From: Solirubrobacteraceae bacterium | GTDB taxonomy: Bacteria; Actinomycetota; Thermoleophilia; Solirubrobacterales; Solirubrobacteraceae | Assembly (NCBI GenBank): GCA_030447505.1 | Contig: JAUJOT010000006.1 | Location: 124,001-188,000 of the forward strand | Length of the DNA: 64,000 bases | Direction of reading: 5' to 3' | In this document: piece by piece, positions 1 through 64,000 of the stretch | Numbering within the stretch: position 1 is the first letter of the stretch | Layout: each line of letters begins with the position of its first letter | Translations under genes and position numbers: made by a program | The notes under the pieces: generated by a model | The model's database searches: none | Seen by the model: the letters and a program-made list of their open reading frames with translations, nothing else | What the model was told of the DNA's origin: nothing

Positions 1-684
1 ACGGCGCCGACGAGCCCCGTCGCCCCCGGCGACCCGTACCCGTTCGACGATCGCGCGGGCGCCGCCGGCGGCGAGCCCTCGGTGACATCGACGCGCGCGG
101 GCACGACGACGCACATCACGGTCGCCGACAAGCGCGGCGACATCGTCTCCTACACGTTCACGATCGAATCGACGGGCGGGTCGGGCCTCGTCGTGCCGGG
201 CTACGGGTTCCTGCTCAACAACGAGCTGACGGACTTCAACTTCAACTCGACGACGCACCCCAACCGGGTCGAGGGCGGCAAGCGCCCGCGCAGCTCGATG
301 GCGCCGACGATCGTCCTGCGCGACCGGCGGCCGTGGCTCGGGCTCGGCTCGCCCGGCGGCTCGACGATCATCACAACCGTCCTGGGGATCCTCGTCGATC
401 GGGTCGACCGCGCCAGGACGCTGCCCGCCGCGATCGCGGCCCCGCGCGCGAGTCAGCGCAACACCCCCGCGACGACGGCCGAGCCGGCGTTCATCGCCTC
501 GCCAGAGGCAGCGGCGCTCGTCGCACGCGGGCACACGTTCGCGCCGCCGCCGGCGACAGGCGGCGTATCGGAGATCGGAGCCGCGACCGCCGTCGAGTTC
601 CTCCGCAGGCACCGCCTGCTGGCGGCCGCCGAGCCGGTACGGCGCGGTGGCGGCAGCGCGCTCGTGGTGCGCCCGGCGCGGTGA
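1..684 (+). CDS. ggt: gamma-glutamyltransferase, C-terminal part (5' end outside window)
   Basis: The open frame runs in from base 1, so only the last ~227 residues are present. They correspond to the small catalytic subunit of gamma-glutamyltranspeptidase, an N-terminal-nucleophile hydrolase that cleaves glutathione and other gamma-glutamyl amides outside the cytoplasmic membrane. The autoprocessing site is seen as TTTHITVADKRGD near base 106; the second Thr before His is the expected nucleophile. The substrate-binding GSPGGS loop follows near base 349. The tail of about 90 residues after that loop is Ala-rich. The gene ends about 45 bases before a promoter that serves the next gene, so it is probably transcribed separately. 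The family assignment is firm; the substrate is not known. Confidence 0.9.
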   Translation, partial: TAPTSPVAPGDPYPFDDRAGAAGGEPSVTSTRAGTTTHITVADKRGDIVSYTFTIESTGGSGLVVPGYGFLLNNELTDFNFNSTTHPNRVEGGKRPRSSMAPTIVLRDRRPWLGLGSPGGSTIITTVLGILVDRVDRARTLPAAIAAPRASQRNTPATTAEPAFIASPEAAALVARGHTFAPPPATGGVSEIGAATAVEFLRRHRLLAAAEPVRRGGGSALVVRPAR

Positions 685-728
685 CGCGCGGCGACCGCGC
701 GCGCGTCGGCGTACGCCGCCGACGGTCG

Positions 729-756
729 TTGCACGCGCAATCATGATCGCTATACT
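729..756 (+). promoter_or_regulatory. sigma-70-type promoter
   Basis: TTGCAC (729-734) and TATACT (751-756) are separated by 16 bases, close to the housekeeping -35/-10 consensus and strikingly AT-rich for this sequence. It lies about 45 bases upstream of the dioxygenase start at 802, which is preceded by an AAAGGA ribosome-binding site at 791-796. Confidence 0.65.
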
Positions 757-801
757 TGCGCTAGCAACTACGGCAAGCCCAGCCCTCCCAAAAGGATCAG
801 C

Positions 802-1752
802 ATGAACCTCGACGGCATCCACCACATCACCGCGATCACCGGCGACGCGGCGCGCAACGTCGACTTCTACACGCGCGTGCTCGGGCTGCGGATGACCGCG
901 AAGACCGTCAACCAGGACGACCCGAGCGTCTACCACCTCTTCTACGGTGACGAGAACGCGCAGCCCGGCGCCGACCTGACGTTCTTCGAGTACCCGAGTG
1001 CGATGCCCGGCCGGCCGGGCGCCGGGATGGTCCACCGTGTCGTGTGGCGCGTCGCGTCGCCGGACGCGATCGCCTTCTGGGCCGCGCGCCTCGAGGACGA
1101 CGGCATCACGACCGAGCGCCTCGACGGGGGCAGCCTGCTGTTCGCCGACCCCGAGGGGCTCGACCACGAGCTGATCGTCGACGACAGCAGCGACGAGCCG
1201 CTGATCGCCGAGCACCCCGAGATCCCGCCAGCGCTCGCGCTGCAGGGCTTCGCGGGCGTGCGCGCCTACAGCGCGCATCTCGAGGGCAGCTCGCTGATCC
1301 TCGAGCGGTTGATGGGCGCCACGCGCCGCGAGGGCGAAGGCGAGACGTTCGAGCTGCGCGGCGAGCGCCGCGGCGGCTGGATCGCCTGGGATCCGGCGCC
1401 CGACGCGCCGGGCCGTCAGAGCGCGGGCACCGTCCACCACGTGGCCTGGGCGACGAGCGACGCCGACATGCCGAGCTGGATCGAGACCGTGACGAACGCG
1501 GGCATCCCCAACTCGGGCTATGTCGACCGCCACTACTTCCACTCGCTGTACTTCCGCGAGCCGGGCGGTGTGCTCTACGAGCTGGCGACGCGCGAGCCCG
1601 GCTTCACGGTCGACGGACCCGTCGAGGAGCTCGGCACGAAGCTCATCCTGCCGCCGTTCCTCGAGCCGCGGCGCGAGCAGATCGCGGCCCGGCTGACGCC
1701 GCTGCCGGACCCGCGCGCGGCCTGGAGGCCCGCCGAGACGACGCAGGCGTAG
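802..1752 (+). CDS. VOC-superfamily ring-cleaving dioxygenase
   Basis: A 316-residue protein with two tandem glyoxalase/bleomycin-resistance (VOC) modules. The first starts with GIHHITAITGD, and the second contains VHHVAWAT and later YFREPGGVLYELAT; His, His and Glu in these elements are the usual metal ligands of type I extradiol dioxygenases and related hydroquinone dioxygenases (LinE/MhqO type). The length is typical for that group, so it probably opens an aromatic or quinol ring with O2 and Fe(II), often as part of quinone or electrophile detoxification. The ATG follows AAAGGA by 5 bases and a good promoter sits upstream. It is monocistronic, followed by a hairpin. The exact substrate cannot be read from the sequence. 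Confidence 0.85.
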   Translation: MNLDGIHHITAITGDAARNVDFYTRVLGLRMTAKTVNQDDPSVYHLFYGDENAQPGADLTFFEYPSAMPGRPGAGMVHRVVWRVASPDAIAFWAARLEDDGITTERLDGGSLLFADPEGLDHELIVDDSSDEPLIAEHPEIPPALALQGFAGVRAYSAHLEGSSLILERLMGATRREGEGETFELRGERRGGWIAWDPAPDAPGRQSAGTVHHVAWATSDADMPSWIETVTNAGIPNSGYVDRHYFHSLYFREPGGVLYELATREPGFTVDGPVEELGTKLILPPFLEPRREQIAARLTPLPDPRAAWRPAETTQA

Positions 1753-1766
1753 AGCGTGCCCGTGCC

Positions 1767-1795
1767 GCGGCCCCGGCGGCTTCCGACGGGGCCGC
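1767..1795. terminator. terminator-like hairpin between convergent genes
   Basis: GCGGCCCCG (1767-1775) and CGGGGCCGC (1787-1795) form a perfect 9-bp stem with an 11-base loop. It lies between the convergent ends at 1752 and 1840. There is no T-run, so its strength as an intrinsic terminator is uncertain. Confidence 0.5.
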
Positions 1796-1839
1796 TACGG
1801 CGCGCGGGGGCGAAACGAGCGGTGCGGGCGCAGCACGTC

Positions 1840-3159
1840 TCACTTCACCAGACGCACCTCGAGCGCGCCGCCGGCGACCGCCTCGCCGGCCCCGCCGAGC
1901 AGACCGAGGACCCGCGCGACGTAGCCGCGCGTCTCGCGATAGGGCGGCACGCAGCCGCAGTCGGCGACGCGCGCCGGGCCGGCGTTGTAGGCGGCGAGCG
2001 CGAGCGGAACCGAGCCGAACCGCCGCAGCAGGTCGCGCATGAGGTGCGCCTGGGCGTCGATCGCCGCGACGGGGTCAAACGCGTTGCGCAGGCCCAACGC
2101 GGCGGCGGTCGCGGGCATGAACTGCGAGATCCCCTGCGCGCCGGCGGGCGAGCGCGCGAACGGGTTGAAGTTCGACTCCGCCATCGTCTGCGCGGCCAGC
2201 AGCGCGGCTGACACGTTCCAGCGCTGCGCGGCCTGCGCGAGCGGTGCGGCGAACCGCGCCGGCACGAACGACGGGATCCTGCGCGCGGTCTCGCCATCTC
2301 CCCCGCTCGCGCGCGAGCTGAAACCGACAGACGACGTGCCGGCGTTGAGGGTGAAGCCGTAGTGCCACGGCTCCCACGAATACCTCTGAATGAAGTGAAA
2401 GCGCGCGGCGTTGGCGGCCAGCCAGGCGTAGGCGGTCGCCGGCCCGAGGTCGAGCTCGGTGCCGAGCCGGTGCAGCGAGCGGCCTGGCGGCGCGACCCAC
2501 TTCGGGTCGGGGTGACGCGCGAAGAGCGCGGCCTGCTCGGCATTGGAGCGAAAGGCGCTGACGACGACGAGTGAGACGCCGTCGCGTCGCGCGGCGCCGT
2601 GCATCCGATCAAACGCGGCCGCGACGTCGGGCCGCATCGGCTTGCCCTGGCGGTGCGCCAGCGGGCCGCCGTACTCGCCGGCGCCGGCTCTCTCGAATGC
2701 CAGCTCCGCCGGCGGAGCGAGCTCGGCCTCGGCGCGCGCCCCCGCCGCCACGCGCTCGCGCGCACCGACCTCGACTGCGTCACGCACCTCGACCCGCAGC
2801 CGCACCGGCGCAAACGTGTCGTCGTCGGGGAAGCTCACGCGCACGTCGCGTGCACCGTTGCGGCGCGCGGTCTGCAGCGCGCTGCGGCGGCCGCGGCGCA
2901 GGTACTCGGCACGCTCGACGTGCGCGCCGTTCGCGCGCCCGCCGAGCAGCGGCGGCTCGAAGAGTCCCGCGTATGCCTCATGCATCGCGCGGGCGCCCGC
3001 GAGCGCCGCGAGATCCGCCGCTCGCTGCTCGTCGCTCTGAACGCCGATCCCGCGCGCGATCGCGCCGAGCACGAGCGCCCCGAGCAGCACCGCCATCGTG
3101 AGCCCGAGCAGCAGGATCGTCGCCTGCCCGGCCTCTGGATCTCGCCGTGCGCCGCCCAT
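1840..3159 (-). CDS. TadE-like / VanY carboxypeptidase / SLT lytic transglycosylase fusion
   Basis: A 439-residue protein with three parts. Residues ~1-60 (MGGARRDPEAGQATILLLG, a hydrophobic helix, then DLAALAGARAM) resemble TadE/TadG-like pseudopilin N termini. Residues ~165-280 are a VanY-type D-Ala-D-Ala carboxypeptidase domain with SLHRLGTELD (SxHxxGxxxD zinc motif) and EPWHY (last zinc ligand). Residues ~310-430 are an SLT lytic transglycosylase domain with AESNFNP (catalytic Glu), GAQGISQFMP and AAYNAGP. The start is the ATG at 3159, whose A is also the last base of the upstream TGA; the longer open frame upstream is antisense-like coding noise. It is last in a four-gene minus operon of TadE-like proteins. 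I infer a membrane-anchored wall-remodelling enzyme that opens peptidoglycan for a Tad-like apparatus. Confidence 0.8.
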   Translation of the reverse strand: MGGARRDPEAGQATILLLGLTMAVLLGALVLGAIARGIGVQSDEQRAADLAALAGARAMHEAYAGLFEPPLLGGRANGAHVERAEYLRRGRRSALQTARRNGARDVRVSFPDDDTFAPVRLRVEVRDAVEVGARERVAAGARAEAELAPPAELAFERAGAGEYGGPLAHRQGKPMRPDVAAAFDRMHGAARRDGVSLVVVSAFRSNAEQAALFARHPDPKWVAPPGRSLHRLGTELDLGPATAYAWLAANAARFHFIQRYSWEPWHYGFTLNAGTSSVGFSSRASGGDGETARRIPSFVPARFAAPLAQAAQRWNVSAALLAAQTMAESNFNPFARSPAGAQGISQFMPATAAALGLRNAFDPVAAIDAQAHLMRDLLRRFGSVPLALAAYNAGPARVADCGCVPPYRETRGYVARVLGLLGGAGEAVAGGALEVRLVK

Positions 3160-3920
3160 CACGAGAGCGCCGCGACCGGCGCCGCCAGCGCGCGGCGCGC
3201 GGCGGGCAGGCGCACCACGCCGGCGGCAGCCAGCGAGCGGGCGGGACGCGCCGGCGGGACCTCGCACGCCAGCCCGCGCTCGAGATCGGCGACGGCGAGC
3301 CGCGCCAGCGCCGGATCCGAGCCCGGCGCGACAGCCACGACAACCAGGTCCTGCTCGCTCAACAGCGCGTCGAACGCCGCCGCGCGCGGTCCCGCGAGCG
3401 CGAGCACGGTCGGCGCCGAGCCGGCGGCGGCGCTCACGCGCAGCGCCTCCGCGGCGGCCTCGTCGCACTGCGCCGCGAGCCGGACGATCACGAGCCGGCC
3501 GGAGGCACGCGCCGCATGGCCGCGTGCGACGAGCGCTGCTGCAAGCCGGGCGGCGGCGGGCAGCGCCGGGGCGCGCCAGAGCGGCCGGGCTGACGCCGCC
3601 GACCACACGCAGACCGCGGCCGCCGGGGCGCGCCGGCGATGAGCGAGCGCGAGCGCGAGCGCGGCGCCGAGCGCCGGCGCGTCGGCGGCCGGCGCCAGCA
3701 CCGCAACAGATGCGGGCGTGCGCGGCGGGGTAACCGCGCACGCCCGGGTCGGCGGAACACCGGAGGGGGTGGCGTCCGCACGTCGTTCTCGCCCGTCGGC
3801 GCAGATCGCAGCTTCGGCCCGCGTCGGCTGCCCGTCGGCGCCGGGCAGACCCTCAGCGCGCCGCTGCGGCCCGTCGGGCGGCAGGACGAAATGCGCGGCG
3901 ATGCGACGCACGAGGCTCAT
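3159..3920 (-). CDS. Ala-rich protein of unknown function in TadE-type operon
   Basis: A 253-residue protein, very rich in Ala and Arg. After a basic N terminus and a low-complexity stretch to about residue 70, an alternating hydrophobic pattern (SVAVLAPAADAPALG, RLVIVRLA, TVLALAGP, QDLVVVAVAPG) suggests an alpha/beta fold, possibly a degenerate ParA/CpaE-like domain, but no Walker motif is present. The ATG at 3920 overlaps the upstream TGA by four bases and its own TGA touches the downstream ATG, so it is translationally coupled within the TadE operon. The function is not recognisable. Confidence 0.65.
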   Translation of the reverse strand: MSLVRRIAAHFVLPPDGPQRRAEGLPGADGQPTRAEAAICADGRERRADATPSGVPPTRACAVTPPRTPASVAVLAPAADAPALGAALALALAHRRRAPAAAVCVWSAASARPLWRAPALPAAARLAAALVARGHAARASGRLVIVRLAAQCDEAAAEALRVSAAAGSAPTVLALAGPRAAAFDALLSEQDLVVVAVAPGSDPALARLAVADLERGLACEVPPARPARSLAAAGVVRLPAARRALAAPVAALS

Positions 3921-4255
3921 CGCGGCGCCGGACCGGCATCGGCGTCGCCGCTCGCCTCGAGCATCCCGCCGAGCGCGGGCAGGAACGCGCGTGGGCGCAG
4001 CCGCACTCGCACGCGGCGCCCGTCGACGCGCACGGCGAGGCGTCCGCGCGACCAACCCGGGACGGCGTCGCGCGCGGCCGCCTTCGCATCTGTGCCCTGC
4101 AGCAGCGCGACGGCGCCCGCCTCGGCGGCATGGTCGGCGAGCTCGCGCGCGGCGCCGGCGGCAAGTACCTGCGCGGCCGCGAGCACGACGATGACGAGCA
4201 GGGGCGCGAGCGCCACGAGCTCAACCGATGCCTGACCGCACTCGCGCGCGCTCAT
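3917..4255 (-). CDS. TadE-family pseudopilin-like protein
   Basis: A 112-residue protein starting MSARECGQASVELVALAPLL, the TadE-type pattern: short polar leader, Gly-Gln-Ala-x-Val-Glu, then one long hydrophobic helix (~12-35). The rest is a small, Arg-rich extracytoplasmic domain. TadE proteins are minor pseudopilins or assembly factors of Flp/Tad secretion systems. The gene overlaps both neighbours by ATGA junctions (4252-4255 and 3917-3920). No tadA, tadB or tadC genes lie in the window; they may be elsewhere. Confidence 0.75.
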   Translation of the reverse strand: MSARECGQASVELVALAPLLVIVVLAAAQVLAAGAARELADHAAEAGAVALLQGTDAKAAARDAVPGWSRGRLAVRVDGRRVRVRLRPRAFLPALGGMLEASGDADAGPAPR

Positions 4256-4611
4256 TGCCCCTGGTCCTGCAGCCGGGCGCGCGCGGAGACCGTCGTCAGG
4301 CGCCCGGAGCCGACGATCGCCGGAACCGCGATCGCGACCCGCACGCCGCCGGCGCCGGATCCGACGCGCCGCACGACGAGACCGCGCTCGAGCCGCATGG
4401 GCAGCACGCGCTGCGCGGCGGCGCGCTCGTCGGCACCGACGGCGCTCGCGCGCGCTGCCGCGCGCGCGGCCGCGCCCGCAAGCCAGACCGCCTGCCCGGC
4501 GACGACGCACTGCCAGAGCATCGCCGCGAGGACACCGATGAGCGGCAGCAGCGCGACGAGCTCGACTGTTGCCTGACCGCGTTGAGAACGCGCAGAGCGG
4601 ATGGAGGCCAT
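4252..4611 (-). CDS. TadE-family pseudopilin-like protein
   Basis: A 119-residue protein with the TadE signature GQATVELVALLPLIG directly after an 11-residue basic leader, one transmembrane helix (~15-35), and a small external domain. It is the first gene of the minus-strand operon that leads to another TadE-like protein, an unknown protein and the VanY/SLT fusion, with start/stop overlaps throughout. The ATG at 4611 is the only reasonable start. About 95 bases separate it from the next upstream gene; no clear promoter was recognised there. Confidence 0.78.
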   Translation of the reverse strand: MASIRSARSQRGQATVELVALLPLIGVLAAMLWQCVVAGQAVWLAGAAARAAARASAVGADERAAAQRVLPMRLERGLVVRRVGSGAGGVRVAIAVPAIVGSGRLTTVSARARLQDQGQ

Positions 4612-4706
4612 GCCCGGCAGCCTCGCGCGGCACGCGTAACGGATCTACACCCGCGTGTCACACCTGGCGCGCGATCCCGTGACGAGATCGCGCAGCGCGC
4701 GTCCGC

Positions 4707-5066
4707 TCAGCTGTACGAGCGGTGGCGCTGCCAGACGAGGTACAGCGTGTACGACGCGCCGCCGACGAGCGCAACCCACGCGACCGCGCCGACTCCCGTG
4801 TCGAACAGCCGCCCCGAGGCGGCCACCGTGACGACCGCGACGCCGACCGCCGCGTAGAGCGCAAATCGCCACTGGTCGCCGAGCGCGAAGATCTCGCCGC
4901 GAAAGCGACGGTAGAGGATCGCGCAGCCCAGCGCCACCAGCACGATGAAGATCGCGTTGAGCAGCTGGATGACCAAGCCCGCGCCCTCGCCGCCACCCGG
5001 CACGAGCCAGACGACTAGCGCCAGCACGACGATCACCCCGATGTTGCGTGCGGTCTCGATCGACAC
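4707..5066 (-). CDS. small four-helix membrane protein, unknown function
   Basis: A 119-residue protein with four predicted membrane helices (around residues 8-24, 31-49, 67-85 and 93-110) joined by short loops such as YRRFRGEIFALGDQWRF. The start is a GTG at 5066. It is flanked by the TadE operon downstream and by a response-regulator gene upstream on the same strand, 23 bases away, so it may be cotranscribed with the regulator. I do not recognise a family. Confidence 0.65.
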   Translation of the reverse strand: MSIETARNIGVIVVLALVVWLVPGGGEGAGLVIQLLNAIFIVLVALGCAILYRRFRGEIFALGDQWRFALYAAVGVAVVTVAASGRLFDTGVGAVAWVALVGGASYTLYLVWQRHRSYS

Positions 5067-5089
5067 GCTGTAGAGGCTAGAGGGTCAGG

Positions 5090-6007
5090 TCAGGCAAACG
5101 CGCGAACCCGCGCCGCCCTGCGGCGCTCGGGCTCGCGCTCGCGCCCAGCCCCGGCCGGCGCCGGGGCAGCGGCCTCTGCCTCTGCCTCCGCCTCGACCTC
5201 GGCCTCGGCTTCGGCCTCGCTGACCATCGCCGTCGCGCCCGGCGCGATCGCAACCGCAGGCACCGCAGCCGCAGCCGCCTCCTCGGCGACGGGCTCAGCC
5301 GAGAACCGGTACCCCACGCCGAAGTGCGTGTGGATGTAGGTCCAGGCCGGCGAGACCCGCTGCAGCTTGGCGCGCAGCTTGCGTACGAAGACGTCGACCG
5401 AGCGGTCACCGTGGGCCATCGCGTAGCCCCACACGCGCTGGTAGATCTCCTCGCGCTCGAGCACCCGCCCCTCGGCCGCGGCCAACAGCTGGATCAGCTC
5501 GAACTCGCGCCGCGTGAGATCGATCGAGCGCTCGTGCGCGAACGCCTGGAACTGGTCTGCGCGGATCTCGATCTCGCCGGCGACGACGGCGTCGGCGACA
5601 GCGGCGGCCTCCGACAACCGCCGGCGGCGCGCGACGGCCTCGACGCGCGCGATCAGCTCCTCCGGGTGGCACGGCTTCGTCAGCCAGTCGTCGGCGCCGA
5701 GGCGCAGGCCGCGCACGCGCTGCGCGACGGTCGACTGCCCGGTGCAGACGATGACCGGCAGCGCAGGCAGCTCCTTCGTCACGCGTTCGAGGAACGGCCA
5801 TGCGTTCTGGCCGAGCAGCGCGAGGTCGACGATGAACGCGCCGAGGCGCATCGCGACGAGCCGTTCGACGGGCACCGCGCCTGTCAGCACGACGTGCTCC
5901 CAGCCGAGGCGGTCCAAGCGCTTCGTCAAGACCTGCACGAAGCCGGTGTCGCCGTCACTCACGGCGACGCGCAGCGCGTCTGCTGCGGCGATGTTCGTAT
6001 CAGTCAT
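5090..6007 (-). CDS. OmpR-family response regulator with Glu/Ala repeat tail
   Basis: A 305-residue DNA-binding response regulator. The receiver domain (~12-130) has an acidic DGD pair near the N terminus, the phospho-acceptor Asp in AFIVDLALLG, and the conserved Lys in WLTKPCHP. The OmpR/PhoB winged-helix domain (~150-245) has LTRREFELIQLLA, DRSVDVFVRKLRAKL and GVGYRF. A ~60-residue tail follows with an EAEAEAEVEAEAEAEAA repeat and a basic end, which is unusual. No histidine kinase adjoins it, so it is an orphan here. The ATG at 6007 was chosen because the receiver starts there; it has no Shine-Dalgarno sequence, but a promoter 10 bases upstream would give a leaderless transcript. Confidence 0.85.
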   Translation of the reverse strand: MTDTNIAAADALRVAVSDGDTGFVQVLTKRLDRLGWEHVVLTGAVPVERLVAMRLGAFIVDLALLGQNAWPFLERVTKELPALPVIVCTGQSTVAQRVRGLRLGADDWLTKPCHPEELIARVEAVARRRRLSEAAAVADAVVAGEIEIRADQFQAFAHERSIDLTRREFELIQLLAAAEGRVLEREEIYQRVWGYAMAHGDRSVDVFVRKLRAKLQRVSPAWTYIHTHFGVGYRFSAEPVAEEAAAAAVPAVAIAPGATAMVSEAEAEAEVEAEAEAEAAAPAPAGAGREREPERRRAARVRAFA

Positions 6008-6017
6008 GTCGAGAAGG

Positions 6018-6044
6018 AGTGTAGGTGCCGACGCCGACGGACAA
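6018..6044 (-). promoter_or_regulatory. candidate promoter for a leaderless response-regulator mRNA
   Basis: On the minus strand TTGTCC (6044-6039) is followed after 15 bases by TACACT (6023-6018), and the ATG lies only 10 bases further on at 6007. The missing ribosome-binding site fits leaderless translation, which is common in actinobacteria. The spacer is short, so this is tentative. Confidence 0.4.
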
Positions 6045-6528
6045 ACAGGCTGGAGGCGCCCGATCACAGGATTTTCACAGCTCAACCGCGCAACGAGCAC
6101 AGAAACGTCAGCCTGCCGACGCGTCAGGAGCCGCAGAGCCGGCGACGGCCGTCACGACGAACGCCGTCTGCTCGCCGACCTCGACGGCTTGTCGCCGCTG
6201 CGCTCGAGCGGCTGCGCGACGATCTCGCACTCCCTGACGAATGAGCCACGCTACGGCAGCGCGCGCTCGAGCTTCCGCGCAGCTGCCCGCCGCGGTGGTC
6301 TCGCGCTTAGGTAGAGGGATATGCTTCGGGTAATACCGGGTCGGTTACTCGCGCACGTGCCGCGCTGCGTATGTTTGTGGGCGCCGCGCCTCGCGCGGCG
6401 CCGAGCTTCGGCGAACACGTGGTCCAGTTCGATCCGCCAGCGGTCAAGGTCTGGCTGGCGTTCGCCGATAGCGCGAGCAATCGCCCTGGCCGGGCGGCCA
6501 CCCGAATCCAGCCGAGGACCGACAGCAC
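6045..6528. other. non-coding gap with a strong hairpin
   Basis: No convincing gene was seen in this ~480-base stretch between the divergent regulator and hydrolase genes. It holds a perfect 9-bp stem (6380-6388 with 6394-6402, five-base loop) without a T-run. Because the downstream gene encodes a peptidoglycan hydrolase, I looked for a c-di-AMP (ydaO) riboswitch; a CCCGAATCC element near 6501 is reminiscent, but the rest of the conserved core is absent. Confidence 0.4.
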
Positions 6529-9283
6529 ATGAAGGCCAAGCCCGAGGGCACGACCCATCAGCCGAGCCGCGGCCGCCTCGCGGCGGCGTTGTGCACCGCC
6601 GGCGTCGTGGCGATCGCGATGAGCGGGAACCTCATCGGCGCCGACGCCCAGGACGCGCCGAGCGTTGCTGGCGAGCAGGCCGCCGTGCCGCCCGCGCAGA
6701 GCCGAGCGGCCAGCAGCGCGATCAAGGTCTCGGAAACGACCACGACGACGCCGACCACGACGTCCGCCGCCGAGCCGACGCAGGCGCCCCCGACGCCCGC
6801 GTCTGACACGTCTGCGACTGCCGGGACGCCGCCCCCGCAGACGGCCGCCCCGCAGGCTGACCCCGCCGCGCCCGCAGCTCCCGCCAGCCCGCCGCGCCCG
6901 CCGCGCCCGCAGCCCCCGCCGCGCCCCCGCGCCCGCAGCCCCCGCCGAGCCGCCCGCGCCCGCAGCCCCCGCCGATCCCGCGCCGCCCGCCGCACCCGCC
7001 GCTCCGACGAAGCCGGCCGACCCGCTGCCGCTCGGCGGATTCGCGGGCCCCGCGGAGCGCAAGGAGCGCGGCAGCGTCGACTGCCCGAAGACGACCGCCG
7101 CGAAGCCCACCCGTAACGCTAAGCCTCAGGTCGAGTCTCATGCTAGGGGCGGCGCCGACGGAGCGAAGGCCTCCGCCGAGCGATGCAACGCGACTTCAAA
7201 GCGCGCGCCCAGCTCGCGTCGCACGGTCTCGCCGGACCGCGGCCGGCAGCGCGACCGCGCGCCGCGGAAGGCGCTGCGCAACGCGCAGGGCGTCCCCACG
7301 CTGTCCAACCCGACGACGTCGCTCGCGCTGCCCGGCGCGGTTCCGGTCGGCGTTCCGAACTTCTTCATCGACAAGTTCCGCATCCCGCCGTTCCTGCTGC
7401 CGATCTACCAGGCCGCCGGCATCCAGTACGGCATCCGCTGGGAGGTCCTGGCCGCGATCAACGAGATCGAGACCGACTACGGCCGCAACCTCAACATCTC
7501 CTCGGCGGGGGCGCTGGGATGGATGCAGTTCATGCCGGCAACCTGGAAGGCGTACGGGACCGACGCCAACCGCGACGGGCGCAAGGACCCCTTCAACCCC
7601 GTCGACGCGATCTTCGCGGCCGCCCGCTACCTGCGCGCCGCCGGCGCCGACCAGGACCTGCGGCGCGCGATCTTCGCCTACAACCACGCCGACTGGTACG
7701 TCGAGTCGGTGCTCATGCGCGCCCGCCTGATCGGAGGCCTTCCGAGCGACCTCGTCGGCTCGCTGAACGGTCTGACGCAGGGCCACTTCCCCGTCTTCGC
7801 CAAGGCCCGCTACGCCGACGACCTCTCCGAGCGCGCGATCGGCCGCCGCGCCGCCGCGGGTCAGAACGTCGCCAACCCGGTCGAGTCCGAGGTCACGCGC
7901 CGAGGCATCGACATCTTCGCGAAGGCCGGCTCCCCCGCGATCGCCGTCCAGGACGGGACGATCGTCGCCGTCGGCAGGAGCAAGCGGCTGGGCAACTTCG
8001 TGCGCCTGCGCGACGTCTACGGCAACACCTACACCTACGCGCAGCTCAAGAAGGTCGCCCGGCACGTGCCGGTGCCGAAGCGCAAGACCCAGAGCAAGGC
8101 CTCGATCGCCAAGGAGCTCGCGCTTCCCAAGCGCGACCCGAAGCCCACCCAGCCTGCTTCGGCCGGACGGGCGACAAGGAAGGGTGAGGTACCCGGCGCC
8201 GCGCGCAAGGCCGCCGCCGCGCTGACGCAGCCCGCCGAGCGGGCGGCTGCGCCGGGGGGGTTCGGCAAGGAGCGCCTCTTCGCCAACCCCTCGCGCCGCA
8301 ACGCGTTCGCCAGCGGCGGCGCCCAGCAGATCCTCGAGGCCGAGTCGAGGCTGCCTGCCGGCGCAAGCCTCAAGTCCTACTTCACGGCTGTCCACGGTCT
8401 TGACCCGGAAGACGTCGTGCTCAAGCCGATGATCGCCGGGCGCAGGGTGATCGCCGGCACGATCCTCGGGCGCATCGGCCAGCTCGAGCAGGAGATCTCG
8501 CCGCGCCTGCACTTCGAGATCCGGCCCGCCGGCCGCGGCGCGCCGCGGATCGACCCCAAGCCGATCCTCGACGGGTGGAAGCTGCTCGAGTCGACGGCGA
8601 TCTATCGCGCGCAGGGCCGTAACGCGCTCGTCGGCCCCGATGCCAGCCGCGCCTCGATCGGGCAGATCCTGCTGATGAGCAAGGAGTCGCTGGCACAGCG
8701 CGTGCTCGCCAACCCGCGCATCGAGATCTACTCCTGCGGACGGCGTGACATCGAGGCCGGCGGCGTCGACCGCCGCGTGCTGGCGACGCTCGAGTTCCTC
8801 GCCTCGAGCGGCCTGAAGCCGACGATCACCTCGCTGACCTGCGGCCACGGCTACTACACCGCCGGCGGCAACGTCTCGGCGCACTCGTCCGGCAACGCGG
8901 TCGACATCGCGAAGATCAACGGGATCTCGATCCTCGGCCACCAGGGCGAGGGCTCGATCACCGACATCACGATCCGCCGCCTGCTGACGCTGCAGGGCAC
9001 GACCAAGCCCAACCAGATCATCAGCCTGATGAGCTACGACGGCACCGACAACACGCTCGCGATGAGCGACCACGCCGACCACATCCACGTCGGCTTCCGG
9101 CCGCAGTACGAGCAGGGCACGCCCGGCTCCAGGCAGCTCGACGCCGTCCTCAAGCCGTCGCAGTGGATCAAGCTCATCGACCGGCTCGCCAGGATCGACA
9201 ACCCGACGGTCGCCGTGAAGCCTTCGAAGTACGCGATCCGCGTGCCGGTGCCGCGGGCATCGAGCGCGCACCGCGGGGAGTAG
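6529..9283 (+). CDS. secreted three-domain peptidoglycan hydrolase (SLT / degenerate M23 / M15-like), frame break in linker
   Basis: Translation starts at ATG 6529 with a signal-peptide-like segment (LAAALCTAGVVAIAMSG) and a Thr/Pro/Ala-rich linker, but that frame shifts by a net +1 between about 6890 and 6965, where the Pro/Ala repeat continues first in frame 3 and then in frame 2 to the stop at 9283. The rest contains an SLT transglycosylase domain (~7390-7720: INEIETDYG with the catalytic Glu, GALGWMQFMPATW), a LytM/M23-like domain (~7890-8560) that has lost zinc ligands (RRGIDIF and RLHFEI where HxGxD and HLHFE are expected), and an M15-like domain (~8650-9110) with SAHSSGNAVDI and DHADHIHVGF. 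The break could be a sequencing error in a simple repeat, a true mutation, or slippage. Apart from it, coding looks intact and well conserved. Confidence 0.75.
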
Positions 9284-9317
9284 CGGGCCCCGCACGTCGA
9301 GCCCGAGTCGGGCTGCG

Positions 9318-10067
9318 CTACAGCCTCGGCCGCAGCTCGTTCCAGAGCGCCTCGTAGGCCCGCACGGCGCGTCCGCGCGGGGCGAAGCCCGCAAGCGCGC
9401 GGCGCTGGATCGCCATCTTCTCGACGTCGCTGGCCGCCGGGATCGCCGCCTGCAGCACGCACCCGTCGCTGCTCGCCGCGACCTCGTCGATGATCTTCCG
9501 ATGAAGCGCCTTGCGCCCGTCGACCATCGAGAAGAACGCGAGGATCCGCGGTCGCGGTCCTGCGACGTCCTGCGCGACGAAGCGCTGCAGCTGCTCGAAG
9601 GTGCGCAGCGACAGCGGCGTCGGGATGAGCGGCACGAGCAGCGCGTCGGCCGCCGCGAAGACGCTCTCGGACGCCAGCGAGATCGCCGGCGGGCAGTCGA
9701 GGAAGACGTAGTCGTACTGCTCTGCGAGCGGTGCGATGACGCGCTGCAGGCCGCGCGTCGGGCGCTTCGTCGCGTCGAGCGCGAGGTCCATCTTCCGATA
9801 GGAGAAGTCCGCCGGCAGCAGGTCCAGGCGCTCGTGGTCAGATCCCTTCAGCAGCGCCGCGGGGTCGCTCTTTCCCCGCACGAGCCTCGAACCGCCGCCG
9901 CGCACCTTCGGCTTGATCCGCAGCAGGTAGCTTGCGGCGCCCTGCGGGTCGAGGTCCCACAGCAGTACGCGCGCGCCCTGCTCGGCCGCCGTCCATGCGA
10001 GGTTGACCGCGGCGGACGTCTTGCCGACGCCGCCCTTGATGTTGTAGAGCGCGACGACCGGCGTCAT
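9318..10067 (-). CDS. ParA/MinD-family ATPase paired with a CHAD protein
   Basis: A 249-residue ParA-type P-loop ATPase. It has the deviant Walker A box KGGVGKTSAAVNLA at residues ~11-24, Walker A' in LLWDLDPQG, and Walker B in DYVFLDCPP. Such proteins position plasmids, chromosome origins or protein/polymer cargo by ATP-driven binding to the nucleoid. The start overlaps the TGA of the upstream CYTH-CHAD gene by four bases. There is no parB or DNA-binding partner nearby, so this is unlikely to be the chromosome-partition ParA. I infer that its cargo is connected with the CHAD protein, for example polyphosphate granules. Confidence 0.85.
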   Translation of the reverse strand: MTPVVALYNIKGGVGKTSAAVNLAWTAAEQGARVLLWDLDPQGAASYLLRIKPKVRGGGSRLVRGKSDPAALLKGSDHERLDLLPADFSYRKMDLALDATKRPTRGLQRVIAPLAEQYDYVFLDCPPAISLASESVFAAADALLVPLIPTPLSLRTFEQLQRFVAQDVAGPRPRILAFFSMVDGRKALHRKIIDEVAASSDGCVLQAAIPAASDVEKMAIQRRALAGFAPRGRAVRAYEALWNELRPRL

Positions 10068-11611
10068 CCGAACGTGCGGGCGACGATCCTGCGCTGCGGC
10101 TTGGCCGCGAACTGCGCAAAGCTCTCGGCGAACTCCGCGCGCGCCTGCTGCTGCTGCTCGGCAAGTCGCTCGACGAGGACGCCCATCGCCATCAGGGCGG
10201 CCGAACCGCCCTCCATCGCCGCGACCTCGTCGCCCACTGCGCGCAGCAGGTCGGCCTGCACCTCGCGATCCTGAAAGCGCCCGAGCACGTCCTGCAGCCC
10301 CTTCAGGGTCGACACCATCGGCTTGACGACCTCGGGCGGATAGAGCGACGAGAAGAACTCGAGCAGGTAGCGCAGCTCCTTGCCCTTCTTGCGCAGGTCG
10401 TGCAGCGCCTCGTGCGGGCTGCCGTCGTCGATCGCGCGACCGATCTTCACCATCCGACGGTAGACCGCGCCGATCCGCTCAGCCGCGACGTCAGCGATCG
10501 GCCGCGCCGCGTCCGGACGGTCTGCCTCGGGCGCCCCGGCGAGCGCGTCGAGGTAATCCGCCCAGTTGCGAATCAGTGCGCGCGTCCGCTCCGAGCGCAG
10601 GCCGGCGACCATCTTCCTGCGCTCGGCGACGAGCCGCTGCTCGAGCAGCCGGCGCAGCGGCGCCACGTCCGCGGCCGCGCCGTCGCCGAGCCCCGCCGCC
10701 AGCTCGCCGAACTCGAGCAGTTGTACGTCGAGGTCGCGGGTCGGTCCCGTCAGCACCTGCAACTCGCGGAAGCCGTCGCGAAACACCCGCAGCGGCTCGG
10801 GCGCGAAGACCCCGCGAAGCTCGCGCTGCAGCGCCCGCGAGCGTCGCACCGCGACGCGCAGATCGTGCAGGAACTCGCTGTCGACGTCGGTCAGGGCGCC
10901 GGGCGTGTTGGCCTCGATGACGTCGAGCAGGCGGCGCAGGATGGTGACGGCGGCGCGGTCGGCGCGCTCGGCGCGATCAAGCGCGATGCGCAGCTTCGAG
11001 GACGTGCCGCCGACGGGCCTGCCGAGCACCTCGACGGCATCGTCGAGCACCGGCCGTGGCGCGTGCTGCAGGCCGAGCTCGCGGGTCAGCAGCGCGAGCA
11101 CGCGATCGAAGTCGACGTCGTATCCGCGCACGCCGACGACGTGCAGCCGCGGGCGCAGCGCGATCTTCTCGGCTCCCGCCGCCAGGGCGGCCGACTGCTC
11201 GCCGCGCAGCCGCACGACGATCTTGCCGAGGTCGTCGAGGACGTTGATCGGCAGCAGCCGGCTGCGCACGCGCGCGACGGGGGTCAGCGCGCGCAGCTCG
11301 AGGATCGGCGCCAGGCGGTCGCGAAGCGCTCCCGCGGGCAGGTCCTCGAGCAGCAGCCGCCGCGCCGCGCGCGGATGCTCGGCGCCCGCCTGCTCGGCAT
11401 GCGTCGCGGCGTCGATCAGGACCAGGCGGCCGCCCGCCTCGGCCAGCGCGAGCCCAGCCCGCTGCAGGCGGCCGTCGAACGACTCCCAGAACGTGCGGTC
11501 GATCGAATAGGCGCGCTCCGTCACGACCGGGACGAGCGCCGCAAGGCGATCCGCCGCAGCCGAGCCGCTCATGCCGTCGGGGAGCAGCAGCTGGGTGCCG
11601 CGGGCGTCCAT
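10064..11611 (-). CDS. CYTH-CHAD domain protein
   Basis: A 515-residue protein. The N-terminal ~200 residues look like a divergent CYTH/triphosphate-tunnel-like region (RLVLIDAATHAEQ, RVRSRLLPINVLDDLGKIV), and residues ~230-490 are a CHAD domain: helical, with the paired motifs DSEFLHDLRVAVRRSRALQR and EALHDLRKKGKELRYLLEFF whose conserved His, Arg and Lys residues bind inorganic polyphosphate. CHAD proteins are known to associate with polyphosphate granules. The gene is the first of a two-gene operon with a ParA-type ATPase. The ATG at 11611 gives a complete N-terminal domain. The CHAD call is strong; the CYTH part is more degenerate and may lack enzyme activity. Confidence 0.85.
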   Translation of the reverse strand: MDARGTQLLLPDGMSGSAAADRLAALVPVVTERAYSIDRTFWESFDGRLQRAGLALAEAGGRLVLIDAATHAEQAGAEHPRAARRLLLEDLPAGALRDRLAPILELRALTPVARVRSRLLPINVLDDLGKIVVRLRGEQSAALAAGAEKIALRPRLHVVGVRGYDVDFDRVLALLTRELGLQHAPRPVLDDAVEVLGRPVGGTSSKLRIALDRAERADRAAVTILRRLLDVIEANTPGALTDVDSEFLHDLRVAVRRSRALQRELRGVFAPEPLRVFRDGFRELQVLTGPTRDLDVQLLEFGELAAGLGDGAAADVAPLRRLLEQRLVAERRKMVAGLRSERTRALIRNWADYLDALAGAPEADRPDAARPIADVAAERIGAVYRRMVKIGRAIDDGSPHEALHDLRKKGKELRYLLEFFSSLYPPEVVKPMVSTLKGLQDVLGRFQDREVQADLLRAVGDEVAAMEGGSAALMAMGVLVERLAEQQQQARAEFAESFAQFAAKPQRRIVARTFG

Positions 11612-11665
11612 GCCCTGCAGTCTGCCAGCGCGCCGCGCGGGCGGCGCGCCGCGGCTGGATCGTCG

Positions 11666-11887
11666 TCACGCGTTGCCGCGCGTCGTCCCGTCCCCCGCGC
11701 CGCCGGCCCGCCGCTCGGCCTCGGCCCGCCCGGGGTGATCCGGGGGCAGGTCGTGCGGCGAGATCTCGTCGTGCGCCTCCGGGGTGTCCCCCAGCGGCGT
11801 CTCCTGGTCGGGCGTCACGGGCCCGAGCGGCTCGCTGGACTCGCTGTCATGCGGCGGAGCGGTGGGACGATCCTCGCCCGCCATCAC
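11666..11887 (-). CDS. small acidic, disordered protein
   Basis: A 73-residue hydrophilic protein with many Asp, Glu, Pro and His residues and almost no hydrophobic core, probably disordered. Its ATG starts on the last base of the upstream stop codon at 11887-11889, so it is translationally coupled to the 75-residue protein upstream. No family is recognised. Composition and coupling argue that it is real, but evidence is limited. Confidence 0.5.
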   Translation of the reverse strand: MMAGEDRPTAPPHDSESSEPLGPVTPDQETPLGDTPEAHDEISPHDLPPDHPGRAEAERRAGGAGDGTTRGNA

Positions 11888-12114
11888 TACGACGCGAGGC
11901 GCTCGCGCAGCATCCGCTTGCCCTCGTCGGCGCCCTTGCGGCTGTCGGCCTGCGCCTTGCGGAAGAACGTCGCCAGATCGTCGTCACCGTCGCGCTCGGC
12001 GTCCTGGATGTAGGTCTCCAGGCGCAGCACGTTGTCCAGGCACTTCTCGGTGAACCAGATGATGTTGTAGTCCTTGTCCTTGGTGCCGGTGATCTGTCCG
12101 GTCTCGGTGCTCAT
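11887..12114 (-). CDS. small conserved helical protein, unknown function
   Basis: A 75-residue protein beginning MSTETGQITGTKDKDYNII, followed by two amphipathic helices containing FTEKCLDNVLRLETYIQDA and DDLATFFRKAQADSRKGADE. The pattern recalls short ferritin-like or four-helix fragments found in actinobacteria, but no metal motif is clear. A good ribosome-binding site (AGGAG at 12122-12126 on the minus strand) precedes the ATG. It forms a small operon with the acidic protein downstream. Confidence 0.7.
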   Translation of the reverse strand: MSTETGQITGTKDKDYNIIWFTEKCLDNVLRLETYIQDAERDGDDDLATFFRKAQADSRKGADEGKRMLRERLAS

Positions 12115-12431
12115 GGCAACTCCTCAGTTCGGGGGTGCAGGGCTTCGATGGCGGCTGCGCGGGCGCGCGCCGCAACGCCATCGCCTGTTCGGTTACCCAC
12201 ACTCCACGCCGTCATGCCCCCGATCCGAAACGGCGCGCCCCCCGGCCGCGCCTGTCGTGTCCGCGACGCACGAGGCTCGCGCGCGCACGACACGTCCGCA
12301 GCGTTGACGCGTATTCGCGCCCCTTCGGGGAAGATGTGTTGCTGCCCCTCGCCTGTGGGTACTCCCGGGCCGTGATCCAGCCCACTGCTTCCGGTTCGGA
12401 CCCCCTGCGCGCCGACGCAGGCGAGCGCGGC
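12115..12431. other. intergenic region with a sigma-B-like element
   Basis: About 317 bases between the divergent small-protein operon and the plus-strand epimerase operon. On the plus strand GTTG (12338-12341) and GGGTAC (12357-12362) are 15 bases apart, similar to actinobacterial sigma-B/F promoters but with one mismatch in each box. No gene is convincing here. Confidence 0.35.
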
Positions 12432-12572
12432 ATGCCGTCGCGCAATCCCGCCGCGCAGCGGCGGGCGATGCAGGCGGCGATGGCCAATGCCGTCCGCGCG
12501 ATGAGATCGACCGGCGGGCGCCGCAGCGCGCTACCGGACCAGCAGCGCACGCCGCCGCCCGCGGCCGCCTGA
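12432..12572 (+). CDS. possible small basic protein coupled to the epimerase gene
   Basis: A 46-codon frame (MPSRNPAAQRRAMQAAMANA..., Pro/Ala-rich end) whose TGA overlaps the ATG of the following epimerase gene as TGATG. In-frame extension to a GTG about 60 bases upstream is possible. The overlap and the helical, basic pattern suggest a real short gene or leader peptide, but there is no recognisable family. Confidence 0.35.
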   Translation: MPSRNPAAQRRAMQAAMANAVRAMRSTGGRRSALPDQQRTPPPAAA

Positions 12573-13627
12573 TGCGGGTCGCGGTCACCGGCGCGACCGG
12601 CAACGTCGGGACGAGCCTGCTCCCCGCGCTCAGCGCCGACGACGCCGTCGACGAGATCGTCGGGATCGCGCGCCGCCGGCCCGGCCTGTCGTTCGAGCGC
12701 ACGCGCTGGATCTGCGCCGACGTCGCGCGCGACGACCTCACCGAAGCGTTTCGCGGCGCGGACGTCGTCGTCCACCTCGCGTGGCTGATCCAACCGTCCC
12801 ACGATCGCAACGTGACGCGCGGCGTCAACGTCGAGGGCTCGCGTCGCGTCTTCGAGGCGGCTGCCGCGGCGGGCGTGTCGGCGCTCGTCTACGCATCGTC
12901 GGTCGGCGCCTACTCGCCCGGACCGAAGGACCGCCGCGTCGACGAGAGCTGGCCGACAGGCGGCATTCCGACGTCGTTCTACTCACGAGACAAGGCGGCC
13001 GTGGAGACGATCCTCGACAGCTTCGAGCGCGCGCACCAGAGCATTCGCGTCGTGCGCCTGCGCCCCGGCTTGATCTTCAAGGGCGACGCGGCGTCCGGAA
13101 TCCGGCGGCTGTTCGCCGGGCCGCTGCTGCCCACGCCACTGCTGCGCCGCCGGCTGATCCCGATCGTGCCCGCGCTCGAGCGCCTGCGCTTTCAGGCCGT
13201 CCATTCGCTCGACGTCGGCGAGGCGTACAAGCTGGCGGTGCTGGGGGATGCACGCGGCGCGTTCAACATCGCCGCCGATCCGGTCTTCGACCCGCCGGAG
13301 CTCGCTCGGCTGCTCGGCGCGCGCCCGGTTGCGGTGCCGCAGAAGGCGCTGCGGGCCGCCGTCCACCTGTCGTGGAAGCTGCGCCTGCAGCCGACGCCGC
13401 CGGGGTGGCTGGACCTGGCGCTGGGCGTGCCGCTGATGGACACGAGCCGCGCGCGCGAGGAGCTCGGCTGGACCCCGACGCGCACGTCGGGCGAGGCGCT
13501 GCTCGAGCTGATCGACGCGATGCGCCGCGGCGACGGCCTGCAGACCGCTCCGCTGGAGCCCGGCGGCGCGGGACCGCTGCGCCTGCGCGAGCTGCTGACC
13601 GGTGTCGGCGGCCGCTCGCGCGGCTAG
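12572..13627 (+). CDS. NAD-dependent epimerase/dehydratase (extended SDR)
   Basis: A 351-residue extended short-chain dehydrogenase/reductase. The N-terminal Rossmann motif is VTGATGNVGTSLL, the active site is YSRDK (YxxxK) near residue 140, and the preceding YASSVGAYSP strand supplies the catalytic Ser. The C-terminal half has the sugar-epimerase-type region GAFNIAADPVFDPPELARLLG. Likely substrates are nucleotide sugars or other ketone/alcohol compounds. The ATG overlaps the stop of a possible 46-residue protein. A strong hairpin follows the gene. The specific reaction cannot be determined. Confidence 0.85.
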   Translation: MRVAVTGATGNVGTSLLPALSADDAVDEIVGIARRRPGLSFERTRWICADVARDDLTEAFRGADVVVHLAWLIQPSHDRNVTRGVNVEGSRRVFEAAAAAGVSALVYASSVGAYSPGPKDRRVDESWPTGGIPTSFYSRDKAAVETILDSFERAHQSIRVVRLRPGLIFKGDAASGIRRLFAGPLLPTPLLRRRLIPIVPALERLRFQAVHSLDVGEAYKLAVLGDARGAFNIAADPVFDPPELARLLGARPVAVPQKALRAAVHLSWKLRLQPTPPGWLDLALGVPLMDTSRAREELGWTPTRTSGEALLELIDAMRRGDGLQTAPLEPGGAGPLRLRELLTGVGGRSRG

Positions 13628-13652
13628 CGCCAGCCGCGCGATGAGCTGCTGC

Positions 13653-13678
13653 GCGGCGCCGCCCGAGCGCGGCGCCGC
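13653..13678. terminator. terminator-like hairpin, bidirectional
   Basis: GCGGCGCCGC at 13653-13662 pairs perfectly with 13669-13678 (10-bp stem, six-base loop). It lies in the 59-base gap between two convergent genes. There is no T-tract. Confidence 0.55.
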
Positions 13679-13686
13679 CGGTCCTC

Positions 13687-14280
13687 CTACGGCGTAGTCG
13701 TCTCTCCCGCCGGCGGCTCAGCCGGCACGACCTGCGTGACCGTCGCCGGTGGCGGCGGCGGCGGTGGTGGTGGCGGCGGCGGCCTGACCTCGGGCTCCTG
13801 GACCTCGGGCTCCTGCACCTCCGGCACGTCCACGTCGGGCTCTTCCTCGATGACGGTCCGCTCGACGGTTCGCTCGGTGACGGTCGCGTCGTCGCCGGTG
13901 ACGACGACGGTCGCGCTCATACCGCGATCGCGGTAGTCGTCACGGGGGTCGTAGATCCGGTATCTGCCCTGCGGGAGGTCGACGGTCATCCGACCGGTCT
14001 CCCCCGGCTCGATGTCGCCGGTGCGCTCCAGACCGCTCGCTGTCCTGATCGCCAGCTCGTGCACGCGATCGCCCTCGTTGTCGGCGACGAACTCGACCTC
14101 GCCTTCCGCGACCTCGACCCGCTCGGGCGAGATGTCGAACTCGCGCAGCGCGACCGAGACCTGCTCCTCGGCGTCATTGCCGGTGACGTCGTCCTCGCTG
14201 CAGGCTGCCAGCGCCACAGCGCTGAACACGCCCAGCGATGCTGCGAGCACGACGATGGTGATCCTTCTCGATGAGCCCAT
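13687..14280 (-). CDS. lipoprotein with degenerate cupredoxin domain and Pro-rich tail
   Basis: A 197-residue secreted lipoprotein: the signal peptide ends in a lipobox LAAC with Cys27. Residues ~35-130 follow the cupredoxin pattern of small actinobacterial blue-copper-like proteins, including VHELAI, which has the first His ligand, and YRIYDPRDDYRDRGM. In related proteins this last motif reads roughly YxIYCPxxxHRxxGM, so Cys and the second His are replaced by Asp and Tyr here, while Met remains. Copper binding is therefore probably lost. The tail has Glu-Val-Gln repeats and twelve consecutive Pro residues. The ATG at 14280 begins the signal peptide; the longer upstream frame was rejected. 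Confidence 0.75.
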   Translation of the reverse strand: MGSSRRITIVVLAASLGVFSAVALAACSEDDVTGNDAEEQVSVALREFDISPERVEVAEGEVEFVADNEGDRVHELAIRTASGLERTGDIEPGETGRMTVDLPQGRYRIYDPRDDYRDRGMSATVVVTGDDATVTERTVERTVIEEEPDVDVPEVQEPEVQEPEVRPPPPPPPPPPPPATVTQVVPAEPPAGETTTP

Positions 14281-14560
14281 GCGCGCGGCCTGCCCGTTTT
14301 GACGATGCTGCTCACGTCGATGGCCAAGATTCAGACAGATGTTCGAGCGTCGACGACTCGGCGCTGTCGCATACGCGTCCAGACCCGGGCGCAAAGGCTG
14401 GCAACGGGCGGCTGCGCACCGATCCTGAACCGACGATGTCCATCGCACTGCCGATCGCTGCCTCCGCGCCCGCTGCACCTCACGCGATGGCAGCTCGACG
14501 TCATCTGCCGCTCGCGCGACGGCGGCGCTTGGATCCCGGCCCGCCGGACGGCTCGTGCTG

Positions 14561-15061
14561 ATGGCGCGACATCCGCTGTCCCGTTCGCGCAGGGCGCGCG
14601 ACCGACTGTCTGATCCTGTCAGCGGACCGAAGCCGATCGCCGCCGCCGTCTGCTTTCGTCGTCGCGAGCACAACCTCCAGTTTCGGCTTGTTCGTACTCG
14701 CGACGGCGAGCGCTGGACCTTCCCCAAGGGTCCGCTGCGGCTTGACGAGACGCTTGCGCAGGCCGCGGCTCGCGAGGCCGCCGAGAAGGCCGGCGTCATC
14801 GGCGTCGTCGCCGAGCAGCCGTTGACCGAATACCGCCACGCACGCCGCGCCGACGATCTCGCCGCCGCCTTCCTGCTCGCCGTGCAGAGCGCCGCACCTT
14901 CCGACGGGGGTGGGTACAACGCGACATGGTTCGACCCCACGACGACGCGCGCGAAGCTTGCCGAGGGCCGCGATCCTGGTCAGGCGCGAGAGCTGCAGCG
15001 GGTGATCGAGGTCGCCGAGCACGAGCTGCAAGGCGATCGTCGGTCCGCCGGCCGTAGTTAG
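14561..15061 (+). CDS. Nudix hydrolase
   Basis: A 166-residue protein with a Nudix box GPLRLDETLAQAAAREAAEK followed by AGV, matching GX5EX7REUXEEXGU except that the second Glu of the EE pair is Lys. The core EX7RE metal-binding part is intact. Nudix enzymes hydrolyse nucleoside diphosphates linked to another group; the RTRDGERWTFPKG segment resembles MutT-like or diadenosine-polyphosphate-type members. A GTG two codons upstream (14555) is an alternative start. It stands alone. Confidence 0.8.
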   Translation: MARHPLSRSRRARDRLSDPVSGPKPIAAAVCFRRREHNLQFRLVRTRDGERWTFPKGPLRLDETLAQAAAREAAEKAGVIGVVAEQPLTEYRHARRADDLAAAFLLAVQSAAPSDGGGYNATWFDPTTTRAKLAEGRDPGQARELQRVIEVAEHELQGDRRSAGRS

Positions 15062-15205
15062 GCTCGAAGAGCGGCGCCGTCTCGCGGCCTCCCATCGATC
15101 GACGAGTTCAGCCGCGCTGCGCCGAGGGTAGAGCCGCTGCGTGCCGCCGCCGTCTCACGCCCAGGATGGCCGGCACGCCGCGAGCGGCCAGCGGACGGAG
15201 TCGCA

Positions 15206-15973
15206 GTGAAGCCGTCGCGGACGCAGGCGCATCAGGCACATCCGAGCGGCGCCGGACTGGTCCACCGCGCCGCCGTCGCGGCGTATTGGCGGCTCGCGCC
15301 GTCTGCGGCGCGGCCGGTGCAGGTCGCGCGCAGGGGGTCGTACGCCGCCGCCCGCATGACGTACCGCACCGGATTCCCGGTGCTGACGACGCGCGACGAG
15401 CTTCCGGTGCTCCTCAACCGCCGCGGCCTCGCCGGCGTCGGCTTCGAGATCGGCGTGCGCGAGGCGTCGTACTCCGAGCGGATCCTCGACAGTTGGTCTG
15501 GAACGCTGCTGATCTCGGTCGACCCGTGGCTGGAGTTCGCAGCAGATCAGTACGTCGACGAGGCGAACGTCGGCCAGGAGCGCCAGGAGGACGTCTTCGT
15601 CGAAGCGCAGGCGCGGCTCGCGCGCTTCGGCGAGCGCAGCCGGATCTGGCGCACCACTTCCATCGAAGCGGCGCAGCGCGTCCTGCCTGCGAGCGCGGAC
15701 TTCGTCTACCTCGACGCGCGCCACGACGAGCCATCGGTGCGCGAGGATCTCGAGGCGTGGTACGGCAAGGTCCGCCCCGGAGGCGTCATCGCAGGCCACG
15801 ACTACGTCGACGGGACCTTCCCGGAGGGCGTCTTCGGCGTGCGATCGGCAGTCGACGCGTTCTTCGCCGAGCGCGGCATTCCGGTGCGCCAGACGCTGCT
15901 CGATCCTCCTTGGCGCAGCTGGCTCGTGACCGTGCCGCCGCGCACCGCGCCCGCCGCCGCGCGCGCGGCGTAG
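15206..15973 (+). CDS. class I SAM-dependent methyltransferase
   Basis: A 255-residue protein with a Rossmann-like methyltransferase fold of the Methyltransf_24 type. Motif I is VGFEIGVREASYSERIL; downstream are ISVDPWLEF, SADFVYLDARHDEPSVREDLEAWYGKVRPGGVI split as motif regions, and AGHDYVDG. Such proteins often sit in polysaccharide loci and methylate sugars. The GTG at 15206 is the start. It converges with the GT2 genes, its stop lying three bases from that of the minus-strand neighbour, so it may belong to the surface glycan region. The acceptor is unknown. Confidence 0.75.
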   Translation: MKPSRTQAHQAHPSGAGLVHRAAVAAYWRLAPSAARPVQVARRGSYAAARMTYRTGFPVLTTRDELPVLLNRRGLAGVGFEIGVREASYSERILDSWSGTLLISVDPWLEFAADQYVDEANVGQERQEDVFVEAQARLARFGERSRIWRTTSIEAAQRVLPASADFVYLDARHDEPSVREDLEAWYGKVRPGGVIAGHDYVDGTFPEGVFGVRSAVDAFFAERGIPVRQTLLDPPWRSWLVTVPPRTAPAAARAA

Positions 15974-15976
15974 CCC

Positions 15977-16960
15977 CTACTTCTTCGTCTTCCGAGCACG
16001 AACGATCTGCGCCCAGTGCGCCGGCGGGATCGTGCGGAAGCGGCCGCTTCGCCCCTGCCGGGCGAAGCGCACGATCCACGGGATGCGCCACAGCGGCTGC
16101 TCGTCGTAGAGCAGCGCCTTGAAGACGAACTGCGCCGTCGTGCCGGCAGCCGACAGCGCCCCCTGCCCCTCGTACTCGCGCTTCGTCCAGATGTAGTTGC
16201 GCAGCCCGCAGAGGTTCTGCCAGAAGCGCTCGGGCGGGGTCGGCCAGAACTGGCCGGGCAGGATCCTGTTCCAGAAGCGCGAGCGCCCGTTGTCGTAGCT
16301 GTGCGTGACGCGCTTGTGCGTGAACACGCTCTCGTTGACGAGCCGCAGCGCGCCCAGCCGCCGCAGTCGGAAGGAGTACTCGACGTCGTCGCCCCAGACG
16401 AAGAAGTCGGCGCGCGGCGGGTCGAGCCTGCGCGCCGCGTCGGCGCGCACGAGCGCGCCCACGAACGACAGGAATCCGAGCGCGACATAGTGCCCGTCGC
16501 GGTACTCCGATGCCGCCAGCGGCCGCAGCCGGCGGCGGAAGTCACCGCGCTGGTTGGCGTCGATGTCGCCGCTCGGGTACACGACCTTCGGGCACAGCGC
16601 GACGGTCGCCGGGTCGACGGCCGGCGGCGCCGTCAGCAGCCGCTCGAGCGCGTCGGGCATCGGCTCGGAGTCGTCGTCCATCAGCCAGATCCAGTCGGCA
16701 TCCTCTGCCCGCGTCAGCTGCACCGCCGTTGCGAAGCCACCGGCGCCGCCGACGTTCTCGGGCAGCCGCACGTACTCGACGTCGGGTCGGTCGAGGAAGC
16801 CGCGGGCACGCAGGAGCTCCTGCGTGCCGTCCGTCGACGCGTTGTCGACGACGAACGTCCGCATGACGGGATGCGTCTGCGCGAGCAGCGCGGCAAGGCA
16901 CTCCACGAGCAGCTCCTTGCGCTCGTAAGTCACGACGGCGGCGCAGACGCGCGGGTTCAC
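15977..16960 (-). CDS. GlfT2-like GT2 glycosyltransferase
   Basis: A 327-residue GT-A family 2 enzyme. The N terminus is RVCAAVVTYERKELLVECL, then VVDNASTDGTQE, GGAGGFATAVQLT, the metal-binding triad WIWLMDDDSEP, and the acceptor/catalytic region FFVWGDDVEYSFRLRR. This arrangement resembles mycobacterial GlfT galactofuranosyltransferases (COG1216). The GTG at 16960 overlaps the stop of the next GT2 gene by four bases (GTGA) and starts the domain correctly. With UDP-galactopyranose mutase nearby, UDP-galactofuranose is a likely donor, but this is inference. Confidence 0.82.
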   Translation of the reverse strand: MNPRVCAAVVTYERKELLVECLAALLAQTHPVMRTFVVDNASTDGTQELLRARGFLDRPDVEYVRLPENVGGAGGFATAVQLTRAEDADWIWLMDDDSEPMPDALERLLTAPPAVDPATVALCPKVVYPSGDIDANQRGDFRRRLRPLAASEYRDGHYVALGFLSFVGALVRADAARRLDPPRADFFVWGDDVEYSFRLRRLGALRLVNESVFTHKRVTHSYDNGRSRFWNRILPGQFWPTPPERFWQNLCGLRNYIWTKREYEGQGALSAAGTTAQFVFKALLYDEQPLWRIPWIVRFARQGRSGRFRTIPPAHWAQIVRARKTKK

Positions 16961-17952
16961 CTGCCCTCGCGCAGCCGCTGCGCCCACTCCTGCGGCGTCA
17001 CGGTCTGAAAGACGCCGAGGCGTCCGTCGATCCCCGCACGCACCAGCCACGGAATGCGCGCGAACGGCCGCTCGTCGTACAGCAGCGCCTTGAGGACGAA
17101 CTGGGCGACGGTGCCGGCGGCGCCGAGCGCCGACTGCCCGTCGTGCGTCTTCTTCATCCAGACGTAGTTGCGCACACCGCAGATGTTGCGCCAGAACCCC
17201 GCGTACGGGGTCGCGCCGTAGCTCCAGCCCGTCAGCCGGTTGATCAGCCGCGAGCGGCGCGTCTCGAAGCCGTGCCCGACGTCCTTGTGCAGGATCCGGC
17301 TTTCGGGCACGAGGCGCAGCGCGCCGTGGCGGCGCAACCGCAGGCACCACTCGTAGTCGTCGCCCCAGATGAAGAACTCGGCGCGCGGCGGGTCGGTCGC
17401 GCGCGCGACGTCGCCGCGCACGAGCATGCCGACGAGCGTCGCGAAGTCGAGCTCCGGCGCCGTGCCAGGACGATAGGCCGCCTCGGGCAGCGGACGCGGA
17501 CGACCGCGGAAGTGGCCGCGCGCGCCGAGTTGGACGCTGCCGTCGGCGCTGACGACGGCCTGCGCGAGGACGGCGGTCGCCGGATCGCTCGCCGCGGGGG
17601 CGGCGAGCAACAGCGCGAGCGCTTCGGGCGGCGGCTCGGCGTCGTCGTCCATCACCCACAGCCAGTCGCAGCCGGTCTCCCGCGCGCGGGCGATCGCACG
17701 CGCGAAGCCTCCGGCAGCGCCGAGGTTCTCCTCCAGGCGCTCGTAGTCGACCCGCTCGTCGGCGAGCAGCCCGCGCTCGCGCAGCCGCTCCGGCGTCCCG
17801 TCGGTCGACGCGTTGTCGACGACGCACACGCGCGTGATCGGATGCGTCTGGGCGAGGAGCCCCTCGAGGCACTCGACCAACAGCGCCGCGCGGTTGTACG
17901 TCACGACCGCGGCGCAGACGCGGGCGCCCGGCTCAGCCGGCGGCGCGGGCAT
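16957..17952 (-). CDS. GlfT2-like GT2 glycosyltransferase
   Basis: A 331-residue GT2 paralogue of its downstream neighbour, with RVCAAVVTYNRAALLVECL, VVDNASTDGTPE, LGAAGGFARAIARAR, WLWVMDDDAEP and FFIWGDDYEWCLRLRR. The C-terminal region (NICGVRNYVWMKKTHDGQ, FVLKALLYDERPFARIPWLV) is shared with that neighbour, showing a recent tandem duplication. It is the first gene of a two-gene minus operon and is divergent from a third GT2 gene, with only 19 bases between the two starts. Probably cytoplasmic, acting on lipid-linked glycan. Confidence 0.85.
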   Translation of the reverse strand: MPAPPAEPGARVCAAVVTYNRAALLVECLEGLLAQTHPITRVCVVDNASTDGTPERLRERGLLADERVDYERLEENLGAAGGFARAIARARETGCDWLWVMDDDAEPPPEALALLLAAPAASDPATAVLAQAVVSADGSVQLGARGHFRGRPRPLPEAAYRPGTAPELDFATLVGMLVRGDVARATDPPRAEFFIWGDDYEWCLRLRRHGALRLVPESRILHKDVGHGFETRRSRLINRLTGWSYGATPYAGFWRNICGVRNYVWMKKTHDGQSALGAAGTVAQFVLKALLYDERPFARIPWLVRAGIDGRLGVFQTVTPQEWAQRLREGR

Positions 17953-17971
17953 GCTCGGATAGGCTGGGTCG

Positions 17972-18859
17972 ATGGTCGAGGCGCCCGCCCCCGCGGTCTT
18001 TGCCGTCGTCGTGACCTACAACCGCCGCGCGCTGCTCGAGGAATGCCTCGCGGCGCTGGCCGCGCAGGAGCGCGCGCCCGACCGCGTGCTGGTGGTCGAC
18101 AACGCGTCGACCGACGGAACGGCCGACTACGTGCGCCGCGAGCATCGCGACGTCCAGCTGCTCGCGCTGAGCGAGAACCAGGGCGGCGCCGGCGGCTTTC
18201 ACGAGGGGCTGAAGGCCGCCCACGCCGACGGCGCGGACTGGATCTGGCTGATGGACGACGACACGATCGCGCGGCCCGACGCGCTCGCAGAGCTGCTGCG
18301 CGTGCCGGACGCGCTCGGACCGCTTCCCGACGCCGCGCTGCTGTCGAGCAAGGTGGTGTGGACGAACGGGGACCTGCACCCGATGAACCACCCCGGCTTC
18401 GAGCGCGACAAGACCGACCGCTTCATCGCAAGCTGCGAGCAGGGGCTGCTTCCGATCCGCGCGGCGACGTTCGTCTCGCTGCTCGTTCACCGCAGCACGA
18501 TCGACGAGCACGGCCTGCCGCACAAGCACTTCTTCATCTGGAGCGACGACATCGAGTACACCGCGCGCGTCACGCGTCACCGCGCCGGCTACCTCGTCCC
18601 GACGAGCGTCGTGGTGCACAAGACAACGAAACCCTACACCGCCGTGACCGATACCGGTGGCCGCTTCTACTACCACGTGCGCAACAGCCTGTACATGTTG
18701 CGCGGCCACGCATGGTCGCGCCGCGAGAAGCTCTCGGTGATCTGGTTCCTGCTGTTCACGACGAACGAATACCTGCGCAACAACCGCTTTGGCCGCACCA
18801 GCCTGCTGACCGTCGCGCGCGGCCTGCGCGACGGTGTCAGGCCCGTTCGCACGACGTAG
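17972..18859 (+). CDS. GlfT2-like GT2 glycosyltransferase
   Basis: A 295-residue GT2 enzyme with AVVVTYNRRALLEECLAALA, VVDNASTDGTADY, QGGAGGFHEGLKAA, WIWLMDDDTIARPD and FFIWSDDIEYTARVTRHRAG. All motifs needed for catalysis appear present. On the plus strand TAGGCT (17960-17965) lies six bases before the ATG, so the message may be leaderless; no Shine-Dalgarno sequence is present. It converges with a degenerate paralogue ending one base away. Confidence 0.85.
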   Translation: MVEAPAPAVFAVVVTYNRRALLEECLAALAAQERAPDRVLVVDNASTDGTADYVRREHRDVQLLALSENQGGAGGFHEGLKAAHADGADWIWLMDDDTIARPDALAELLRVPDALGPLPDAALLSSKVVWTNGDLHPMNHPGFERDKTDRFIASCEQGLLPIRAATFVSLLVHRSTIDEHGLPHKHFFIWSDDIEYTARVTRHRAGYLVPTSVVVHKTTKPYTAVTDTGGRFYYHVRNSLYMLRGHAWSRREKLSVIWFLLFTTNEYLRNNRFGRTSLLTVARGLRDGVRPVRTT

Positions 18860-18860
18860 C

Positions 18861-19607
18861 TCACGCGCGACCGCGCAGGCCGCGGCCGATCGCGCGGACG
18901 ACTGCGGGGGCAGCCGCCGGCCGCGCCGACAGCTCGCGCGAGAGGTCCTGCGCGAACAGGAACGCGAACCACGCCTTCTCCTGCCCGCGCCAGCCGTCGC
19001 CGCGCAGGATCCGCACGCGATTGCGCACGAAGGCGGCTGCGTCGGGGCGTCCGCCGCCGGTCCGCACGGCGACGCTGCGCGGCGCCAGAAAGCCCGGCTC
19101 GTCCCGCAGCACGCGCGCGGTCCACTCGAGATCGTCGCCGGCCCCCGCGAAGTCGGGGCGCGGCACCCCGTGGCGCTCGACGGCGCGGCGGTGCACGAGC
19201 AACGAGCCGTAGCGCGCCGCACGCAGCGCGGCGAGCCGGCGCTCGGCGCCGGCGATCGCCTGCTCACGGGCGAGCAGGCGCGGCCACGGCGGGGCGACGT
19301 CGTCCAACCGCCCGTCGCGCGTCACGACCTTGCTCGAGATGAGCACGGGGTCCGCGAGCGGGGCGGCGTCGGTGAGCGGCGCGAGCAGCTCGGCGAGCGC
19401 GTCGCGAGCAGGTGTCGCGTGCGCGTCCACGAGCCACAGCCAGGTCGCGCGGCCCGCGGCCGCGCGCACCGCCTCGCCGAGCCCGGCCCGGCCCGGAGCG
19501 ACGAAGACGGTGGCGTCCGGCTGGCGCGTCTGGTCGTCGAGCGTCACGCCAGCGGGCAGGACCGCGCAGACGGTGAGGTCGCTCGTGTGCACGGGGTGAG
19601 GGGTCAT
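18861..19607 (-). CDS. degenerate GT2-like protein
   Basis: A 248-residue protein aligned with the neighbouring GT2 enzymes in its second half (YGSLLVHRRAVERHGVP, GAGDDLEWTARVLRDEPGFL, AAFVRNRVRILRGDGW) but lacking the N-terminal VTYNR strand and the DDD metal site, which here reads WLWLVDAHATPARDAL. It may be inactive, regulatory, or have another donor. It overlaps the flippase gene by an ATGA junction at 19604-19607 and is cotranscribed with it. The ATG at 19607 was chosen from this overlap. Confidence 0.65.
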   Translation of the reverse strand: MTPHPVHTSDLTVCAVLPAGVTLDDQTRQPDATVFVAPGRAGLGEAVRAAAGRATWLWLVDAHATPARDALAELLAPLTDAAPLADPVLISSKVVTRDGRLDDVAPPWPRLLAREQAIAGAERRLAALRAARYGSLLVHRRAVERHGVPRPDFAGAGDDLEWTARVLRDEPGFLAPRSVAVRTGGGRPDAAAFVRNRVRILRGDGWRGQEKAWFAFLFAQDLSRELSARPAAAPAVVRAIGRGLRGRA

Positions 19608-21118
19608 CGCCACGCCGTCGACCCCTCGGTCGCCCGCCCCGGCAGCCGGCCGAGCAGCGCCTGCACGAGCTCGCGAGGGATTGCGCGCAGCCCGACGAGA
19701 ACGGCGACGTAGACCGTGACGACGATCGCGAGCTGCAGCAGCGGGGCGACCCCGGAGAGCACGACCGCGAGCACGGCGAGCGCCGCGGCGAGCAGCACGC
19801 GCGGCACGATCCGGAGGCTCGGGCGCAGGTCGGGATGCGAACGCAGCAGCAGCACGGCGTAGGCGATCATCAGGCACGACTCGCCGACGATCGTGGCCAG
19901 CGCGCCGCCGCGCGCCCCGAGCAGCGGCACGAGCGCCACGGTGGCGACGACGGTGACGCCGAGCGCGGTCGCGTTGGCCACGACGAGCTCGCGGCTACGG
20001 CGCAGCGTGACGAGCGCGAGCCCGGCGGTGATGCTCAAGAACCCGATCGCCAGCGTCAGCGACTGCAGCTGCAGGACCGCAACCGCCGGGCCGCCGTCGT
20101 CGGACAGCACCGCGATCGCAAGCGGGGCGCCGACCGCGGTGACGAGCGTCATCCCCACACCGGCGATCGCCGAGACCTCGAACGTGCGCTGCAGCGCGAA
20201 GCGCAGGCGCACGTGGTCGTCGCGCGCGGCGCGAGACATGACCGGCAGCAGCGTGCTCAGCAGCACGAACGGCACGACCATGAGCACCTCCGTGACGCGA
20301 AAGGCGAGCGCGAAGTACCCGACCTGCCAGGCACTGGCGAGCAGCGGCATCATGAGGATCACGAGGCGGAAGTACGCCGTGTAGATCGCGCCCGACGCGG
20401 CGAGTGGCAGCGTCTCACGCAGGATTGCGCGCCACGCGCGCAGGTCGACTCCCGGCGCGAGCGGAACGCTGCGCCGGGCCAGCCACGCGGTGAGCAGCAG
20501 GGCCACAGCGCCCGCGGCGATCGGCACTGCGAACACGAGCACGAGGCTCGCGCCCGCGAGCACGAGCACGACGAAGAGCGCGACGAGCACCACCTGCCGC
20601 ACCACGTCGGCGATCGCGACCCAGCCGATCCGCAGCTCCGCGGCCAGCGCGACCGCGTAGGCGCTCTGCGCGACGTAGGTCAGCAGGCCGACTCCGGCGA
20701 CGATCGTGCCGAGCACGAGCGTCGTGCCGTAGCCCGCCGTCGCGGCGAACGCCGCCGCGATCGCGACCCCCACGACCGTCAGCACGAGCCGCAGCCCGAG
20801 CAGGTTTCGCGCCAGGCGCCGGCGGGCGTCGGCGCTGATCACGGCGTACTCCCGCATTCCGAGCGCGCCGAGCCCGGCCTCGGTCGCCGCCCCGACGAGC
20901 GCGACGAGCGACACGACCTGCGTGTAGCGGCCGAAGTCGACGATCCCGAGGTAGCGGGTCAGCAGCGGCGCAGACGCCAGGCTGAGCAGGATCGTGACGG
21001 AGTAGGCCGCGGCGCGGATCGCGCTGCCGCGGATCACGGTGCCACCGGCCTCGGGGGAGTCCAGCAGGTCGCCGACCGGCGGGTCGATGCCGGCGCTCGT
21101 GGGATGCGACGTGCTCAT
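19604..21118 (-). CDS. Wzx-type polysaccharide flippase (MOP superfamily)
   Basis: A 504-residue integral membrane protein with about 12-14 hydrophobic helices and the N-terminal pattern of oligosaccharide flippases (GSAIRAAAYSVTILLSLASA, PLLTRYLGIVDFGRYTQ). Such proteins move undecaprenyl-linked repeat units across the membrane. The ATG at 21118 overlaps the stop of the GT4 gene by four bases, fixing the start. The gene sits between a GT4 and a GT2-like gene, supporting a role in surface polysaccharide export. Confidence 0.85.
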   Translation of the reverse strand: MSTSHPTSAGIDPPVGDLLDSPEAGGTVIRGSAIRAAAYSVTILLSLASAPLLTRYLGIVDFGRYTQVVSLVALVGAATEAGLGALGMREYAVISADARRRLARNLLGLRLVLTVVGVAIAAAFAATAGYGTTLVLGTIVAGVGLLTYVAQSAYAVALAAELRIGWVAIADVVRQVVLVALFVVLVLAGASLVLVFAVPIAAGAVALLLTAWLARRSVPLAPGVDLRAWRAILRETLPLAASGAIYTAYFRLVILMMPLLASAWQVGYFALAFRVTEVLMVVPFVLLSTLLPVMSRAARDDHVRLRFALQRTFEVSAIAGVGMTLVTAVGAPLAIAVLSDDGGPAVAVLQLQSLTLAIGFLSITAGLALVTLRRSRELVVANATALGVTVVATVALVPLLGARGGALATIVGESCLMIAYAVLLLRSHPDLRPSLRIVPRVLLAAALAVLAVVLSGVAPLLQLAIVVTVYVAVLVGLRAIPRELVQALLGRLPGRATEGSTAWR

Positions 21119-22656
21119 GCGCCGACGCGCCGTTCGCCAGAGCCGGCGCTGCCAGCGGCGGTGGCGCTGTCCTGCCCCTCGAGCAGCTCCCGGTAGATCA
21201 GCTCGAGACGCGCGGCGTTGGCGGCGATCGACTGCACGAGTGCCGCGCGGTGGCGCGCGAGGATGCACTCGTTCAGGTCGCTGATCTGGGCGGGAGCGCG
21301 GATGACGGCCGCCATGATCGCCGCGAGCTCCTGTGCCGAGCAGGAGCGGTTCAGCCAGCCCGTCTCCCCCTCGAGCGTGTAGTCGGTGATCCCGCCGATC
21401 GCGTTGCCGATCACGGGGATGCCCTTGGCGACGAACTCGAGCCCCACGAAGCCGAGCACCTCCTCCCACAGCGACGGCACGATCCCGACGTCGACGTCGC
21501 TGAGCAGCCCGTCCAGCTCGGCGGCGGTGTAGGCGCCGCGCAGCTCGACCTCCGGGTGCCTGCGCAGCGCCGCCTCCGCCTCACGCGGCACCCAGCCGCC
21601 GACAAGCAGCCGGAAGCGGCCTGCGAGTCGCTCCGCGCGGAGCAGGTCGAGCGCGTCGATCACGAGCTGCGAGCCCTTCTCCTGCGCGGGCATCGCGTTC
21701 AGCACCGCGAACGTGACGGTCGCGGGTGTCGCGATGCGACGCGCGGTGAGCGTCGCCAGGTGCGCGAGCGTCGTCGCGAACAGCCGCAGCCTTTGGCGCT
21801 CGACGCCGAGCGCCTCGTGCAACTCGATCACCCTGCGCGAGGGTGCAAGCAGCGCGCCGCAGCGATTGAGGCGCGCGACATTCACGTCACGGCGGCGCTG
21901 GTAGTCGTGGGCCGGGCGCGCGTCGGTCGCCAGCGGCGCCACGGCCGCCGACGCGTCGGGCTGCGCGACGGACCCGCCGCCGTGCGCGATACGCGCGCCG
22001 AGCGCCGCCAGCGCGCGACCGACCGGCGGCGACCCGGCCACTGCGGCCAGGCCCGGCACGAGGCGCCGCATCCGCTGGCCCTCGAAGCCGAGCGTCCGGT
22101 CGCGCAGCGGGGTGTTGGCGCGCGGCGCGTCACGACAGCAGACCGCGCACATCGCCGCCGGCTGCGTACGAACGCAGACGTTGCGATCGGCGTCGTAGAG
22201 CCGCACCGTCGGGCACAGCAGGAAGTAGTCCTGCAGCGTCATCGCGACCGGCGTGCCGGCAACGGCGAGCATGTCGAGCAGCGATGACGGCAGGCCCGCG
22301 AGGTCGTGGACGTGTACGACGTCCGGCGCGAACTCCTCGAGCACCCTCGCGAACACCTCCTCGCTCTCGGCGTCGTCGAGCTCGCGCTGCGGGTCGGCCG
22401 TGCCGGCGAGCGCGCCCACGACGATCGGCGAGTTCAGCCACTCGTAGATCCGCACCCCGCCGCGCTTCCAGCGATGCAATCGCGGCCTGCGCAGCACCGG
22501 GTACTGACGGCCCGGAACGAACGCAGCGACCGCGTGCCCGTGGCTGACCTGCACCGCCATGATGTCCTCCGCGTAGGCGACCAGGCCGTTGTTGAGCCAC
22601 GGGCGAAAGCCCGAGACGACGTGCAGGACGCGCAGGCGGGCGCGGGCGCCGCTCAC
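21115..22656 (-). CDS. GT4-family glycosyltransferase
   Basis: A 513-residue GT-B enzyme. The N-terminal half starts RVLHVVSGFRPWLNNGLVAY and contains VVHVHDLAGLP; a Cys-rich loop follows (LCPTVRLYDADRNVC, AMCAVCC), as in some GT4 enzymes. The C-terminal donor-binding half has TFAVLNAMPAQEKGSQLVI and the EX7E region in SLWEEVLGFVGLEFVAKG. The start is a GTG at 22656, one base after the upstream TGA. It is probably cytoplasmic and transfers a nucleotide sugar to a lipid-linked acceptor. Confidence 0.85.
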   Translation of the reverse strand: MSGARARLRVLHVVSGFRPWLNNGLVAYAEDIMAVQVSHGHAVAAFVPGRQYPVLRRPRLHRWKRGGVRIYEWLNSPIVVGALAGTADPQRELDDAESEEVFARVLEEFAPDVVHVHDLAGLPSSLLDMLAVAGTPVAMTLQDYFLLCPTVRLYDADRNVCVRTQPAAMCAVCCRDAPRANTPLRDRTLGFEGQRMRRLVPGLAAVAGSPPVGRALAALGARIAHGGGSVAQPDASAAVAPLATDARPAHDYQRRRDVNVARLNRCGALLAPSRRVIELHEALGVERQRLRLFATTLAHLATLTARRIATPATVTFAVLNAMPAQEKGSQLVIDALDLLRAERLAGRFRLLVGGWVPREAEAALRRHPEVELRGAYTAAELDGLLSDVDVGIVPSLWEEVLGFVGLEFVAKGIPVIGNAIGGITDYTLEGETGWLNRSCSAQELAAIMAAVIRAPAQISDLNECILARHRAALVQSIAANAARLELIYRELLEGQDSATAAGSAGSGERRVGA

Positions 22657-22657
22657 G

Positions 22658-23056
22658 TCAATCGAGTGCCGGGTCCAGCTCGACCGGGGTCGGCGGCGCG
22701 TCTCGGTCGTGGGCGATCCGCAACTCCTCGAGGTCGTGCTCGAGGATCCCGACTCGCTGCGCGAGCACCTTGTTCTGGTCTGACAGCCGTGAGATGACCA
22801 GGGAGAAGTGCAGCAGCAGCATCAGCGTGAGGCCGAGCGCGGCCGCGAACAACGCCGACGGCGCGTAGAAGATCCCGATCGCGTCCGCGAAGAGGTGCAG
22901 CAGGTCGCGCCACGTCGCGAGCAGCAGCAGCGCCGCCGCGCTCAGCAGCCACAGCAACGCGTAGCCCTCCATCAGTCGCCGCCGGCGAACGAGGTCGAAG
23001 ACGAGCCCGAGCAGCCCGGCCATCGCGAGGATGGAGACGATCTGGATGCGCGACAT
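22658..23056 (-). CDS. DUF2304-type small membrane protein
   Basis: A 132-residue protein with three hydrophobic helices (residues ~5-22, 33-52, 66-90) and a C-terminal coiled-coil segment (RLSDQNKVLAQRVGILEHDLEELR). This matches the DUF2304 family, which is often next to GT2 enzymes acting on polyprenyl phosphate and may form complexes with them. It is one base from the GT4 gene and 59 bases from glf, so it is likely cotranscribed. Confidence 0.75.
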   Translation of the reverse strand: MSRIQIVSILAMAGLLGLVFDLVRRRRLMEGYALLWLLSAAALLLLATWRDLLHLFADAIGIFYAPSALFAAALGLTLMLLLHFSLVISRLSDQNKVLAQRVGILEHDLEELRIAHDRDAPPTPVELDPALD

Positions 23057-23115
23057 GGGGCGAGTGGAGTGGGAGCACCTCGAGGCAGACCGTGGCGGCC
23101 CGCCTCAGACGACGA

Positions 23116-24249
23116 CTAGGTACTGACGCGCAGGGCGTCGAGAACCTCGACAGACGCGTCCAGCGCCTGGCGCATGCAGTCGTCCATGTCAATGTACAGG
23201 TAGTTCGCCAACCGCCCGGCGAAGTGCACGCGGTCGCTGATCTGCTCGCGCAGGAAGTCCTGGTAGCGATCGTTGAGCGCCCTGTTCTGCGGCAGCTCGA
23301 TCGGGTAGTAGCGCGTCGGCGCGCCGGTGAACTCGAAGCCGAGCACGGTGCCCTCGATCTTCTGGCCGCTCGCGTGCTTGGTCTCGTGTATCCGGATGAA
23401 CGGATACTCCTCGCCCGGATAGTTGACGACCATCGCGCCCTGCGCGTACTCCTTGTGCGGGATGTGCACGTTGCGCACGATGATCCCGCGCCAGTCGAGC
23501 CTGCCGAAGCGCTCGCCCGCGAACACGTCGAGCGGGCACGTGAGCACGATGCTGTCGGCCTGCGCCTCCTGCGCGTGGCGCTCGAGGTTGTCGAGCGTCA
23601 CGTCGACGCCCGTCCGCAGCGTGATCCGCGGGCCGGCGAGCAACCCGTCGACGAGGTCCGTGTAGCCGTTCGGTCCGGCCGGCCAGCCTTGGTACGGGTC
23701 GGGGAACAGGTAGGGGTCGTTGTCCCACCGGACCGAGACGCGGCGCGGAGCCCATTGCGCCGACAGCTCCCGCGCCGGGCGGCCCCATTGCTTCTCGGTA
23801 TAGGGGCGGATGAAGCGCTCGTAGAGGATCGGGCCCATCAGCTCCAGGCACCACTCCTCGAAGTTCGCGGCCTGCGCGCGGGCCGTCGCGTCGGTCCCCT
23901 CGCGCTCGGCGAGCTGCGCCCTGATCTCGGCGCCGTTGGACTGCTGGTCGATGTCCGAGAGCAGGATCGGCCAATTGAGGATCTGGGAGTCGGCGACGAT
24001 GTCCACGCGATGGCGGTAGTCGTTGAACGGCGTCATCGCGTTGGCGAGCTTCCAGACCTCCTCGTCCTCGGTGTGGAAGATGTGCGAGCCGTGCGGCTCG
24101 TAGAGCACGCCGTCCATGTGCTCGGAGCGGATCAGCCCGCCGGGAACGTCGCCGCGCTCGAGCAGCACGCAGTCGACCCCCTCGCGCGACAGGCGATGGG
24201 CGAGCGTGCAGCCGGTCAAGCCGGCGCCGATGATCAGGACAACGGCCAT
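23116..24249 (-). CDS. glf: UDP-galactopyranose mutase
   Basis: A 377-residue flavoprotein that interconverts UDP-galactopyranose and UDP-galactofuranose, the donor for galactofuranose-containing glycans. The FAD-binding motif is LIIGAGLTGCTLAHRL, followed by ERGDVPGGLIRSE; family hallmarks HIFHTEDEEVWKL, ILNWPI, YTEKQWGRPARELSAQW and the C-terminal HFAGRLANYLYIDMDDCM are all present, and the length is standard. It is the first gene of a minus operon running through DUF2304, GT4, flippase and GT2-like genes. Identification is firm. Confidence 0.92.
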   Translation of the reverse strand: MAVVLIIGAGLTGCTLAHRLSREGVDCVLLERGDVPGGLIRSEHMDGVLYEPHGSHIFHTEDEEVWKLANAMTPFNDYRHRVDIVADSQILNWPILLSDIDQQSNGAEIRAQLAEREGTDATARAQAANFEEWCLELMGPILYERFIRPYTEKQWGRPARELSAQWAPRRVSVRWDNDPYLFPDPYQGWPAGPNGYTDLVDGLLAGPRITLRTGVDVTLDNLERHAQEAQADSIVLTCPLDVFAGERFGRLDWRGIIVRNVHIPHKEYAQGAMVVNYPGEEYPFIRIHETKHASGQKIEGTVLGFEFTGAPTRYYPIELPQNRALNDRYQDFLREQISDRVHFAGRLANYLYIDMDDCMRQALDASVEVLDALRVST

Positions 24250-24289
24250 AGGAGGCCCTTTCTTCCCCGCGGGCGGCGCAAGTATGCAG

Positions 24290-24337
24290 GCAGACGAAGC
24301 TGCCGGAGCGCCAGGTTCCGTTTGCGCGTTCGTCTGC
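24290..24337. repeat. inverted repeat in divergent glf/GT2 intergenic region
   Basis: GCAGACGAA (24290-24298) is perfectly inverted at 24329-24337, with 30 bases between. It lies between the divergent starts at 24249 and 24385, and a plus-strand TACCCT box (24352-24357) follows. It could be an operator or a hairpin; no protein is known to bind it. Confidence 0.45.
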
Positions 24338-24384
24338 GGGGAACACGAGGCTACCCTCGATGTGCGGCCCGCAACCCGAGGTCG

Positions 24385-25158
24385 ATGCCGTTCCTCCGAC
24401 AGATGTCACACAAGCTCGCCATCGTCCCTGCATACAACGAGGAGGCCAGCATCGCCTCCGTGGTCGGCGATCTGCGCGAGCATGCGGCCGACTTCGACGT
24501 CCTCGTCGTCGACGACGGCTCGACCGACGCGACCGGGCGGGTCGGCCGCGAGGCGGGCGCGAGCGTTCTGCGCCTGCCGTTCAACCTCGGCATCGGCGGG
24601 ACGGTGCAGGCCGGATACCAGTACGCGCTCGAGCGCGGCTACGAGTACGCCGTCCAGGTCGACGGCGACGGTCAGCACGACGCACATGATGTCCACCGCC
24701 TCCTGGGCCACCTCGAGGCGCACCCGGAGATCCACATGGTCACGGGCTCGCGCTTCCTGCAGGTCGACGCCGACGGCGACCGCAGCACGCGCTCTCGGCG
24801 CGTCGGGATCAGGGTCTTCGCGAGGATCCTCTCGCTGCTGACCGGGCAGACCGTGACCGACCCGACCTCCGGCTTTCGGATGACGAACCGGCGCGGGATC
24901 GAGCTCTTCGCGCGCGACTATCCGCACGACTACCCGGAGGTCGAGGCGGTGCTGATGATCCACGCGCATCGCCTGAGCAGTGCCGAGGTGCCGGTCCGGA
25001 TGCGCGCTCGGACGACCGGCCTGTCGTCGATCAACGCCTCGCGCTCGATGTACTACATGGTCAAGGTCCTGCTCGCGATCGTCGTCGGGCTGTTCCGCGC
25101 TCGTCCGGTCGTCGAGTTCGGCGATCCGGCGCCCGTCACCGCGGAGCCGGGCATCTAG
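24385..25158 (+). CDS. GT2 glycosyltransferase, polyprenyl-phosphate hexose synthase-like
   Basis: A 257-residue GT2 enzyme of the dolichol-phosphate mannosyltransferase type: LAIVPAYNEEASIASVVGDL, VLVVDDGSTDATGRVGREAG, FNLGIGGTVQAGYQYALERG, and the metal-binding QVDGDGQHDAHDV. A conserved DPTSGFRMTNRRGIELF segment follows. A C-terminal hydrophobic segment (MYYMVKVLLAIVVGLF) may anchor it to the membrane. Two ATGs are possible (24385 and 24403); GAGG at 24378-24381 favours the first. It heads a plus-strand cluster with another GT2 and a large membrane protein. Confidence 0.83.
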   Translation: MPFLRQMSHKLAIVPAYNEEASIASVVGDLREHAADFDVLVVDDGSTDATGRVGREAGASVLRLPFNLGIGGTVQAGYQYALERGYEYAVQVDGDGQHDAHDVHRLLGHLEAHPEIHMVTGSRFLQVDADGDRSTRSRRVGIRVFARILSLLTGQTVTDPTSGFRMTNRRGIELFARDYPHDYPEVEAVLMIHAHRLSSAEVPVRMRARTTGLSSINASRSMYYMVKVLLAIVVGLFRARPVVEFGDPAPVTAEPGI

Positions 25159-25180
25159 TGGTCTAGCGCCGCCGTCCGAG

Positions 25181-26254
25181 ATGCAGCCCTCTGTGCTCGA
25201 GCGAGCGACGTCATCCGTGGCCGCGCCCGCGACCCCGAGCGTATCCGCGGTGATCGTCACCTACAAGGAGGTCGAGCTGACGCTCGAGGCGGTTGCGAGC
25301 CTCAAGGCGCAGAGCGCTCCGTTGCACGAGATCGTCGTCGTCGACAACGACCGCGCGCACTCGGTGCGCGATCCGATGCGCGCGGCGCATCCCGACGTGC
25401 GGCTGCTCAACGAGGACAACGTCGGCTACGCGCGCGCGTGCAATCGCGCGGCCGCCGTGACGACCGGCGACTGGATCTTCTTCCTCAATCCTGACGCTGC
25501 CGCCGCGCCCGACTGCCTTGCTGCGCTGCTCGCCGTCGCCGCCGAGCACCCCGCCGCCGGGATCGTGACGCCCCAGGTGCTCTTCGCCGACGGGCGGACG
25601 ATCAACGCCGGCGAGAACCGCATCCACCTCACCGGCATCGCCTGGTGCGGGCGCTACGAGGAGCCCGTCGAGGATGCGCCGCCACGAGACGTGCTGATCA
25701 CCACCGGCGCCGCGATGCTCGTCCGCGCCGACCTGTACCGCAGGCTCGACGGGTACTGCGACGAGTTCTTCCTGTTCTACGAGGATCCCGACATCTGCTG
25801 GCGCGCCTGGCTCGTCGGCGCCGAGGTCTGGTACGTGCCCCGCGCGCTCGTCCACCATCACTACTCGTTCGGGACGAACAGCGAGAAGTGGTTCTACCTC
25901 GAGCGTCATCGCCTACTCTCCGTGCTGACGAACTACGCGTGGCCGACGCTGCTCGTGCTCGGGCCGCTCCTGCTCGCGACCGAGGCAGCACTGCTCGTCG
26001 TCGCCGGCCGCGAGGGCTGGCGCGCGGAGAAGCTGCGCGCCTATCGCTCGGTGTGGGAGATGCGTGGCTGGATCCGCCGGCGCCGCACCCAGATGGCGGG
26101 CATGCGAGTGCGCTCTGACGCCGAGCTGATCGGCCGCTTCGAGACGACGGTCAGCAGCCCGCAACTTCAGAGTGACATCGCGCGGCGGGTGGCGCCGCTG
26201 CTCGCCGCCTACGGCGCCGGCGCGGGCGCGCTCGTGCGCGCGATCGGGCGCTGA
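25181..26254 (+). CDS. GT2 glycosyltransferase, rhamnosyltransferase-like
   Basis: A 357-residue protein with an N-terminal GT-A domain (VSAVIVTYKEVELTLEAVAS, EIVVVDNDRAHSV, VGYARACNRAA, metal site FFLNPDAAAAPDC, acceptor region FFLFYEDPDICWRAWLVGAE) and a hydrophobic segment near residues 245-275. The family is COG1216, which includes rhamnosyl- and other deoxyhexose transferases. The ATG at 25181 lies 22 bases after the preceding GT2 stop, consistent with one operon. Confidence 0.83.
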   Translation: MQPSVLERATSSVAAPATPSVSAVIVTYKEVELTLEAVASLKAQSAPLHEIVVVDNDRAHSVRDPMRAAHPDVRLLNEDNVGYARACNRAAAVTTGDWIFFLNPDAAAAPDCLAALLAVAAEHPAAGIVTPQVLFADGRTINAGENRIHLTGIAWCGRYEEPVEDAPPRDVLITTGAAMLVRADLYRRLDGYCDEFFLFYEDPDICWRAWLVGAEVWYVPRALVHHHYSFGTNSEKWFYLERHRLLSVLTNYAWPTLLVLGPLLLATEAALLVVAGREGWRAEKLRAYRSVWEMRGWIRRRRTQMAGMRVRSDAELIGRFETTVSSPQLQSDIARRVAPLLAAYGAGAGALVRAIGR

Positions 26255-26300
26255 GTGGAGCCGTCGCGCTGATGGGCTCGCCAGCCCTGCAGGTCGCGTC

Positions 26301-28721
26301 ATGACCTTCATCGTCGCGTGGGTCGCCTACCCGCTGCTCGTGCTCGCCCTTGCGCTGGGGATCGGGCTGCTCGTGCGCCGCGTCGCCGGGCCGCGTGCGC
26401 TGCCGGGCGTGCTGCTCGTGCCGGTCGGCTTCGCCGGGATCGTGGCGATCAGCGTCTTTCCGACGCAGCTCGACGCGATCGCGGAGCTGAGCGGGGCGCT
26501 GATCCTCGTCGTCGCGGTGGTCGGGCTCGTCCTGGCGCGCCGAGAGCTCGCGCAGATCGTGCGCCCGTCGCGCGCGTGGACGTGGCCGGCCGTCGCGGCG
26601 CTGCTGCCGGCCGGTGCGATCGCCGCGCCGATCGTCCTCACGGGTCAGCCGGGCCTGACGGGCTACACGCGGATCGTCGATCTCGCGCACCAACTCGAGT
26701 TCACGTCGTGGATCACGAGCATGGGACGCGTCGTGATGCCCGAGAGCGCGATCGACTCCTCGTACCTCGAGACGGTCTTCAAGATGACGAACGTCGGCTA
26801 CCCGGGCGGGTCGCAGGCCGCGCTCGGCGCGACGAGCTCGCTGCTCGCGACCGACCCGCTGTGGACGTATCAGGCGTTCCTCGCGCTCGTCGCCGCGATG
26901 CTCGGCGTGGCGCTGTATGCACTACTGCAGCGCGCGATCCCCGCAGCTCCCTGGCGAGCGCTCGCCGCCGGCGTCGCCGCGCAGCCGACGATCCTGTACT
27001 CCTACGGGCTCGTCGCCGGCATCAAGGAGCTGTCGGCGATCGCGGCGATCACGCTGGCCGCCGCGGTGCTGATCGCGCACCGTCCGTCCGAGGGCGGTAC
27101 CAGGCAGCTCTTGCCCGCGGCGGTCGCGCTCGCCGCCGGGTTCGCGGTGTTCAACCTCGGCGCCATTCCGTGGATCGCGATGCTCGTCGTCGTCGTGCTC
27201 GGCGCCGACCTCGTCAGACGGCGCGGCGCCCGGCTGCTGACGATCGATCGCTGGGCGAGCCTGGGAGTGCTGACGATCGTCCTGTCGCTGCCGACGATCT
27301 TCGTCGCGGCCAGGCTCGCGCCGGTCGCCGTCAGCGGCGGTCCACCCGATCTCGGCAACCTCGCGGCGGCGGTGCCGGGCTGGGCGGCGGTCGGTCCCTG
27401 GTTCACCGACGACCACCGCTTCCCGCTCGCCGCGGCGGGCCAGGCGAGGCCGACGTACATCCTCATCGCGATCGTGCTGGCCTTTGGCGCCCTGGGCCTG
27501 CTGCGCGCCGTGCGCGCGCGCGACCTGCGCCTGCTCGCGTTGGCCGCGGCCGGCGCCGTCGCGCTGGCGTTCGTCACGCACCGCGCCGGCCCGTGGGTCG
27601 ATCTCAAGGCGTACGCGGTCAGTGCCCCGATCAGCGTCGCACTCGCGTTCGCGGGGGCCGCCGCGCTCGCCTCGTGGCGCCGGATCCGCTGGCTCGCGCC
27701 CGTCGCGACGGTGGCCATCGCCGGCGCGATCCTGTACGGCAACGCGCTCGTCTACCAGGACATGACCGTCACGCCGTACGAGCGCTTCGCCGACCTGCAG
27801 CGGCTCGGCGACAAGTACGCGGGGCAGGGACCGACCGTGCTGCCCGACTTCGAAGAGTTCGGCGAGTACCTCCTGCGCCATGAGCGCGCCGCCGGGGTCG
27901 TCAACCCGCCGCGCGGTCGATTCGTGCTGTCAGCCGCGGCACGGCCCAATCTGCAGTTCGACCGCGATCCCGACGAGCTCGACACCGACTGGCTGTCCGA
28001 GCACCGCCTGCTGATCGTCCGCCGCGACCCGACCGGCAGCCGGCCGCCCAGCAACTGGGCGCTCGTCGAACGCAGCCGCTTCTACGACGTCTGGCGGCGG
28101 CGTCCCGACGCTCCGCGCGTCGTCGCGCACCTGCCGCTGAACGGGCATCCCGACGACCGCGGTCGCCGCTTCTGCCGGCGCGTCGAGAAGGCGCTCGCGG
28201 ATGCCGGGCCGGGGGCGCAACTCGCATACGCGGTCGCCCCCCAGGTGGTGCGGTACGTCGCCCCGGACGCAGCCGCGCCGGCGAGGTGGCTGCCCAGCGA
28301 CGGGCAGCTGATCGCGCAGGGCCCCGGGCGGCTGGAGGCGGTCGTCACGATGCCGGAGGCCGGCGACTACGCCGTATGGATGCAGGCCTCGGTCGGCCGG
28401 CGGGTACGCGTGCTCGTCGACGGCCGCCCGATCGGCGCGATCCGCTGGCAGGAGAACTATCCGGGCCAGTACGAATGGATCGGAACGGTCCGGCTGCGCG
28501 CCGGCAGGCACCGCCTGACGATCGTGCGCGGCGGTGGATCGCTGCTGCCGGGCACAGGTGATGGCACCGACGGCGGCGGGGTCACGCGCCGCGTCGGGCC
28601 CGTCGCGTTCGTACCGGCCGATGCCAGGCCGCCGCGAGCGGTCTCCGCCGGCGACGCGGACGACGTCTGCCGCTCGGATCTGCGCCTCGACTGGGTCGAG
28701 GTCGTCAAGCCGCGCGCGTAG
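26301..28721 (+). CDS. large integral membrane protein with C-terminal beta-sandwich, GT-C-like
   Basis: An 806-residue protein with about a dozen membrane helices in its first 490 residues and a ~310-residue soluble C-terminal part. The ordering of helices, with an extracytoplasmic loop (TGQPGLTGYTRIVDLAHQLE) after the fourth, is reminiscent of GT-C polyprenyl-phosphate-dependent transferases, but I cannot point to a certain catalytic Asp pair. The C-terminal end (GRLEAVVTMPEAGDYAVWMQ, VRVLVDGRPIGAIRW) looks like a carbohydrate-binding beta-sandwich. It lies 46 bases after the GT2 gene, so it probably acts on the same glycan outside the membrane. Confidence 0.7.
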   Translation: MTFIVAWVAYPLLVLALALGIGLLVRRVAGPRALPGVLLVPVGFAGIVAISVFPTQLDAIAELSGALILVVAVVGLVLARRELAQIVRPSRAWTWPAVAALLPAGAIAAPIVLTGQPGLTGYTRIVDLAHQLEFTSWITSMGRVVMPESAIDSSYLETVFKMTNVGYPGGSQAALGATSSLLATDPLWTYQAFLALVAAMLGVALYALLQRAIPAAPWRALAAGVAAQPTILYSYGLVAGIKELSAIAAITLAAAVLIAHRPSEGGTRQLLPAAVALAAGFAVFNLGAIPWIAMLVVVVLGADLVRRRGARLLTIDRWASLGVLTIVLSLPTIFVAARLAPVAVSGGPPDLGNLAAAVPGWAAVGPWFTDDHRFPLAAAGQARPTYILIAIVLAFGALGLLRAVRARDLRLLALAAAGAVALAFVTHRAGPWVDLKAYAVSAPISVALAFAGAAALASWRRIRWLAPVATVAIAGAILYGNALVYQDMTVTPYERFADLQRLGDKYAGQGPTVLPDFEEFGEYLLRHERAAGVVNPPRGRFVLSAAARPNLQFDRDPDELDTDWLSEHRLLIVRRDPTGSRPPSNWALVERSRFYDVWRRRPDAPRVVAHLPLNGHPDDRGRRFCRRVEKALADAGPGAQLAYAVAPQVVRYVAPDAAAPARWLPSDGQLIAQGPGRLEAVVTMPEAGDYAVWMQASVGRRVRVLVDGRPIGAIRWQENYPGQYEWIGTVRLRAGRHRLTIVRGGGSLLPGTGDGTDGGGVTRRVGPVAFVPADARPPRAVSAGDADDVCRSDLRLDWVEVVKPRA

Positions 28722-28725
28722 TTCG

Positions 28726-29259
28726 TCACCAGACGTCGCCGTCACGCCAGTCGCAGCACAGCTCCCCGGACAGGTCGAGCGAGAGCGCGTGCGGGAGGAC
28801 ATGGATGCAGCCGTCCTCCTGCGGCGTGCGCTCGATGCCGGTCGGCGTGAGCGCCGCGGACGGCCCGCGCCACAGCCTCCACCCGCGCGCCGCGTAGAAC
28901 TTCGCGGCCTCCTCGGTAGCGCCGAGCGCCCCCAGCTCGTATGCGCCGCGCACGACCCGCTCCAGCGCCTGCATCATCGCGCTGGCGTGCCCGCGCCGGC
29001 GCTGGTCGGCGCGTACCCCGACACCCTCGACGTAGCCCGCGCGCAGCGCCCGCCCGCCGTGCAGCAGCCGCCGCTGCACGACCGAGGCGTGCCCGATCAG
29101 GGCGTCGCCGTCCCACACCAGCGCATGCACTCCGCCAAGCGCGTGCTCCCAGTCGTGGTCGCTCAGGTCTCCTTCGAAGACATCGACGAGCAAGGCCCGT
29201 GCCGCGTCCAGGCTGGCGCGATCCAGGTCAGCGGTGTGCGCGACCCGCAACTGCGTCAC
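28726..29259 (-). CDS. aac(2')-I: aminoglycoside 2'-N-acetyltransferase, AAC(2')-I family
   Basis: A 177-residue GNAT acetyltransferase. Its sequence follows the mycobacterial AAC(2')-I proteins nearly throughout: RVAHTADLD, DHDWEHALGGVHALVWDGD, VVQRRLLHGGRALRAGYVEG, GAYELGALGATEEAAKFYAA, GIERTPQEDG and the C-terminal CDWRDGDVW. The acetyl-CoA loop is in VRADQRRRGHASAM. These enzymes acetylate the 2' amine of aminoglycosides, though a housekeeping role is suspected in chromosomal carriers. The start is a GTG at 29259. It converges with the membrane protein gene, four bases apart. Whether it confers resistance cannot be judged from sequence. Confidence 0.9.
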   Translation of the reverse strand: MTQLRVAHTADLDRASLDAARALLVDVFEGDLSDHDWEHALGGVHALVWDGDALIGHASVVQRRLLHGGRALRAGYVEGVGVRADQRRRGHASAMMQALERVVRGAYELGALGATEEAAKFYAARGWRLWRGPSAALTPTGIERTPQEDGCIHVLPHALSLDLSGELCCDWRDGDVW

Positions 29260-29357
29260 GTGGCGCGATCCCGGCACGTCCCGGGCCCGCGGCGAACGTC
29301 GCGCTGGGGCTCGGGTTCGGGCACGCTGGCCGGATTCCCAGCGACACGACGCGCCAA

Positions 29358-30164
29358 TCAGGTTGTGCTGCGAGCTTGTCCTCGGTCTTCCTCCTCGCTG
29401 CGTTCGCGGCGTTCCTCGAGCAGGTATGCGCCGACGGTGCCGGCGAGCGTCGCGACGAGCACCAGTCCGACAGCGAAGCCGGCGAGCATCGTCAGCCGCG
29501 CCGCCGCGGTTTCCGGGACCGGGTCGCCCTGCGTCGCGATCACGGTGCTGGCTGCCCACAACAGCGCGTCGCCGAAGCTGTCGAAGGTTCCGCGACCGCG
29601 TTCCGCAAGCCACGCGAGCTCTGCGACCGCCAGCGTGACGACGGCTGCGACTGCCGCGAGGAAGCTCGTGCGGGAACGAAAGAGCTGGCGCGCGACGCCG
29701 GTCGCGCGGTACGAGCTCGACACGACGCGTGCAGCCGGCAGCGCACGGCCGATGCGCAGCAGCGCGCCGAAGCGCAGCAGCCTGAGCGTCGGTATCAGCA
29801 GCATCAGCACCGCCAGCCAGTGACGCCTGAGAAACCGCGATGCGGACGGCGCGACCAGCAGCTTGGCGAGGAAGTCGACCACGAAGGCGCCCCAGAGCGT
29901 CCAGATGCCGGCGTCGAGCCCGCGGCTCCAGCCCGGCGCGAGCTGCGGATCGGCGAGCTGGAAGGCCGTCAGCAGCGTGAAGACGATCCCCAGGAACGCC
30001 ATCGTCGGATCGAGGCGCTCGGTCTGCCGTGCGAGCCACCGTTCGTAGCCGGCCTCGTCGCGATCGCGCCGAGCCGGCCGGCGCGGGCGTTCGGCGGCGT
30101 CGTCGGGCGAGCAGATTCCGCCTGAGCGGCTCAGCGTCCCTCTCGTCAGCGTGTCGTTCGGCAC
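29358..30164 (-). CDS. voltage-gated-type ion channel subunit with atypical filter
   Basis: A 268-residue protein with six membrane helices: S1-S3 (~55-115), an S4-like helix with regularly spaced Arg (LRLLRFGALLRIGRALP), S5, a pore loop and S6. The pore loop reads ALLWAASTVIATQGDPVPET where potassium channels have TxxTxGYGDxxP, so the filter GYGD is reduced to QGD. Ion selectivity is therefore uncertain. The N-terminal 55 residues are charged and probably disordered. The start is a GTG at 30164; a later start is possible. Confidence 0.7.
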   Translation of the reverse strand: MPNDTLTRGTLSRSGGICSPDDAAERPRRPARRDRDEAGYERWLARQTERLDPTMAFLGIVFTLLTAFQLADPQLAPGWSRGLDAGIWTLWGAFVVDFLAKLLVAPSASRFLRRHWLAVLMLLIPTLRLLRFGALLRIGRALPAARVVSSSYRATGVARQLFRSRTSFLAAVAAVVTLAVAELAWLAERGRGTFDSFGDALLWAASTVIATQGDPVPETAAARLTMLAGFAVGLVLVATLAGTVGAYLLEERRERSEEEDRGQARSTT

Positions 30165-30546
30165 GCCAGTGCCTTCTGCGTCGCGCCGCCCGTCGCCTGC
30201 GCGACGTTGTTCCCGCTTCCCGCGGTGACCGTCATCGCCTTCGGCCTACCCCCGTTTGCCGTCAGCTCAGCCGGTCATCTTCACGCGCAGCCGCGCGACG
30301 ACGGCAGCGTCGCGTACGTCGCGCCGGATCTGCAGGAGACGATCGGCTGCGCGGATTCGTTCGTGCGCACGTCCATCGACGCGTGCAGACTGTGCGAACA
30401 ATGACAACGGCATGCCCGCTTTTGTCGCGCAGATCGACGGGGTACCGAGCAAGCGTGCGCGAGCGTGCGGCGCCAGGCGTGGCCCCTGTCGCCATCGAGG
30501 CGCGGCCGCCCGCGCCGCTTCGTGGCGCGCTCACGAGGTCGGCGGC
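30165..30546. other. intergenic region, no gene seen
   Basis: About 380 bases between the divergent channel gene and the respiratory operon. One 65-codon plus frame (30207-30404) has no ribosome-binding site or recognisable family. A GGGTAC box at 30440-30445 is not accompanied by a suitable -35 element. The promoter of the respiratory operon should lie here but was not identified. Confidence 0.35.
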
Positions 30547-31293
30547 GTGAGCCTCGCCGTCGATACCGCCCGCCAATACGAGGATCTCTTCGACCTCTAC
30601 TGGCCGATCGCCGTCGGCGTCATGGCCGTCATCTGGCTCGGACTGCTCGTGCTGGCGGTGCGCTACCGGCGGCGCGAGGGCGACGAGACCTGGCCCGAGC
30701 AGACCCACGAGCGACCGCGCGCCGAGGCGGCATACGTCGCACTGCTCGCGATCATCGCCGCGGTCCTCGTCTTCTTCACGTTCACGACGATGGGAAGCCT
30801 GACCGCCGACCTGCCGGCGGAGTCGGCGAGCGGCGCAGGGCAACCGGACGCCGACCCGTCCGAGACTCCGGCGGCCGCCATCACCGTCGATGTCGTCGCC
30901 GCGCGCTGGAACTGGCGCTTTCGCTACCGCGGGCTGGGGATCGAGCAGGTCGGCGGCGGCCGGTCGATCCCGACGCTCGTCGTGCCGGTCGGCGACGTGC
31001 GCTTCTCGGCGACGTCGCTCGACGTCATCCACTCGTTCTTCATCCCGTACCTGCGCTTCAAGCGCGACGCGTTCCCCGAGCGCCGGACGAACTTCACGCT
31101 CGGCTTCCGGAAGCCGGGCTTCCACGAGGCCGAGGGCAGGTGCGCGGAGTTCTGCGGCCTGCGCCACGCGTACATGAACTTCCACGTCTGGGTGCTCGAG
31201 CGCGACGCGTTCCGGCGCTGGGTGCGCGCGCGCCAGGGTCGCGCACCGCAGGAGCTGACGCCGGCGCTCGACCGGGACGGCCGGCGGCGATGA
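30547..31293 (+). CDS. ctaC: cytochrome c oxidase subunit II
   Basis: A 248-residue protein with two N-terminal transmembrane helices (~18-38 and 60-80) and an external cupredoxin domain carrying the CuA site: His in DVIHSFFIPYLRFKRD and the set CAEFCGLRHAYMNFH, which provides two Cys, His and Met. The electron-entry aromatic region is ARWNWRFRY. It takes electrons from cytochrome c and passes them to subunit I. No signal peptide or lipobox is obvious. The GTG at 30547 is the start; it is the first gene of a seven-gene operon, overlapping subunit I by ATGA. Confidence 0.9.
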   Translation: MSLAVDTARQYEDLFDLYWPIAVGVMAVIWLGLLVLAVRYRRREGDETWPEQTHERPRAEAAYVALLAIIAAVLVFFTFTTMGSLTADLPAESASGAGQPDADPSETPAAAITVDVVAARWNWRFRYRGLGIEQVGGGRSIPTLVVPVGDVRFSATSLDVIHSFFIPYLRFKRDAFPERRTNFTLGFRKPGFHEAEGRCAEFCGLRHAYMNFHVWVLERDAFRRWVRARQGRAPQELTPALDRDGRRR

Positions 31294-32897
31294 GCACCGC
31301 CGTGCGCCCCGCCCCGCCGCGGACCCGGCTCGTGGCACTGCTCACGAGCACCGACCACAAGCACGTCGGCCTGCTGACCGGCGCGACCGCGCTGATCTTC
31401 TTTGCGCTCGGCGGCCTGCTGGCCGTGCTGATGCGCACCGAGCTCGCGCAGTCGGGGCTGCAGGTCGTCTCCGACGAGGCCTACAACCAGCTCTTCACGA
31501 TCCACGGCTCGACGATGTTCTACCTGTTCGCGTCGCCGATCGCGATGGCGTTCGCGCTGTACCTCGTCCCGCTGCAGATCGGCGCGAGCCAGATCATCTG
31601 GCCGCGCCTCGCGCTGCTGGGCTTCTGGCTGCTGCTCGGCGCGGGCGTGTTCATGTACTCCGGCTTCCTGCTGCAGGGCGGCGCCGGCAAGGCCGGGTGG
31701 TTTGCGTTCGATCCGCTGTCAGACGACGTCGGGACGCCCGGCACCGGCCAGGACCTCTGGACCCTGGCGGTGATCCTCGCCGCCCTGTCGGGGATCCTGC
31801 AGGCGGCCTGCGTGCTCGCGACGATCGTGCGCCGGCGGGCGCCGACGATGACGATGCTGCGGATGCCGGTCTTCAGCTGGTCGGCGCTCGTGTCGGTGCT
31901 GATGGTCGTGACGTCCTATCCGGCGCTCGTGCTCGCGATGACGCTGCTGTACGTCGACCGCACGACGTCGGCCGCCGTCTACGACGGCGCGATGGGCCCG
32001 ATCGTCTACCAGCACCTCTTCTGGTTCTTCGGCCACCCGGTCGTGTACGTCGTCTTCTTCCCGTTCCTCGGCGCGGTCGCCGAGGCGATCGCGACGAACT
32101 CCCGCAAGCGCTTCTTCGGCTACCCGTTCATGGTCGCGTCGCTGCTGATCTTCGCCGCGCTCTCGATGGCGGTCTGGGGCCATCACATGTTCACGACGAG
32201 CGCGATCGAGAATCGCTACTTCGCGCTGACGACGACCGCGATCCTCGTCGTCGCCGGCATCGAGTACTTCGACTGCATGGGCACGATGTGGCGCGCGAAG
32301 ATCCGCATGCGCAGCTCGATGCTGTTCGCGCTCGGCTTCCTCGCGCTGTTTCTGATCGGCGGTCTGACGGGCATCTTCGTGGCGTCGCCGCCGCTGGACT
32401 ATCACGTGCACGACACGTACTTCGTCGTCGGCCACTTCCATTACACGCTCTTCGGCGGCACCGTGTTCGGCATGTTCGCCGGGATCTACCACTGGTTTCC
32501 GAAGGTCACCGGCCGGCTGCTCGACGAGCGCTTGGGAAAGCTGCACTTCTGGCTGATGGTGCCCGGCACGCTGCTGACGTTCATCCCGATGTTCGTCCTC
32601 GGCCACGACGGCATGACGCGGCGGATCTCGAACTACGCCGCCGACCGCGGCTGGGACGGGCTGAACACGCTGTCGACGATCGGCTCCTATGTCATCGCGG
32701 CGTCGCTGCTGGTCTTCCTCGTCAACCTGCTGCGGTCGCTGCGCAGCGGCACGGTCGCCGGCGACGATCCGTGGGACGGGCACAGCCTCGAGTGGGCGAC
32801 GAGCTCGCCGCCGCCGCAGCACAACTTCGACGAGCTGCCGCCGGTCCGCTCCTACGCGCCGCTGATGGACCTGCGCGAGGAGCGATGGAGGTCATGA
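31290..32897 (+). CDS. ctaD: haem-copper oxidase subunit I, atypical proton channels
   Basis: A 535-residue protein with about 12 membrane helices. Haem and copper ligands are intact: HGSTMFY (low-spin haem), GHPVVY (CuB His249 and cross-linked Tyr253), WGHHMFT (CuB) and GHFHYTLFGG (both haems). Compared with A-type oxidases, three proton-path residues are missing: the D-channel entry Asp is Gln101 (GASQIIWPR against GAPDMAFPR), the Glu of HPEVY is Val251, and the K-channel Lys of TGIKVF is Glu325 (AGIEYF). It also lacks the YS motif of A2 enzymes. It should reduce O2 but may pump protons differently or not at all. It overlaps both neighbours. Confidence 0.9.
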   Translation: MSTAVRPAPPRTRLVALLTSTDHKHVGLLTGATALIFFALGGLLAVLMRTELAQSGLQVVSDEAYNQLFTIHGSTMFYLFASPIAMAFALYLVPLQIGASQIIWPRLALLGFWLLLGAGVFMYSGFLLQGGAGKAGWFAFDPLSDDVGTPGTGQDLWTLAVILAALSGILQAACVLATIVRRRAPTMTMLRMPVFSWSALVSVLMVVTSYPALVLAMTLLYVDRTTSAAVYDGAMGPIVYQHLFWFFGHPVVYVVFFPFLGAVAEAIATNSRKRFFGYPFMVASLLIFAALSMAVWGHHMFTTSAIENRYFALTTTAILVVAGIEYFDCMGTMWRAKIRMRSSMLFALGFLALFLIGGLTGIFVASPPLDYHVHDTYFVVGHFHYTLFGGTVFGMFAGIYHWFPKVTGRLLDERLGKLHFWLMVPGTLLTFIPMFVLGHDGMTRRISNYAADRGWDGLNTLSTIGSYVIAASLLVFLVNLLRSLRSGTVAGDDPWDGHSLEWATSSPPPQHNFDELPPVRSYAPLMDLREERWRS

Positions 32898-33310
32898 AGC
32901 GAGTCGTCAGCCGCGGATCGGGCGTCGTGCTGATCTGGGCCCTCAACCTGACCATCCTGTGGGCGGTCGCGTGGGCGATCTTCGATCCGGACGCGATGAC
33001 GGTCGCGCTCGGCGCCTGGATGGCGGGATCCGTCCTCGTCTGGGCGGCATCGGCGTGGTGGCGCGAGCGCCGCGCGGGAAGGCCGTCGGACGAGCAGCCG
33101 CTCACGATCGTCGACGCCTCGCACGCGACGGCACTGCTGGCGATCGCGATCATCGCCGCGCTGCTGGCGACGCAGTTCGGCCCCTGGCTTGCCTACATAT
33201 CGGCCGGGATCGCGCTCGTGGCCGCCGGCGGGCTCGTCCGCGAGCGCCGCGCCGCGCGGGCGTCGCTCGAGCAGGTGCGCGCCGCGGGGCGCGAGGAGCG
33301 GCCGACATGA
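32894..33310 (+). CDS. small oxidase-associated membrane protein (subunit IV-like)
   Basis: A 138-residue protein with four predicted helices (around residues 10-30, 36-53, 78-93 and 97-112) and basic linker segments. It has no recognisable catalytic residues and resembles small accessory subunits of actinobacterial oxidases in position and form. The ATG at 32894 overlaps the ctaD stop (ATGA) and its stop overlaps the next gene likewise. An ATG three codons upstream (32885) is an alternative. Confidence 0.7.
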   Translation: MKRVVSRGSGVVLIWALNLTILWAVAWAIFDPDAMTVALGAWMAGSVLVWAASAWWRERRAGRPSDEQPLTIVDASHATALLAIAIIAALLATQFGPWLAYISAGIALVAAGGLVRERRAARASLEQVRAAGREERPT

Positions 33311-34125
33311 ACGCGGGTCACGTCCATCTCGAGGTCGTTGCCTGGGTCGTCGCCGCCGGCGTCCTCTACGCCGCCGGCGTGCGGCGGGCACGCCGCCGGC
33401 GGTCGCGCGCGTGGCCCGTCCGGCGGACGCTCGCCTTCGCGGCCGGTCTCGTCGCCGTGCTCGCCGCGCTCGCGTCGCCGCTGGCCTGGCGCGCCGAGAC
33501 GCTGCTGTCCGCGCACATGCTCCAGCACCTCGTGCTCACGCTCGTCGCGGCGCCGCTCGTCGTGCTCGGCGCGCCGCTGTCGCTGGCGCTGCAGGCGTCG
33601 CGCGAGCGCCCGCGGGCGCGCCTGGCGCAGATCATCCGCAGCCGCGCGGTCCGGCTCGTCACCCACCCGCTCGTCACCTGGACGGCGTTCGCGGCGACGC
33701 TGCTGGCGACCCACCTCACCGGGCTCTACGACCTCGCCGTGCGAAACGCCGCCGTGCACGGGATCGAGCACGCGCTCTATGCCGGCACGGCGCTGCTGTT
33801 CTGGCTGCCGGTCCTGGGCACGAACCCCGTGCGCAAACTGCACGGCTGGCTCGGTCGCACGCTGTACCTGCTGCTGGCGATGCCACCGATGAGCGCGGTC
33901 TCCGCCGCGCTCGTCTACGCCGACGCGCCGCGCTACCCGTCCTACGCCGCGTCCGCCCGCGAGCTGGGGATCTCCGCGCTGGCCGACCAGCAGCTGGCGG
34001 GCGCGTACATGTGGGTCTTCGGGTCGCTGCTGATGGTCACGGCGACCGTCGCGATCGGCTGGCAGGCGCTGCTGCGCGAGGAGCGCCGCCAGCAGGCGCT
34101 CGACGCGATGGAGGCGCGCGCGTGA
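33307..34125 (+). CDS. ctaG: CtaG/Caa3-type cytochrome oxidase assembly membrane protein
   Basis: A 272-residue protein with about seven membrane helices, matching the caa3_CtaG family (not the Cox11-type CtaG). Conserved His-containing helices are LSAHMLQHLVLTLVAAPL and GIEHALYAGTALLFWLPV, and PPMSAVSAALVYADAPRYP and LADQQLAGAYMWV follow. Family members are needed for caa3 oxidase maturation and may handle copper. It overlaps the subunit IV-like gene and the cytochrome c gene by ATGA and GTGA junctions. Confidence 0.82.
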   Translation: MNAGHVHLEVVAWVVAAGVLYAAGVRRARRRRSRAWPVRRTLAFAAGLVAVLAALASPLAWRAETLLSAHMLQHLVLTLVAAPLVVLGAPLSLALQASRERPRARLAQIIRSRAVRLVTHPLVTWTAFAATLLATHLTGLYDLAVRNAAVHGIEHALYAGTALLFWLPVLGTNPVRKLHGWLGRTLYLLLAMPPMSAVSAALVYADAPRYPSYAASARELGISALADQQLAGAYMWVFGSLLMVTATVAIGWQALLREERRQQALDAMEARA

Positions 34126-34928
34126 GCCGCGCGCGCGGCATCCTGCGCCGCCTGCGCGCGCCGGTCGCCGTCGTCTGCGGCGGCGTCGCGCTGGCGAGCG
34201 TCGCCGCGCCCGCGCCGTCGCCCGTGCCCGCGCTGTCGCAGGCGGCCAACGAGCGCACCGCGCTGCTCGCGCCGACGAGCGACCGGGCCGCGCTCCTGCC
34301 CGAGGGGCGGCGGCTGTTCGTCGACGCGTGCTCGTCGTGCCATGGGGAGGACGCGCGCGGCATCGCGGGACGCGCACCGTCGCTGCGCGGAGTCGGCGAG
34401 CTCGCCGCGGACTTCTACCTGCGCACGAACAGGATGCCGCTCGACGCGCCCGACGACCAGCCGACGCGCCATCCGTCCAATGCTCTGAGCACGCAGCAGA
34501 AGCGCGCGATCGTCGCCTACATCGGCACCTTCGGCGGCCCACCGATCCCCGAGGTGCATCCCGAACGCGGCAGCCTTCCGGCGGGGCGGCGGCTGTTCGC
34601 CGAACGCTGCGCGGGCTGCCACCAGATCGTCGCGCGCGGCGGCCAGGCGCCGGGGGCGCAGATCCCGGACCTCGAGGGCGTCGCCCCGCTCGACGTCGCC
34701 GAGGCCGTCGACATCGGTCCGTACGTCATGTCGCGCTTCCGGTCGCTCAGCGACCACGAGGTCGATTCGATCGCGCGCTACGTCGCCTACGCGAAGGATC
34801 CCGAGGACCACGGCGGCTGGGGGATCGGCCACATCGGGCCGATCCCGGAGGGCATGGTGACGTGGCTGCTGGCCGCGTTCGCCCTGCTGCTGACGATCCG
34901 CATCATCGGGGAGCGCACGACGCGATGA
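34122..34928 (+). CDS. qcrC: dihaem cytochrome c of bc complex (QcrC-like)
   Basis: A 268-residue protein with an N-terminal signal-anchor (~12-30), two cytochrome c domains with haem-binding CSSCH (~residue 70) and CAGCH (~165), and a C-terminal membrane helix (TWLLAAFALLLTIRII). The second domain ends with a Met-containing YVMSRFRSLSD, a likely axial ligand region. Dihaem QcrC in actinobacteria transfers electrons directly from the bc complex to the oxidase, replacing soluble cytochrome c. The GTG start at 34122 overlaps the ctaG stop. Confidence 0.87.
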   Translation: MSRARGILRRLRAPVAVVCGGVALASVAAPAPSPVPALSQAANERTALLAPTSDRAALLPEGRRLFVDACSSCHGEDARGIAGRAPSLRGVGELAADFYLRTNRMPLDAPDDQPTRHPSNALSTQQKRAIVAYIGTFGGPPIPEVHPERGSLPAGRRLFAERCAGCHQIVARGGQAPGAQIPDLEGVAPLDVAEAVDIGPYVMSRFRSLSDHEVDSIARYVAYAKDPEDHGGWGIGHIGPIPEGMVTWLLAAFALLLTIRIIGERTTR

Positions 34929-35935
34929 GCGGCCGCCTGCGCGATTTCCTGCTGGCGCGCGTGGCCACGCGGGTCCTGCGCCGGCTGCCCGACGTCGAGC
35001 CCGCCGAGCGCCCCGGCGAGCCCGGCGTGCCGCCGCCCAACATCGAGCGCGAGCTGCCCTCCAGCGCCGGCGCCGAGCGCGCCGTCCTGGCGGCCCTCGC
35101 GCTGGCGACGCTCGCGGCGGCCGCCTTCATCGTCCTCTACGTCGCCTTCCCCGACACGCAGCTGCTCGGCCTCTCGCTGGGGCTCTCGCTCGTCGCGTTC
35201 GCGGTCGCGCTCGTCGTCGCCGGCAAGCGCGTGGTCCCGCAGGAGACGGCGGTCGAGGAGCGCGAGGACTTCGGCGACGCGCAGCGCCAGGAGGAGGTGC
35301 GCGCGATCGTGCGCCGCGGCGGCGACGGGATCTCGCGGCGGCGCATGCTGATCGGCGCGGCCGGCGCCGCCGGCGCCACGATCGGCGCCGCCGCGCTCGT
35401 GCCGGCGGCATCGCTGGGGCCGCGCGTCGGCGACCGGCTGCGCCAGTCGCCCTGGCGCCCGGGACGGCGCGTCGTCGACGCCGACGGCACGCCGCTGACC
35501 GTTGGCGACATCGAGATCGGCGGATTTCGCACCGGCTTTCCGGAGGGCGCCAAGCGCGACGAGCTGGGGTCGCCGGTCATCGTCGTGCGCTTGGAGGAGG
35601 ACGAGATCGAGCTGCCCGAAGCGCAGCGCGCGGGGATGCCGTCGGGCGTCATCGCGTTCTCGAAGATCTGCCCGCACGCCGGCTGCGCGGTCTCGATCTA
35701 CCGCCACCCCCTCTACGAGCCGACCGAGCCGCGGCCGGCGCTGGTCTGCCCCTGCCACTTCTCGACATTCGACGTGCGCCGCGGCGGCGAGCTGCTCTTC
35801 GGCCCGGCCGGCCGCCCGCTGCCGCGCCTGCCGCTGAGCATCGGCAGCGAGGGGGAGCTGATCGCCGACGGCGAGTACACCGAGAACTACGGCCCGTCGT
35901 GGAGCGGCGTGCGACAGGAGCGCGGGGAGACGTGA
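34925..35935 (+). CDS. qcrA: Rieske iron-sulfur subunit (QcrA)
   Basis: A 336-residue protein. The first ~110 residues have two membrane helices (~53-70 and 78-95), followed by a cytoplasmic Glu-rich loop and a Tat-like SRRRMLIGAAGAAGATIGAA third helix, as in the three-helix actinobacterial Rieske proteins. The C-terminal domain has the [2Fe-2S] motifs CPHAGC and CPCHFSTFD with the expected two Cys and two His. It accepts electrons from quinol in the bc complex. The ATG at 34925 overlaps the qcrC stop. Confidence 0.9.
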   Translation: MSGRLRDFLLARVATRVLRRLPDVEPAERPGEPGVPPPNIERELPSSAGAERAVLAALALATLAAAAFIVLYVAFPDTQLLGLSLGLSLVAFAVALVVAGKRVVPQETAVEEREDFGDAQRQEEVRAIVRRGGDGISRRRMLIGAAGAAGATIGAAALVPAASLGPRVGDRLRQSPWRPGRRVVDADGTPLTVGDIEIGGFRTGFPEGAKRDELGSPVIVVRLEEDEIELPEAQRAGMPSGVIAFSKICPHAGCAVSIYRHPLYEPTEPRPALVCPCHFSTFDVRRGGELLFGPAGRPLPRLPLSIGSEGELIADGEYTENYGPSWSGVRQERGET

Positions 35936-37383
35936 TCGGAGATCCGGTCCGCTTCGTCGACGAGCGCCTCAACACGGCGTCGCTGGTGCGCAAGGCGCTG
36001 CGCTACGTCTTCCCCGACCACTGGTCGTTCATGCTGGGCGAGATCGCGCTGTACGCGTTCCTCGTCCTCGTCGGCACGGGGATCTTCCTGGCCTTCAACT
36101 ACGTGCCGAGCGACGCAGAGACGGTCTACCGCGGGACGTACGAGCCGCTGCGCGGCACGCCGATGTCCGAGGCCTACAAGTCGGTCGTCGACCTGTCGCT
36201 CGACGTGCCCGCCGGGCTGCTGATCCGCCAGACCCACCACTGGGCGGCGAACGTCTTCATCGCCGCGATCGTGCTGCACCTCGTGCGGATCCTCTTCACG
36301 GGCGCGTTTCGCAAGCCGCGCGAGATCAACTACTGGATCGGCCTGACGATGCTCGCGGTCGCGATCCTCGAGGGCTTCCTCGGGTACTCGCTCATCGACG
36401 ACCTGCTGTCCGGCATGGGGCTGGCGATCGCCTACTCGGTGGCGCTCGCGACGCCCGTCATCGGCGCCGACGTTGCGCTGCTGATCTGGGGCGGCGAGTA
36501 CCCGGGCGCCACCGTCTTCTGGGATCGCATCTTCACGGTGCACATCCTGATCCTGCCGCTCCTGCTGGCCGGGCTCATCAGCCTGCACATGCTCATCCTC
36601 ACCAAGCAGCACCACACGCAGTTTCCGGGGCCCAAGCGCACCGAGCGCAACGTCGTGGGCACGCCGCTGTGGCCCGGCTACGCGCTGCGCTCGCTCGGTC
36701 TGCTGTTCGCGACCGCGGGCGTGCTGTTCCTGCTCGGCGGGCTCGTGCAGATCAATCCGGTCTGGCTGTGGGGCCCGTACGAGCCGTACCTGTCGACGAA
36801 CGCCGCGCAGCCGGACTGGTATCTGGGCTGGCTGATCGGCGGGCTGCGCATCATGCCGCCGCTGGAGCCGGTGATCGGCGACTACACGCTCGTCGGCAAC
36901 GCGTTCTTCATGGGCGCGCTGTTTCCGCTCGTGGCCTTCGGCGTCCTGTACCTGTGGCCGTTGATCGATCGCCGCTGGAGCGGCGCCGGCGAGCGCCACG
37001 AGCTGCTGGACCGCCCGCGCGACAACCCGCGCCGCAGCGCCGCACTGGTCGCGTTCCTCACGTGGGTGGCAATCCCGTTCGTGGCCGGCGCGACCGACCG
37101 CGTCTTCTACCGTCTCGGCGTCCCCTACGACCTCCAGATATGGGCGTTCCGGGTGCTCTTCGTCGTCGGCCCGTTCCTCGCGTGGCTCGTCGCGCGGCGC
37201 ATCTTCGAGGACCTGCACGACCGCGACGCGCATCCGCTGCGCGGCTGGACGGGGCGCGTCGTGCAGCGCAACGCCCGCGGCGGCTTCGAGACGCTCGGCG
37301 CCTACGACGGCCGCACGCGCGGCGAGGGCGGCGCCGAGCGCGACGAGGCGACGGTGGCGGCCGACGTGCCGGCGGAGCGCTAG
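35932..37383 (+). CDS. qcrB: cytochrome b subunit (QcrB)
   Basis: A 483-residue protein with about nine helices. Four haem-ligating His are in THHWAANVFIAAIVLHLVR and FTVHILILPLLLAGLISLH; the quinol-site PEWY motif reads PDWY (QPDWYLGWLIG), as in many actinobacteria. A long C-terminal cytoplasmic tail is present. It oxidises menaquinol and passes electrons to QcrA and across the membrane. A GTG at 35932 overlaps the qcrA stop. It ends the respiratory operon; its TAG lies within a CTAG palindrome shared with the convergent lipoprotein stop. Confidence 0.9.
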   Translation: MIGDPVRFVDERLNTASLVRKALRYVFPDHWSFMLGEIALYAFLVLVGTGIFLAFNYVPSDAETVYRGTYEPLRGTPMSEAYKSVVDLSLDVPAGLLIRQTHHWAANVFIAAIVLHLVRILFTGAFRKPREINYWIGLTMLAVAILEGFLGYSLIDDLLSGMGLAIAYSVALATPVIGADVALLIWGGEYPGATVFWDRIFTVHILILPLLLAGLISLHMLILTKQHHTQFPGPKRTERNVVGTPLWPGYALRSLGLLFATAGVLFLLGGLVQINPVWLWGPYEPYLSTNAAQPDWYLGWLIGGLRIMPPLEPVIGDYTLVGNAFFMGALFPLVAFGVLYLWPLIDRRWSGAGERHELLDRPRDNPRRSAALVAFLTWVAIPFVAGATDRVFYRLGVPYDLQIWAFRVLFVVGPFLAWLVARRIFEDLHDRDAHPLRGWTGRVVQRNARGGFETLGAYDGRTRGEGGAERDEATVAADVPAER

Positions 37384-37817
37384 ATGGCTTCCGCGGGCAG
37401 GCGCACGTTCGTGACGAGCCAGTCATCGCCGACGTCCTCGGCCTCGACCGTCGCCCGCCAGCCGTGCGGGCCGGCGATCGTGACCTCGGCGATCCCGCCC
37501 GCGGCGCGGACGCTCGTCACGCGTGCCTGCTCGAACACGGCGGCCAGCGCGACGTCCTCGTCGTCGCCGGGGACGAGGCCGATGACGCGCTCGCAGCCGG
37601 CGCGCGGGTCCTCAGCTTCGAGAAACGCGCGCTGCGCGGGAACCGCCAGCAGCGCCAGCGCCTCGACGCCGCGGCCCTCGGCGCACAGCGACAGCAGCGT
37701 CGCGACGGCGCTGCGCGCGTGGTCGTCGTCGCCGGCCTGCACCCCGGTCGAGCAGCCCGCGAGCACGACCGCCGCGCAGATCGCCGCCCACGTCGTGACG
37801 CCGAGCCGCGATCGCAT
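37380..37817 (-). CDS. putative lipoprotein of unknown function
   Basis: A 145-residue protein with a lipoprotein signal peptide ending LAGC (Cys22). The mature region has a helical start (DDDHARSAVATLLSLCAEGRG) and a C-terminal beta-rich part (EVTIAGPHGWRATVEAED, DDWLVTNVRLP), similar to NTF2-like small lipoproteins. The start is the ATG at 37817; a TTG two codons upstream is less likely. It converges with qcrB, sharing the palindrome CTAG for both stop codons. Confidence 0.72.
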   Translation of the reverse strand: MRSRLGVTTWAAICAAVVLAGCSTGVQAGDDDHARSAVATLLSLCAEGRGVEALALLAVPAQRAFLEAEDPRAGCERVIGLVPGDDEDVALAAVFEQARVTSVRAAGGIAEVTIAGPHGWRATVEAEDVGDDWLVTNVRLPAEAI

Positions 37818-37826
37818 CGCCAACCG

Positions 37827-37917
37827 CGTACCCGGCGCCGAGCGGGTGGAAGCGGAACGGCGCGCCGGGAGACGGGTGCGAGCGGGTGGTGGCTGGTGCC
37901 GCTTCTGACCGGGTACG
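37827..37917. repeat. inverted and direct repeats upstream of lipoprotein gene
   Basis: CGTACCCGG (37827-37835) is perfectly inverted at 37909-37917. Inside the 73-base spacer, CGAGCGGGTGG occurs twice (37839-37849 and 37879-37889), 40 bases apart. It lies between the divergent lipoprotein and the membrane-protein genes and could be a structured leader or a regulator binding region. Confidence 0.45.
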
Positions 37918-38037
37918 GCGTGCGCTCGTGACCGCGCCGCTGATCGGGCAGCTGCTCAGTCGCGCCGTCGAAGCGTTGATCGCAACGCCGCGAGACGAGC
38001 GGCGCGCCGCGTTGCAGCCCCAAGCGATGGCGAGGCG

Positions 38038-38505
38038 ATGAGCGGTCGCTCGGCCTCGAAGCGGATGCGCACGGGCCTGCGCACCTCGGTCGTCAACAAC
38101 GCCTCGGCGTTCGCCTTCTCGATCATGATCACGGGGACGTTCGCGCTGCTCAGCCGCAGCGAGGGCTCCCCGACGACGGCGGAGGTCTTCGCCTTCGGGA
38201 TGCTGGCGGTGGCCGGCTTCGTGGCGCTCGAGGCGCTGGCGTCCAACGCGTTCCGGCGCCGCCCCGAGACCTACCCGGTCGAGGTGACGATGCTCGGAAC
38301 GGCCTTCAGCTTCGTGTCGGTGGCGGCCGCCTTCGGCGGTGCGGCGGCGGCCGGCGCGCTGCTCGACGACACGCTGGCGTGGCTTCTCGGCCCCTTCTCC
38401 GCAGCGGCGCTCTTCGTTCTCGTCGAGGCGCTCGAGATGGCGCTCATCGAGCCGTTCGAGGAGCACTGGGTGACGGAGAACCGCGACGGCGACGCGCACC
38501 CCTGA
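38038..38505 (+). CDS. four-helix membrane protein, unknown function
   Basis: A 155-residue protein with four hydrophobic segments (around residues 24-42, 55-70, 83-105 and 115-135), a basic N terminus and an acidic C-terminal tail (EPFEEHWVTENRDGDAHP). A GAGG ribosome-binding site lies four bases before the ATG. I do not recognise a family. It converges with the hydrogenase operon. Confidence 0.6.
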   Translation: MSGRSASKRMRTGLRTSVVNNASAFAFSIMITGTFALLSRSEGSPTTAEVFAFGMLAVAGFVALEALASNAFRRRPETYPVEVTMLGTAFSFVSVAAAFGGAAAAGALLDDTLAWLLGPFSAAALFVLVEALEMALIEPFEEHWVTENRDGDAHP

Positions 38506-38535
38506 GCTGCGCGCGGCCTGAGCCGGCTCAGCGCG

Positions 38536-38661
38536 TCACATGCCCTCGAACTTCGCGTAGCGCCACATCGCCGGCCCTTCGTCGCGCAGCGCCCTCAGCA
38601 GCACGCCGCCGAGCAGCACGCCGAGCGCGATCGCGACCGGCTTGGGTACGTGGATCGTCAT
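38536..38661 (-). CDS. 41-residue membrane micro-protein at end of hydrogenase operon (DUF6893-like)
   Basis: A 41-residue protein with one hydrophobic helix (VAIALGVLLGGVLLRAL, residues ~9-25) and a C-terminal RYAKFEGM. Its ATG overlaps the stop of the maturation-protease gene by four bases (38658-38661), matching the other junctions of the operon, so it is very probably translated. It resembles the small DUF6893-type proteins seen with actinobacterial hydrogenase genes. It may anchor or stabilise the enzyme at the membrane. Confidence 0.7.
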   Translation of the reverse strand: MTIHVPKPVAIALGVLLGGVLLRALRDEGPAMWRYAKFEGM

Positions 38662-39461
38662 CGGGTCACCTCTTCTCGTCGCAGGTCTTCGATCAGCGAG
38701 CAGACGAGCTCGACGGCGACATCGACCGCCGCCTGCACGGGCTCGCTGAGCTCGGCGTGGATCTCCTCGCCGTCGGGATCGCCGAGATCCTGCGGCTCGC
38801 AGCCGACGACGAGCGTGCGCCGTGGCAGCGCGCCGAACCGGCGTGCGAAGTGCAGGACCGCGACCGGGTCCAGGCCATGCGCCTCGAAGCCGACGGCAAG
38901 CTCGGGATCGAGCTCGGGCTCGATGACCTCGAGCGTCCCCGGCGGCTGCCCGCGCGGGGCGGCATCGATCATCAGCGCAGCGTCGTAGCCGTCGGCGAGG
39001 GCGTAGGCGAGGTCCATCGCGCGGATGCCGAAGTCGACGACATCGACGCCGTCGGGCAGCGCCCGCCGCGCCAGCCGCCCTGCGACCTCGACGCCGAAGC
39101 CGTCGTCGCCGAGGAAGATGTTGCCGATCCCGGCGACCAGCACCCGCGGCGGCGCGGGGACGGCGCCATCGTCGAGCGGCTGGACCTCCTCCGGCGCGAA
39201 GAAGAAGCGGTGGCCGAGCCCGCGGCCCTTGCCGAGCGTCCGCGCCGGGTCGTCCTCGAGCGAGACCGTCAGCGCCACGCGGTCGTCGAGGTCCGTCATG
39301 ACGGCGTCGACGATCGCCCGCCGGCCGTCGAGGCCGCGCATGAGGATGTCGCCCGACGCCTGCGGGCGCAGCAGCACACGGCTGCCGGCGCGCACCTCGA
39401 CGCCTGCGATCGTGACGCTCTCGGCGCCGGCTCGCTGCAGCTCGGCGCGACCGTCGATCAT
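38658..39461 (-). CDS. hydrogenase maturation protease with extra N-terminal domain
   Basis: A 267-residue protein. Residues ~105-260 form an M52 (HycI/HybD) maturation endopeptidase: GIGNIFLGDDGFGVEVA has the nickel-sensing Glu/Asp, DFGIRAMDLAYAL follows, and AHGLDPVAVLHFA carries the His. The enzyme trims the C terminus of the large subunit after Ni insertion. The first ~100 residues, with a small beta-rich domain (SVTIAGVEVRAGSRVLLRP), are not part of the usual protease and look like a fused accessory domain. It overlaps the genes on both sides by ATGA junctions. Confidence 0.85.
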   Translation of the reverse strand: MIDGRAELQRAGAESVTIAGVEVRAGSRVLLRPQASGDILMRGLDGRRAIVDAVMTDLDDRVALTVSLEDDPARTLGKGRGLGHRFFFAPEEVQPLDDGAVPAPPRVLVAGIGNIFLGDDGFGVEVAGRLARRALPDGVDVVDFGIRAMDLAYALADGYDAALMIDAAPRGQPPGTLEVIEPELDPELAVGFEAHGLDPVAVLHFARRFGALPRRTLVVGCEPQDLGDPDGEEIHAELSEPVQAAVDVAVELVCSLIEDLRREEVTR

Positions 39462-40453
39462 GGCCGCTCCAGCGGGCGCAGCTCGCGCACCGCGCCGTGC
39501 AGGTCGAGCATCTGCTCGGGCGACAGCGCCAGGCTGCGGTCGAGGATCTCGCGCACGCGCGGGTCGGTCGCGCGCATCTCCTCGCGCTCGGCGTCGCTCA
39601 GGGCGCGGATGCTGTGGATCAGCAGCGCGTCGATCTCGCCGCCGTCGAACAGGTCGCCCGGACTCTCGGGCGCGACCGCCGGATAGTCCGACAGGATGAT
39701 CGGCGAGCCGAGCAGCGTGTCGCGGGCGCCCTGCTCACCGACGAGCACGGGCCAGACGCCGTCGTTGCGACACGCGTCGGCGGCGCTGCGCAGCGCGTCG
39801 GGCGGGTCGGTCTGCGAGACGAGCTGCGCGCCGGAGGCCTGCACGACGAGGTGCGTCGAGAGGAAGGTCCGGCGCAGCGCGTCAGAGCGCTCGCGGGCGT
39901 CGCTCTGCGAGGTGTTGGCAAAGCGCACCGTCAGTCGGTGCAGCCCGCGGCGCAGCTCGCGCGCCGAGATCTCGAGCTCACCGTCGAGCTGCTCGAAGCG
40001 GCGCACGAGCACGCCGTCCTCGCCGAGCTCCTCGATCTGCTCGCCCGCCGGCTGCGCGACGGGGACGCCGAGCCCAGCGCTCAGCTCGGCCAGCGTGACA
40101 GGGCCGGCGCGCAGCTCGCGCTCGGTCGCCTCCTCGAAGGCCAGGTACCGCTCTCCGTCGACGTGCAGCTCGTCGGCGGGCTGCAGTGCTCCGGCGCTGC
40201 GACGCGCGGGGCGGCGGTCGACGAGCTGCAGGAAGCGCAGGCCGAGCTCCACGCGCGCCTGCGGCGGGCCCTCGAGCAGGCACTCCATGACGATCTGCGA
40301 GCGGTCGCCGCAGCGCTGCGCGTAGCGGGCGGGATGGACGCAGCCGAACGTGAAGCGCTGCTGGTTCTTCAGCGCGCTGCGCCGGTAGGGCCACAGCAGG
40401 TAGCCCTCGTAGAGCACCGCACGCGCGATCGCCTGCACGGCGTCGGCGCTCAT
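39458..40453 (-). CDS. hydrogenase-operon protein of unknown function
   Basis: A 331-residue protein with no recognised catalytic motif. It begins MSADAVQAIARAVLYEGYLL with a conserved-looking WPYRRSALKNQQRFTFG, and has central segments RFLQLVDRRP and GLHRLTVRFANTSQ and a C-terminal helical part (LSPEQMLDLHGAVREL). The start and stop overlap the neighbours (40450-40453 and 39458-39461), so it is an integral part of the hydrogenase operon. It is likely a conserved accessory factor of group 1h hydrogenases, of unknown role. Confidence 0.7.
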   Translation of the reverse strand: MSADAVQAIARAVLYEGYLLWPYRRSALKNQQRFTFGCVHPARYAQRCGDRSQIVMECLLEGPPQARVELGLRFLQLVDRRPARRSAGALQPADELHVDGERYLAFEEATERELRAGPVTLAELSAGLGVPVAQPAGEQIEELGEDGVLVRRFEQLDGELEISARELRRGLHRLTVRFANTSQSDARERSDALRRTFLSTHLVVQASGAQLVSQTDPPDALRSAADACRNDGVWPVLVGEQGARDTLLGSPIILSDYPAVAPESPGDLFDGGEIDALLIHSIRALSDAEREEMRATDPRVREILDRSLALSPEQMLDLHGAVRELRPLERP

Positions 40454-41091
40454 CCGCCCGCCTCCGACAGCAGCGCGTCGAGCGTGTCCTCCCAACTCGC
40501 GAAGCCGCGGCGCGAGCGCTCCGCCTGCAGCCGCGCGAAGACGTCGCGGTGCACGCGCAGCCAGGGCGCGTCGCCGAAGGCGCTGCGCATCGCGTCGCGC
40601 CAGACGGCGACCGGCATGCGCGCCGACGCGTCGCGGTCCCACGGCACGAGCGCGGTCTGCAGGCGCCCGTCGGGCGCCGTGAAGAACAGCGTCCCGCTGA
40701 ACAGCAGCTCGAGCGGGATCTCCCCGCCCTCGAGCGCCGCGAGGTACTTCGCCGCGACGACGTCGAAGTCGTAGCTGCAGGCGACGCGCAGCTCGACCGT
40801 CGTGGCAGCATCGAAGGCCGGCACGTTGAGCGTCGCCTCCGCCCATGGAACGGGGTTCAGCGTGCGCGCCCACTGCTCGGCGTCGCCGAACAGCTCGCGC
40901 AGCCGCTCGCGCTCCTGCGCCTCGTAGCGCCTGCGCTGCGCGGCGATCTGCAGCCGCACGTTGAGCCCGAGCCCGCGTACGGGACGCGCGTCGGCGGCCT
41001 CGATCCGCACGCGGAAGGTCAGCGTCGGCACCGCCGCCGTCCGCACGGCGCCGACGTCCTGGACCGCGAACTCGAGCGCCGGCGCCTGCAG
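40450..41091 (-). CDS. DUF6084-like hydrogenase accessory protein
   Basis: About 213 residues. The conserved pattern ALEFAVQDVG, PTLTFRVRIE, RYEAQERERLRELFGDAEQW, PFAEATLNVPAF-like VPAFDAATTVELRV, LELLFSGTLFF and PVAVWRDAMRS matches a family found with group 1h hydrogenase genes (DUF6084). The start is problematic: homologous sequence begins at about 41091, where only a CTG codon is available; the first standard start is a GTG at 41046, which would remove 15 conserved residues. It starts five bases after the stop of the 73-residue protein. It probably helps assemble the hydrogenase. Confidence 0.75.
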   Translation of the reverse strand: MQAPALEFAVQDVGAVRTAAVPTLTFRVRIEAADARPVRGLGLNVRLQIAAQRRRYEAQERERLRELFGDAEQWARTLNPVPWAEATLNVPAFDAATTVELRVACSYDFDVVAAKYLAALEGGEIPLELLFSGTLFFTAPDGRLQTALVPWDRDASARMPVAVWRDAMRSAFGDAPWLRVHRDVFARLQAERSRRGFASWEDTLDALLSEAGG

Positions 41092-41096
41092 GCGAT

Positions 41097-41318
41097 CTAC
41101 GGCGGCGACAGGTTCGGCATGTCGGGATGGACCGGGTCGACGATCTCCGGCGAGATCCCCGTCGAGCGCGTCGAGTTCGAGCGGCCGTCCGGGAAGTGCC
41201 CCGGCTGCTTCTCGTAGCTGCCCACGCTGTTGCCCTGCTTGACGCCCTTCGTGTGCGATGTCAGATCCGGCTTCACCGGCAGGATCTGCTTCCACAGCGA
41301 CTTCAGCTGGTGCAGCAC
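41097..41318 (-). CDS. 73-residue hydrogenase-operon protein, unknown function
   Basis: A small basic protein (MLHQLKSLWKQILPVKPDL at the start, Pro-rich C terminus with HPDMPNLSPP). A GTG at 41318 is preceded by a strong ribosome-binding site (AGGAGG, minus strand, about 41325-41332), which makes it clearly a gene despite its size. It lies between the DUF5947-like and DUF6084-like genes. No family was recognised. Confidence 0.7.
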   Translation of the reverse strand: MLHQLKSLWKQILPVKPDLTSHTKGVKQGNSVGSYEKQPGHFPDGRSNSTRSTGISPEIVDPVHPDMPNLSPP

Positions 41319-41339
41319 CGTTCCTCCTCTTCATCGTCG

Positions 41340-41984
41340 TCATGTGCGGCGGTCCGTCCTCGCGTGCAGGCCGTCGAAGAACCGCGCGAGCTCCTGCCAG
41401 ACCGCGTCGCCGCCGCCGAGGCCGCGCCAGTGGCGGCGGACGAGCGCGACGAGGCGGTAGCACTCGTCGACGCCGACGACGAACGCGTCGCGCGCGCCGC
41501 CGGCGCGGCTGACGAGCAGCGCCTCGACGTCCGGGCGCATTTGCGCCAGCGCGGGGTTGTCGGCCTCGATCTCGCTCCACGCCGCGAGCTCGAGCTCGGA
41601 TTCCGTGCAGCCGGCGGGGCTGGGATAGAACGCGGTGACGCGCCCCGTGTCGCCGTCGCGCAGGAAGAAGGCCATGTCGACGGGCAGGTCGAGCGAGCGC
41701 CAGGCGAGGTCGTCGAGCCGGAACTCCTCGAGTCGGACGCAGCGATCGGGAACGAGCCGGTAGTGCTGGCCGCCGGCCGCGTCGTGGTCGAAGAGCACCT
41801 GGCAGGCGCGGCAGGCGCACAGCAGCTGGCGCCGGCTGAGGTCGACGACGTGGCGATGGACCTCGGGCACCGGCAGGCCGCACAGCTCGCAGTGCTCGCG
41901 CTGCTCCTCCGCAGGCCGGGCAGGCGCCGGGGGAGTGGCGCGCTCGATGAGCGCGCGCAGGCGCGGTGCAGCGGTCGTCGTCAC
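41340..41984 (-). CDS. DUF5947-like zinc-ribbon hydrogenase accessory protein
   Basis: A 214-residue protein with an N-terminal metal-binding motif CELCGLPVPEVHRH and CACRACQVLFD, followed by YRLVPDRCVRLEEF, DLPVDMAFFLRD and VFVGVDECYRLV-type strands. The pattern matches the DUF5947 family that accompanies group 1h hydrogenases in actinobacteria. The GTG at 41984 overlaps the stop of the upstream NifU-like gene by four bases. It may bind Zn or help in metal-centre assembly. Confidence 0.78.
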   Translation of the reverse strand: MTTTAAPRLRALIERATPPAPARPAEEQREHCELCGLPVPEVHRHVVDLSRRQLLCACRACQVLFDHDAAGGQHYRLVPDRCVRLEEFRLDDLAWRSLDLPVDMAFFLRDGDTGRVTAFYPSPAGCTESELELAAWSEIEADNPALAQMRPDVEALLVSRAGGARDAFVVGVDECYRLVALVRRHWRGLGGGDAVWQELARFFDGLHARTDRRT

Positions 41985-42844
41985 GCCGCGACCCCGTCCA
42001 GTGCGACGCGGACCGCGCCGCCGTCGGCGACGAGCAGCGGCACGGGGTCGAGCTGCAGCAGCCCGCCGCCGACCGCCTGCCCGGCGCGGCGCACGTCGTA
42101 GCGCCGCCCGCAGCCGCCGCAGACCAGCGCGCCTTGGCCGTCGATCGTCGGATCGTCGATTGCGCCCTGGCAGCCGGGGCAGCGGTCGACGTAGGCGTAC
42201 AGCTCGTCCTCGAGCGCGCAGAACAGCAGCGCCGCGCCGTCGACCTCGCGCCGCAGCGGCGCGCCGCCTTCGCTCAGCGTCGCGAGCGCGCCGGCCGCCG
42301 CCCAGCGCGCCGCGGCGGCGACGGGGAGGCCGACCTGGACCATCGGCAGCACGGCACCGGTCGGGGCGGGCGCCGCGGACGCCTGCTCCTCGTCGACCGC
42401 CTCGACGGAATGGATCTCGGGCGCCGCCTTGAGGACCGCGTCCTCGATCGCGAGCTTCAGCGTGACCGTCGACGCCGCGCAGCCGCTGCAGGTGCCCTCG
42501 AGGCGCACGCGGACGACCCCGTCCGCGATCTCGACGAGCTCGACGCCGCCGCCGTGGGAGCCCATGTAGGGGCTGACCTCCTCGAGCGCGGCGAGCACGC
42601 GCTCCTCGACGCTCGTCGGGTGCAGGTCGTGCAGCAGCAGCAGCGTGGCGACGAGCTCGTCCTCGCTCAGCGCGGCGGCGTCGTCGACGCGCTCGAGGAT
42701 CCGCCGCAGGCCCTCGCCGTAGAGCCCGAGCAGCCCCTGGACGGCCTCCAGCGCGCAGCCGCGGGCCGGCTCGGGCAGCTCTTCGAGCTGCTCGAGCAGC
42801 CGCTCGACGGCCTCGACCTCCTCGTGGACGCGCGCGTCTTCCAT
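41981..42844 (-). CDS. NifU-like Fe-S scaffold / zinc-ribbon fusion protein
   Basis: A 287-residue protein. The first ~80 residues are helical; residues ~85-150 form a NifU C-terminal-type domain with SPYMGSHGGGVELVEI and the cluster-binding CSGCAAS; the last ~100 residues have a four-Cys site, CPGCQG and CGGCGRRYDV, resembling a Rieske-like fold with His ligands replaced by Cys, or a zinc ribbon. It may assemble or deliver Fe-S clusters for the small subunit. It is 11 bases downstream of hhyL. Confidence 0.82.
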   Translation of the reverse strand: MEDARVHEEVEAVERLLEQLEELPEPARGCALEAVQGLLGLYGEGLRRILERVDDAAALSEDELVATLLLLHDLHPTSVEERVLAALEEVSPYMGSHGGGVELVEIADGVVRVRLEGTCSGCAASTVTLKLAIEDAVLKAAPEIHSVEAVDEEQASAAPAPTGAVLPMVQVGLPVAAAARWAAAGALATLSEGGAPLRREVDGAALLFCALEDELYAYVDRCPGCQGAIDDPTIDGQGALVCGGCGRRYDVRRAGQAVGGGLLQLDPVPLLVADGGAVRVALDGVAA

Positions 42845-42855
42845 CAGACCACGAG

Positions 42856-44649
42856 CTAGGAGCGCTCGCCGAACATCGGCGAGTGCAGGCGCTGGATCGT
42901 CTTGCCCTTGCCGAGGTACATGTGCACGCCGCAGGGCAGGCAGGGGTCAAACGAGCGCACCGCGCGCATGATGTCGACGCCGCGGAACTCGTCGGGCCCG
43001 TTCTCCTCGAACAGCGGCATCCCCGCGATCGCGTCCTCGTAGGGGCCGAGGCGCCCGTCCGAATCGGTCGGGCTGCCGTTCCAGCAGGTCGGCGGCCAGG
43101 GCTGGTAGTTGGCGATCTTGCCGTCGCGGATGACGAGGTGGTGCGACAGCACGCCGCGCACCGCCTCGTGGAAGCCGCAGCCGATCGCCTCGTCGGGGAC
43201 GTCGAAGTCGGTGAACGTCTTCGTGTTGCCCTTGCGGACGAGGTCCATCCCCTGCTCGACGAAGTGCAGCGCCTTCGCCGCCGAGTAGGCGATGTAGTAG
43301 ATCCGCGCCCGGTTGCGCTCCAGCGCGTTGCACCACTGCGGCGGGCGCCACTCGAAGGTCATCTCCGGCAGCGCGCGCGAGCGCGGCAGGTTGATCTGGA
43401 CGCTGTGGCCGGTCGCCTTGACGTGCTTGGTGTCCACGAGGCCGGCCAGCGCGGTCACCCAGAGGCGGGCCAGCGGCCCGCCGCCGCTCTCCAGCGCGAG
43501 CGTCTCCTGGGTCTTCGGGTTGACCCAGCGCGGGCTCATGACCCAGCTGTACTTGCCGCCCTCCAGATCGCGCTTCTGCGGCCGCGGGAGGGTCGTGACG
43601 TTCCACGGGTGGCGCTGGTCGACGGGGTTGCCGAGCGGGTCCTTGTCGACGAACTTCTCCTCGTCGGACCAGTCGTCGTAGTAGGAGGAGCCGAGCATGA
43701 TCCGGATGCCGAGGTTGATGTCGAGCAGGCTCGTCGTGACGAGCTCGTTGTCGATGATCACGCCGGGCGTGACGTGCATCCGCCGGCCCCAGTCCTCCAT
43801 GTCCTCGTAGCGGTAGTTGACGGCGTCGGCGTTCTGGAAGGCGCCCCAGCAGCCGAGCTGGGTGCGGCGCAGCCCGACCTGCTCGTAGCCGGGCAGCGCC
43901 TCGTAGAAGAAGTCGAAGACGTCGTCGTTCATCCCGACGCCCTTTTTGACGAAGTCGAGGATCTTCAGCAGCCGCGCCATGTAGTCGGTGAAGACCTGCG
44001 TCGTCGCCATCGTCCCCGTGCCGCCCGGATAGATCGTCGACGGGTGGACGTGGCGCCCCTCCATCAGGCAGAACATCTCGCGCGTCGTGCGGCTGACCTC
44101 CAGCGCGGCGAGGTACATGTCGCCGCTGAACGGGTTGAACGCGCGCATGATGTCGCCGATCGTGCGGTAGCCGTGGATCTCGGCACCGGGCGCATCGGTC
44201 TTGTTCGCGCGATCGAGCAGGCTCGGGTTCGTCTCCTTGACGATCTGCTCGCAGTAGTCGACGAAGACCATGTTGTCCTGGAAGAGCGTGTGGTCGAACA
44301 TGTACTCGGCGGCCTCGCCGAGGTTGAAGATCGTCTCGGCGAGGTGCGGCATCGAGATGCCGTAGGCCATGTTCTGCGCGTAGACCGAGCAGACGGTGTG
44401 GTTGTCGCCGCAGATGCCGCAGATGCGCGACGTGATGAAGCCGGCGTCACGCGGGTCCTTGCCCTTCATGAAGACGCTGTAGCCGCGAAACAGCGAGGAG
44501 GTGCTCTTGCACTCCACGACCTCACGCGCGTCGAAGTCGATCTTCGTGTAGATCCCGAGGTTGCCGATGATCCGCGTCACCGGGTCCCAGGAGCGCGCGA
44601 CGATGTTGCGCTTGTCGGCCCCGGGCTGCACCCGTTCTGTCGTCGCCAT
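42856..44649 (-). CDS. hhyL: [NiFe]-hydrogenase large subunit, group 1h
   Basis: A 597-residue catalytic subunit that oxidises H2. Nickel-iron ligands are in L1 (SRICGICGDNHTVCS) and L2 (DPCLPCGVHMYLGKGK), four Cys in all. The sequence has a C-terminal extension after the cleavage His, to be removed by the operon's protease. The signature and gene order fit the high-affinity, oxygen-tolerant group 1h (actinobacterial) enzymes that consume atmospheric H2. The ATG at 44649 is five bases from the hhyS stop, so the two subunits are cotranslated. Identification is firm. Confidence 0.95.
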   Translation of the reverse strand: MATTERVQPGADKRNIVARSWDPVTRIIGNLGIYTKIDFDAREVVECKSTSSLFRGYSVFMKGKDPRDAGFITSRICGICGDNHTVCSVYAQNMAYGISMPHLAETIFNLGEAAEYMFDHTLFQDNMVFVDYCEQIVKETNPSLLDRANKTDAPGAEIHGYRTIGDIMRAFNPFSGDMYLAALEVSRTTREMFCLMEGRHVHPSTIYPGGTGTMATTQVFTDYMARLLKILDFVKKGVGMNDDVFDFFYEALPGYEQVGLRRTQLGCWGAFQNADAVNYRYEDMEDWGRRMHVTPGVIIDNELVTTSLLDINLGIRIMLGSSYYDDWSDEEKFVDKDPLGNPVDQRHPWNVTTLPRPQKRDLEGGKYSWVMSPRWVNPKTQETLALESGGGPLARLWVTALAGLVDTKHVKATGHSVQINLPRSRALPEMTFEWRPPQWCNALERNRARIYYIAYSAAKALHFVEQGMDLVRKGNTKTFTDFDVPDEAIGCGFHEAVRGVLSHHLVIRDGKIANYQPWPPTCWNGSPTDSDGRLGPYEDAIAGMPLFEENGPDEFRGVDIMRAVRSFDPCLPCGVHMYLGKGKTIQRLHSPMFGERS

Positions 44650-44653
44650 GGCT

Positions 44654-45760
44654 TCAGCTCCTCTGGCCGCGCTGGCCCCAGCGCGGATCCGTTCCGGTTG
44701 TCAGCTTGGGGCGGTTGTGCCGCCACTTGGGCTCCTGGTTGAGGCCGTGATTCGTGATCGAGCGCGCGCGGCGGATGAAGCTCCCGTAGGGCTTGATGAG
44801 CTTCGAGGACAGCGAGCCGCCGGTCGGCTCGTCCATGAACGGCATGTTCTTGTCGGGGAAGCCGGGCATCGTGCAGGCGATGCAGATCCCGCCGACGTTC
44901 GGGCAGCCGCCGGTGCCGTCCTGCCAGCCGCGCTTGGTGACGTTGCAGTTGACGACCGGGCCCCAGCAGCCGATCTTGACCTGGCACTTGGGCGAGTTGT
45001 AGTCCTGCGCGAAGTCGGCCTGCTCGTAGTAGCCGGCGCGCGAGCAGCCCTCGTGGACCGTCTTGCCGAACAGCCACTGTGGCCGCAGCGCCTCGTCGAG
45101 CGGGATCACCGGCGCGTTGCCGGCCGCCTGCTGCAGCGCCCACAGCAGCGTCTCCATCATGTTGTCGGGCTGCACGGGGCAGCCGGGGACGTTGACGATC
45201 GGCAGCCCGCCCGCCGAGCGGAAGTCCCAGCCCAGGTAGTCGGCCAGCCCCATGCAGCCGGTCGGGTTGCCGGCCATCGCGTGGATGCCGCCGTACGTCG
45301 CGCAGGTCCCGGCTGCGACGACCGCCCAGGCCCGCGGGGCCAGCCGGTCGATCCACCAGTTGAGCGTCAGCGGATCGCCGGTCTCGGGATCGTTGCCGAA
45401 CGACGTCCAGTAGCCCTCGCCGTTGATCTTCTCGTTCGGGATCGAGCCCTCGACGACGAAGATGAACGGCGCGTCGAGTGAGTCCTCGACGGCCTCGAAG
45501 AACGGCCGCTGGAACTCGTAGCCGCCGAGCGTCGGCGAGAGCACCTTGTTGTGCAGGTGCACCTTCGACGGGACCTGCGGGATCAGGCCGTTGACGACGT
45601 CCTCGATGCTGGGCGAGCTGCCGTTCGTGACCGAGACCGAGTCGCCGTCGCAGCTCATCCCCTCGGAGATCCAGAGGATGTGGATCTCGTCGAAGCCCGG
45701 TGTCGCCGAGTACCGAAACGGACCGGTCGGTGTGTCCTTCTTGAATGGTTGGGCGCTCAT
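44654..45760 (-). CDS. hhyS: [NiFe]-hydrogenase small subunit, group 1h
   Basis: A 368-residue Fe-S subunit. The proximal-cluster motif is GMSCDGDSVSVT, where the usual second Cys is Asp, as in the group 1h enzyme of Ralstonia eutropha with a Cys3Asp ligated cluster. Other cluster motifs are GTCATYGG, NVPGCPVQPDN, HEGCSRAGYYE, CQVKIGCWGPVVNCNV and CIACTMPGFPD. No Tat signal is visible, so it is cytoplasmic or peripheral. The ATG at 45760 overlaps the hypA stop by four bases. The protein passes electrons from H2 to the respiratory chain. Confidence 0.94.
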   Translation of the reverse strand: MSAQPFKKDTPTGPFRYSATPGFDEIHILWISEGMSCDGDSVSVTNGSSPSIEDVVNGLIPQVPSKVHLHNKVLSPTLGGYEFQRPFFEAVEDSLDAPFIFVVEGSIPNEKINGEGYWTSFGNDPETGDPLTLNWWIDRLAPRAWAVVAAGTCATYGGIHAMAGNPTGCMGLADYLGWDFRSAGGLPIVNVPGCPVQPDNMMETLLWALQQAAGNAPVIPLDEALRPQWLFGKTVHEGCSRAGYYEQADFAQDYNSPKCQVKIGCWGPVVNCNVTKRGWQDGTGGCPNVGGICIACTMPGFPDKNMPFMDEPTGGSLSSKLIKPYGSFIRRARSITNHGLNQEPKWRHNRPKLTTGTDPRWGQRGQRS

Positions 45761-46119
45761 CGGGCCTCCTCCAGTACCGGCCGGGCGTCGGTCACCTCGA
45801 AGGACTCGACGCACAGCTCCTCTCCACTGACGATCTCCAGGTCCGGGCAGCCGCAGCTCGCGCAGCCGAGCGGAAAGCTCTGTAGCTCGCTGCGGGCGCC
45901 GCAGGCGCGGCAGTCGCCGCGGGCCGCGACCGGCTCCACGACGAGCTCGGCGCCCTCGGCCACCGTCTCGCATGCGACGAGCTCGAACGCGAACGCCAGC
46001 GCGCTCGGCACGACCTGGCGCAGACGGCCGACGCGGACGTCGACGCGCGTCACGCGCCGGCCCGCGGCGTGCTCCTCGACGATGCCGACGATCGCCTCGG
46101 CGAGCGACAGCTCATGCAT
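45757..46119 (-). CDS. hypA: hydrogenase nickel-insertion protein HypA
   Basis: A 120-residue protein starting MHELSLAEAIVGIVE, with His2 as the nickel ligand, and a zinc site of two CxxC motifs (CRACG and CASCG). HypA delivers nickel to the large subunit with HypB. Other hyp genes (hypB-F) are not in the window. The start overlaps the preceding ferritin-like gene by eight bases, and its stop overlaps hhyS. Confidence 0.92.
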   Translation of the reverse strand: MHELSLAEAIVGIVEEHAAGRRVTRVDVRVGRLRQVVPSALAFAFELVACETVAEGAELVVEPVAARGDCRACGARSELQSFPLGCASCGCPDLEIVSGEELCVESFEVTDARPVLEEAR

Positions 46120-46624
46120 GGGGGCCCGTCTGCTCCTTCACCCCGACCGCCTCCAGCGAGCGCTCGAGCGCGAGGTCGAAGTTCTGCTCGATGAGCTCGG
46201 CCGCCTGCTGCTCGACGGCCAGGATGCGGTCGCACATCGAGATCGTCGCCTCGTCTTCGGCGCGCTCGGCGACCTTGCGCAGCAGCGTGTAGGAGGCGAT
46301 CTCGAACTGCTCGAAGGCGAACGCGACCGCCACGAGCTTGGCCGGCGTGTCGGGCATGCCCTGGGCGAGCAGCCCCAGGCCCTTGGCGGCCGCCTGCGCG
46401 CCGAGGTTCTTCAGCGTCGATGGGCTCTCGCCGAGCGCCTCGAGGCGCTGCTTGACGTAGCGCTCGTGATCACGCGTGTCGTTGAGGTGCCCGCGCATCA
46501 GCTGCGCGAGGTCGAGGTCACCGGCGATCTCGATGCCCTTCTCGAGCACCGCCATCGATTGCATCTCCATCGCGTGCGCATCCGTGAGGTACTTGACCAG
46601 TTGCTGTTCGATGTCGCGGCTCAC
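46112..46624 (-). CDS. ferritin-like DUF892/YciE-family protein
   Basis: A 170-residue helical protein of the DUF892 type: YLTDAHAMEMQSMAVLEKG (first helix with Glu and His), RGHLNDTRDHERYVKQRLE, EQFEIASYTLLRKVAE and AVEQQAAELIEQNFDLAL. The Glu and His positions resemble a di-iron four-helix bundle. The family is stress-induced in several bacteria. The GTG at 46624 has an AGAGGAG ribosome-binding site. It is first in the hydrogenase operon, behind a sigma-B-like promoter. Confidence 0.8.
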   Translation of the reverse strand: MSRDIEQQLVKYLTDAHAMEMQSMAVLEKGIEIAGDLDLAQLMRGHLNDTRDHERYVKQRLEALGESPSTLKNLGAQAAAKGLGLLAQGMPDTPAKLVAVAFAFEQFEIASYTLLRKVAERAEDEATISMCDRILAVEQQAAELIEQNFDLALERSLEAVGVKEQTGPHA

Positions 46625-46691
46625 CCTCGCGCTCCTCTGTCGCTGTTGCGGCTTCCGACCGCCGCTGACGGTCTGGCACCTGCGCCGCGCA

Positions 46692-46715
46692 ATACCCGTC
46701 AGGCGAGGGGCAAAC
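46692..46715 (-). promoter_or_regulatory. sigma-B/F-type promoter of the hydrogenase operon
   Basis: On the minus strand GTTT (46715-46712) and GGGTAT (46697-46692) are separated by 14 bases, a full match to the general-stress sigma-factor consensus of Gram-positive bacteria. The first start codon is at 46624, giving a leader of about 60 bases. Confidence 0.7.
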
Positions 46716-46744
46716 GCGGGAGCTACTCGCTGCGTCAGCGCGCT

Positions 46745-46761
46745 GACAGGCGGCGCCTGTC
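46745..46761. repeat. 17-bp dyad upstream of the hydrogenase promoter
   Basis: GACAGGC and GCCTGTC are perfectly symmetric around a three-base centre. The site is 30 bases upstream of the -35 box of the hydrogenase operon and between it and a divergent gene; it could be a regulator site. Confidence 0.4.
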
Positions 46762-46832
46762 GTGATCGCATGTGCGCCGGCGCTCGTTGCGGGTACCCGG
46801 CGTCACGGAGACAAGCGATCCCGGAGAAGACG

Positions 46833-47240
46833 ATGAGCGAACAGGCGCAGGACGACGCAACAACGAAGTCAGGCGATGCGAATATCGCCGAGCCCCTCGT
46901 ACAGATGATCCACGGCCTCGGCGACACCGTCCGACGCGAGGTCGAGCAGCTGCGCGCCGAAGCGAGCGAGCGCGCGACCGCCGGGGCCAAGGGTGCGGGC
47001 CTGCTGATCGCCGCCGGCGCCACCGGCAGCGTCACGCTCGCCGCCGCCGCCTCGCTTCCGCTCATGGCGCTGCGCCGACTGCTGCCGGGCTGGATGATCG
47101 CCGTCGTCGTCGCTGGCGGCGCCGGTGGCTTGACCGTCGTGCTCGCCCAGCGCGGGCTCCGCGAGTTTGGAGCCGCGGCACCAGTCGACGCCGAGCAGAT
47201 CAAGGATGCCGCCCGCGAAGCGGTTCGCTCGGTCGGCTGA
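46833..47240 (+). CDS. Holin-X-family (actinobacterial) membrane protein
   Basis: A 135-residue protein: an N-terminal helical acidic segment (LVQMIHGLGDTVRREVEQL), then two membrane helices (~56-78 and 86-105) with basic loops, matching the actinobacterial Holin-X family (Phage_holin_3_6). Despite the name these are housekeeping membrane proteins, and no prophage genes occur nearby. The ATG at 46833 has GGAGAAG upstream. It is divergent from the hydrogenase operon. Confidence 0.78.
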   Translation: MSEQAQDDATTKSGDANIAEPLVQMIHGLGDTVRREVEQLRAEASERATAGAKGAGLLIAAGATGSVTLAAAASLPLMALRRLLPGWMIAVVVAGGAGGLTVVLAQRGLREFGAAAPVDAEQIKDAAREAVRSVG

Positions 47241-47657
47241 GCTCGGACAGTCGGCACCAGCAGATCGGTAGGGGGCGGTCGGACGTCTGGCCGCCGGCGC
47301 CGGCGATGCCGCGCCGGCGCCCCCCTTGAACGACGAGGACCGCGAGCTGCTCGGGGGGTTCGTCGAGCCGCTGGCGCGCGTGCTGCTGCTGTCGTGCGGG
47401 CTGTGCGCCGCGCGTGCGCCGACGACCTCCAGCGCGACGCCGAGCGCGAAGCTCGCCAGCTGCCGTGGGAGGCGATCGCCAGTCCGGATGCCCTGCGCGC
47501 CGCCGGCCTCGAGGATGCCGCCGCGGGAATGGCGGCGATCCTGCGTGCCTATGTGCTGACCCTGCCGCGGGTCCTCGCGCTCGTCGCCTGCTGCCGACGG
47601 TGACCGTGCTTTCGCACGATTGCGATCATCTCGCCGGGCAGTGGGTACCGCGAGGAC
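47241..47657. other. intergenic region with doubtful short frames
   Basis: About 417 bases. Two overlapping short frames (47326-47559 from a TTG, and 47394-47603 from a GTG) look like parts of one small helical protein joined by a frame change near 47400, but no ribosome-binding site or family supports them. GGGTAC at 47643-47648 lies nine bases before the Ku start, with no matching -35. Confidence 0.35.
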
Positions 47658-48431
47658 GTGGCGCGTTCGATCTGGAACGGGACGATCACCGTCGGAACGA
47701 TCGCCGTCCCGATCAAGGTGCACTCGGCGATCGAGGACAAGACCGTTCACTTCCACGAGGTGCACGCGACGGACGGCGCCCGCATCGAGCACAAGCGGAT
47801 CTGCCCGGAGGAGGGCGAGGAGGTCCCGTACTCGGAGATCGTCAAGGGCTTCGAGGTCGCGCCGGACGAGTACGTCGTGCTGGAGAAGGACGAGATCGCG
47901 GCGGCGGCGGGGCCGCGCAGCCGTAGGCTCGAGATCGAGGAGTTCGTCGACGCGGCAGCGATCGATCCCGTCTACTACGAGCGCACCTACTACCTCGGCG
48001 TCCGCGAAGCCGCCGACGCCTACCGCGTGCTGCACGACGCGCTCAAAGCTGCCCGGCGTGCAGCTCTGGCCCGCTGGCAGTTCCACAACCGGGAGTACCT
48101 GGTGGCGATCCGCGCCCTGGACGGGATCCTCGCGATGCACACGATGCGCTTCGACGACGAGATCGTGCGCGGCGACGAGCTCGACGTCGAAGCGCCCTCG
48201 CGCAAGCCGACCGATCGCGAGATCGAGATGGCGGGCGTGCTCGTCGACAGCCTGCACGTCGGCTTTGACCCGCGCGACTTCAGCGACACCTACCGTCAGC
48301 GGGTGCTGGACCATCTCGAGCAGAAGCGTCGTGGAACGGCGCCGGAGCTCGCGCAGTCGCAGGAGCGTCCGCAGTCCGACGACCTGCTCGCGGCGCTGAA
48401 GGCGAGCATCGAGGCAGGGGCCAGCCGGTAA
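47658..48431 (+). CDS. ku: Ku protein, first copy
   Basis: A 257-residue bacterial Ku core (MARSIWNGTITVGTIAVPIK, LEIEEFVDAAAIDPVYYERT, YLVAIRALDGILAMHTMRF), a ring-shaped dimer that binds broken DNA ends in non-homologous end joining. The C terminus is short. The GTG at 47658 has GAGG seven bases upstream. Its TAA overlaps the ATG of a second Ku gene (TAATG), so the two are coexpressed and may form a heterodimer. No ligD is in the window. Confidence 0.9.
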   Translation: MARSIWNGTITVGTIAVPIKVHSAIEDKTVHFHEVHATDGARIEHKRICPEEGEEVPYSEIVKGFEVAPDEYVVLEKDEIAAAAGPRSRRLEIEEFVDAAAIDPVYYERTYYLGVREAADAYRVLHDALKAARRAALARWQFHNREYLVAIRALDGILAMHTMRFDDEIVRGDELDVEAPSRKPTDREIEMAGVLVDSLHVGFDPRDFSDTYRQRVLDHLEQKRRGTAPELAQSQERPQSDDLLAALKASIEAGASR

Positions 48432-49366
48432 TGGCGCGTTCGCTGTGGACCGGGTCGCTGAGCTTCGGGCTGGTCAACGTTCCCGTGCAGCTGATCAGCG
48501 GCGTGCGCGACCGCGACCTGCACTTCCGCCAGCTGCACGAGGACGACCACGCACCGATCGACGTCCAGCGCTGGTGCTCCGAAGAGCAGAAGGAGGTTCC
48601 CTACGACGAGATCGCGCGCAGCTACGAGTTCGATGACGGAGACAGCGTCATCGTCAGCGACGAGGAGCTTGACGCGCTCGAGCCGCAACGGACCCGGACG
48701 ATCGACATCGAGCACTTCGTCGATCTGCGCGACGTCGACCCGATCTACTTCGATCACCCGTATCTCGTTGCTCCCGCCGCCGAGAACGAGGGTGCGCTGC
48801 GCGCCTACCGGCTGCTGCTCGACGTCATGGGCCGGACGGAGCGCGCCGCGCTGGGCAGGTTCGTGATGCGCACGAAGGAGTACCTCGCGATCGTCCGCGC
48901 CCGCGACGGCGTCCTGGCGCTGACGACGATGCTGTTTCACGACGAGGTCCGCCCGCTGGACGACGTCGACGCGGCCGCGGACGTCAGCGCCGACGAAGAG
49001 CACGTCCAGGTCGCCCTGCGGCTCGTCGAGGCGATGACCGTCGAGTGGCAGCCGCAGCGCTACCGCGATTGCTACCGAGCGCGGCTGGAGAAGGTCGTCG
49101 AGCACAAGCGCAAGGGCAGCACGATCAAGCTCCCGAAGGAGGTCGAGGAGCCAAGCCCGGTGCCCGATCTGATGGCGGCCCTGCGCGCGAGCCTCGAGGC
49201 GGCGCGCGCGAACACGCAACAGCCGCTGCGCAACCGCCCGCCGTCGGGCCGCGACGAGCTTCGACGGTTCACGCGCGACGAGCTGTACGAGCGCGCCCGA
49301 GAGCGCGACATCCACGGCCGCTCGTCGATGACGAAGGCCGAGCTCGTCGACGTGCTGTCGCGGTAG
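48431..49366 (+). CDS. ku: Ku protein, second copy with C-terminal SAP/Rho-N-like domain
   Basis: A 311-residue Ku protein. The core (MARSLWTGSLSFGLVNVPVQ, IDIEHFVDLRDVDPIYFDHP, YLAIVRARDGVLALTTML) is diverged from the first copy. Past ~residue 250 a Gln/Pro-rich linker leads to a helix-extension-helix end (RFTRDELYERARERDIHGRS, MTKAELVDVLSR), typical of SAP or Rho-N domains that bind DNA. The extra domain is absent in the first copy, indicating specialised partners. Confidence 0.9.
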   Translation: MARSLWTGSLSFGLVNVPVQLISGVRDRDLHFRQLHEDDHAPIDVQRWCSEEQKEVPYDEIARSYEFDDGDSVIVSDEELDALEPQRTRTIDIEHFVDLRDVDPIYFDHPYLVAPAAENEGALRAYRLLLDVMGRTERAALGRFVMRTKEYLAIVRARDGVLALTTMLFHDEVRPLDDVDAAADVSADEEHVQVALRLVEAMTVEWQPQRYRDCYRARLEKVVEHKRKGSTIKLPKEVEEPSPVPDLMAALRASLEAARANTQQPLRNRPPSGRDELRRFTRDELYERARERDIHGRSSMTKAELVDVLSR

Positions 49367-49408
49367 CGGTCGCCCCCGAAGCGCCGCGTCTGAAGGCTGA
49401 CGCTGCCG

Positions 49409-49433
49409 GCTTCGCCGTCCACCGTCGGGGTAT
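49409..49433 (+). promoter_or_regulatory. candidate sigma-B/F-type promoter of copper-storage gene
   Basis: GCTT (49409-49412) and GGGTAT (49428-49433) are 15 bases apart; one mismatch from the GTTT consensus. The gene starts at 49473 behind a strong GGAGGAG site. Confidence 0.45.
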
Positions 49434-49472
49434 GCGCAGCGATCGCATCGAAACGACAATCGGAGGAGCACG

Positions 49473-49880
49473 ATGTCCTACGCCGATCAGATGCTGGAGA
49501 CCTATCCGCGCGACTTCAACGTCGACAAGGACGCGCTCGTGCGCTGCATCGAGGCCTGCTACGACTGCGCACAGGCCTGCACCGCCTGTGCCGACGACTG
49601 CCTGAGCGAGGAGAACGCCGCGCAGCTGGTCAAGTGCATCCGCCTGAACCTCGACTGTGCCGACATCTGCATGACCACCGGCCGCGTCGCCAACCGGCAG
49701 ACCGAATACGACGCCAACGTCACGCGCGCGGTCATCCAGGCCTGCGTGCAGGCGTGCAGGTCGTGCGGCGACGAGTGCGAGCAGCACGGCGACAACGGCA
49801 TGGAGCACTGCCGCGTCTGCGCGGAGGCGTGCCGACGCTGTGAGCAGGCCTGCGAGGGGCTTCTGGCGGCGATGAAGTAG
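49473..49880 (+). CDS. csp: Cys-rich four-helix copper-storage protein (Csp/DUF326)
   Basis: A 135-residue protein of four amphipathic helices with 18 Cys residues spaced about every third or fourth residue (RCIEACYDCAQACTACADDC; ACVQACRSCGDEC; HCRVCAEACRRCEQAC). This matches cytosolic Csp3-type proteins that hold many Cu(I) ions in the bundle core. No signal peptide is present, so it is cytosolic. A GGAGGAG ribosome-binding site precedes the ATG. Confidence 0.88.
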   Translation: MSYADQMLETYPRDFNVDKDALVRCIEACYDCAQACTACADDCLSEENAAQLVKCIRLNLDCADICMTTGRVANRQTEYDANVTRAVIQACVQACRSCGDECEQHGDNGMEHCRVCAEACRRCEQACEGLLAAMK

Positions 49881-49994
49881 CGCGTCGGGGCCGCGCCGCC
49901 GTCCAGACCGGTCGGCACTGCAGGATCTTCAGGTGCGGCACCGGGGCTCAGTAGGCGATCGCGGCCGAGCCGTCGATGGCGTGCTGTTCGCTCG

Positions 49995-50848
49995 TCAGCC
50001 GGCGACGTCGCGCCGCAGGAACGCCAGAAACGCCCACAGCAGCGCAGGCACCGCATAGCACGCCGAGACCCAGGCGGCGTGGATGATCGGCGCCCAGTCG
50101 GTCGGGTCGCGCAGCAGCCCCTGCCAGGAGTCGAACTGCTCTGACAGCAGGTAGGGGTGCATGAAGTCCAGCCCCGAGATGATCGCCAGCAGCTGCATCA
50201 TGAACGACAGGATCAGCGTGCCGACGACGGCGGCGGCCGAGTTGTGGGTGACCGTCGAGAGCAACAAGGCGATCGACGCGATCGCCATCATCGGGACGAA
50301 GTAGGCCAGCCCGGAGGCGCCGATCAGAAGCATTCCGCGGCCGGCGGGGATCTGCGTCCCCGACAGCGACGTCAGCGGATCGAAGCCCCAGAAGGCCCCG
50401 CCGAGGACGAGCCCGACGCTGACGAAGACGGCGAGTGCGACGAACGCGTAGCTCAGCGCGGCGAGCAGCTTGGCGACGAAGATCTGCCAGCGCTCGGTCG
50501 AGCGCGTGAGGATCGTCTTCAGGGTGCCGTGGTTGTCCTCCGACGAGACGACGTCGCCGGCGACGAGCGACGTGATGAGCGGAAACAGCCAGACCGAGCT
50601 GAACAGCAGGCCGACGAGCGGGACCGCCAGCCCCGTCTCCCTGACGTAGCGCCCGAAGGGGATCTCGTCGGGGCCGCCGCTGCTCGACAGCAGGGCGATG
50701 ACGAAGATCAGCGGCACGAGCGCGGCCGCGCCGAGGCCGAGGTACGTGCGCTTCTGCGAACGCAGCTTGCGCAGCTCCCAGGCGTAGACCGTCCCGACGC
50801 CTGGGTGCTTCCGCGCGCGCGGCGCGACGGTCGCGGCGGGAACCGTCG

Positions 50849-50852
<4 letters not shown>
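49995..50852 (-). CDS. ABC-2-type exporter permease
   Basis: A 285-residue membrane protein with six predicted helices. After an N-terminal ELRKLRSQKRTYLGLGAA it has a large external loop, and the characteristic SLVAGDVVSSEDNHGTLKTI motif before helix 3. It is the membrane part of an ABC-2 exporter, and its ATG overlaps the stop of the ATPase gene by four bases. The transported compound is unknown; a role in resistance or envelope stress is suggested by the upstream two-component genes. Confidence 0.85.
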
Positions 50853-51870
<1,018 letters not shown>

Positions 51871-51874
<4 letters not shown>

Positions 51875-53088
51875 TTCAGCCCCCGGGCCGCGTTCTCGGC
51901 CGCCACCGGCGGCACCGAGCCGGCGACGACGTAGGAGACGCCGCCGCGCTCGAAGCGCACGATCGTGCCGAGCGCCGTCGCGAGCTCGGAGCCCGTCGCG
52001 CCGTCGATGTTGATCTCCGGCAGGCGCAGCGCGCCCTTCCGCGTGTCCTTGCCGGCCGGCTCGCGCGGATCGGCCTTGCGCTGCAGGACGGCGATCGCTC
52101 CCAGGCCCTCGCCGTAGATCGCGAGCGCGCCCTTGTCGCCGTCGAAGGTCACGAGGCGGACCTCCCTGCGCGGCAGCCCGGCCAGCGTGGCGGGCGCGGC
52201 GAGGTCGAAGTCGAGCTCGCGCTGGACGGCGGCGGGGCCCTCGACGCGCGAGTGCCTGCGCTTCGCGCGGCGCTCGTGCTGCTCGCGCTCGGTTGCGCTC
52301 GCCGGGCTCAACTCGACGACCTCCACGCCGGGCGGGGGCGCGACGCGAACGTCGGAGTCCGCGACGGCGTCGTAGGAGACCTCGGTCGCCTTGAGCTCGA
52401 GCACCGGCTCGGACGTCCCCTGCGCGTAGACCGCCGCGCGCAGCGGCGCGCCGCGGACCGAATCCCACGCGAGCTCGGCCGCGCCGAGCAGCCCGCCGTC
52501 GTCCCTGGGCGAGACCTTCACGGTGTAGGTCGGCCGGCCGGCGGTCGTGGTCGGCTCGGCGCCGGAGACCATCCAGGTCGGCGCGAGGCGGTCGAGCGCC
52601 TTCTGGACCTTGGCGAGCGTCAGCTTCTCGCCGCGGTCGTGGCCGCGGCCCGGCTTCGCGACGTCCTTCGCGTCGTCGGGCAGGGTGGCCCGGTACAGCG
52701 TGTTCGAGCTCGCGTCGTAGACGGTGATCCTGTCGCCGACCGCGACGATCTGGGCGTCGCCGGCGCTTGACTGCAGCTCGATCCGGAAGTCGCCGCTGCG
52801 CTGGATCCAGAGGCGGCCGTCGGCGCCCGAGGCCAGCGGCGAGGCCGTGCCGTGCGGCAGCGAGCCGGAGGGCAGCAGCTTGTTCGTGAACTCGATCTTC
52901 GCCGTGACGCCCTCGGGCTGCGGAGCCCTGAACGCAGCGAGGATCGCGTTGGCGAGCGCCTTCGGCGCAGGCTTCGGGCCACTGCCGCCGAGCGCGCCCT
53001 GCGCGATGCCGGCGGTCAGCGCGAGCCCGGCCGCGACGGCGAAGATCGCGGTCAGGCGGCGGGCGGATGTGGTGCGAAGTCGTCTCAT
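51871..53088 (-). CDS. secreted LolA-like (outer-membrane lipoprotein carrier fold) protein
   Basis: A 405-residue protein with a signal peptide (LTAIFAVAAGLALTAGIAQG) and a beta-rich LolA/RseB-like half (GVTAKIEFTNKLLPSG, DGRLWIQRSGDFRIELQSSA, AAELAWDSVRGAPLRAAVYA). The last ~130 residues form a second similar domain (RREVRLVTFDGDKGALAIYG, VRFERGGVSYVVAGS). The fold binds lipid or senses envelope state. It lies 28 bases after the histidine kinase and overlaps the ABC ATPase gene, so it may link sensing to export. The start ATG is at 53088. Confidence 0.75.
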
Positions 53089-53116
53089 GGCGTGCTTTCT
53101 CGGGCTCGGCGTTGGG

Positions 53117-54514
53117 CTATGCAACCGGTGTTCTACGCCGGGAGTCTGAGAGTTCTCTGATAGCGGGCAGCTCGATCGTGAAGCGCGGGCCGTCGGCGGT
53201 CACCGAGCCACCGTGGCGCTCGACGGTCGCGCGGACGATCGCGAGGCCGAGGCCCGATCCGCCGGCGCGAGCGTGCGATCCGCGCCAGAAGCGCTCGAAG
53301 GCGTGCTCGGCCTCGCCGGGCAGCAGCCCGCGACCCTCGTCGGCGACGGTGATGCGTGCGTGTTCGCCGTCGGGCGAGAGCGCGATCGTGAGCGTGATCT
53401 GGCCGCCGTCGGGCCCGTGCGTGCGCGCGTTGGCGACGAGGTTGCCGACGGCGCGCTCGAGCGCCACCCGCTCGGCGCGGACGGTGGCGTGTTCGGCGCC
53501 GGCTTCGACGACGACGTCGGCGCTGTCGTCGCCGGCCGCGACCGCGCGCACGAGCCCGACGAGGTCGACCTCCTCCCCGCGCACCGCCGCGGGCTCGGCG
53601 GCGTCCTCGCGCGCGAGCGCGAGCAGGTCGTCGAGCAGGGTCGCCAGGCGCGCCGCGTCGGCTTCGATGTCCGCCAGGACGCCGCCGTCGGGACCGTGGC
53701 GCGCGACGTACGCGGCGTTTCCGCGCAGCGCGGTGAGCGGCGTGCGCAGCTCGTGCGAGGCGTCGGCGACGAAGCGCTGCTCGGCCTCGCGCGCCCGTTG
53801 CAGCGAGGCGAGCATCGCGTTGAGCGTCGCGGCGAGCTCGCCGACCTCGTCGCGTGTGGCAGGCACGGGAAGCCGCTCGGAGGCGTCGCCGGTGCGCTCG
53901 ATCCTGCGCGCGCCCGACGAGAGGCGCGCGAGTGGACGCAGCGCCCGGCGGGTGAGCAGCGTCGCGGTCAGCGCCGCGAGGGCGGCGGCGGCGAGCGCGC
54001 AGAGCAGCACGAGCCGGCGCGCGTCCGTCAGCGTCTGCTCGATGCCCGAGGTCGTCGCGGCGACGAGCACGGCGCCGCCGCGTGCGGAGCCGCCGCCGAG
54101 CTCGCCGAGCGGCGCGGCGTAGATCCGGATCGGCTCGGCGCCGAGTGCGGCGTCCGCGTAGGCGGTGCGGCGCTGTTGCAGCGCGGCGCGCAGCGCTGAT
54201 CGCTGCGCCAGCAGGCGGCCGCCGAGCGCGCCCGAGCGCGCGACGATCCGCCCGCGGCGGTCGACGACCTGCACGAACAGCGCGCCGCCCGTCAGCCGGC
54301 CCTCGAGCGCGCCGGGCTCTGTCAGCAGCGCCGGCGTCGAGGACGCAAGGCGCGCGACCTCGACAGCGCGGGCGCGCAGCGACCTGTCGAGCTCGTCGGT
54401 CAGCTGGCGCTGCAGCAGCGCGGGGACAGCGACCGCGAGCAGCACGACCGCCACGACGATCGCCGCCACGGCCGCCGCGGCGACACGCGTCCGGATCGTG
54501 GATCGGCCGCTCAC
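53117..54514 (-). CDS. sensor histidine kinase
   Basis: A 465-residue membrane kinase: helix 1 (~10-32), an external sensor domain of ~130 residues, helix 2 (~165-185), HAMP, HisKA with the phospho-acceptor in DASHELRTPLTAL, and an ATPase domain with N-box NLVANARTHG, DEGRGLLPG and GGSGLGLAIV. The GTG at 54514 overlaps the stop of the response regulator by four bases, so they are a pair. The signal is unknown; downstream genes suggest an envelope or drug cue. Confidence 0.92.
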   Translation of the reverse strand: MSGRSTIRTRVAAAAVAAIVVAVVLLAVAVPALLQRQLTDELDRSLRARAVEVARLASSTPALLTEPGALEGRLTGGALFVQVVDRRGRIVARSGALGGRLLAQRSALRAALQQRRTAYADAALGAEPIRIYAAPLGELGGGSARGGAVLVAATTSGIEQTLTDARRLVLLCALAAAALAALTATLLTRRALRPLARLSSGARRIERTGDASERLPVPATRDEVGELAATLNAMLASLQRAREAEQRFVADASHELRTPLTALRGNAAYVARHGPDGGVLADIEADAARLATLLDDLLALAREDAAEPAAVRGEEVDLVGLVRAVAAGDDSADVVVEAGAEHATVRAERVALERAVGNLVANARTHGPDGGQITLTIALSPDGEHARITVADEGRGLLPGEAEHAFERFWRGSHARAGGSGLGLAIVRATVERHGGSVTADGPRFTIELPAIRELSDSRRRTPVA

Positions 54515-55176
54515 GTGTCGAGCCGGAAGCCGACTCCCCGGACGGTGTGGATCAGCGGCGGCTCGCCGAGCTTGCGACGCAGGTATGCGACGTAGCGGTC
54601 GACGACGTTCGCCTGCGCCTCGCCGTCGCCGCCCCACACCTCCTCGAGCGCGAGCTGACGCGTGACGACGGCGCGCGCGTTGCGCAGCAGCAGCTCGAGC
54701 AGCTCGGCCTCGCGGCGGGTCAGCTCGAGGTCGCGCCCGCCGCGGCGCGCGCTCGCCGACTCGACGTCGAGCGTCAGGTCGGCGAACGCGAGCTGAGCGC
54801 TCTGCGGCTGGTTTCGGCGCAGCAGCGCGCGAACGCGCGCGGTCAGCTCGTCGACCTCGAAGGGCTTGACGAGGTAGTCGTCGGCGCCAGCGTCGAGGCC
54901 CGCCACGCGCTCGGCCAGCGCGTCGCGCGCGGTGAGCAGCAGGATCGGCACGGGCAGCCCCTTCGCGCGCAGGCGCCGCGTCACGGCGAGCCCGTCGATG
55001 CCGGGCATCGCGACGTCGAGCACGATCAGGTCCGGCAGCGAGCGTTCGACCTGCGCGAGCGCGCCTGCGCCGTCGGCGACGGCCGCGACGTGATAGCCCT
55101 CGGCGCTGAGCGTGCGCTCGAGCATCCGCCGGATCGGCGCGTCGTCGTCGACCAGCAGGACCGCCGGGTCTGACAT
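54511..55176 (-). CDS. OmpR-family response regulator
   Basis: A 221-residue regulator: acidic VDDD at residues ~9-12, phospho-acceptor Asp in LIVLDVAMPGIDG, Lys in LVKPFE, and a winged-helix domain with LTRREAELLELLLRNA and VVDRYVAYLRRKLGE. It partners with the histidine kinase and probably controls the operon to which both belong, running on through LolA-like and ABC genes. The start is the ATG at 55176. Confidence 0.93.
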   Translation of the reverse strand: MSDPAVLLVDDDAPIRRMLERTLSAEGYHVAAVADGAGALAQVERSLPDLIVLDVAMPGIDGLAVTRRLRAKGLPVPILLLTARDALAERVAGLDAGADDYLVKPFEVDELTARVRALLRRNQPQSAQLAFADLTLDVESASARRGGRDLELTRREAELLELLLRNARAVVTRQLALEEVWGGDGEAQANVVDRYVAYLRRKLGEPPLIHTVRGVGFRLDT

Positions 55177-55256
55177 GGCAGCGAGTGTAGAGACGGCTAC
55201 AGCCCATCACGTGGCGCTCGAACACCGCCCAGCAGCAACAGCGGCCATACGCCCCG

Positions 55257-55709
55257 CTACCGCGCCGTCAGCTGTCTGCGCACGGCCGCGACGCGAGCGG
55301 CATGATCGACGCGGGCGGCGAGCACCCACTCGTGCTCGTCGAAGCCCGCGAGCAGCTCGCCGCGGCACAGTGCGAGCGCGGCCGCGGGCTCACCGGCGGC
55401 GACGAGGCGCTCGAACTCCTGCACGTCGGTGCTGCAGAGCAGCCCGATCGTGTCGCGCCCGTCGAGCACGAGGCGCTCGTCGGGACCGAGCGTGCGCCGC
55501 AGCGCCCAAGCCGCACTGCGCAGCGACGCGCGCGCGTTGGCGGGCGGGACCCCGGGCCACAGCAGCGCGGCGATCGCCCCGCGCCCGTGCTCGCCGGGAT
55601 GAAGCGCCAGCCAGGCGAGCAGCGCCTCGCCCTGCGGGTGCGCGGGGCGACGCAGCAGCCGGCCGCGCGCCTGTGCCTGGAGACCACCGAGCAGCCTGAC
55701 CTGCAACAC
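55257..55709 (-). pseudogene. truncated SARP/BTAD-type regulator fragment
   Basis: A 150-residue frame with the N-terminal winged-helix of SARP/AfsR-family activators (VRLLGGLQAQARGRLLRRP, EALLAWLALHPGEHGRGAIA, ARASLRSAAWALRRTLGPDE) and only the first helices of the BTAD domain (LALCRGELLAGFDEHEWVLA). Full-length members continue for at least 100 more residues, so it is probably a truncated remnant, although a short stand-alone protein cannot be excluded. It is next to another broken gene. Confidence 0.6.
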
Positions 55710-55751
55710 GACGTCATCGTAGGTCTCGATCCGCCGTATGCGCGCGCGCCG

Positions 55752-56610
55752 ATGCGCCGCCCTGTCCTGCCCGGCCCGCGGCTGACGTGGCGCGAGCTGC
55801 TCGGCGTCGCGCTGCTCGGCTGCGCGCTCGCGCTCGGCTGCGTTGGCCGCTGCCGCTGCACATGGGTCGCGACATCGCGCAGGACCTCGGCGACCCGCTC
55901 GTCCAGGCGTGGCAGGTCGCGTGGGACGGGCACGCGCTCGCCGGCTGGCTCGTCGCGACCTGGCAGTTCTCGCTCGGCTTCACCCTCGGGCTGATGGTGT
56001 TCTACCTGCTCGCCGGCGGCACGCTTGCCGTGGCGCTGCTGTGGTGGCGGCGCGGGCGCCCGCGCCCGCGCCCGCCGCGCCGCGTCCTCGTCGCGAGCGC
56101 CGCCGGAATGCTCTGCTTCGCGCTCGTGGCGGTCCTGCTCGCGCGCCCGTACATCCGCGTGCTCGAGGCGCACCCGGAGGCGCGGCGCACGATCGAGAAC
56201 GTGGCCGGGTTCTGCGGTCCGCCGTACGAGTTCCTCGCGGCGGCGCGGTCAGGCCGCGTCTGGGGCGCGGCGACCGAGCCGCTGCGCGAGGGGCTGAACG
56301 CGATTCCCGAGATGACGCTCTTCCCCGGCCTCGCGATCCTCATCCTGGCGCTCGCCGGCTGGCGGATCGGGACGCTGCCGGCGCCGCTGCGCCGCGGCCT
56401 CGCGATCGGCGTGCTCGCCTTTGCGATCCTCTCGCTCGGCTTTCAGATCAACGGGTTCTCCTGGCTGTATCCCTACCGCTGGCTGTACGAGTTCCTGCCC
56501 GGCTGGCAGGGGATCCGCGTGCCCGGCCGCCTGCACACGCTGACGACGCTGTGCCTCGCGCTGCTGGCGGGCGCGGGCGCGGCCGCGTGTCGCGGGCGAT
56601 CCGATCGGCG
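55752..56610 (+). pseudogene. decayed large membrane protein gene
   Basis: Three pieces of one membrane protein in different states. A start at 55752 (MRRPVLPGPRLTWRELLGVA) continues for ~30 codons; near 55840 the frame changes and PLHMGRDIAQDLGDPLVQAW then follows, typical of the N terminus of large glycosyltransferase-like (GT-C) membrane proteins. The usual continuation after AWDGHALAGW is missing (internal deletion), and the frame resumes with LGLMVFYLLAGGTLAVALL through WLYPYRWLYEFLPGWQGIRV before ending at ~56600 without the normal C terminus. It is clearly inactive. Confidence 0.6.
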
Positions 56611-56883
56611 CTGCGTGCGACGAGCGCGAGCAGCACGATCGTCGGCGCGAGGACCCCGAGCAGGCCGAGCGCCCAGGTCATCGGCGCGTCGTCTGCGATC
56701 GCCGTGCGGGAGGCAATCGCGCGCGCCCTGCTGTAGCCGTACCGCGCGATCGGCAGCGTGCGCGCCGCCCACGGCGCGCCGCCGCCGGACTCGGCGCGCA
56801 CGCGCGCCGTACGCGACGTGCCGGCCGCCCGCGGCATCGAGCGCCGCTATGCAAGAAGCGCGAAGGGTCAGCCGTCCGCCGTG
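56611..56883. other. decayed non-coding stretch
   Basis: No intact gene. On the minus strand (from 56681 downward into the preceding pseudogene) a hydrophobic fragment TWALGLLGVLAPTIVLLALV suggests another gene remnant. Confidence 0.35.
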
Positions 56884-59040
56884 TTACTTCTCGGACGCGC
56901 GCAACCGCAGCGTCGCGGTCTTCGCGCGCTCGAGGTTGCCGGCGTCGTCGCGCGCGCGGACGCTCGCCCGGTACGTGCCAGCGGGAAACGCGCCCTTGAG
57001 CTCCAGGCGCCAGCTCTTCGTGCCCTGCGCGCGTCGGTAGACCGGCTTCGCACAGGAGCGCGCCTTGCCGAAGGCGCCGCGCGCGCTGACGAAACGACAG
57101 CGCGTGCCGACCTTGCGCGCGACGGCGACGCTGACCTTGCTGACCGCGCCGCGGCGCTTGCGCGTCGCCGCGCTCGCCGAGCAGCCGCGGTCGCTCGCCG
57201 TGCCGCGCAGCAGGATCCGGCCCGAGCGCAGGCTGGAGCGCTTGCGGCTCAGCACCGAGCGCGGGGGCCTGCGGTCCGCGCACAGCGCCAGCGGGCTGTC
57301 GTCGTACTTCAGCGAGTACAGCCCGCCCGTCATGTCCGAGGCGAGCACGTGGTCCTTGTAGACGACCATGTCCCAGATCTCCGGACGCCCGAGCGGGAAG
57401 TCGGTGAAGAAGCGGCCGAGCAGGCCGGTCATCGGCGGCTGTCCGAACAGCGGCCGCGTGCGCCTGTCGTGCGGGACGATGAAGCCGAGCTCCGTCGGGC
57501 GCTCGCGCCTGCCGGCGAACGCCGCTGACGCGTCGAGCACGTAGACGCCGCCGTGGTAGTGCGAGAGGTAGATCCTGTCGCCGACGATCTGCTGGTTGTG
57601 GGGCGAGAACGTCAGCGAGCCGCCGGCGCGCCCGGCCGGGTTCGTCCACGTCGCGACGAGGGCGTCCTGCGAGGCCTTCTTCAGCGCAGCGTCGGTGGCG
57701 CCGGCCTCGGACGGCGTCTTGCGATCGTTCGCGGGCCCGAGCTTCGAGAAGTCCGTCGCGTCGACGATCCACAGCGGGCCCGGCTTGTCGCCGTTGCCGA
57801 CGAACGTCCCGCAGCCCTCGCGCTGGTCCTCGCCCGACATCTCGCCGAGGCCGCTCGGCGTGTTCTTGTCGACGAGCAGCAGCATCTCGGCCGGCATCGT
57901 CACGTAGCGCCGGCCGTTGCGGTGCGTGACGTCGATCGTGTGCGCGTACCAGTCGTTCTCGCACTCCGGCGTGAGGTCCCACTCGGCGACCTGCTTCGGC
58001 CGCGACGGGTCGGTGATGTCATAGACGCTGAAGCCCGTCGAGAAGCCGGCGGCGTTGTAGAGGTACGTGCGCCCGTCGAACGGGTCGTTCTGGATGAAGG
58101 TGTCGTGCACCTCGTTGTTGACGATCGTCGCCGCGGGCTCGATGTTCGCGACCTGGCGGACGGGGGTGAGGAACCGCTTGCCCGCGACCTTCGTGACCTT
58201 CGCGATGTCGATTCCGACGCCGTTCTGGTTGGAGATGACGTACTCGCCCGGAGCCCGTGGGCTGTCGGCGCTCGCGGGACCGCGCGGGATCGTGTGCGAC
58301 CGGACCGTGTGCACCCCGCCGAGGCCGGCGATCGGATAGAACTGGGTGCGGACCGGCTTGCGCGGGTTGGCCAGGTCGATCACGTCGACGCCCGGTCCCG
58401 CCTGGTTGAGCGCGTTGGGCTCCGGCGGCACCGTCGGCAGCAGCGTGAGCTTCTGGATCGACAGGTAGGCGGTCTTGCCGTCCGCCGCGAGGTCGACGAA
58501 CGCGCCGCAGTTGATGTCGATCAGCAGCTGGTCGCACTCCGTCGAGTCGTAGCGCGAGAGGAACCTCGGCCGCGAGGGGTCGGAGACGTCGAAGAACAGC
58601 ACGCCGGCCTGCGGGAACGTGATCTCGACGGCGGCGATGTCGGCCTTGACGTCCATCTCGCCGAGGATCACGTCCGGGCGGTCCTTGAGCTGCTCGGTGA
58701 GCGGGAGGTACGCGGCCTGCTCCATCCGGCAGGCGAACTCGTGCGAGGCGATGGCGTCGTGGCGGTGGCCGTCGCCGAGCGGCATCGCCTTCTTGGCGGC
58801 CTCGGTGCAGGGGCCGGCGCGAGGCGCCGCCTGGCGCGGCGTCGCAGCGCGCGTGAGCGCGGCGGCGGCGTTGGCCTGGCGCGCGCCTGCGAGCTCGGAG
58901 AAGAGGCCCTTGCCGCCGATCGCGGCGCGCTCGGCGAGGCTGTGGGCCTCGCCCGGATGCGCGCCGGCGGTCGCCGTCGGCAGGACGACGCTGAGCCCGG
59001 CGACGAGCAGAACGCAGGACAGGAGAAGTCGGCGCGACAT
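56884..59040 (-). CDS. secreted LVIVD-repeat beta-propeller protein
   Basis: A 718-residue extracellular protein with a cleavable signal peptide (LLLSCVLLVAGLSVVLPTAT). The central ~450 residues show repeats of the type FFDVSDPSRPRFLSRYD, VIDLANPRKPVRTQF, VYDITDPSRPKQVAEW and YVLDASAAFAGRRERP, characteristic of LVIVD beta-propellers. The last ~120 residues are basic and beta-rich, perhaps a wall-binding module. No enzymatic site was recognised. The ATG at 59040 was chosen over an in-frame TTG at 59052. It seems monocistronic. Confidence 0.8.
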   Translation of the reverse strand: MSRRLLLSCVLLVAGLSVVLPTATAGAHPGEAHSLAERAAIGGKGLFSELAGARQANAAAALTRAATPRQAAPRAGPCTEAAKKAMPLGDGHRHDAIASHEFACRMEQAAYLPLTEQLKDRPDVILGEMDVKADIAAVEITFPQAGVLFFDVSDPSRPRFLSRYDSTECDQLLIDINCGAFVDLAADGKTAYLSIQKLTLLPTVPPEPNALNQAGPGVDVIDLANPRKPVRTQFYPIAGLGGVHTVRSHTIPRGPASADSPRAPGEYVISNQNGVGIDIAKVTKVAGKRFLTPVRQVANIEPAATIVNNEVHDTFIQNDPFDGRTYLYNAAGFSTGFSVYDITDPSRPKQVAEWDLTPECENDWYAHTIDVTHRNGRRYVTMPAEMLLLVDKNTPSGLGEMSGEDQREGCGTFVGNGDKPGPLWIVDATDFSKLGPANDRKTPSEAGATDAALKKASQDALVATWTNPAGRAGGSLTFSPHNQQIVGDRIYLSHYHGGVYVLDASAAFAGRRERPTELGFIVPHDRRTRPLFGQPPMTGLLGRFFTDFPLGRPEIWDMVVYKDHVLASDMTGGLYSLKYDDSPLALCADRRPPRSVLSRKRSSLRSGRILLRGTASDRGCSASAATRKRRGAVSKVSVAVARKVGTRCRFVSARGAFGKARSCAKPVYRRAQGTKSWRLELKGAFPAGTYRASVRARDDAGNLERAKTATLRLRASEK

Positions 59041-59102
59041 CGAGACCGGCAACCTACAGGCGAAGCTGGTCGTCGCTCAAGTCAGAACCACGCAGACGCC
59101 GA

Positions 59103-59510
59103 TCAGGCGCAGTGCTGCGCGGCGGCCTGCAGCGCGAACGTCATCCGCACGAGCGTGCCGCCACGCGGCGAGCTCGAGATGTCGAGGCCGTCAGCCGTGT
59201 CGGCGATGAACGGCAGCCCGACGCCGAGTCCGGGGCTGTCGAGGCGCGGCGTCATGCCGGCGCCGTTGTCGGAGACCTCGACGAGCAGGCAGTCGTCCTC
59301 GAGCCACGCGGCGACATGCACCGGACCCGGACGCGCGCCGACGTACGCATGCAGGACCGCGTTCGTCACGGCCTCGGAGACCGCGAGCTTGACTGACGAC
59401 AGCAGCGGCTCGCGGATGCCGGCCGCGCGCGCGAACGTCGCGACGTCGCTGCGCAGCGCCGGGACCGATGCCGGCAGCGCCACCATCGACCGGTCTAGCC
59501 GTACGCTCAC
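59103..59510 (-). CDS. RsbW-type anti-sigma serine/threonine kinase domain protein
   Basis: A 135-residue GHKL ATPase: N-box EAVTNAVLHAY, G1 box DNGAGM and G2 box GLGVGLPFI. Stand-alone ATPases of this size are RsbW/SpoIIAB-like anti-sigma or switch kinases. The start is a GTG at 59510. No anti-anti-sigma or sigma gene is adjacent. A link with the sigma-B-like promoter of the hydrogenase operon is possible but only inferred. Confidence 0.82.
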   Translation of the reverse strand: MSVRLDRSMVALPASVPALRSDVATFARAAGIREPLLSSVKLAVSEAVTNAVLHAYVGARPGPVHVAAWLEDDCLLVEVSDNGAGMTPRLDSPGLGVGLPFIADTADGLDISSSPRGGTLVRMTFALQAAAQHCA

Positions 59511-59572
59511 GCGACCATTGTTCCCGGTCCGGCCGATGATGGTCGTGAAGTTGCCGTACGTGCGCGTTGGTA

Positions 59573-60010
59573 CTACGGCTCGCTGCGGGCGATCAGCCGG
59601 CTGAGCACGATGATCGTCTTCGTGCGCGCGATGCTGGGGTTCGTCCTGATCCGCTCGAGCGCCGCCTCGAGATGCGCCACGTCGGTCGCGCGCACCTGCA
59701 CGAGCGCGTCGGCGTCGCCGGTGACCGTGTACGCAGCGACGATCTCGGGCTCCCCGGCGAGCGTCTCGCGCAGCGCCGTCGGGCTCATGTTCGCGACGCA
59801 GTGGATCTCGACGAACGCCTCGGTCCGCTGGCCGAGCGCGGCCGGATCGACGATCGCCGTGAAGCGCGTGATGACGCCGGTCTCGCGCAGCCGGTCGACG
59901 CGGCGCTTCACCGCGGGCGAGGACAGGCTGACGCGCTCGCCGAGCTCGGCGAGGCTCAGCCTGCCGTCCTCGAGCAGCTCGGCGACGATGCGACGGTCGA
60001 TGTCGTCTAT
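59573..60010 (-). CDS. Lrp/AsnC-family regulator without a standard start codon
   Basis: A 145-codon frame with an AsnC-type helix-turn-helix (DDIDRRIVAELLEDGRLSLA, VSLSSPAVKRRVDRLRETGV) and a C-terminal RAM domain (EAFVEIHCVANMSPTALRE, AAYTVTGDADALVQVRATD). The domain begins at about 60010, where the only possible start is an ATA overlapping the TAG of the preceding gene; the first GTG lies inside the helix-turn-helix. It probably regulates the arginine-catabolic fusion gene with which it overlaps. Either a rare AUA/AUC start or a sequence difference is involved. Confidence 0.75.
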   Translation of the reverse strand: MDDIDRRIVAELLEDGRLSLAELGERVSLSSPAVKRRVDRLRETGVITRFTAIVDPAALGQRTEAFVEIHCVANMSPTALRETLAGEPEIVAAYTVTGDADALVQVRATDVAHLEAALERIRTNPSIARTKTIIVLSRLIARSEP

Positions 60011-62082
60011 GCCGCGAAGGATGAAGGTTGCGACGGCTGCGCGAGCCGCAACGGCTCGCCGGCTGCGAGCGTCTGCAGCAGGCGCTCGATCAGCCAGTCC
60101 GTCTCGGCGTCGCTGATCGTCAGCGGCGGTGCGAGCCGGATCGTCTGCTCGTGGGTGTCCTTGGCGAGGACGCCTGCCGCCAGCAGGCGCTCGCAGGCGT
60201 CGCGCGCGCTGCCGTGGCCGGCGTGCAGGTCGAGGCCGAACCACAGCCCGCGCGCGCGGATCGCGCTCAGCGCCGCCGGTGTGGCGGCCTCGAGCGCCGC
60301 ACGCAGCGCCGCGCCCTGGCGCGCGGCGTTGGACTGCGGCTCGCCGGACGCCAGCAGCTCGAGCACGCAACGGCCGACGGCGCAGGCCAGCGGGTTGCCG
60401 CCGAACGTCGAGCCGTGCGTGCCGGGGCTGAAGACGCCGAGCACGTGGTCGTCGGCGGCGATCGCCGACAGCGCGACGATCCCGCCGCCGAGCGCCTTGC
60501 CGAGGACGTAGATGTCCGGCACGACGTCCTCGTGATCGCAGGCGAACGTACGCCCCGTGCGGCCCAGGCCGGACTGGATCTCGTCGGCGATCAGCAGCAC
60601 GTCGTGCTTTCTCGTCAGCCGCCGTGCTGCGCGCAGGTAGCCGTCGGGCGGCACGATCACGCCCGCCTCGCCCTGGATCGGCTCGACCAGGAACGCGACG
60701 ACGTCCTCGCCGTGCGTCCTCAGCGCGGTCTCGAGCGCCGCGGCGTCGCCGAACGGCACGCTGACGAAGCCCGGGGTGAACGGGCCGAAGCCGGCGCGCG
60801 CGAGCGGATCGTCCGAGAACGAGACGATCGTCGTCGTGCGCCCGTGGAAGTTGCCCTCGCAGACGATGATCGTCGCGCGGCCAGGCGCCACGCCCTTGAC
60901 GTCGTGGCCCCACTTGCGCGCGGCCTTGATCGCGGTCTCGACCGCCTCGGCGCCGGTGTTCATCGGCAGGACCCGATCCTTGGCCGTGAGCGCGGCGAGG
61001 TCGCGGGCGAACGGGCCCAGCTGATCGTTCGAGAACGCGCGGCTCGTGAGCGTCACGCGCCCGAGCTGCTCCTGCGCGGCGGCGACGAGCCGCGGGTGGC
61101 GGTGGCCGAAGTTCAGCGCGCTGTAGGCGCTCAGCGCGTCGAGGTGGCGCCGGCCGCGGTCGTCGTGCACCCAGCAGCCCTCGGCGTGCGTGACCGTGAC
61201 CGGAAGCGGGTGGTAGTTGTGCGCGGTGTAGCGGTCGGCGAGCTGCGCCATGTCCCGCTCGGAGAGGTGCACGTCGAGCGCGAGCGTCAGGCAGCGCGGG
61301 CCGCCGCCGGCCTTGAGGAACTCCGAGACGTCGACGACGACCGGCGTGAAGCCGCGCGCGCGCAGCTCGCTGTCGAGGCGCGGCGAGCACGCCGCCATGA
61401 TGACGCGACGCCCGACGACGACGGCGTTCGCGCTGAACCGCTCGGCCTCCTCGTCGGTGAGGAGGATCGGGTCGGGCACGAGCTGCTGGAGCAGCTGCGC
61501 GCTCTCGGCGTCGATCTTCGTCGGCGCGAGCAGGGCGCAGCGCGCGTCGAGCGGGCAGAAGACGATGTCGACGTGGTAGAAGCGCTCGTCGACGAGCTCG
61601 ACGGGCAGGATCCGTGCGTCCGTGAGCCGCGCGATCTCGACGTAGGAGGACGCCGACGAGCGCGTCCGGTAGCCGCCGATCAGCGTGCCGTCGAAGGGCA
61701 GGCCGTCGCCGGCGCCCTCCTGGACGACGTCCTCGCTCAGGCGGCGCACGCTGTAGCCGTGCTCTCTGAACCAGGCCTCGGCGTGCGCGGGCTCGTCCCG
61801 GCGCTCGGGGTGGCGCATGCGGGCGGCGATGAACGTGTCGCCGTCGACGAGGCCGAGGTTGGCGGTGAAGACGAGGTCCGGCAGCTCGGGGTGCGGCGCG
61901 AGCGTCTCGACCTCGGCGCCGGCGTCGCGCAGGGTCCGCACGAGCGCCTCCCACTGCCGCTGCGCCCGCGCGCGGTCGACCTTCACGGTGACGTCCATCC
62001 ACGGGTTGATCGCGTAGGAGACGTCGAAGTGCGCCGGCGGGCACATGAGGTAGCGCCGGCCCCAGCTGAGGTCTTCGGTCAT
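60007..62082 (-). CDS. fused guanidino-hydrolase (DDAH/ArgZ-like) and ornithine aminotransferase
   Basis: A 691-residue fusion. Residues ~1-275 are an amidinotransferase-superfamily hydrolase (LMCPPAHFDVSYAINPWMD, FTANLGLVDGD, QEGAGDGLPF, FYHVDIVFCPLD, and the nucleophile Cys in GGGPRCLTLALD). Residues ~285-690 are a class III aminotransferase of the ornithine type (NTGAEAVETAIKAARKWGHD, LLIADEIQSGLGRTG, and the PLP Lys in VLGKALGGGI). The reactions would be arginine (or a methylarginine) to ornithine or citrulline, then glutamate-5-semialdehyde. The ATG at 62082 starts the first domain. No stop or frame break separates them, so it is a true fusion. Confidence 0.85.
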   Translation of the reverse strand: MTEDLSWGRRYLMCPPAHFDVSYAINPWMDVTVKVDRARAQRQWEALVRTLRDAGAEVETLAPHPELPDLVFTANLGLVDGDTFIAARMRHPERRDEPAHAEAWFREHGYSVRRLSEDVVQEGAGDGLPFDGTLIGGYRTRSSASSYVEIARLTDARILPVELVDERFYHVDIVFCPLDARCALLAPTKIDAESAQLLQQLVPDPILLTDEEAERFSANAVVVGRRVIMAACSPRLDSELRARGFTPVVVDVSEFLKAGGGPRCLTLALDVHLSERDMAQLADRYTAHNYHPLPVTVTHAEGCWVHDDRGRRHLDALSAYSALNFGHRHPRLVAAAQEQLGRVTLTSRAFSNDQLGPFARDLAALTAKDRVLPMNTGAEAVETAIKAARKWGHDVKGVAPGRATIIVCEGNFHGRTTTIVSFSDDPLARAGFGPFTPGFVSVPFGDAAALETALRTHGEDVVAFLVEPIQGEAGVIVPPDGYLRAARRLTRKHDVLLIADEIQSGLGRTGRTFACDHEDVVPDIYVLGKALGGGIVALSAIAADDHVLGVFSPGTHGSTFGGNPLACAVGRCVLELLASGEPQSNAARQGAALRAALEAATPAALSAIRARGLWFGLDLHAGHGSARDACERLLAAGVLAKDTHEQTIRLAPPLTISDAETDWLIERLLQTLAAGEPLRLAQPSQPSSFAA

Positions 62083-62128
62083 GCCACGGATAGTGGCTGC
62101 ACCGAGGGCGTTCGCCAAGGGCGCGCCG

Positions 62129-62170
62129 TTGCGTCTTTGCGCAAGATCCTTGCGTGTAGCCTCGATTGCG
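62129..62170. promoter_or_regulatory. TTGCG repeats and 15-bp palindrome, candidate Lrp operator
   Basis: TTGCG occurs at 62129, 62137, 62150 and 62166, and CGCAAG-ATC-CTTGCG (62140-62154) is a perfect 15-bp palindrome, the size of many AsnC/Lrp sites. It lies 58-72 bases upstream of the fused arginine-catabolic gene, whose downstream neighbour is an Lrp-family regulator. Autoregulation is an inference. Confidence 0.5.
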
Positions 62171-62310
62171 TTACGATTTACGTCGTCTGAAGCTGAGTCC
62201 CCGACCGAACCAAGCTCTCGCCACGATCGGCTCGAGCCGCCGCACGGACAGCTCGAGCGCCGGCAGCGCGCCGAGGCCGAAGACGAAGACGAACGACAGC
62301 CCGTCGGCCG

Positions 62311-62470
62311 TCAGCGCAGTGGGGCGACGACATCCGCGCTGACATCCGGGATCTTCCTGATCAGGCTGATGTGTCCATGATCGGGCCAGGTCTCCAGGCT
62401 GGCGCCGGGGATCGGCTCCGCGGTGTGGCGCCGTGGGCGATCGGAGTCAACGTGTCGCCCTCGCCGGGAG
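62311..62470 (-). pseudogene. C-terminal remnant of an alpha/beta-hydrolase
   Basis: GEGDTLTPIAHGATP is followed, after a frame change, by AEPIPGASLETWPDHGHISL and a stop at 62311. Together these match the end of alpha/beta-hydrolases, with the catalytic Asp and His (DTLTP and DHGHIS) regions. The N-terminal part is absent. A further minus frame to 62171 ends RAWFGRGLSFRRRKS and may be a second remnant. Confidence 0.5.
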
Positions 62471-62487
62471 CGCGTCCGCCGCCGCTA

Positions 62488-64000
62488 CTACTCCGACGCC
62501 ACGACCTCCCAGCGCGCGAACGCCTCCTCGACGGCGCGCTTGGCTGCCGCGTGGCGCTCCGTCGACTGCGCCGTTTGCTCCGGGGTCGACCACGCGCTGG
62601 GATCGGCGAGCTCTGCCTCGAGCGTCCTCAACGCCGCCTCGGCCTGCTCGATCTCGCGCTCGAGCTCGCGGATCCGCCGGCGCGCGTTCTTCGACAGCGG
62701 CGCAGCGGCCGGCGTGCCGTTGCCGTTGGAGCCCTCGGCGAGCGCCGCGGCCGTCGCGGCGGCGAGGCGCTCGCCGGCGCAGTTCGCGCCGACCGGCGCA
62801 GGCTTCGCCGCGCGCGCGAGCTTGGATTTCGGCTTCGACCGCGCTGCCGCCGGCGGCGCCGCCTTCGCGGGCGGCTTCGCCTTCGCCTTCGGCGCGCGCT
62901 GCGCCGCGCGCTTCTCCTCGCGCACGCGCAGGAACTCCTGCCAGCCGCCGTCGTAGGAGCGCAGCGTCCCGTCGAGCACCGCGACCGTCCGCGTGCCGAC
63001 CGCCTCGAGCAGCGCGCGATCGTGCGAGACGAGCAGCAGCGCGCCCTCGAAGGCCAGCAGCGCGTCCTCGAGCGCCTCGCGACTCTCGAGGTCGAGGTGG
63101 TTCGTCGGCTCGTCGAGGATCAACACGTTGGCCCCCGAGGCAACGAGGATCGCGAGCGACAGCCGGCGCCGCTCGCCGCCGCTCAGCCCGTCGAGCGGCT
63201 TCTCGGCCTCCTCCCCGCTGAACAGGAACCGGCCCAGCAGCGCGCGCGCCTTGTTGGGCGGCAGGCCGGTGTGCACGGCGCAGGCCTCGAGGACCGTGCG
63301 CGCACGGCCACCCGCGCCGGGGGCCAGCTCGTCGGCGTGCTGGGAGAGATGTCCGAGCTTGACGTTATGGCCGGTCGAGAGCTTGCCGGCGGCCAGCGGC
63401 CGGATCCCCGCCAACGTGTCGATCAGCGTCGTCTTGCCGGCGCCGTTGGGGCCGACGAGCGACACGTGCTCGCCGCGCTCGAGCCACAGCTCGGCGTCCT
63501 CGAGCAGGACTCGACCCCGCCCGCCCGGGTCGCCGACCTCGACGCGCCCGCCCGTCATCTCGAAGACGACCCGCCCGCTGCGCTCGGGCGCCTTGAAGTC
63601 GAACTTCAGCGCCTCACGGTCGCGCGGGTCGCGCTCGATGCGCTCGATCCTGTCCAGCCGCTTGACGCGCGACTGCGCCTGCTTGGCCTTCGTCGCCTTT
63701 GCGCGGAAGCGCTCGACGAAGCGCTCCAGGCGCGCGATCTCTGCCTGCTGCTTGTCGATCGCCCGGCCGAGCGCGATCTCGCGCGCGGCGAGCTCCTTGC
63801 GCCACTGCGTCCACGTGCCGGGAAAGAAGCGCGACCGGCCGGCCTCGAGCTCCAGCACGGCGCTGCCGACCGCCTCGAGGAACCAGCGGTCGTGGGCGAC
63901 GAGCACGATCGCCGCGTCCAGCGAGACGAGCGTCTTCTCCAGCCACTCCAGCGACTCGATGTCGAGGTGGTTCGTCGGCTCGTCGAGCAGCAGCAGGTCG
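62488..64000 (-). CDS. ABC-F family ATPase (5' end outside window)
   Basis: At least 503 codons of a tandem-ATPase ABC-F protein; the frame is open to the window edge. The first-domain Walker B is DLLLLDEPTNHLD, followed by VAHDRWFLEAVG; after a helical linker the second domain has GPNGAGKTTLIDTLA, the signature LSGGERRRLSLAI and LILDEPTNHLDLES. A C-terminal Ala/Lys-rich linker and coiled coil (IRELEREIEQAEAALRTLEA) follow. ABC-F proteins act on ribosomes in translation or antibiotic protection. The GTG at 63906 is internal, not the start. Confidence 0.92.
   Translation of the reverse strand, partial: DLLLLDEPTNHLDIESLEWLEKTLVSLDAAIVLVAHDRWFLEAVGSAVLELEAGRSRFFPGTWTQWRKELAAREIALGRAIDKQQAEIARLERFVERFRAKATKAKQAQSRVKRLDRIERIERDPRDREALKFDFKAPERSGRVVFEMTGGRVEVGDPGGRGRVLLEDAELWLERGEHVSLVGPNGAGKTTLIDTLAGIRPLAAGKLSTGHNVKLGHLSQHADELAPGAGGRARTVLEACAVHTGLPPNKARALLGRFLFSGEEAEKPLDGLSGGERRRLSLAILVASGANVLILDEPTNHLDLESREALEDALLAFEGALLLVSHDRALLEAVGTRTVAVLDGTLRSYDGGWQEFLRVREEKRAAQRAPKAKAKPPAKAAPPAAARSKPKSKLARAAKPAPVGANCAGERLAAATAAALAEGSNGNGTPAAAPLSKNARRRIRELEREIEQAEAALRTLEAELADPSAWSTPEQTAQSTERHAAAKRAVEEAFARWEVVASE

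Follow-up and report, generated by a model that had tools for sequence, protein, structure and literature searches.

A gene for a CHAD-domain protein and an overlapping gene for a ParA-type ATPase, found together in a genome of the Solirubrobacteraceae, form a pair that recurs in several bacterial phyla. The best reading of this pair, which we consider reasonably probable, is a ParA system that resembles McdA in its logic and positions or partitions polyphosphate granules with the CHAD protein as its adaptor. Conservation of the pair, its co-inheritance in genomes, and its link to polyphosphate genes strengthened the granule-positioning interpretation, which stops short of being proven. If the pair works as proposed, an ATP-driven system for positioning polyphosphate granules exists in several phyla, and a cargo could be assigned to many ParA genes for which none is known; with just two genes involved, the idea also lends itself to testing in hosts that can be cultivated.

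Organization of the gene pair

In the window, the whole stretch of 64,000 nucleotides that was analyzed, the two genes overlap by 4 nt on the minus strand, the TGA stop codon of the CHAD gene lying inside an ATGA that holds the ParA start codon (Table 1). An earlier sequence-only reading had described a CHAD protein gene overlapping a ParA-type ATPase gene, and both reading frames were recovered where it had placed them, each supported by Pfam. The GC content per codon position is 0.72/0.48/0.93 for the ParA gene and 0.81/0.47/0.92 for the CHAD gene, and neither protein reaches the cut-off of any NCBIfam family. Six other proteins of the window were scanned with Pfam and identified as a response regulator, two cell-wall enzymes (SLT + M23 and SLT + VanY), an NAD-dependent epimerase, a NUDIX protein, and a cupredoxin-like protein, with no polyphosphate gene among the six. 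The contig also carries a PPK1 gene, which lies outside the window at a distance of about 58 kb, and the genome holds a second CHAD gene. A large plus-strand ORF of the window, at 6665-9283, encodes a lytic transglycosylase domain together with an M23 peptidase domain; its start codon is approximate.

Table 1. Positions of the ParA and CHAD genes in the window and of the regions discussed within them
Feature	Position	Strand	Evidence
ParA-type ATPase gene, 249 aa	9318..10067	-	ORF; Pfam AAA_31; AlphaFold model nearest Soj/ParA structures
Basic loop of the ParA subfamily, residues 43-76, R-x-K-P-K-x-K/R-G-G	9840..9941	-	Net-charge comparison
CYTH-like + CHAD protein gene, 515 aa	10064..11611	-	ORF; Pfam CHAD; model pLDDT 95; ATGA junction
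CYTH/triphosphate-tunnel fold domain (predicted), residues 1-201, without ExExK	11009..11611	-	Model alignment
Long CHAD domain, residues 204-515, putative polyphosphate-binding H249, R252, R256, R292	10067..11002	-	Match to 6qv7/6qva
C-terminal stretch beyond the Pfam CHAD match, residues 458-515, candidate ParA contact	10067..10240	-	Residue conservation

The ParA-type ATPase

The ATPase of the window matches the Pfam family AAA_31 (E 7e-32) and carries the deviant Walker A sequence KGGVGKT at residues 11-17. The same motif is present in 80 of 80 family loci (the best 80 of 520), a count that is partly so by construction because one of the search patterns was IKGGVGKT. The AlphaFold model of the protein has a mean pLDDT of 84.9, and the solved folds nearest to it are the Soj/ParA structures 9a6n, 8ray, and 2bek, with TM scores of 0.85-0.89 (0.87 for 2bek) and 27-30% identity. 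Motif and predicted fold together place the protein among the deviant-Walker ParA/MinD ATPases.

Orthologues of this protein (E<1e-79) were found in 11 of 61 genomes, comprising seven of the genus, the window genome included, and four others of the family; below them is a gap, the next matches reaching only 1e-23 to 1e-24. In a maximum-likelihood tree of 89 ParA proteins, for which every second of the 80 loci was sampled, 67 subfamily members were split by a 100/100 branch from 22 other ParAs, all of which came from one and the same order. The subfamily also possesses a basic loop: the 34 residues that follow the DxDPQ motif have a mean net charge of +5.7 (range 1 to 10) in the 80 family loci (the best 80 of 520), compared with -2.3 (-7 to 0) for the same stretch in the 17 readable sequences of the 22 other ParAs. 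In the AlphaFold model, this loop (RxKPKxKGG) has low pLDDT.

The CHAD protein

The CHAD family (PF05235) is matched by residues 224-457 of the partner protein with a Pfam E value of 9e-55, and the AlphaFold model of the entire protein has a mean pLDDT of 95. In the model, the CHAD domain superimposes on the CHAD protein of C. tepidum both in its free form (6qv7; Z 35.8, rmsd 1.9, 312 aligned, 32% identity) and in complex with polyphosphate (6qva; Z 34.9). Mutations of SsCHAD that lower polyphosphate binding affect residues equated, in the consulted portion of the paper, with His253, Arg256, Arg260, and Arg296 of CtCHAD (PMC6537752). These align with H249, R252, R256, and R292 of the window protein, which are identical in 55 of 55 aligned CHAD proteins. 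Sequence and model thus point to a CHAD-domain (phosin) fold with conserved basic residues that putatively bind polyphosphate, and the earlier statement that CHAD binds polyphosphate has, as a prediction of binding, good support from the resemblance to a solved complex and from the retention of the binding residues.

The C-terminal stretch beyond the Pfam match is conserved as well, with A475 in 54, G477 in 50, F494 in 55, and F501 in 52 of 55 CHADs. G477, which belongs to an ‘AMG’ motif, is found in 50 of 55 ParA-linked CHADs; of 15 CHADs whose genomes gave no ParA match, a count by eye found it in 6. As a sign that the motif might contact ParA, this contrast is suggestive only, because CHADs without ParA are also more divergent.

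The ExExK motif is the hallmark of CYTH/triphosphate tunnel enzymes. The CYTH label of the sequence-only reading holds for the predicted fold of the N-terminal half, in which residues 1-201 align with 2gfg (VIA-align Z 15.1, rmsd 2.8, 167 aligned) and with AtTTM3 (Z 14.0), but not for the sequence, since residues 1-215 have no Pfam match even at E<10 and ExExK is missing. The motif occurs within the first 70 residues of 0 of 55 relatives, as read from start codons that were picked by script and are in a few cases (e.g., L104) visibly too late, and none is visible in the window protein; an active CYTH enzyme was rejected on this absence. Because the tunnel fold appears in the model and ExExK is missing, the N-terminal domain is described here as CYTH-like and probably not an enzyme. 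A positively charged disordered N-terminus was also sought, and the first 30 residues of 55 CHADs, read from the same script-picked starts, have a mean net charge of -1.3 (-6 to 4); in the model of the window protein, folded structure begins at about residue 5.

Recurrence of the pair at ParA loci

A CHAD gene lies directly upstream of ParA, on the same strand, at all 11 of the orthologues found in the 61 genomes. In a wider scan, nine ParA orthologues were compared with one genome per species using the patterns IKGGVGKT and LLWDLDPQ, and the best 80 of 520 confirmed loci were retained. A CHAD protein is encoded in 59 of these best 80 (of 520), and in 56 of them it stands directly upstream on the same strand with 90 nt or less between the matched domains, kinship among the genomes inflating these as all other counts. 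Loci with CHAD directly upstream of ParA come from Actinomycetota, Pseudomonadota, Myxococcota, and Dormiibacterota. At two loci (L108, L109), a CHAD of generic type is found beside a histidine-phosphatase gene, and at another (L110), CHAD is situated on the other side of ParA, past a PPK1 gene. The 21 of 80 loci without CHAD include four (L043, L051, L068, L082) that end at a contig end just upstream of ParA.

Loss of adjacency is mostly not loss of the partner. Cognate CHAD is absent from the ParA locus in 23 genomes, namely those of the 21 loci without CHAD together with L108 and L109, and a search of the whole genomes recovered a subfamily CHAD elsewhere (E<1e-80) in 19 of the 23; the other four are two Nitrotoga-type genomes with generic CHAD only and two without any CHAD. 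Across 59 pairs, ParA distances correlate with CHAD distances (r 0.75). As a control, the 1.5 kb flanks of 26 other ParA/MinD-type loci from the same order were searched, one of them cut by a contig end upstream (L029), and CHAD was found in none. Chance neighbourhood is ruled out by the upstream CHAD at 11 of 11 orthologues, the co-occurrence in genomes, and this control. Non-conservation of the pair had been put forward as grounds for abandoning the granule proposal; the pair instead recurs across phyla and, when separated, mostly stays within the genome.

A constant third gene beside the pair was not seen among the loci. One candidate, a cluster spanning 37 loci (cluster 4), was rejected, consisting mostly of wrong-frame ORFs over both genes. 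Two small ORFs directly upstream of the pair in the window (12114-11887 and 11884-11666, minus strand; 75 aa and 72 aa) were also dropped as third components; the 75-aa ORF reaches no Pfam family above cut-off, and in tblastn (E<1e-4) it matches no other locus compared except the own-genome copy (L001).

Co-occurrence in genomes sampled without regard to the pair

The co-occurrence analysis proposed in the sequence-only reading was carried out in two groups of genomes, with a clear association in gammaproteobacteria and a weaker one in Actinomycetota. Among 276 gammaproteobacteria, ParA (cut-off E<=1e-50) is present in 39 and the CHAD subfamily in 33, and 23 genomes have both, compared with 4.7 expected (hypergeometric 9e-16). 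The two genes are adjacent and on one strand in all 23. In six of the 16 ParA-only genomes, the gene directly upstream encodes a CHAD of a more divergent type (four of the six were checked with Pfam), and CHAD adjoins ParA in 29 of the 39 ParA genomes and does not in 10. No ParA match was found in 10 of the 33 genomes with the CHAD subfamily.

Among 246 Actinomycetota, the preset cut of E<=1e-40 gave ParA in 15, CHAD in 30, and five shared against 1.8 expected (p 0.024), while a bit-score cut chosen post hoc gave ParA in seven, CHAD in seven, and again five shared (6e-8). The association is therefore weak at the preset threshold and strong only with the post hoc cut. All five genomes with both genes have them adjacent; exceptions include two with ParA and no CHAD subfamily (G073, G088) and two with the CHAD subfamily and no ParA (G189, G148). 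In both groups of genomes, some absences in either gene search may be misses, because at most 8-11 candidates were scored per genome, and of the 34 ParAs in profile A2, 30 are CHAD-linked by their neighbours. A dedicated partner gene stands beside ParA in most loci and is co-inherited with it, more weakly so in Actinomycetota. Matches to the window CHAD occur in 11 of 72,556 plasmid records, none across >80% of the CHAD length.

Link to polyphosphate and phosphate genes

The conserved pair is linked to polyphosphate genes: PPK1 is found in 37 of 39 gammaproteobacterial ParA genomes, the other two having no PPK1 match, and in 130 of 237 others (2e-7). PPK1 is also found in 31 of 33 gammaproteobacterial CHAD genomes and is not specific to ParA, so the link between PPK1 and ParA may run through CHAD. 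In 6 or more of the 39 ParA genomes, PPK1 is no farther than 10 kb from ParA; one of these has a ppk-parA pair (G469, L163:2632-5686), in which the gene preceding a subfamily ParA is PPK1 and CHAD does not adjoin. Genes for ppk1, ppx, phoU, pstS, or sixA-like proteins were detected by homology in 15 of the best 80 (of 520) ParA loci; the queries were identified with Pfam, except for one SixA-like query, a relative of which was checked instead. Where the two genes are separated (19 genomes), five genomes have a pstS-like gene in the vicinity of CHAD, and one, Acidobacteria Mor1, has ppk, ppx, and phoU there. On a Thiodictyon plasmid, a related CHAD is close to pstB/pstS, and the annotation of that stretch shows no ParA.

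Proposed function and alternatives

In the favored mechanism, the CYTH-like/CHAD protein would coat polyphosphate granules by means of its CHAD domain and link them, as partner or adaptor, to the ParA ATPase dedicated to it. The nucleoid would be the matrix that holds ParA dimers in their ATP-bound state. CHAD on a granule would bind these dimers and set off ATP hydrolysis, with release of ParA; granules would in this way move along ParA gradients, become spaced, and pass to both daughter cells, as carboxysomes are through McdA/McdB. By analogy with such systems, we infer contact between CHAD and ParA, stimulation of the ATPase, localization of ParA on the nucleoid, and granules as the cargo. 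The C-terminal CHAD stretch or the basic ParA loop is the candidate for the contact. A variant that seems decidedly unlikely gives polyphosphate itself a place in the ATPase cycle: the basic loop specific to the family, which comes after the Walker A' motif, would touch the polymer presented by CHAD, which would replace or compete with DNA as the ParA matrix. Granules would then, with the same low probability, drive their own spacing in a widespread ParA subfamily that does without a classical partner peptide.

Other functions could keep the same two genes together. Rather than move granules, ParA might position or recruit the PPK1 machinery, or be a regulator that responds to polyphosphate sensed by CHAD; this is unlikely, though it deserves weight, and it predicts a changed number of granules or chain length and not altered spacing as such. 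Its case draws on the closeness of PPK1 to ParA in 6 or more of the 39 gammaproteobacterial ParA genomes, the ppk-parA pair included, and on the phosphate and polyphosphate genes in the vicinity of separated CHAD genes. CHAD is nonetheless the commonest neighbour of ParA: of the best 80 loci (of 520), 56 have it immediately upstream, compared with five that have ppk anywhere. The CYTH-CHAD protein could instead be an enzyme under the control of polyphosphate, either an adenylate cyclase or a polyphosphatase, with ParA a bystander, as in the ‘ACAci’ reading that is in print for Acidithiobacillus (PMC6416229, consulted in part). The predicted CYTH fold of the N-terminal half agrees with such an activity, but ExExK is absent from 55 of 55 relatives and the co-occurrence with ParA in gammaproteobacteria is strong, which leaves it very improbable.

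Shared neighbourhood could also arise with no joint function at all. Operon inertia or co-transfer might keep the genes side by side without a direct mechanism, and kinship, by inflating the counts, favors this, as does the correlation of ParA and CHAD distances, which shared descent alone would produce too. The genes co-occur, however, in 19 of the 23 genomes without cognate CHAD at the ParA locus and adjoin in lineages of several phyla, and we regard this explanation as very improbable. Least probable, and only barely to be credited, is an ordinary chromosome or plasmid partition ParA with CHAD beside it by accident. The Soj-like fold of the ATPase is what such a protein would have, but no ParB domain was found among the six other window proteins scanned, the overlapping neighbour of ParA being CHAD, and three other ParA-type ATPases of the same genome score better against AAA_31 than does the window ParA. 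The subfamily moreover occupies its own branch, as judged with outgroups of one order, and plasmid matches of CHAD are rare and partial. An ordinary ParABS system was rejected on the absence of ParB from the scan, the better-matching ParAs of the genome, and the separate branch.

Relation to known systems

Like the McdA/McdB system for carboxysome positioning, the pair sets the gene of a ParA-type ATPase next to one dedicated to a protein that would bind the cargo, and the McdA structures 6non and 6nop are among the fold matches of the window ParA; here, the partner is a CHAD protein and not McdB, and the proposed cargo is polyphosphate and not a protein shell. The usual signature of partners of ParA/MinD positioning ATPases is a positively charged disordered N-terminus, according to the portion consulted of a Halothiobacillus study (PMC10241942). 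Because this end is on average slightly negative in the 55 CHADs and the window protein is predicted to be folded almost from its start, the analogy with ParA/MinD systems has a gap, and the pair is not filed as a member of the McdAB family. That study assigns five of seven ParA/MinD ATPases (PMC10241942), and the words ‘polyphosphate’ and ‘CHAD’ are absent from its main text. Soj/ParA partition ATPases provide the closest solved folds, yet the window protein differs from them in its separate branch, the reversed charge of its loop after DxDPQ, and the lack of ParB among the neighbours scanned.

On the polyphosphate side, the CHAD protein of C. tepidum (6qv7, 6qva) and the phosins share the long CHAD fold and the conserved putative binding residues, and the paper on the former has no whole-word occurrence of ParA (PMC6537752). 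E. coli YgiF has the same two-domain architecture of CYTH and CHAD (5a60); however, the consulted part of that paper describes it as a TTM enzyme that degrades polyphosphate and whose CHAD is short (PMC6537752), whereas the window protein has a long CHAD and no ExExK. AlgP of Pseudomonas aeruginosa is likewise a factor for polyphosphate granule spacing, in what was available of two sources (PMC9239181, PMC13052382), but it is a histone-H1-like DNA-binding protein and no ATPase. In the sections consulted of a 2025 review, the table of organelle positioning lists AlgP alone for polyphosphate granules, with ATP dependence unknown, and the text allows that further granule-positioning proteins may be undiscovered (PMC13052382).

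The sequence-only reading knew of no firm description of this pair, which is correct for a positioning function and not for the gene neighbourhood. A folD-ppk-parA-CHAD cluster of Acidithiobacillus, containing the same two genes together with ppk, is already in print, and the papers, in the portions consulted, interpret it otherwise, in the context of copper resistance or of nucleotide signalling by an adenylate cyclase, and not of positioning (PMC10892726, PMC6416229). Searches covering mainly open-access journal articles turned up no recognizable proposal that ParA and CHAD position granules.

Other genes beside ParA

Several further neighbours were recorded. At six loci (L048, L050, L052, L057, L070, L084), all gammaproteobacterial and mostly from Methylobacter/Methylococcaceae, a CHAD-less ParA is directly upstream of a gene for a carbohydrate (glycogen-type) phosphorylase, identified from the Pfam match of one of them; this arrangement may be a hint of another storage cargo. 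At L051, L056, L059, L062, L064, and L068, the gene after ParA encodes a D-Tyr-tRNA deacylase (a cluster of seven loci, one Pfam-checked), and in some other loci it encodes an MgtE magnesium transporter (a cluster of five, one Pfam-checked). In the window genome itself, the gene of a Soj-like ParA ATPase adjoins an ORF with tubulin/FtsZ domains (L003; G000:C3:40195-43713).

What the first reader, a model, noticed from the sequence alone, without database searches (positions are those of the whole stretch)
31290..32897. Haem-copper oxidase that lacks D-channel and K-channel residues
Aligned by eye with A-type oxidases of Paracoccus/Rhodobacter without gaps in the relevant helices, the D-channel entry Asp is Gln101, the Glu of HPEVY is Val251, and the K-channel Lys is Glu325. 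All haem and CuB ligands and the cross-linked Tyr253 remain, and it lacks the YS motif of A2 enzymes. Proton uptake must use another path or pumping may be absent. It is possibly an unusual oxidase subclass coupled to a bcc complex in the same operon.
Basis: partly seen in the sequence, partly recalled or inferred. Interest (0 to 1): 0.8.

Follow-up and report, generated by a model that had tools for sequence, protein, structure and literature searches.

The report
Oxidase with dismantled D, rewired K channel
A group of actinobacteria carry a respiratory oxygen-consuming enzyme, encoded in one operon with its electron-supplying complex, in which the usual proton channels of its family have been dismantled and one key lysine has become an invariant glutamate; it offers a natural test of how these enzymes take up and pump protons.

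Summary
Window 31290-32897 (+) encodes a 535-aa CtaD. Gapless alignment with mycobacterial CtaD gives D-channel Asp→Gln101, gate Glu→Val251 and K-channel Lys→Glu325. All haem/CuB ligands and Tyr253 are kept. It is not an isolated oddity. Thirty-six homologues (34 from genomes of the window's class, plus Paraconexibacter and Amycolatopsis) form one clade (support 100). In 36/36, K-channel Lys is Glu and its Thr partner is Ala; the D-channel Glu is always Val or Leu. In 93 related canonical enzymes N113/D124/N131/N199/T351/K354 are invariant. The D-channel entry position varies freely in the clade. The K-channel entry Glu in subunit II is kept in 32/35, so the K route looks remodelled rather than lost. 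The gene sits in a conserved operon ctaC-ctaD-(small membrane ORF)-ctaG-qcrC-qcrA-qcrB with no subunit III. Every genome checked has further oxidases. The clade branches beside actinobacterial bcc-aa3 CtaD, so the channels were lost, not never gained. Best reading: a bcc-linked A-lineage oxidase with a sealed D channel and one Glu-based K-like channel, with reduced or no pumping. Function is inferred. I found no description of it in the open literature searched.

The parts
30547..31293 (+). ctaC, oxidase subunit II with two N-terminal TM helices and a complete CuA site (H, C, C, H, M); K-channel entry Glu at codon 30724-30726
   Evidence: COX2 Pfam 7.1e-12; best solved match C. glutamicum CtaC 5.4e-22; CuA ligands 35/35 and entry Glu 32/35 in orthologues. 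GTG start at 30547 is a choice; the frame is open further upstream.
31290..32897 (+). ctaD, subunit I (535 aa), the finding: D-channel residues absent, K-channel Lys replaced by Glu325
   Evidence: COX1 Pfam 1.4e-131. Below the curated cut-offs of NF050116 (618 vs 880) and TIGR02891 (585 vs 670.75).
31590..31592 (+). Gln101, at the D-channel entry Asp position (D124 P. denitrificans, D115 M. smegmatis); a variable position in the clade
32034..32048 (+). HPVVY motif: His249 (CuB), Val251 in place of the D-channel Glu, Tyr253 (cross-linking Tyr)
   Evidence: V 35/36, L 1/36, Tyr 36/36
32229..32267 (+). helix VIII segment T314...A322-G-I-E325-Y326: clade-specific, replaces the K-channel T351...K354
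   Evidence: T314, A322, E325 and Y326 36/36 in the clade; T351 and K354 93/93 in canonical enzymes
32894..33310 (+). small membrane-protein ORF (138 aa), placed like a subunit IV / CtaF; homology to CtaF not shown
   Evidence: an ORF of this kind lies between ctaD and ctaG in all 12 loci read; no solved-structure match and no Pfam match above cut-off
33307..34125 (+). ctaG, Caa3_CtaG-type oxidase assembly factor
   Evidence: PF09678 1.9e-66
34122..34928 (+). qcrC, dihaem cytochrome cc with C-terminal TM helix
   Evidence: NF050122 6.8e-45, below that model's cut-off; M. smegmatis QcrC 1.5e-31; two CxxCH motifs
34925..35935 (+). qcrA, Rieske iron-sulfur protein
   Evidence: QcrA_N and Rieske Pfam; C. 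glutamicum QcrA 1.6e-25
35899..37383 (+). qcrB, cytochrome b of the bcc complex (start could also be a GTG about 11 codons further on)
   Evidence: NF050120 521.6 bits, above cut-off 500; M. tuberculosis QcrB 4e-105; the only full-length QcrB-type hit in the genome

Best explanation
This is the catalytic subunit of a cytochrome c oxidase of the A lineage that works inside a bcc-oxidase unit. Electrons run quinol -> QcrB/QcrA -> QcrC (dihaem) -> CuA in CtaC -> low-spin haem -> haem/CuB site with the His249-Tyr253 pair, where O2 is reduced to water. The D channel has been dismantled and its region filled with hydrophobic residues (Val251, Phe256, Phe257, Phe288). All protons for water formation are taken up through one remodelled K-type channel: subunit II Glu at the entry -> Glu325 in place of Lys -> Tyr253. 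Pumping is therefore likely lower than in A1/A2 enzymes (0-0.5 H+/e-), by analogy with B and C enzymes. Shown: the residues, their conservation, the operon, the clade and its branching inside family A. Inferred: cofactors, assembly with bcc, O2 reduction, use of the Glu route, and pumping stoichiometry.
For: Gapless alignment with solved CtaD; predicted model matches R. sphaeroides subunit I (Z 41.8, 476 residues, rmsd 2.6) and M. smegmatis CtaD (Z 41.3, 507 residues, rmsd 3.3). Clade contrast 36 vs 93: N113, D124, N131, N199, T351, K354 are 93/93 canonical; in the clade Thr351->Ala and Lys->Glu are 36/36, and Phe256/257/288 are 36/36. All haem/CuB ligands and Tyr253 are present in every sequence that reaches them. 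Subunit II CuA ligands 35/35; K-entry Glu 32/35. Conserved operon with qcrCAB. No COX3 at this operon in 14 genomes searched with a model that rings in C. glutamicum. Close-pair dN/dS 0.06-0.36. Clade 100/100, beside actinobacterial CtaD 94/89. B and C families lack an active D channel, take substrate protons by a K-like channel and pump at about 0.5 H+/e- (PMC12901375; PMC3084760).
Against: No biochemistry, no expression data, no coordinates to trace a water path. Besides Lys, the K-channel Thr (to Ala) and Ser (to Ala/Gly/Leu) are also lost, so a continuous route from Glu325 to Tyr253 is not shown. The M. smegmatis K-entry Glu539 of CtaD is Tyr522 here. Three of 35 CtaC sequences lack the entry Glu. 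The sister position to actinobacterial CtaD is not starred.
Confidence: 0.6

Rival explanations
1. A non-pumping O2 reductase: neither channel works as such; substrate protons enter by a new path (possibly from the outer face, as proposed for NORs) and energy is conserved only by the Q cycle of the bcc part.
For: Every D-channel residue and K, T, S of the K channel are replaced. The P-side metal-site Asp (D375) is kept in only 13 of 35 clade members, and the CtaC Glu within the CuA loop is replaced in several. No subunit III at the operon.
Against: Glu325 and the subunit II entry Glu are conserved while the D-channel positions vary, which points to a used N-side route. The P-side arginines R444 and R445 are kept. 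B and C enzymes pump without a D channel (PMC12901375).
Confidence: 0.25
2. Pumping runs at normal or near-normal stoichiometry through another route, such as the disputed H pathway, with the K-like route only for substrate protons.
For: PMC12901375 argues that the H pathway, not the D pathway, is the conserved pump; the Arg at bovine R38 (R49), Tyr377 and R444/R445 are kept.
Against: The H pathway is contested; in M. smegmatis that region is poorly hydrated (PMC11189923); bovine Ser382 is Phe388 here, as in canonical actinobacterial enzymes.
Confidence: 0.08
3. An NO reductase of the haem-copper superfamily rather than an oxidase.
For: Some A-like HCOs mis-annotated as oxidases are NORs (eNOR), and several NOR types have no predicted proton channel (PMC8756737).
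Against: The cross-linking Tyr253 is 36/36; NOR types carry Q, E, N or D at the diagnostic place (table A4 of PMC8756737). CuA and bcc genes fit an oxidase.
Confidence: 0.04
4. A decaying paralogue with no function.
For: Patchy distribution (36 of 232 genomes of the order); other oxidases always present.
Against: All ligands, CuA ligands and the operon are kept, and close-pair dN/dS is 0.06-0.36. The operon carries the only full-length bcc-type QcrB of the window's genome.
Confidence: 0.03

Closest known systems
Actinobacterial CtaD of the obligate bcc-aa3 supercomplex (M. smegmatis, M. tuberculosis, C. glutamicum; A1 type)
   Same: Nearest by sequence (about 45-50%) and tree, and a close fold match; metal ligands, Tyr, C-terminal tail, bcc partner with dihaem QcrC
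   Different: All D-channel residues lost, K-channel Lys to Glu and Thr to Ala, no COX3/CtaE in the operon, oxidase and qcrCAB genes in one operon
B-family (ba3) and C-family (cbb3) oxidases
   Same: Inactive D channel with other residues at the same positions; a single K-like route in the proposed reading (PMC12901375 table 2)
   Different: Not their sequence family; B has Thr/Ser/Tyr in the K route (PMC3084760), here it is Glu/Ala/Ala; ba3 matches only at about 28 bits
Family-A oxidases with altered K or D channels (archaeal COX1 in PMC8239418; ctaD of Paraburkholderia L187, Azospirillum L189, Pseudosulfitobacter L192, Natrinema L190)
   Same: K-channel Lys lost in family A (Gln or Ile); some D-channel Asn/Asp lost
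   Different: The four read here keep the HPEVY Glu, and none has Glu for Lys or loses the whole D channel
eNOR
   Same: Haem-copper subunit I with a cupredoxin subunit II, often annotated as an oxidase (PMC8756737)
   Different: eNOR has Gln for the active-site Tyr; here Tyr is invariant

Membership tests
Haem-copper superfamily, subunit I | COX1 fold with low-spin and high-spin haem His ligands and three CuB His | tested here: met
   PF00115 439.8 bits; ligands conserved; fold Z 41.8 to R. sphaeroides
O2 reductase versus NO reductase | Tyr that cross-links to a CuB His (HPxxY) | tested here: met
   Tyr253 36/36; the cross-link itself is not testable here
A family by descent | Branches among A-family subunit I, not with B | tested here: met
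   Inside A with a B-type-like outgroup and beside actinobacterial CtaD, 94/89
A type as defined by channels (Pereira/Sousa) | D channel: Asp124, Asn199, Asn113, Asn131, Tyr35, Ser134, Ser193, Glu278 (A1) or Tyr-Ser (A2) | tested here: not met
   Y35, N113, S134, N199 and the Glu are 0/36; Asp 4/36, Asn131 2/36; no YS; definition from PMC3084760
A type as defined by channels (Pereira/Sousa) | K channel: Lys354, Thr351, Ser291, Tyr280 | tested here: not met
   Lys 0/36 (Glu 36/36), Thr351 0/36, Ser291 0/36 (one Thr); Tyr280 36/36
B type | Alternative K channel with Thr, Ser, Tyr at the K354, T351, S291 positions | tested here: not met
   Glu, Ala, Ala/Gly/Leu
bcc-aa3 supercomplex | qcrCAB genes with dihaem QcrC tied to ctaC/ctaD | tested here: met
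bcc-aa3 supercomplex | Subunit III equivalent CtaE plus CtaF | tested here: not met
   No COX3 at the operon in 14 genomes. CtaF: a small membrane ORF sits in that place but no homology was found
bcc-aa3 supercomplex | Physical III2-IV2 assembly | not testable with these tools
   needs purified complex
eNOR | Gln in place of active-site Tyr | tested here: not met
   Tyr 36/36

The most novel reading that the evidence does not exclude
Within family A, a lineage independently evolved a single-channel oxidase: it shed the whole D channel and replaced the K-channel lysine by an acidic relay (subunit II Glu to Glu325), and it either pumps by a D-independent mechanism or respires without pumping while the bcc part alone conserves energy.
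Probability: 0.5. Interest if true: 0.8.

Novelty: new variant of a known kind. Interest (0 to 1): 0.63.

Why it matters
The A family is defined by its D and K channels, and whether the D channel carries the pumped protons is still argued (PMC12901375). D-less comparisons so far are distant B and C enzymes or point mutants. This clade is a natural A-lineage enzyme, about half identical to well-studied actinobacterial CtaD, that has lost the D channel entirely and swapped Lys for Glu. Measuring H+/e- in it would test directly whether an A-lineage enzyme needs the D channel to pump. It also means that residue-based classifiers, and energy-yield models that assume 1 H+/e- for every CtaD, may be wrong for these bacteria.

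Tried and rejected
Alternative alignments placing Asp, Glu or Lys nearby: none; the helices align without gaps and the clade shares one register. A2 (YS) enzyme: position 247 is Tyr or Phe, but the Ser is Gly/Ala. NOR: Tyr invariant. B type: pattern and tree do not fit. A charge swap (Lys moved to the subunit II entry) was considered: that position stays Glu in 32/35. Small ORF as CtaF: profile search of solved structures gave nothing, so left unassigned. Linkage with the NiFe hydrogenase next door in the window: not found in the orthologous loci. A phylum-wide pattern scan (396 genomes) found only the window's own copy; it uses one exact peptide pattern, so it is a lower bound. Plasmid collection: no member; the best match is a canonical 50% ctaD. 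No paper found that describes such a clade; subscription papers are not in the library. B-family structures are not among the 50 rows shown, which says nothing by itself. No sigma-70-like promoter or Rfam element was found in the operon region.

Full report
1. Check of the observation. Window 31290-32897 (+) translates into a 535-residue protein without interruption, COX1 by Pfam at 439.8 bits. The closest solved relatives are subunits I of actinobacterial bcc-aa3 supercomplexes (8hcr_F 560 bits, 6adq_F 546 bits); Thermus caa3 follows at 430, Paracoccus at 334 and Thermus ba3 at about 28 bits. The printed alignments have no gap in the relevant helices and put Gln101 on the D-channel Asp, Val251 on the Glu of HPEVY and Glu325 on the K-channel Lys. 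Codons were read back from the window.

2. Against the list of D- and K-channel residues in PMC3084760, the protein lacks every D-channel residue and three of the four K-channel residues; only the Tyr is left. The curated NCBI models for actinobacterial CtaD and for general CtaD both score it below their cut-offs.

3. It is a conserved clade. A search of 299 genomes of the class gave 10 more proteins at 55-62% identity, then a clear drop to 48% or less for canonical enzymes. All ten, found by overall similarity and not by the residues, have Glu for Lys and Val/Leu for Glu. A DNA pattern for HP[V/L]VYVxFFP, which does not include the Lys position, hit 36 of 232 genomes of the order. Two named organisms were found: Paraconexibacter antarcticus 02-257 and Amycolatopsis taiwanensis DSM 45107. 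In 36 aligned members: Glu325, Ala322, Thr314, Tyr326, Phe256, Phe257, Phe288 and Tyr253 are 36/36, Val251 35/36. The Asp position is E, R, D, S, Q, A, G, T or N. In 93 canonical relatives N113, D124, N131, N199, T351 and K354 are 93/93. The pattern selected for Val/Leu251 and the Phe pair in part of the set, so those counts are partly circular; the Lys-to-Glu count is not.

4. Operon. In the loci read, the order ctaC-ctaD-small membrane ORF-ctaG-qcrC-qcrA-qcrB recurs. Some contigs or fetched stretches end before qcrB, and Amycolatopsis has only ctaC-ctaD-ORF-ctaG-like-qcrB. In the window most neighbouring genes overlap by about four bases. QcrB, QcrC, QcrA and CtaC match the supercomplex subunits of mycobacteria and corynebacteria. 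The operon holds the only full-length bcc-type QcrB of the window's genome; other clade genomes have one such protein plus a 31-35% match over about 220 residues, like a b6-type protein. A COX3 model that rings in C. glutamicum found COX3 in 13 of 14 clade genomes; in each the strong match lies 2-3 kb from a canonical oxidase subunit I, or for one (G150) within the canonical cluster, and never at this operon. In R. sphaeroides subunit III matters for D-channel proton uptake (review PMC8361435), so its absence fits D-channel loss.

5. The K route. Subunit II keeps the Glu that lies at the K-channel entry in canonical enzymes in 32 of 35 sequences, and all CuA ligands in 35 of 35. By contrast the D-channel entry position varies freely. 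That asymmetry is the main reason to think protons enter by a rebuilt K-type route with Glu325, rather than by no N-side route at all. The two partners (Thr to Ala, Ser to Ala/Gly/Leu) are lost, and the mycobacterial entry Glu539 (PMC11189923) is Tyr522 here, so the route has clearly changed and its upper part is not known.

6. Descent. A tree with a distant B-like outgroup puts the clade inside family A. A careful tree of 41 sequences gives the clade 100/100 and joins it to actinobacterial CtaD with 94/89, next to Chloroflexota and A2 enzymes that all have canonical channels. The channels were therefore most likely lost on the branch leading to this clade. dN/dS for close pairs is 0.06-0.36 (two more distant pairs give 0.5-0.65, where the method is unreliable), which speaks against decay.

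7. What it works like, and what it is. It works most like a cytochrome c oxidase of a bcc supercomplex, with a proton-uptake layout resembling the single-channel B and C enzymes. By descent it is family A; by the residue definition of A1/A2 it is not a member, and the B pattern is not met either. Loss of D does not prove loss of pumping, since B and C enzymes pump at about 0.5 H+/e- (PMC12901375). I commit to a Glu-based single K-like channel with reduced or absent pumping at 0.6.

8. Limits on novelty. K-channel loss in family A is already reported for archaea (PMC8239418). What looks new is the complete loss of the D channel in an A-lineage oxidase together with an invariant Glu for Lys and a fixed bcc operon. 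The open papers searched do not describe it; subscription papers could.

Noticed in passing
L181 (G286:C93:93300-95700) and L184 (G675:C20:73300-75400): COX1 homologues (253-277 bits) in one genus of the order have lost nearly every metal ligand: H72 to Y, H249 to S/T, Y253 to M, HH to QN, H382 to A, H384 to S/H. They lie about 7-8 kb from a canonical oxidase subunit I; similar low-scoring matches occur in G671, G672 and G676. A ligandless pseudo-oxidase subunit kept as a full-length ORF.
   Followed up: partly
L187 (Paraburkholderia sp. D15 plasmid), L189 (Azospirillum brasilense p4), L192 (Pseudosulfitobacter P4): Family-A ctaD with Gln for the K-channel Lys and several D-channel residues replaced, but HPEVY Glu kept; a second kind of channel-altered A oxidase, outside the other A enzymes in the trees made here.
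   Followed up: partly
window 38658-44649 (-): A NiFe hydrogenase large subunit (42856-44649) and what looks like a hydrogenase maturation protease lie just downstream on the other strand; neither was found near the orthologous oxidase operons.
   Followed up: partly
window 32894-33310: Small membrane ORF of unknown family between ctaD and ctaG, present in all 12 loci read, with little sequence conservation.
   Followed up: partly
L045:1793-8060: In Amycolatopsis taiwanensis the cluster has ctaC-ctaD-ORF-ctaG-like-qcrB but no qcrC or qcrA next to it; the next genes are DUF421 and hemerythrin.
   Followed up: partly
G000:C1:136027-143993: The host genome has two further neighbouring oxidase subunits I with canonical channels, one HPEVY (A1) and one YSHPAVY (A2), and its only COX3 there.
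   Followed up: yes
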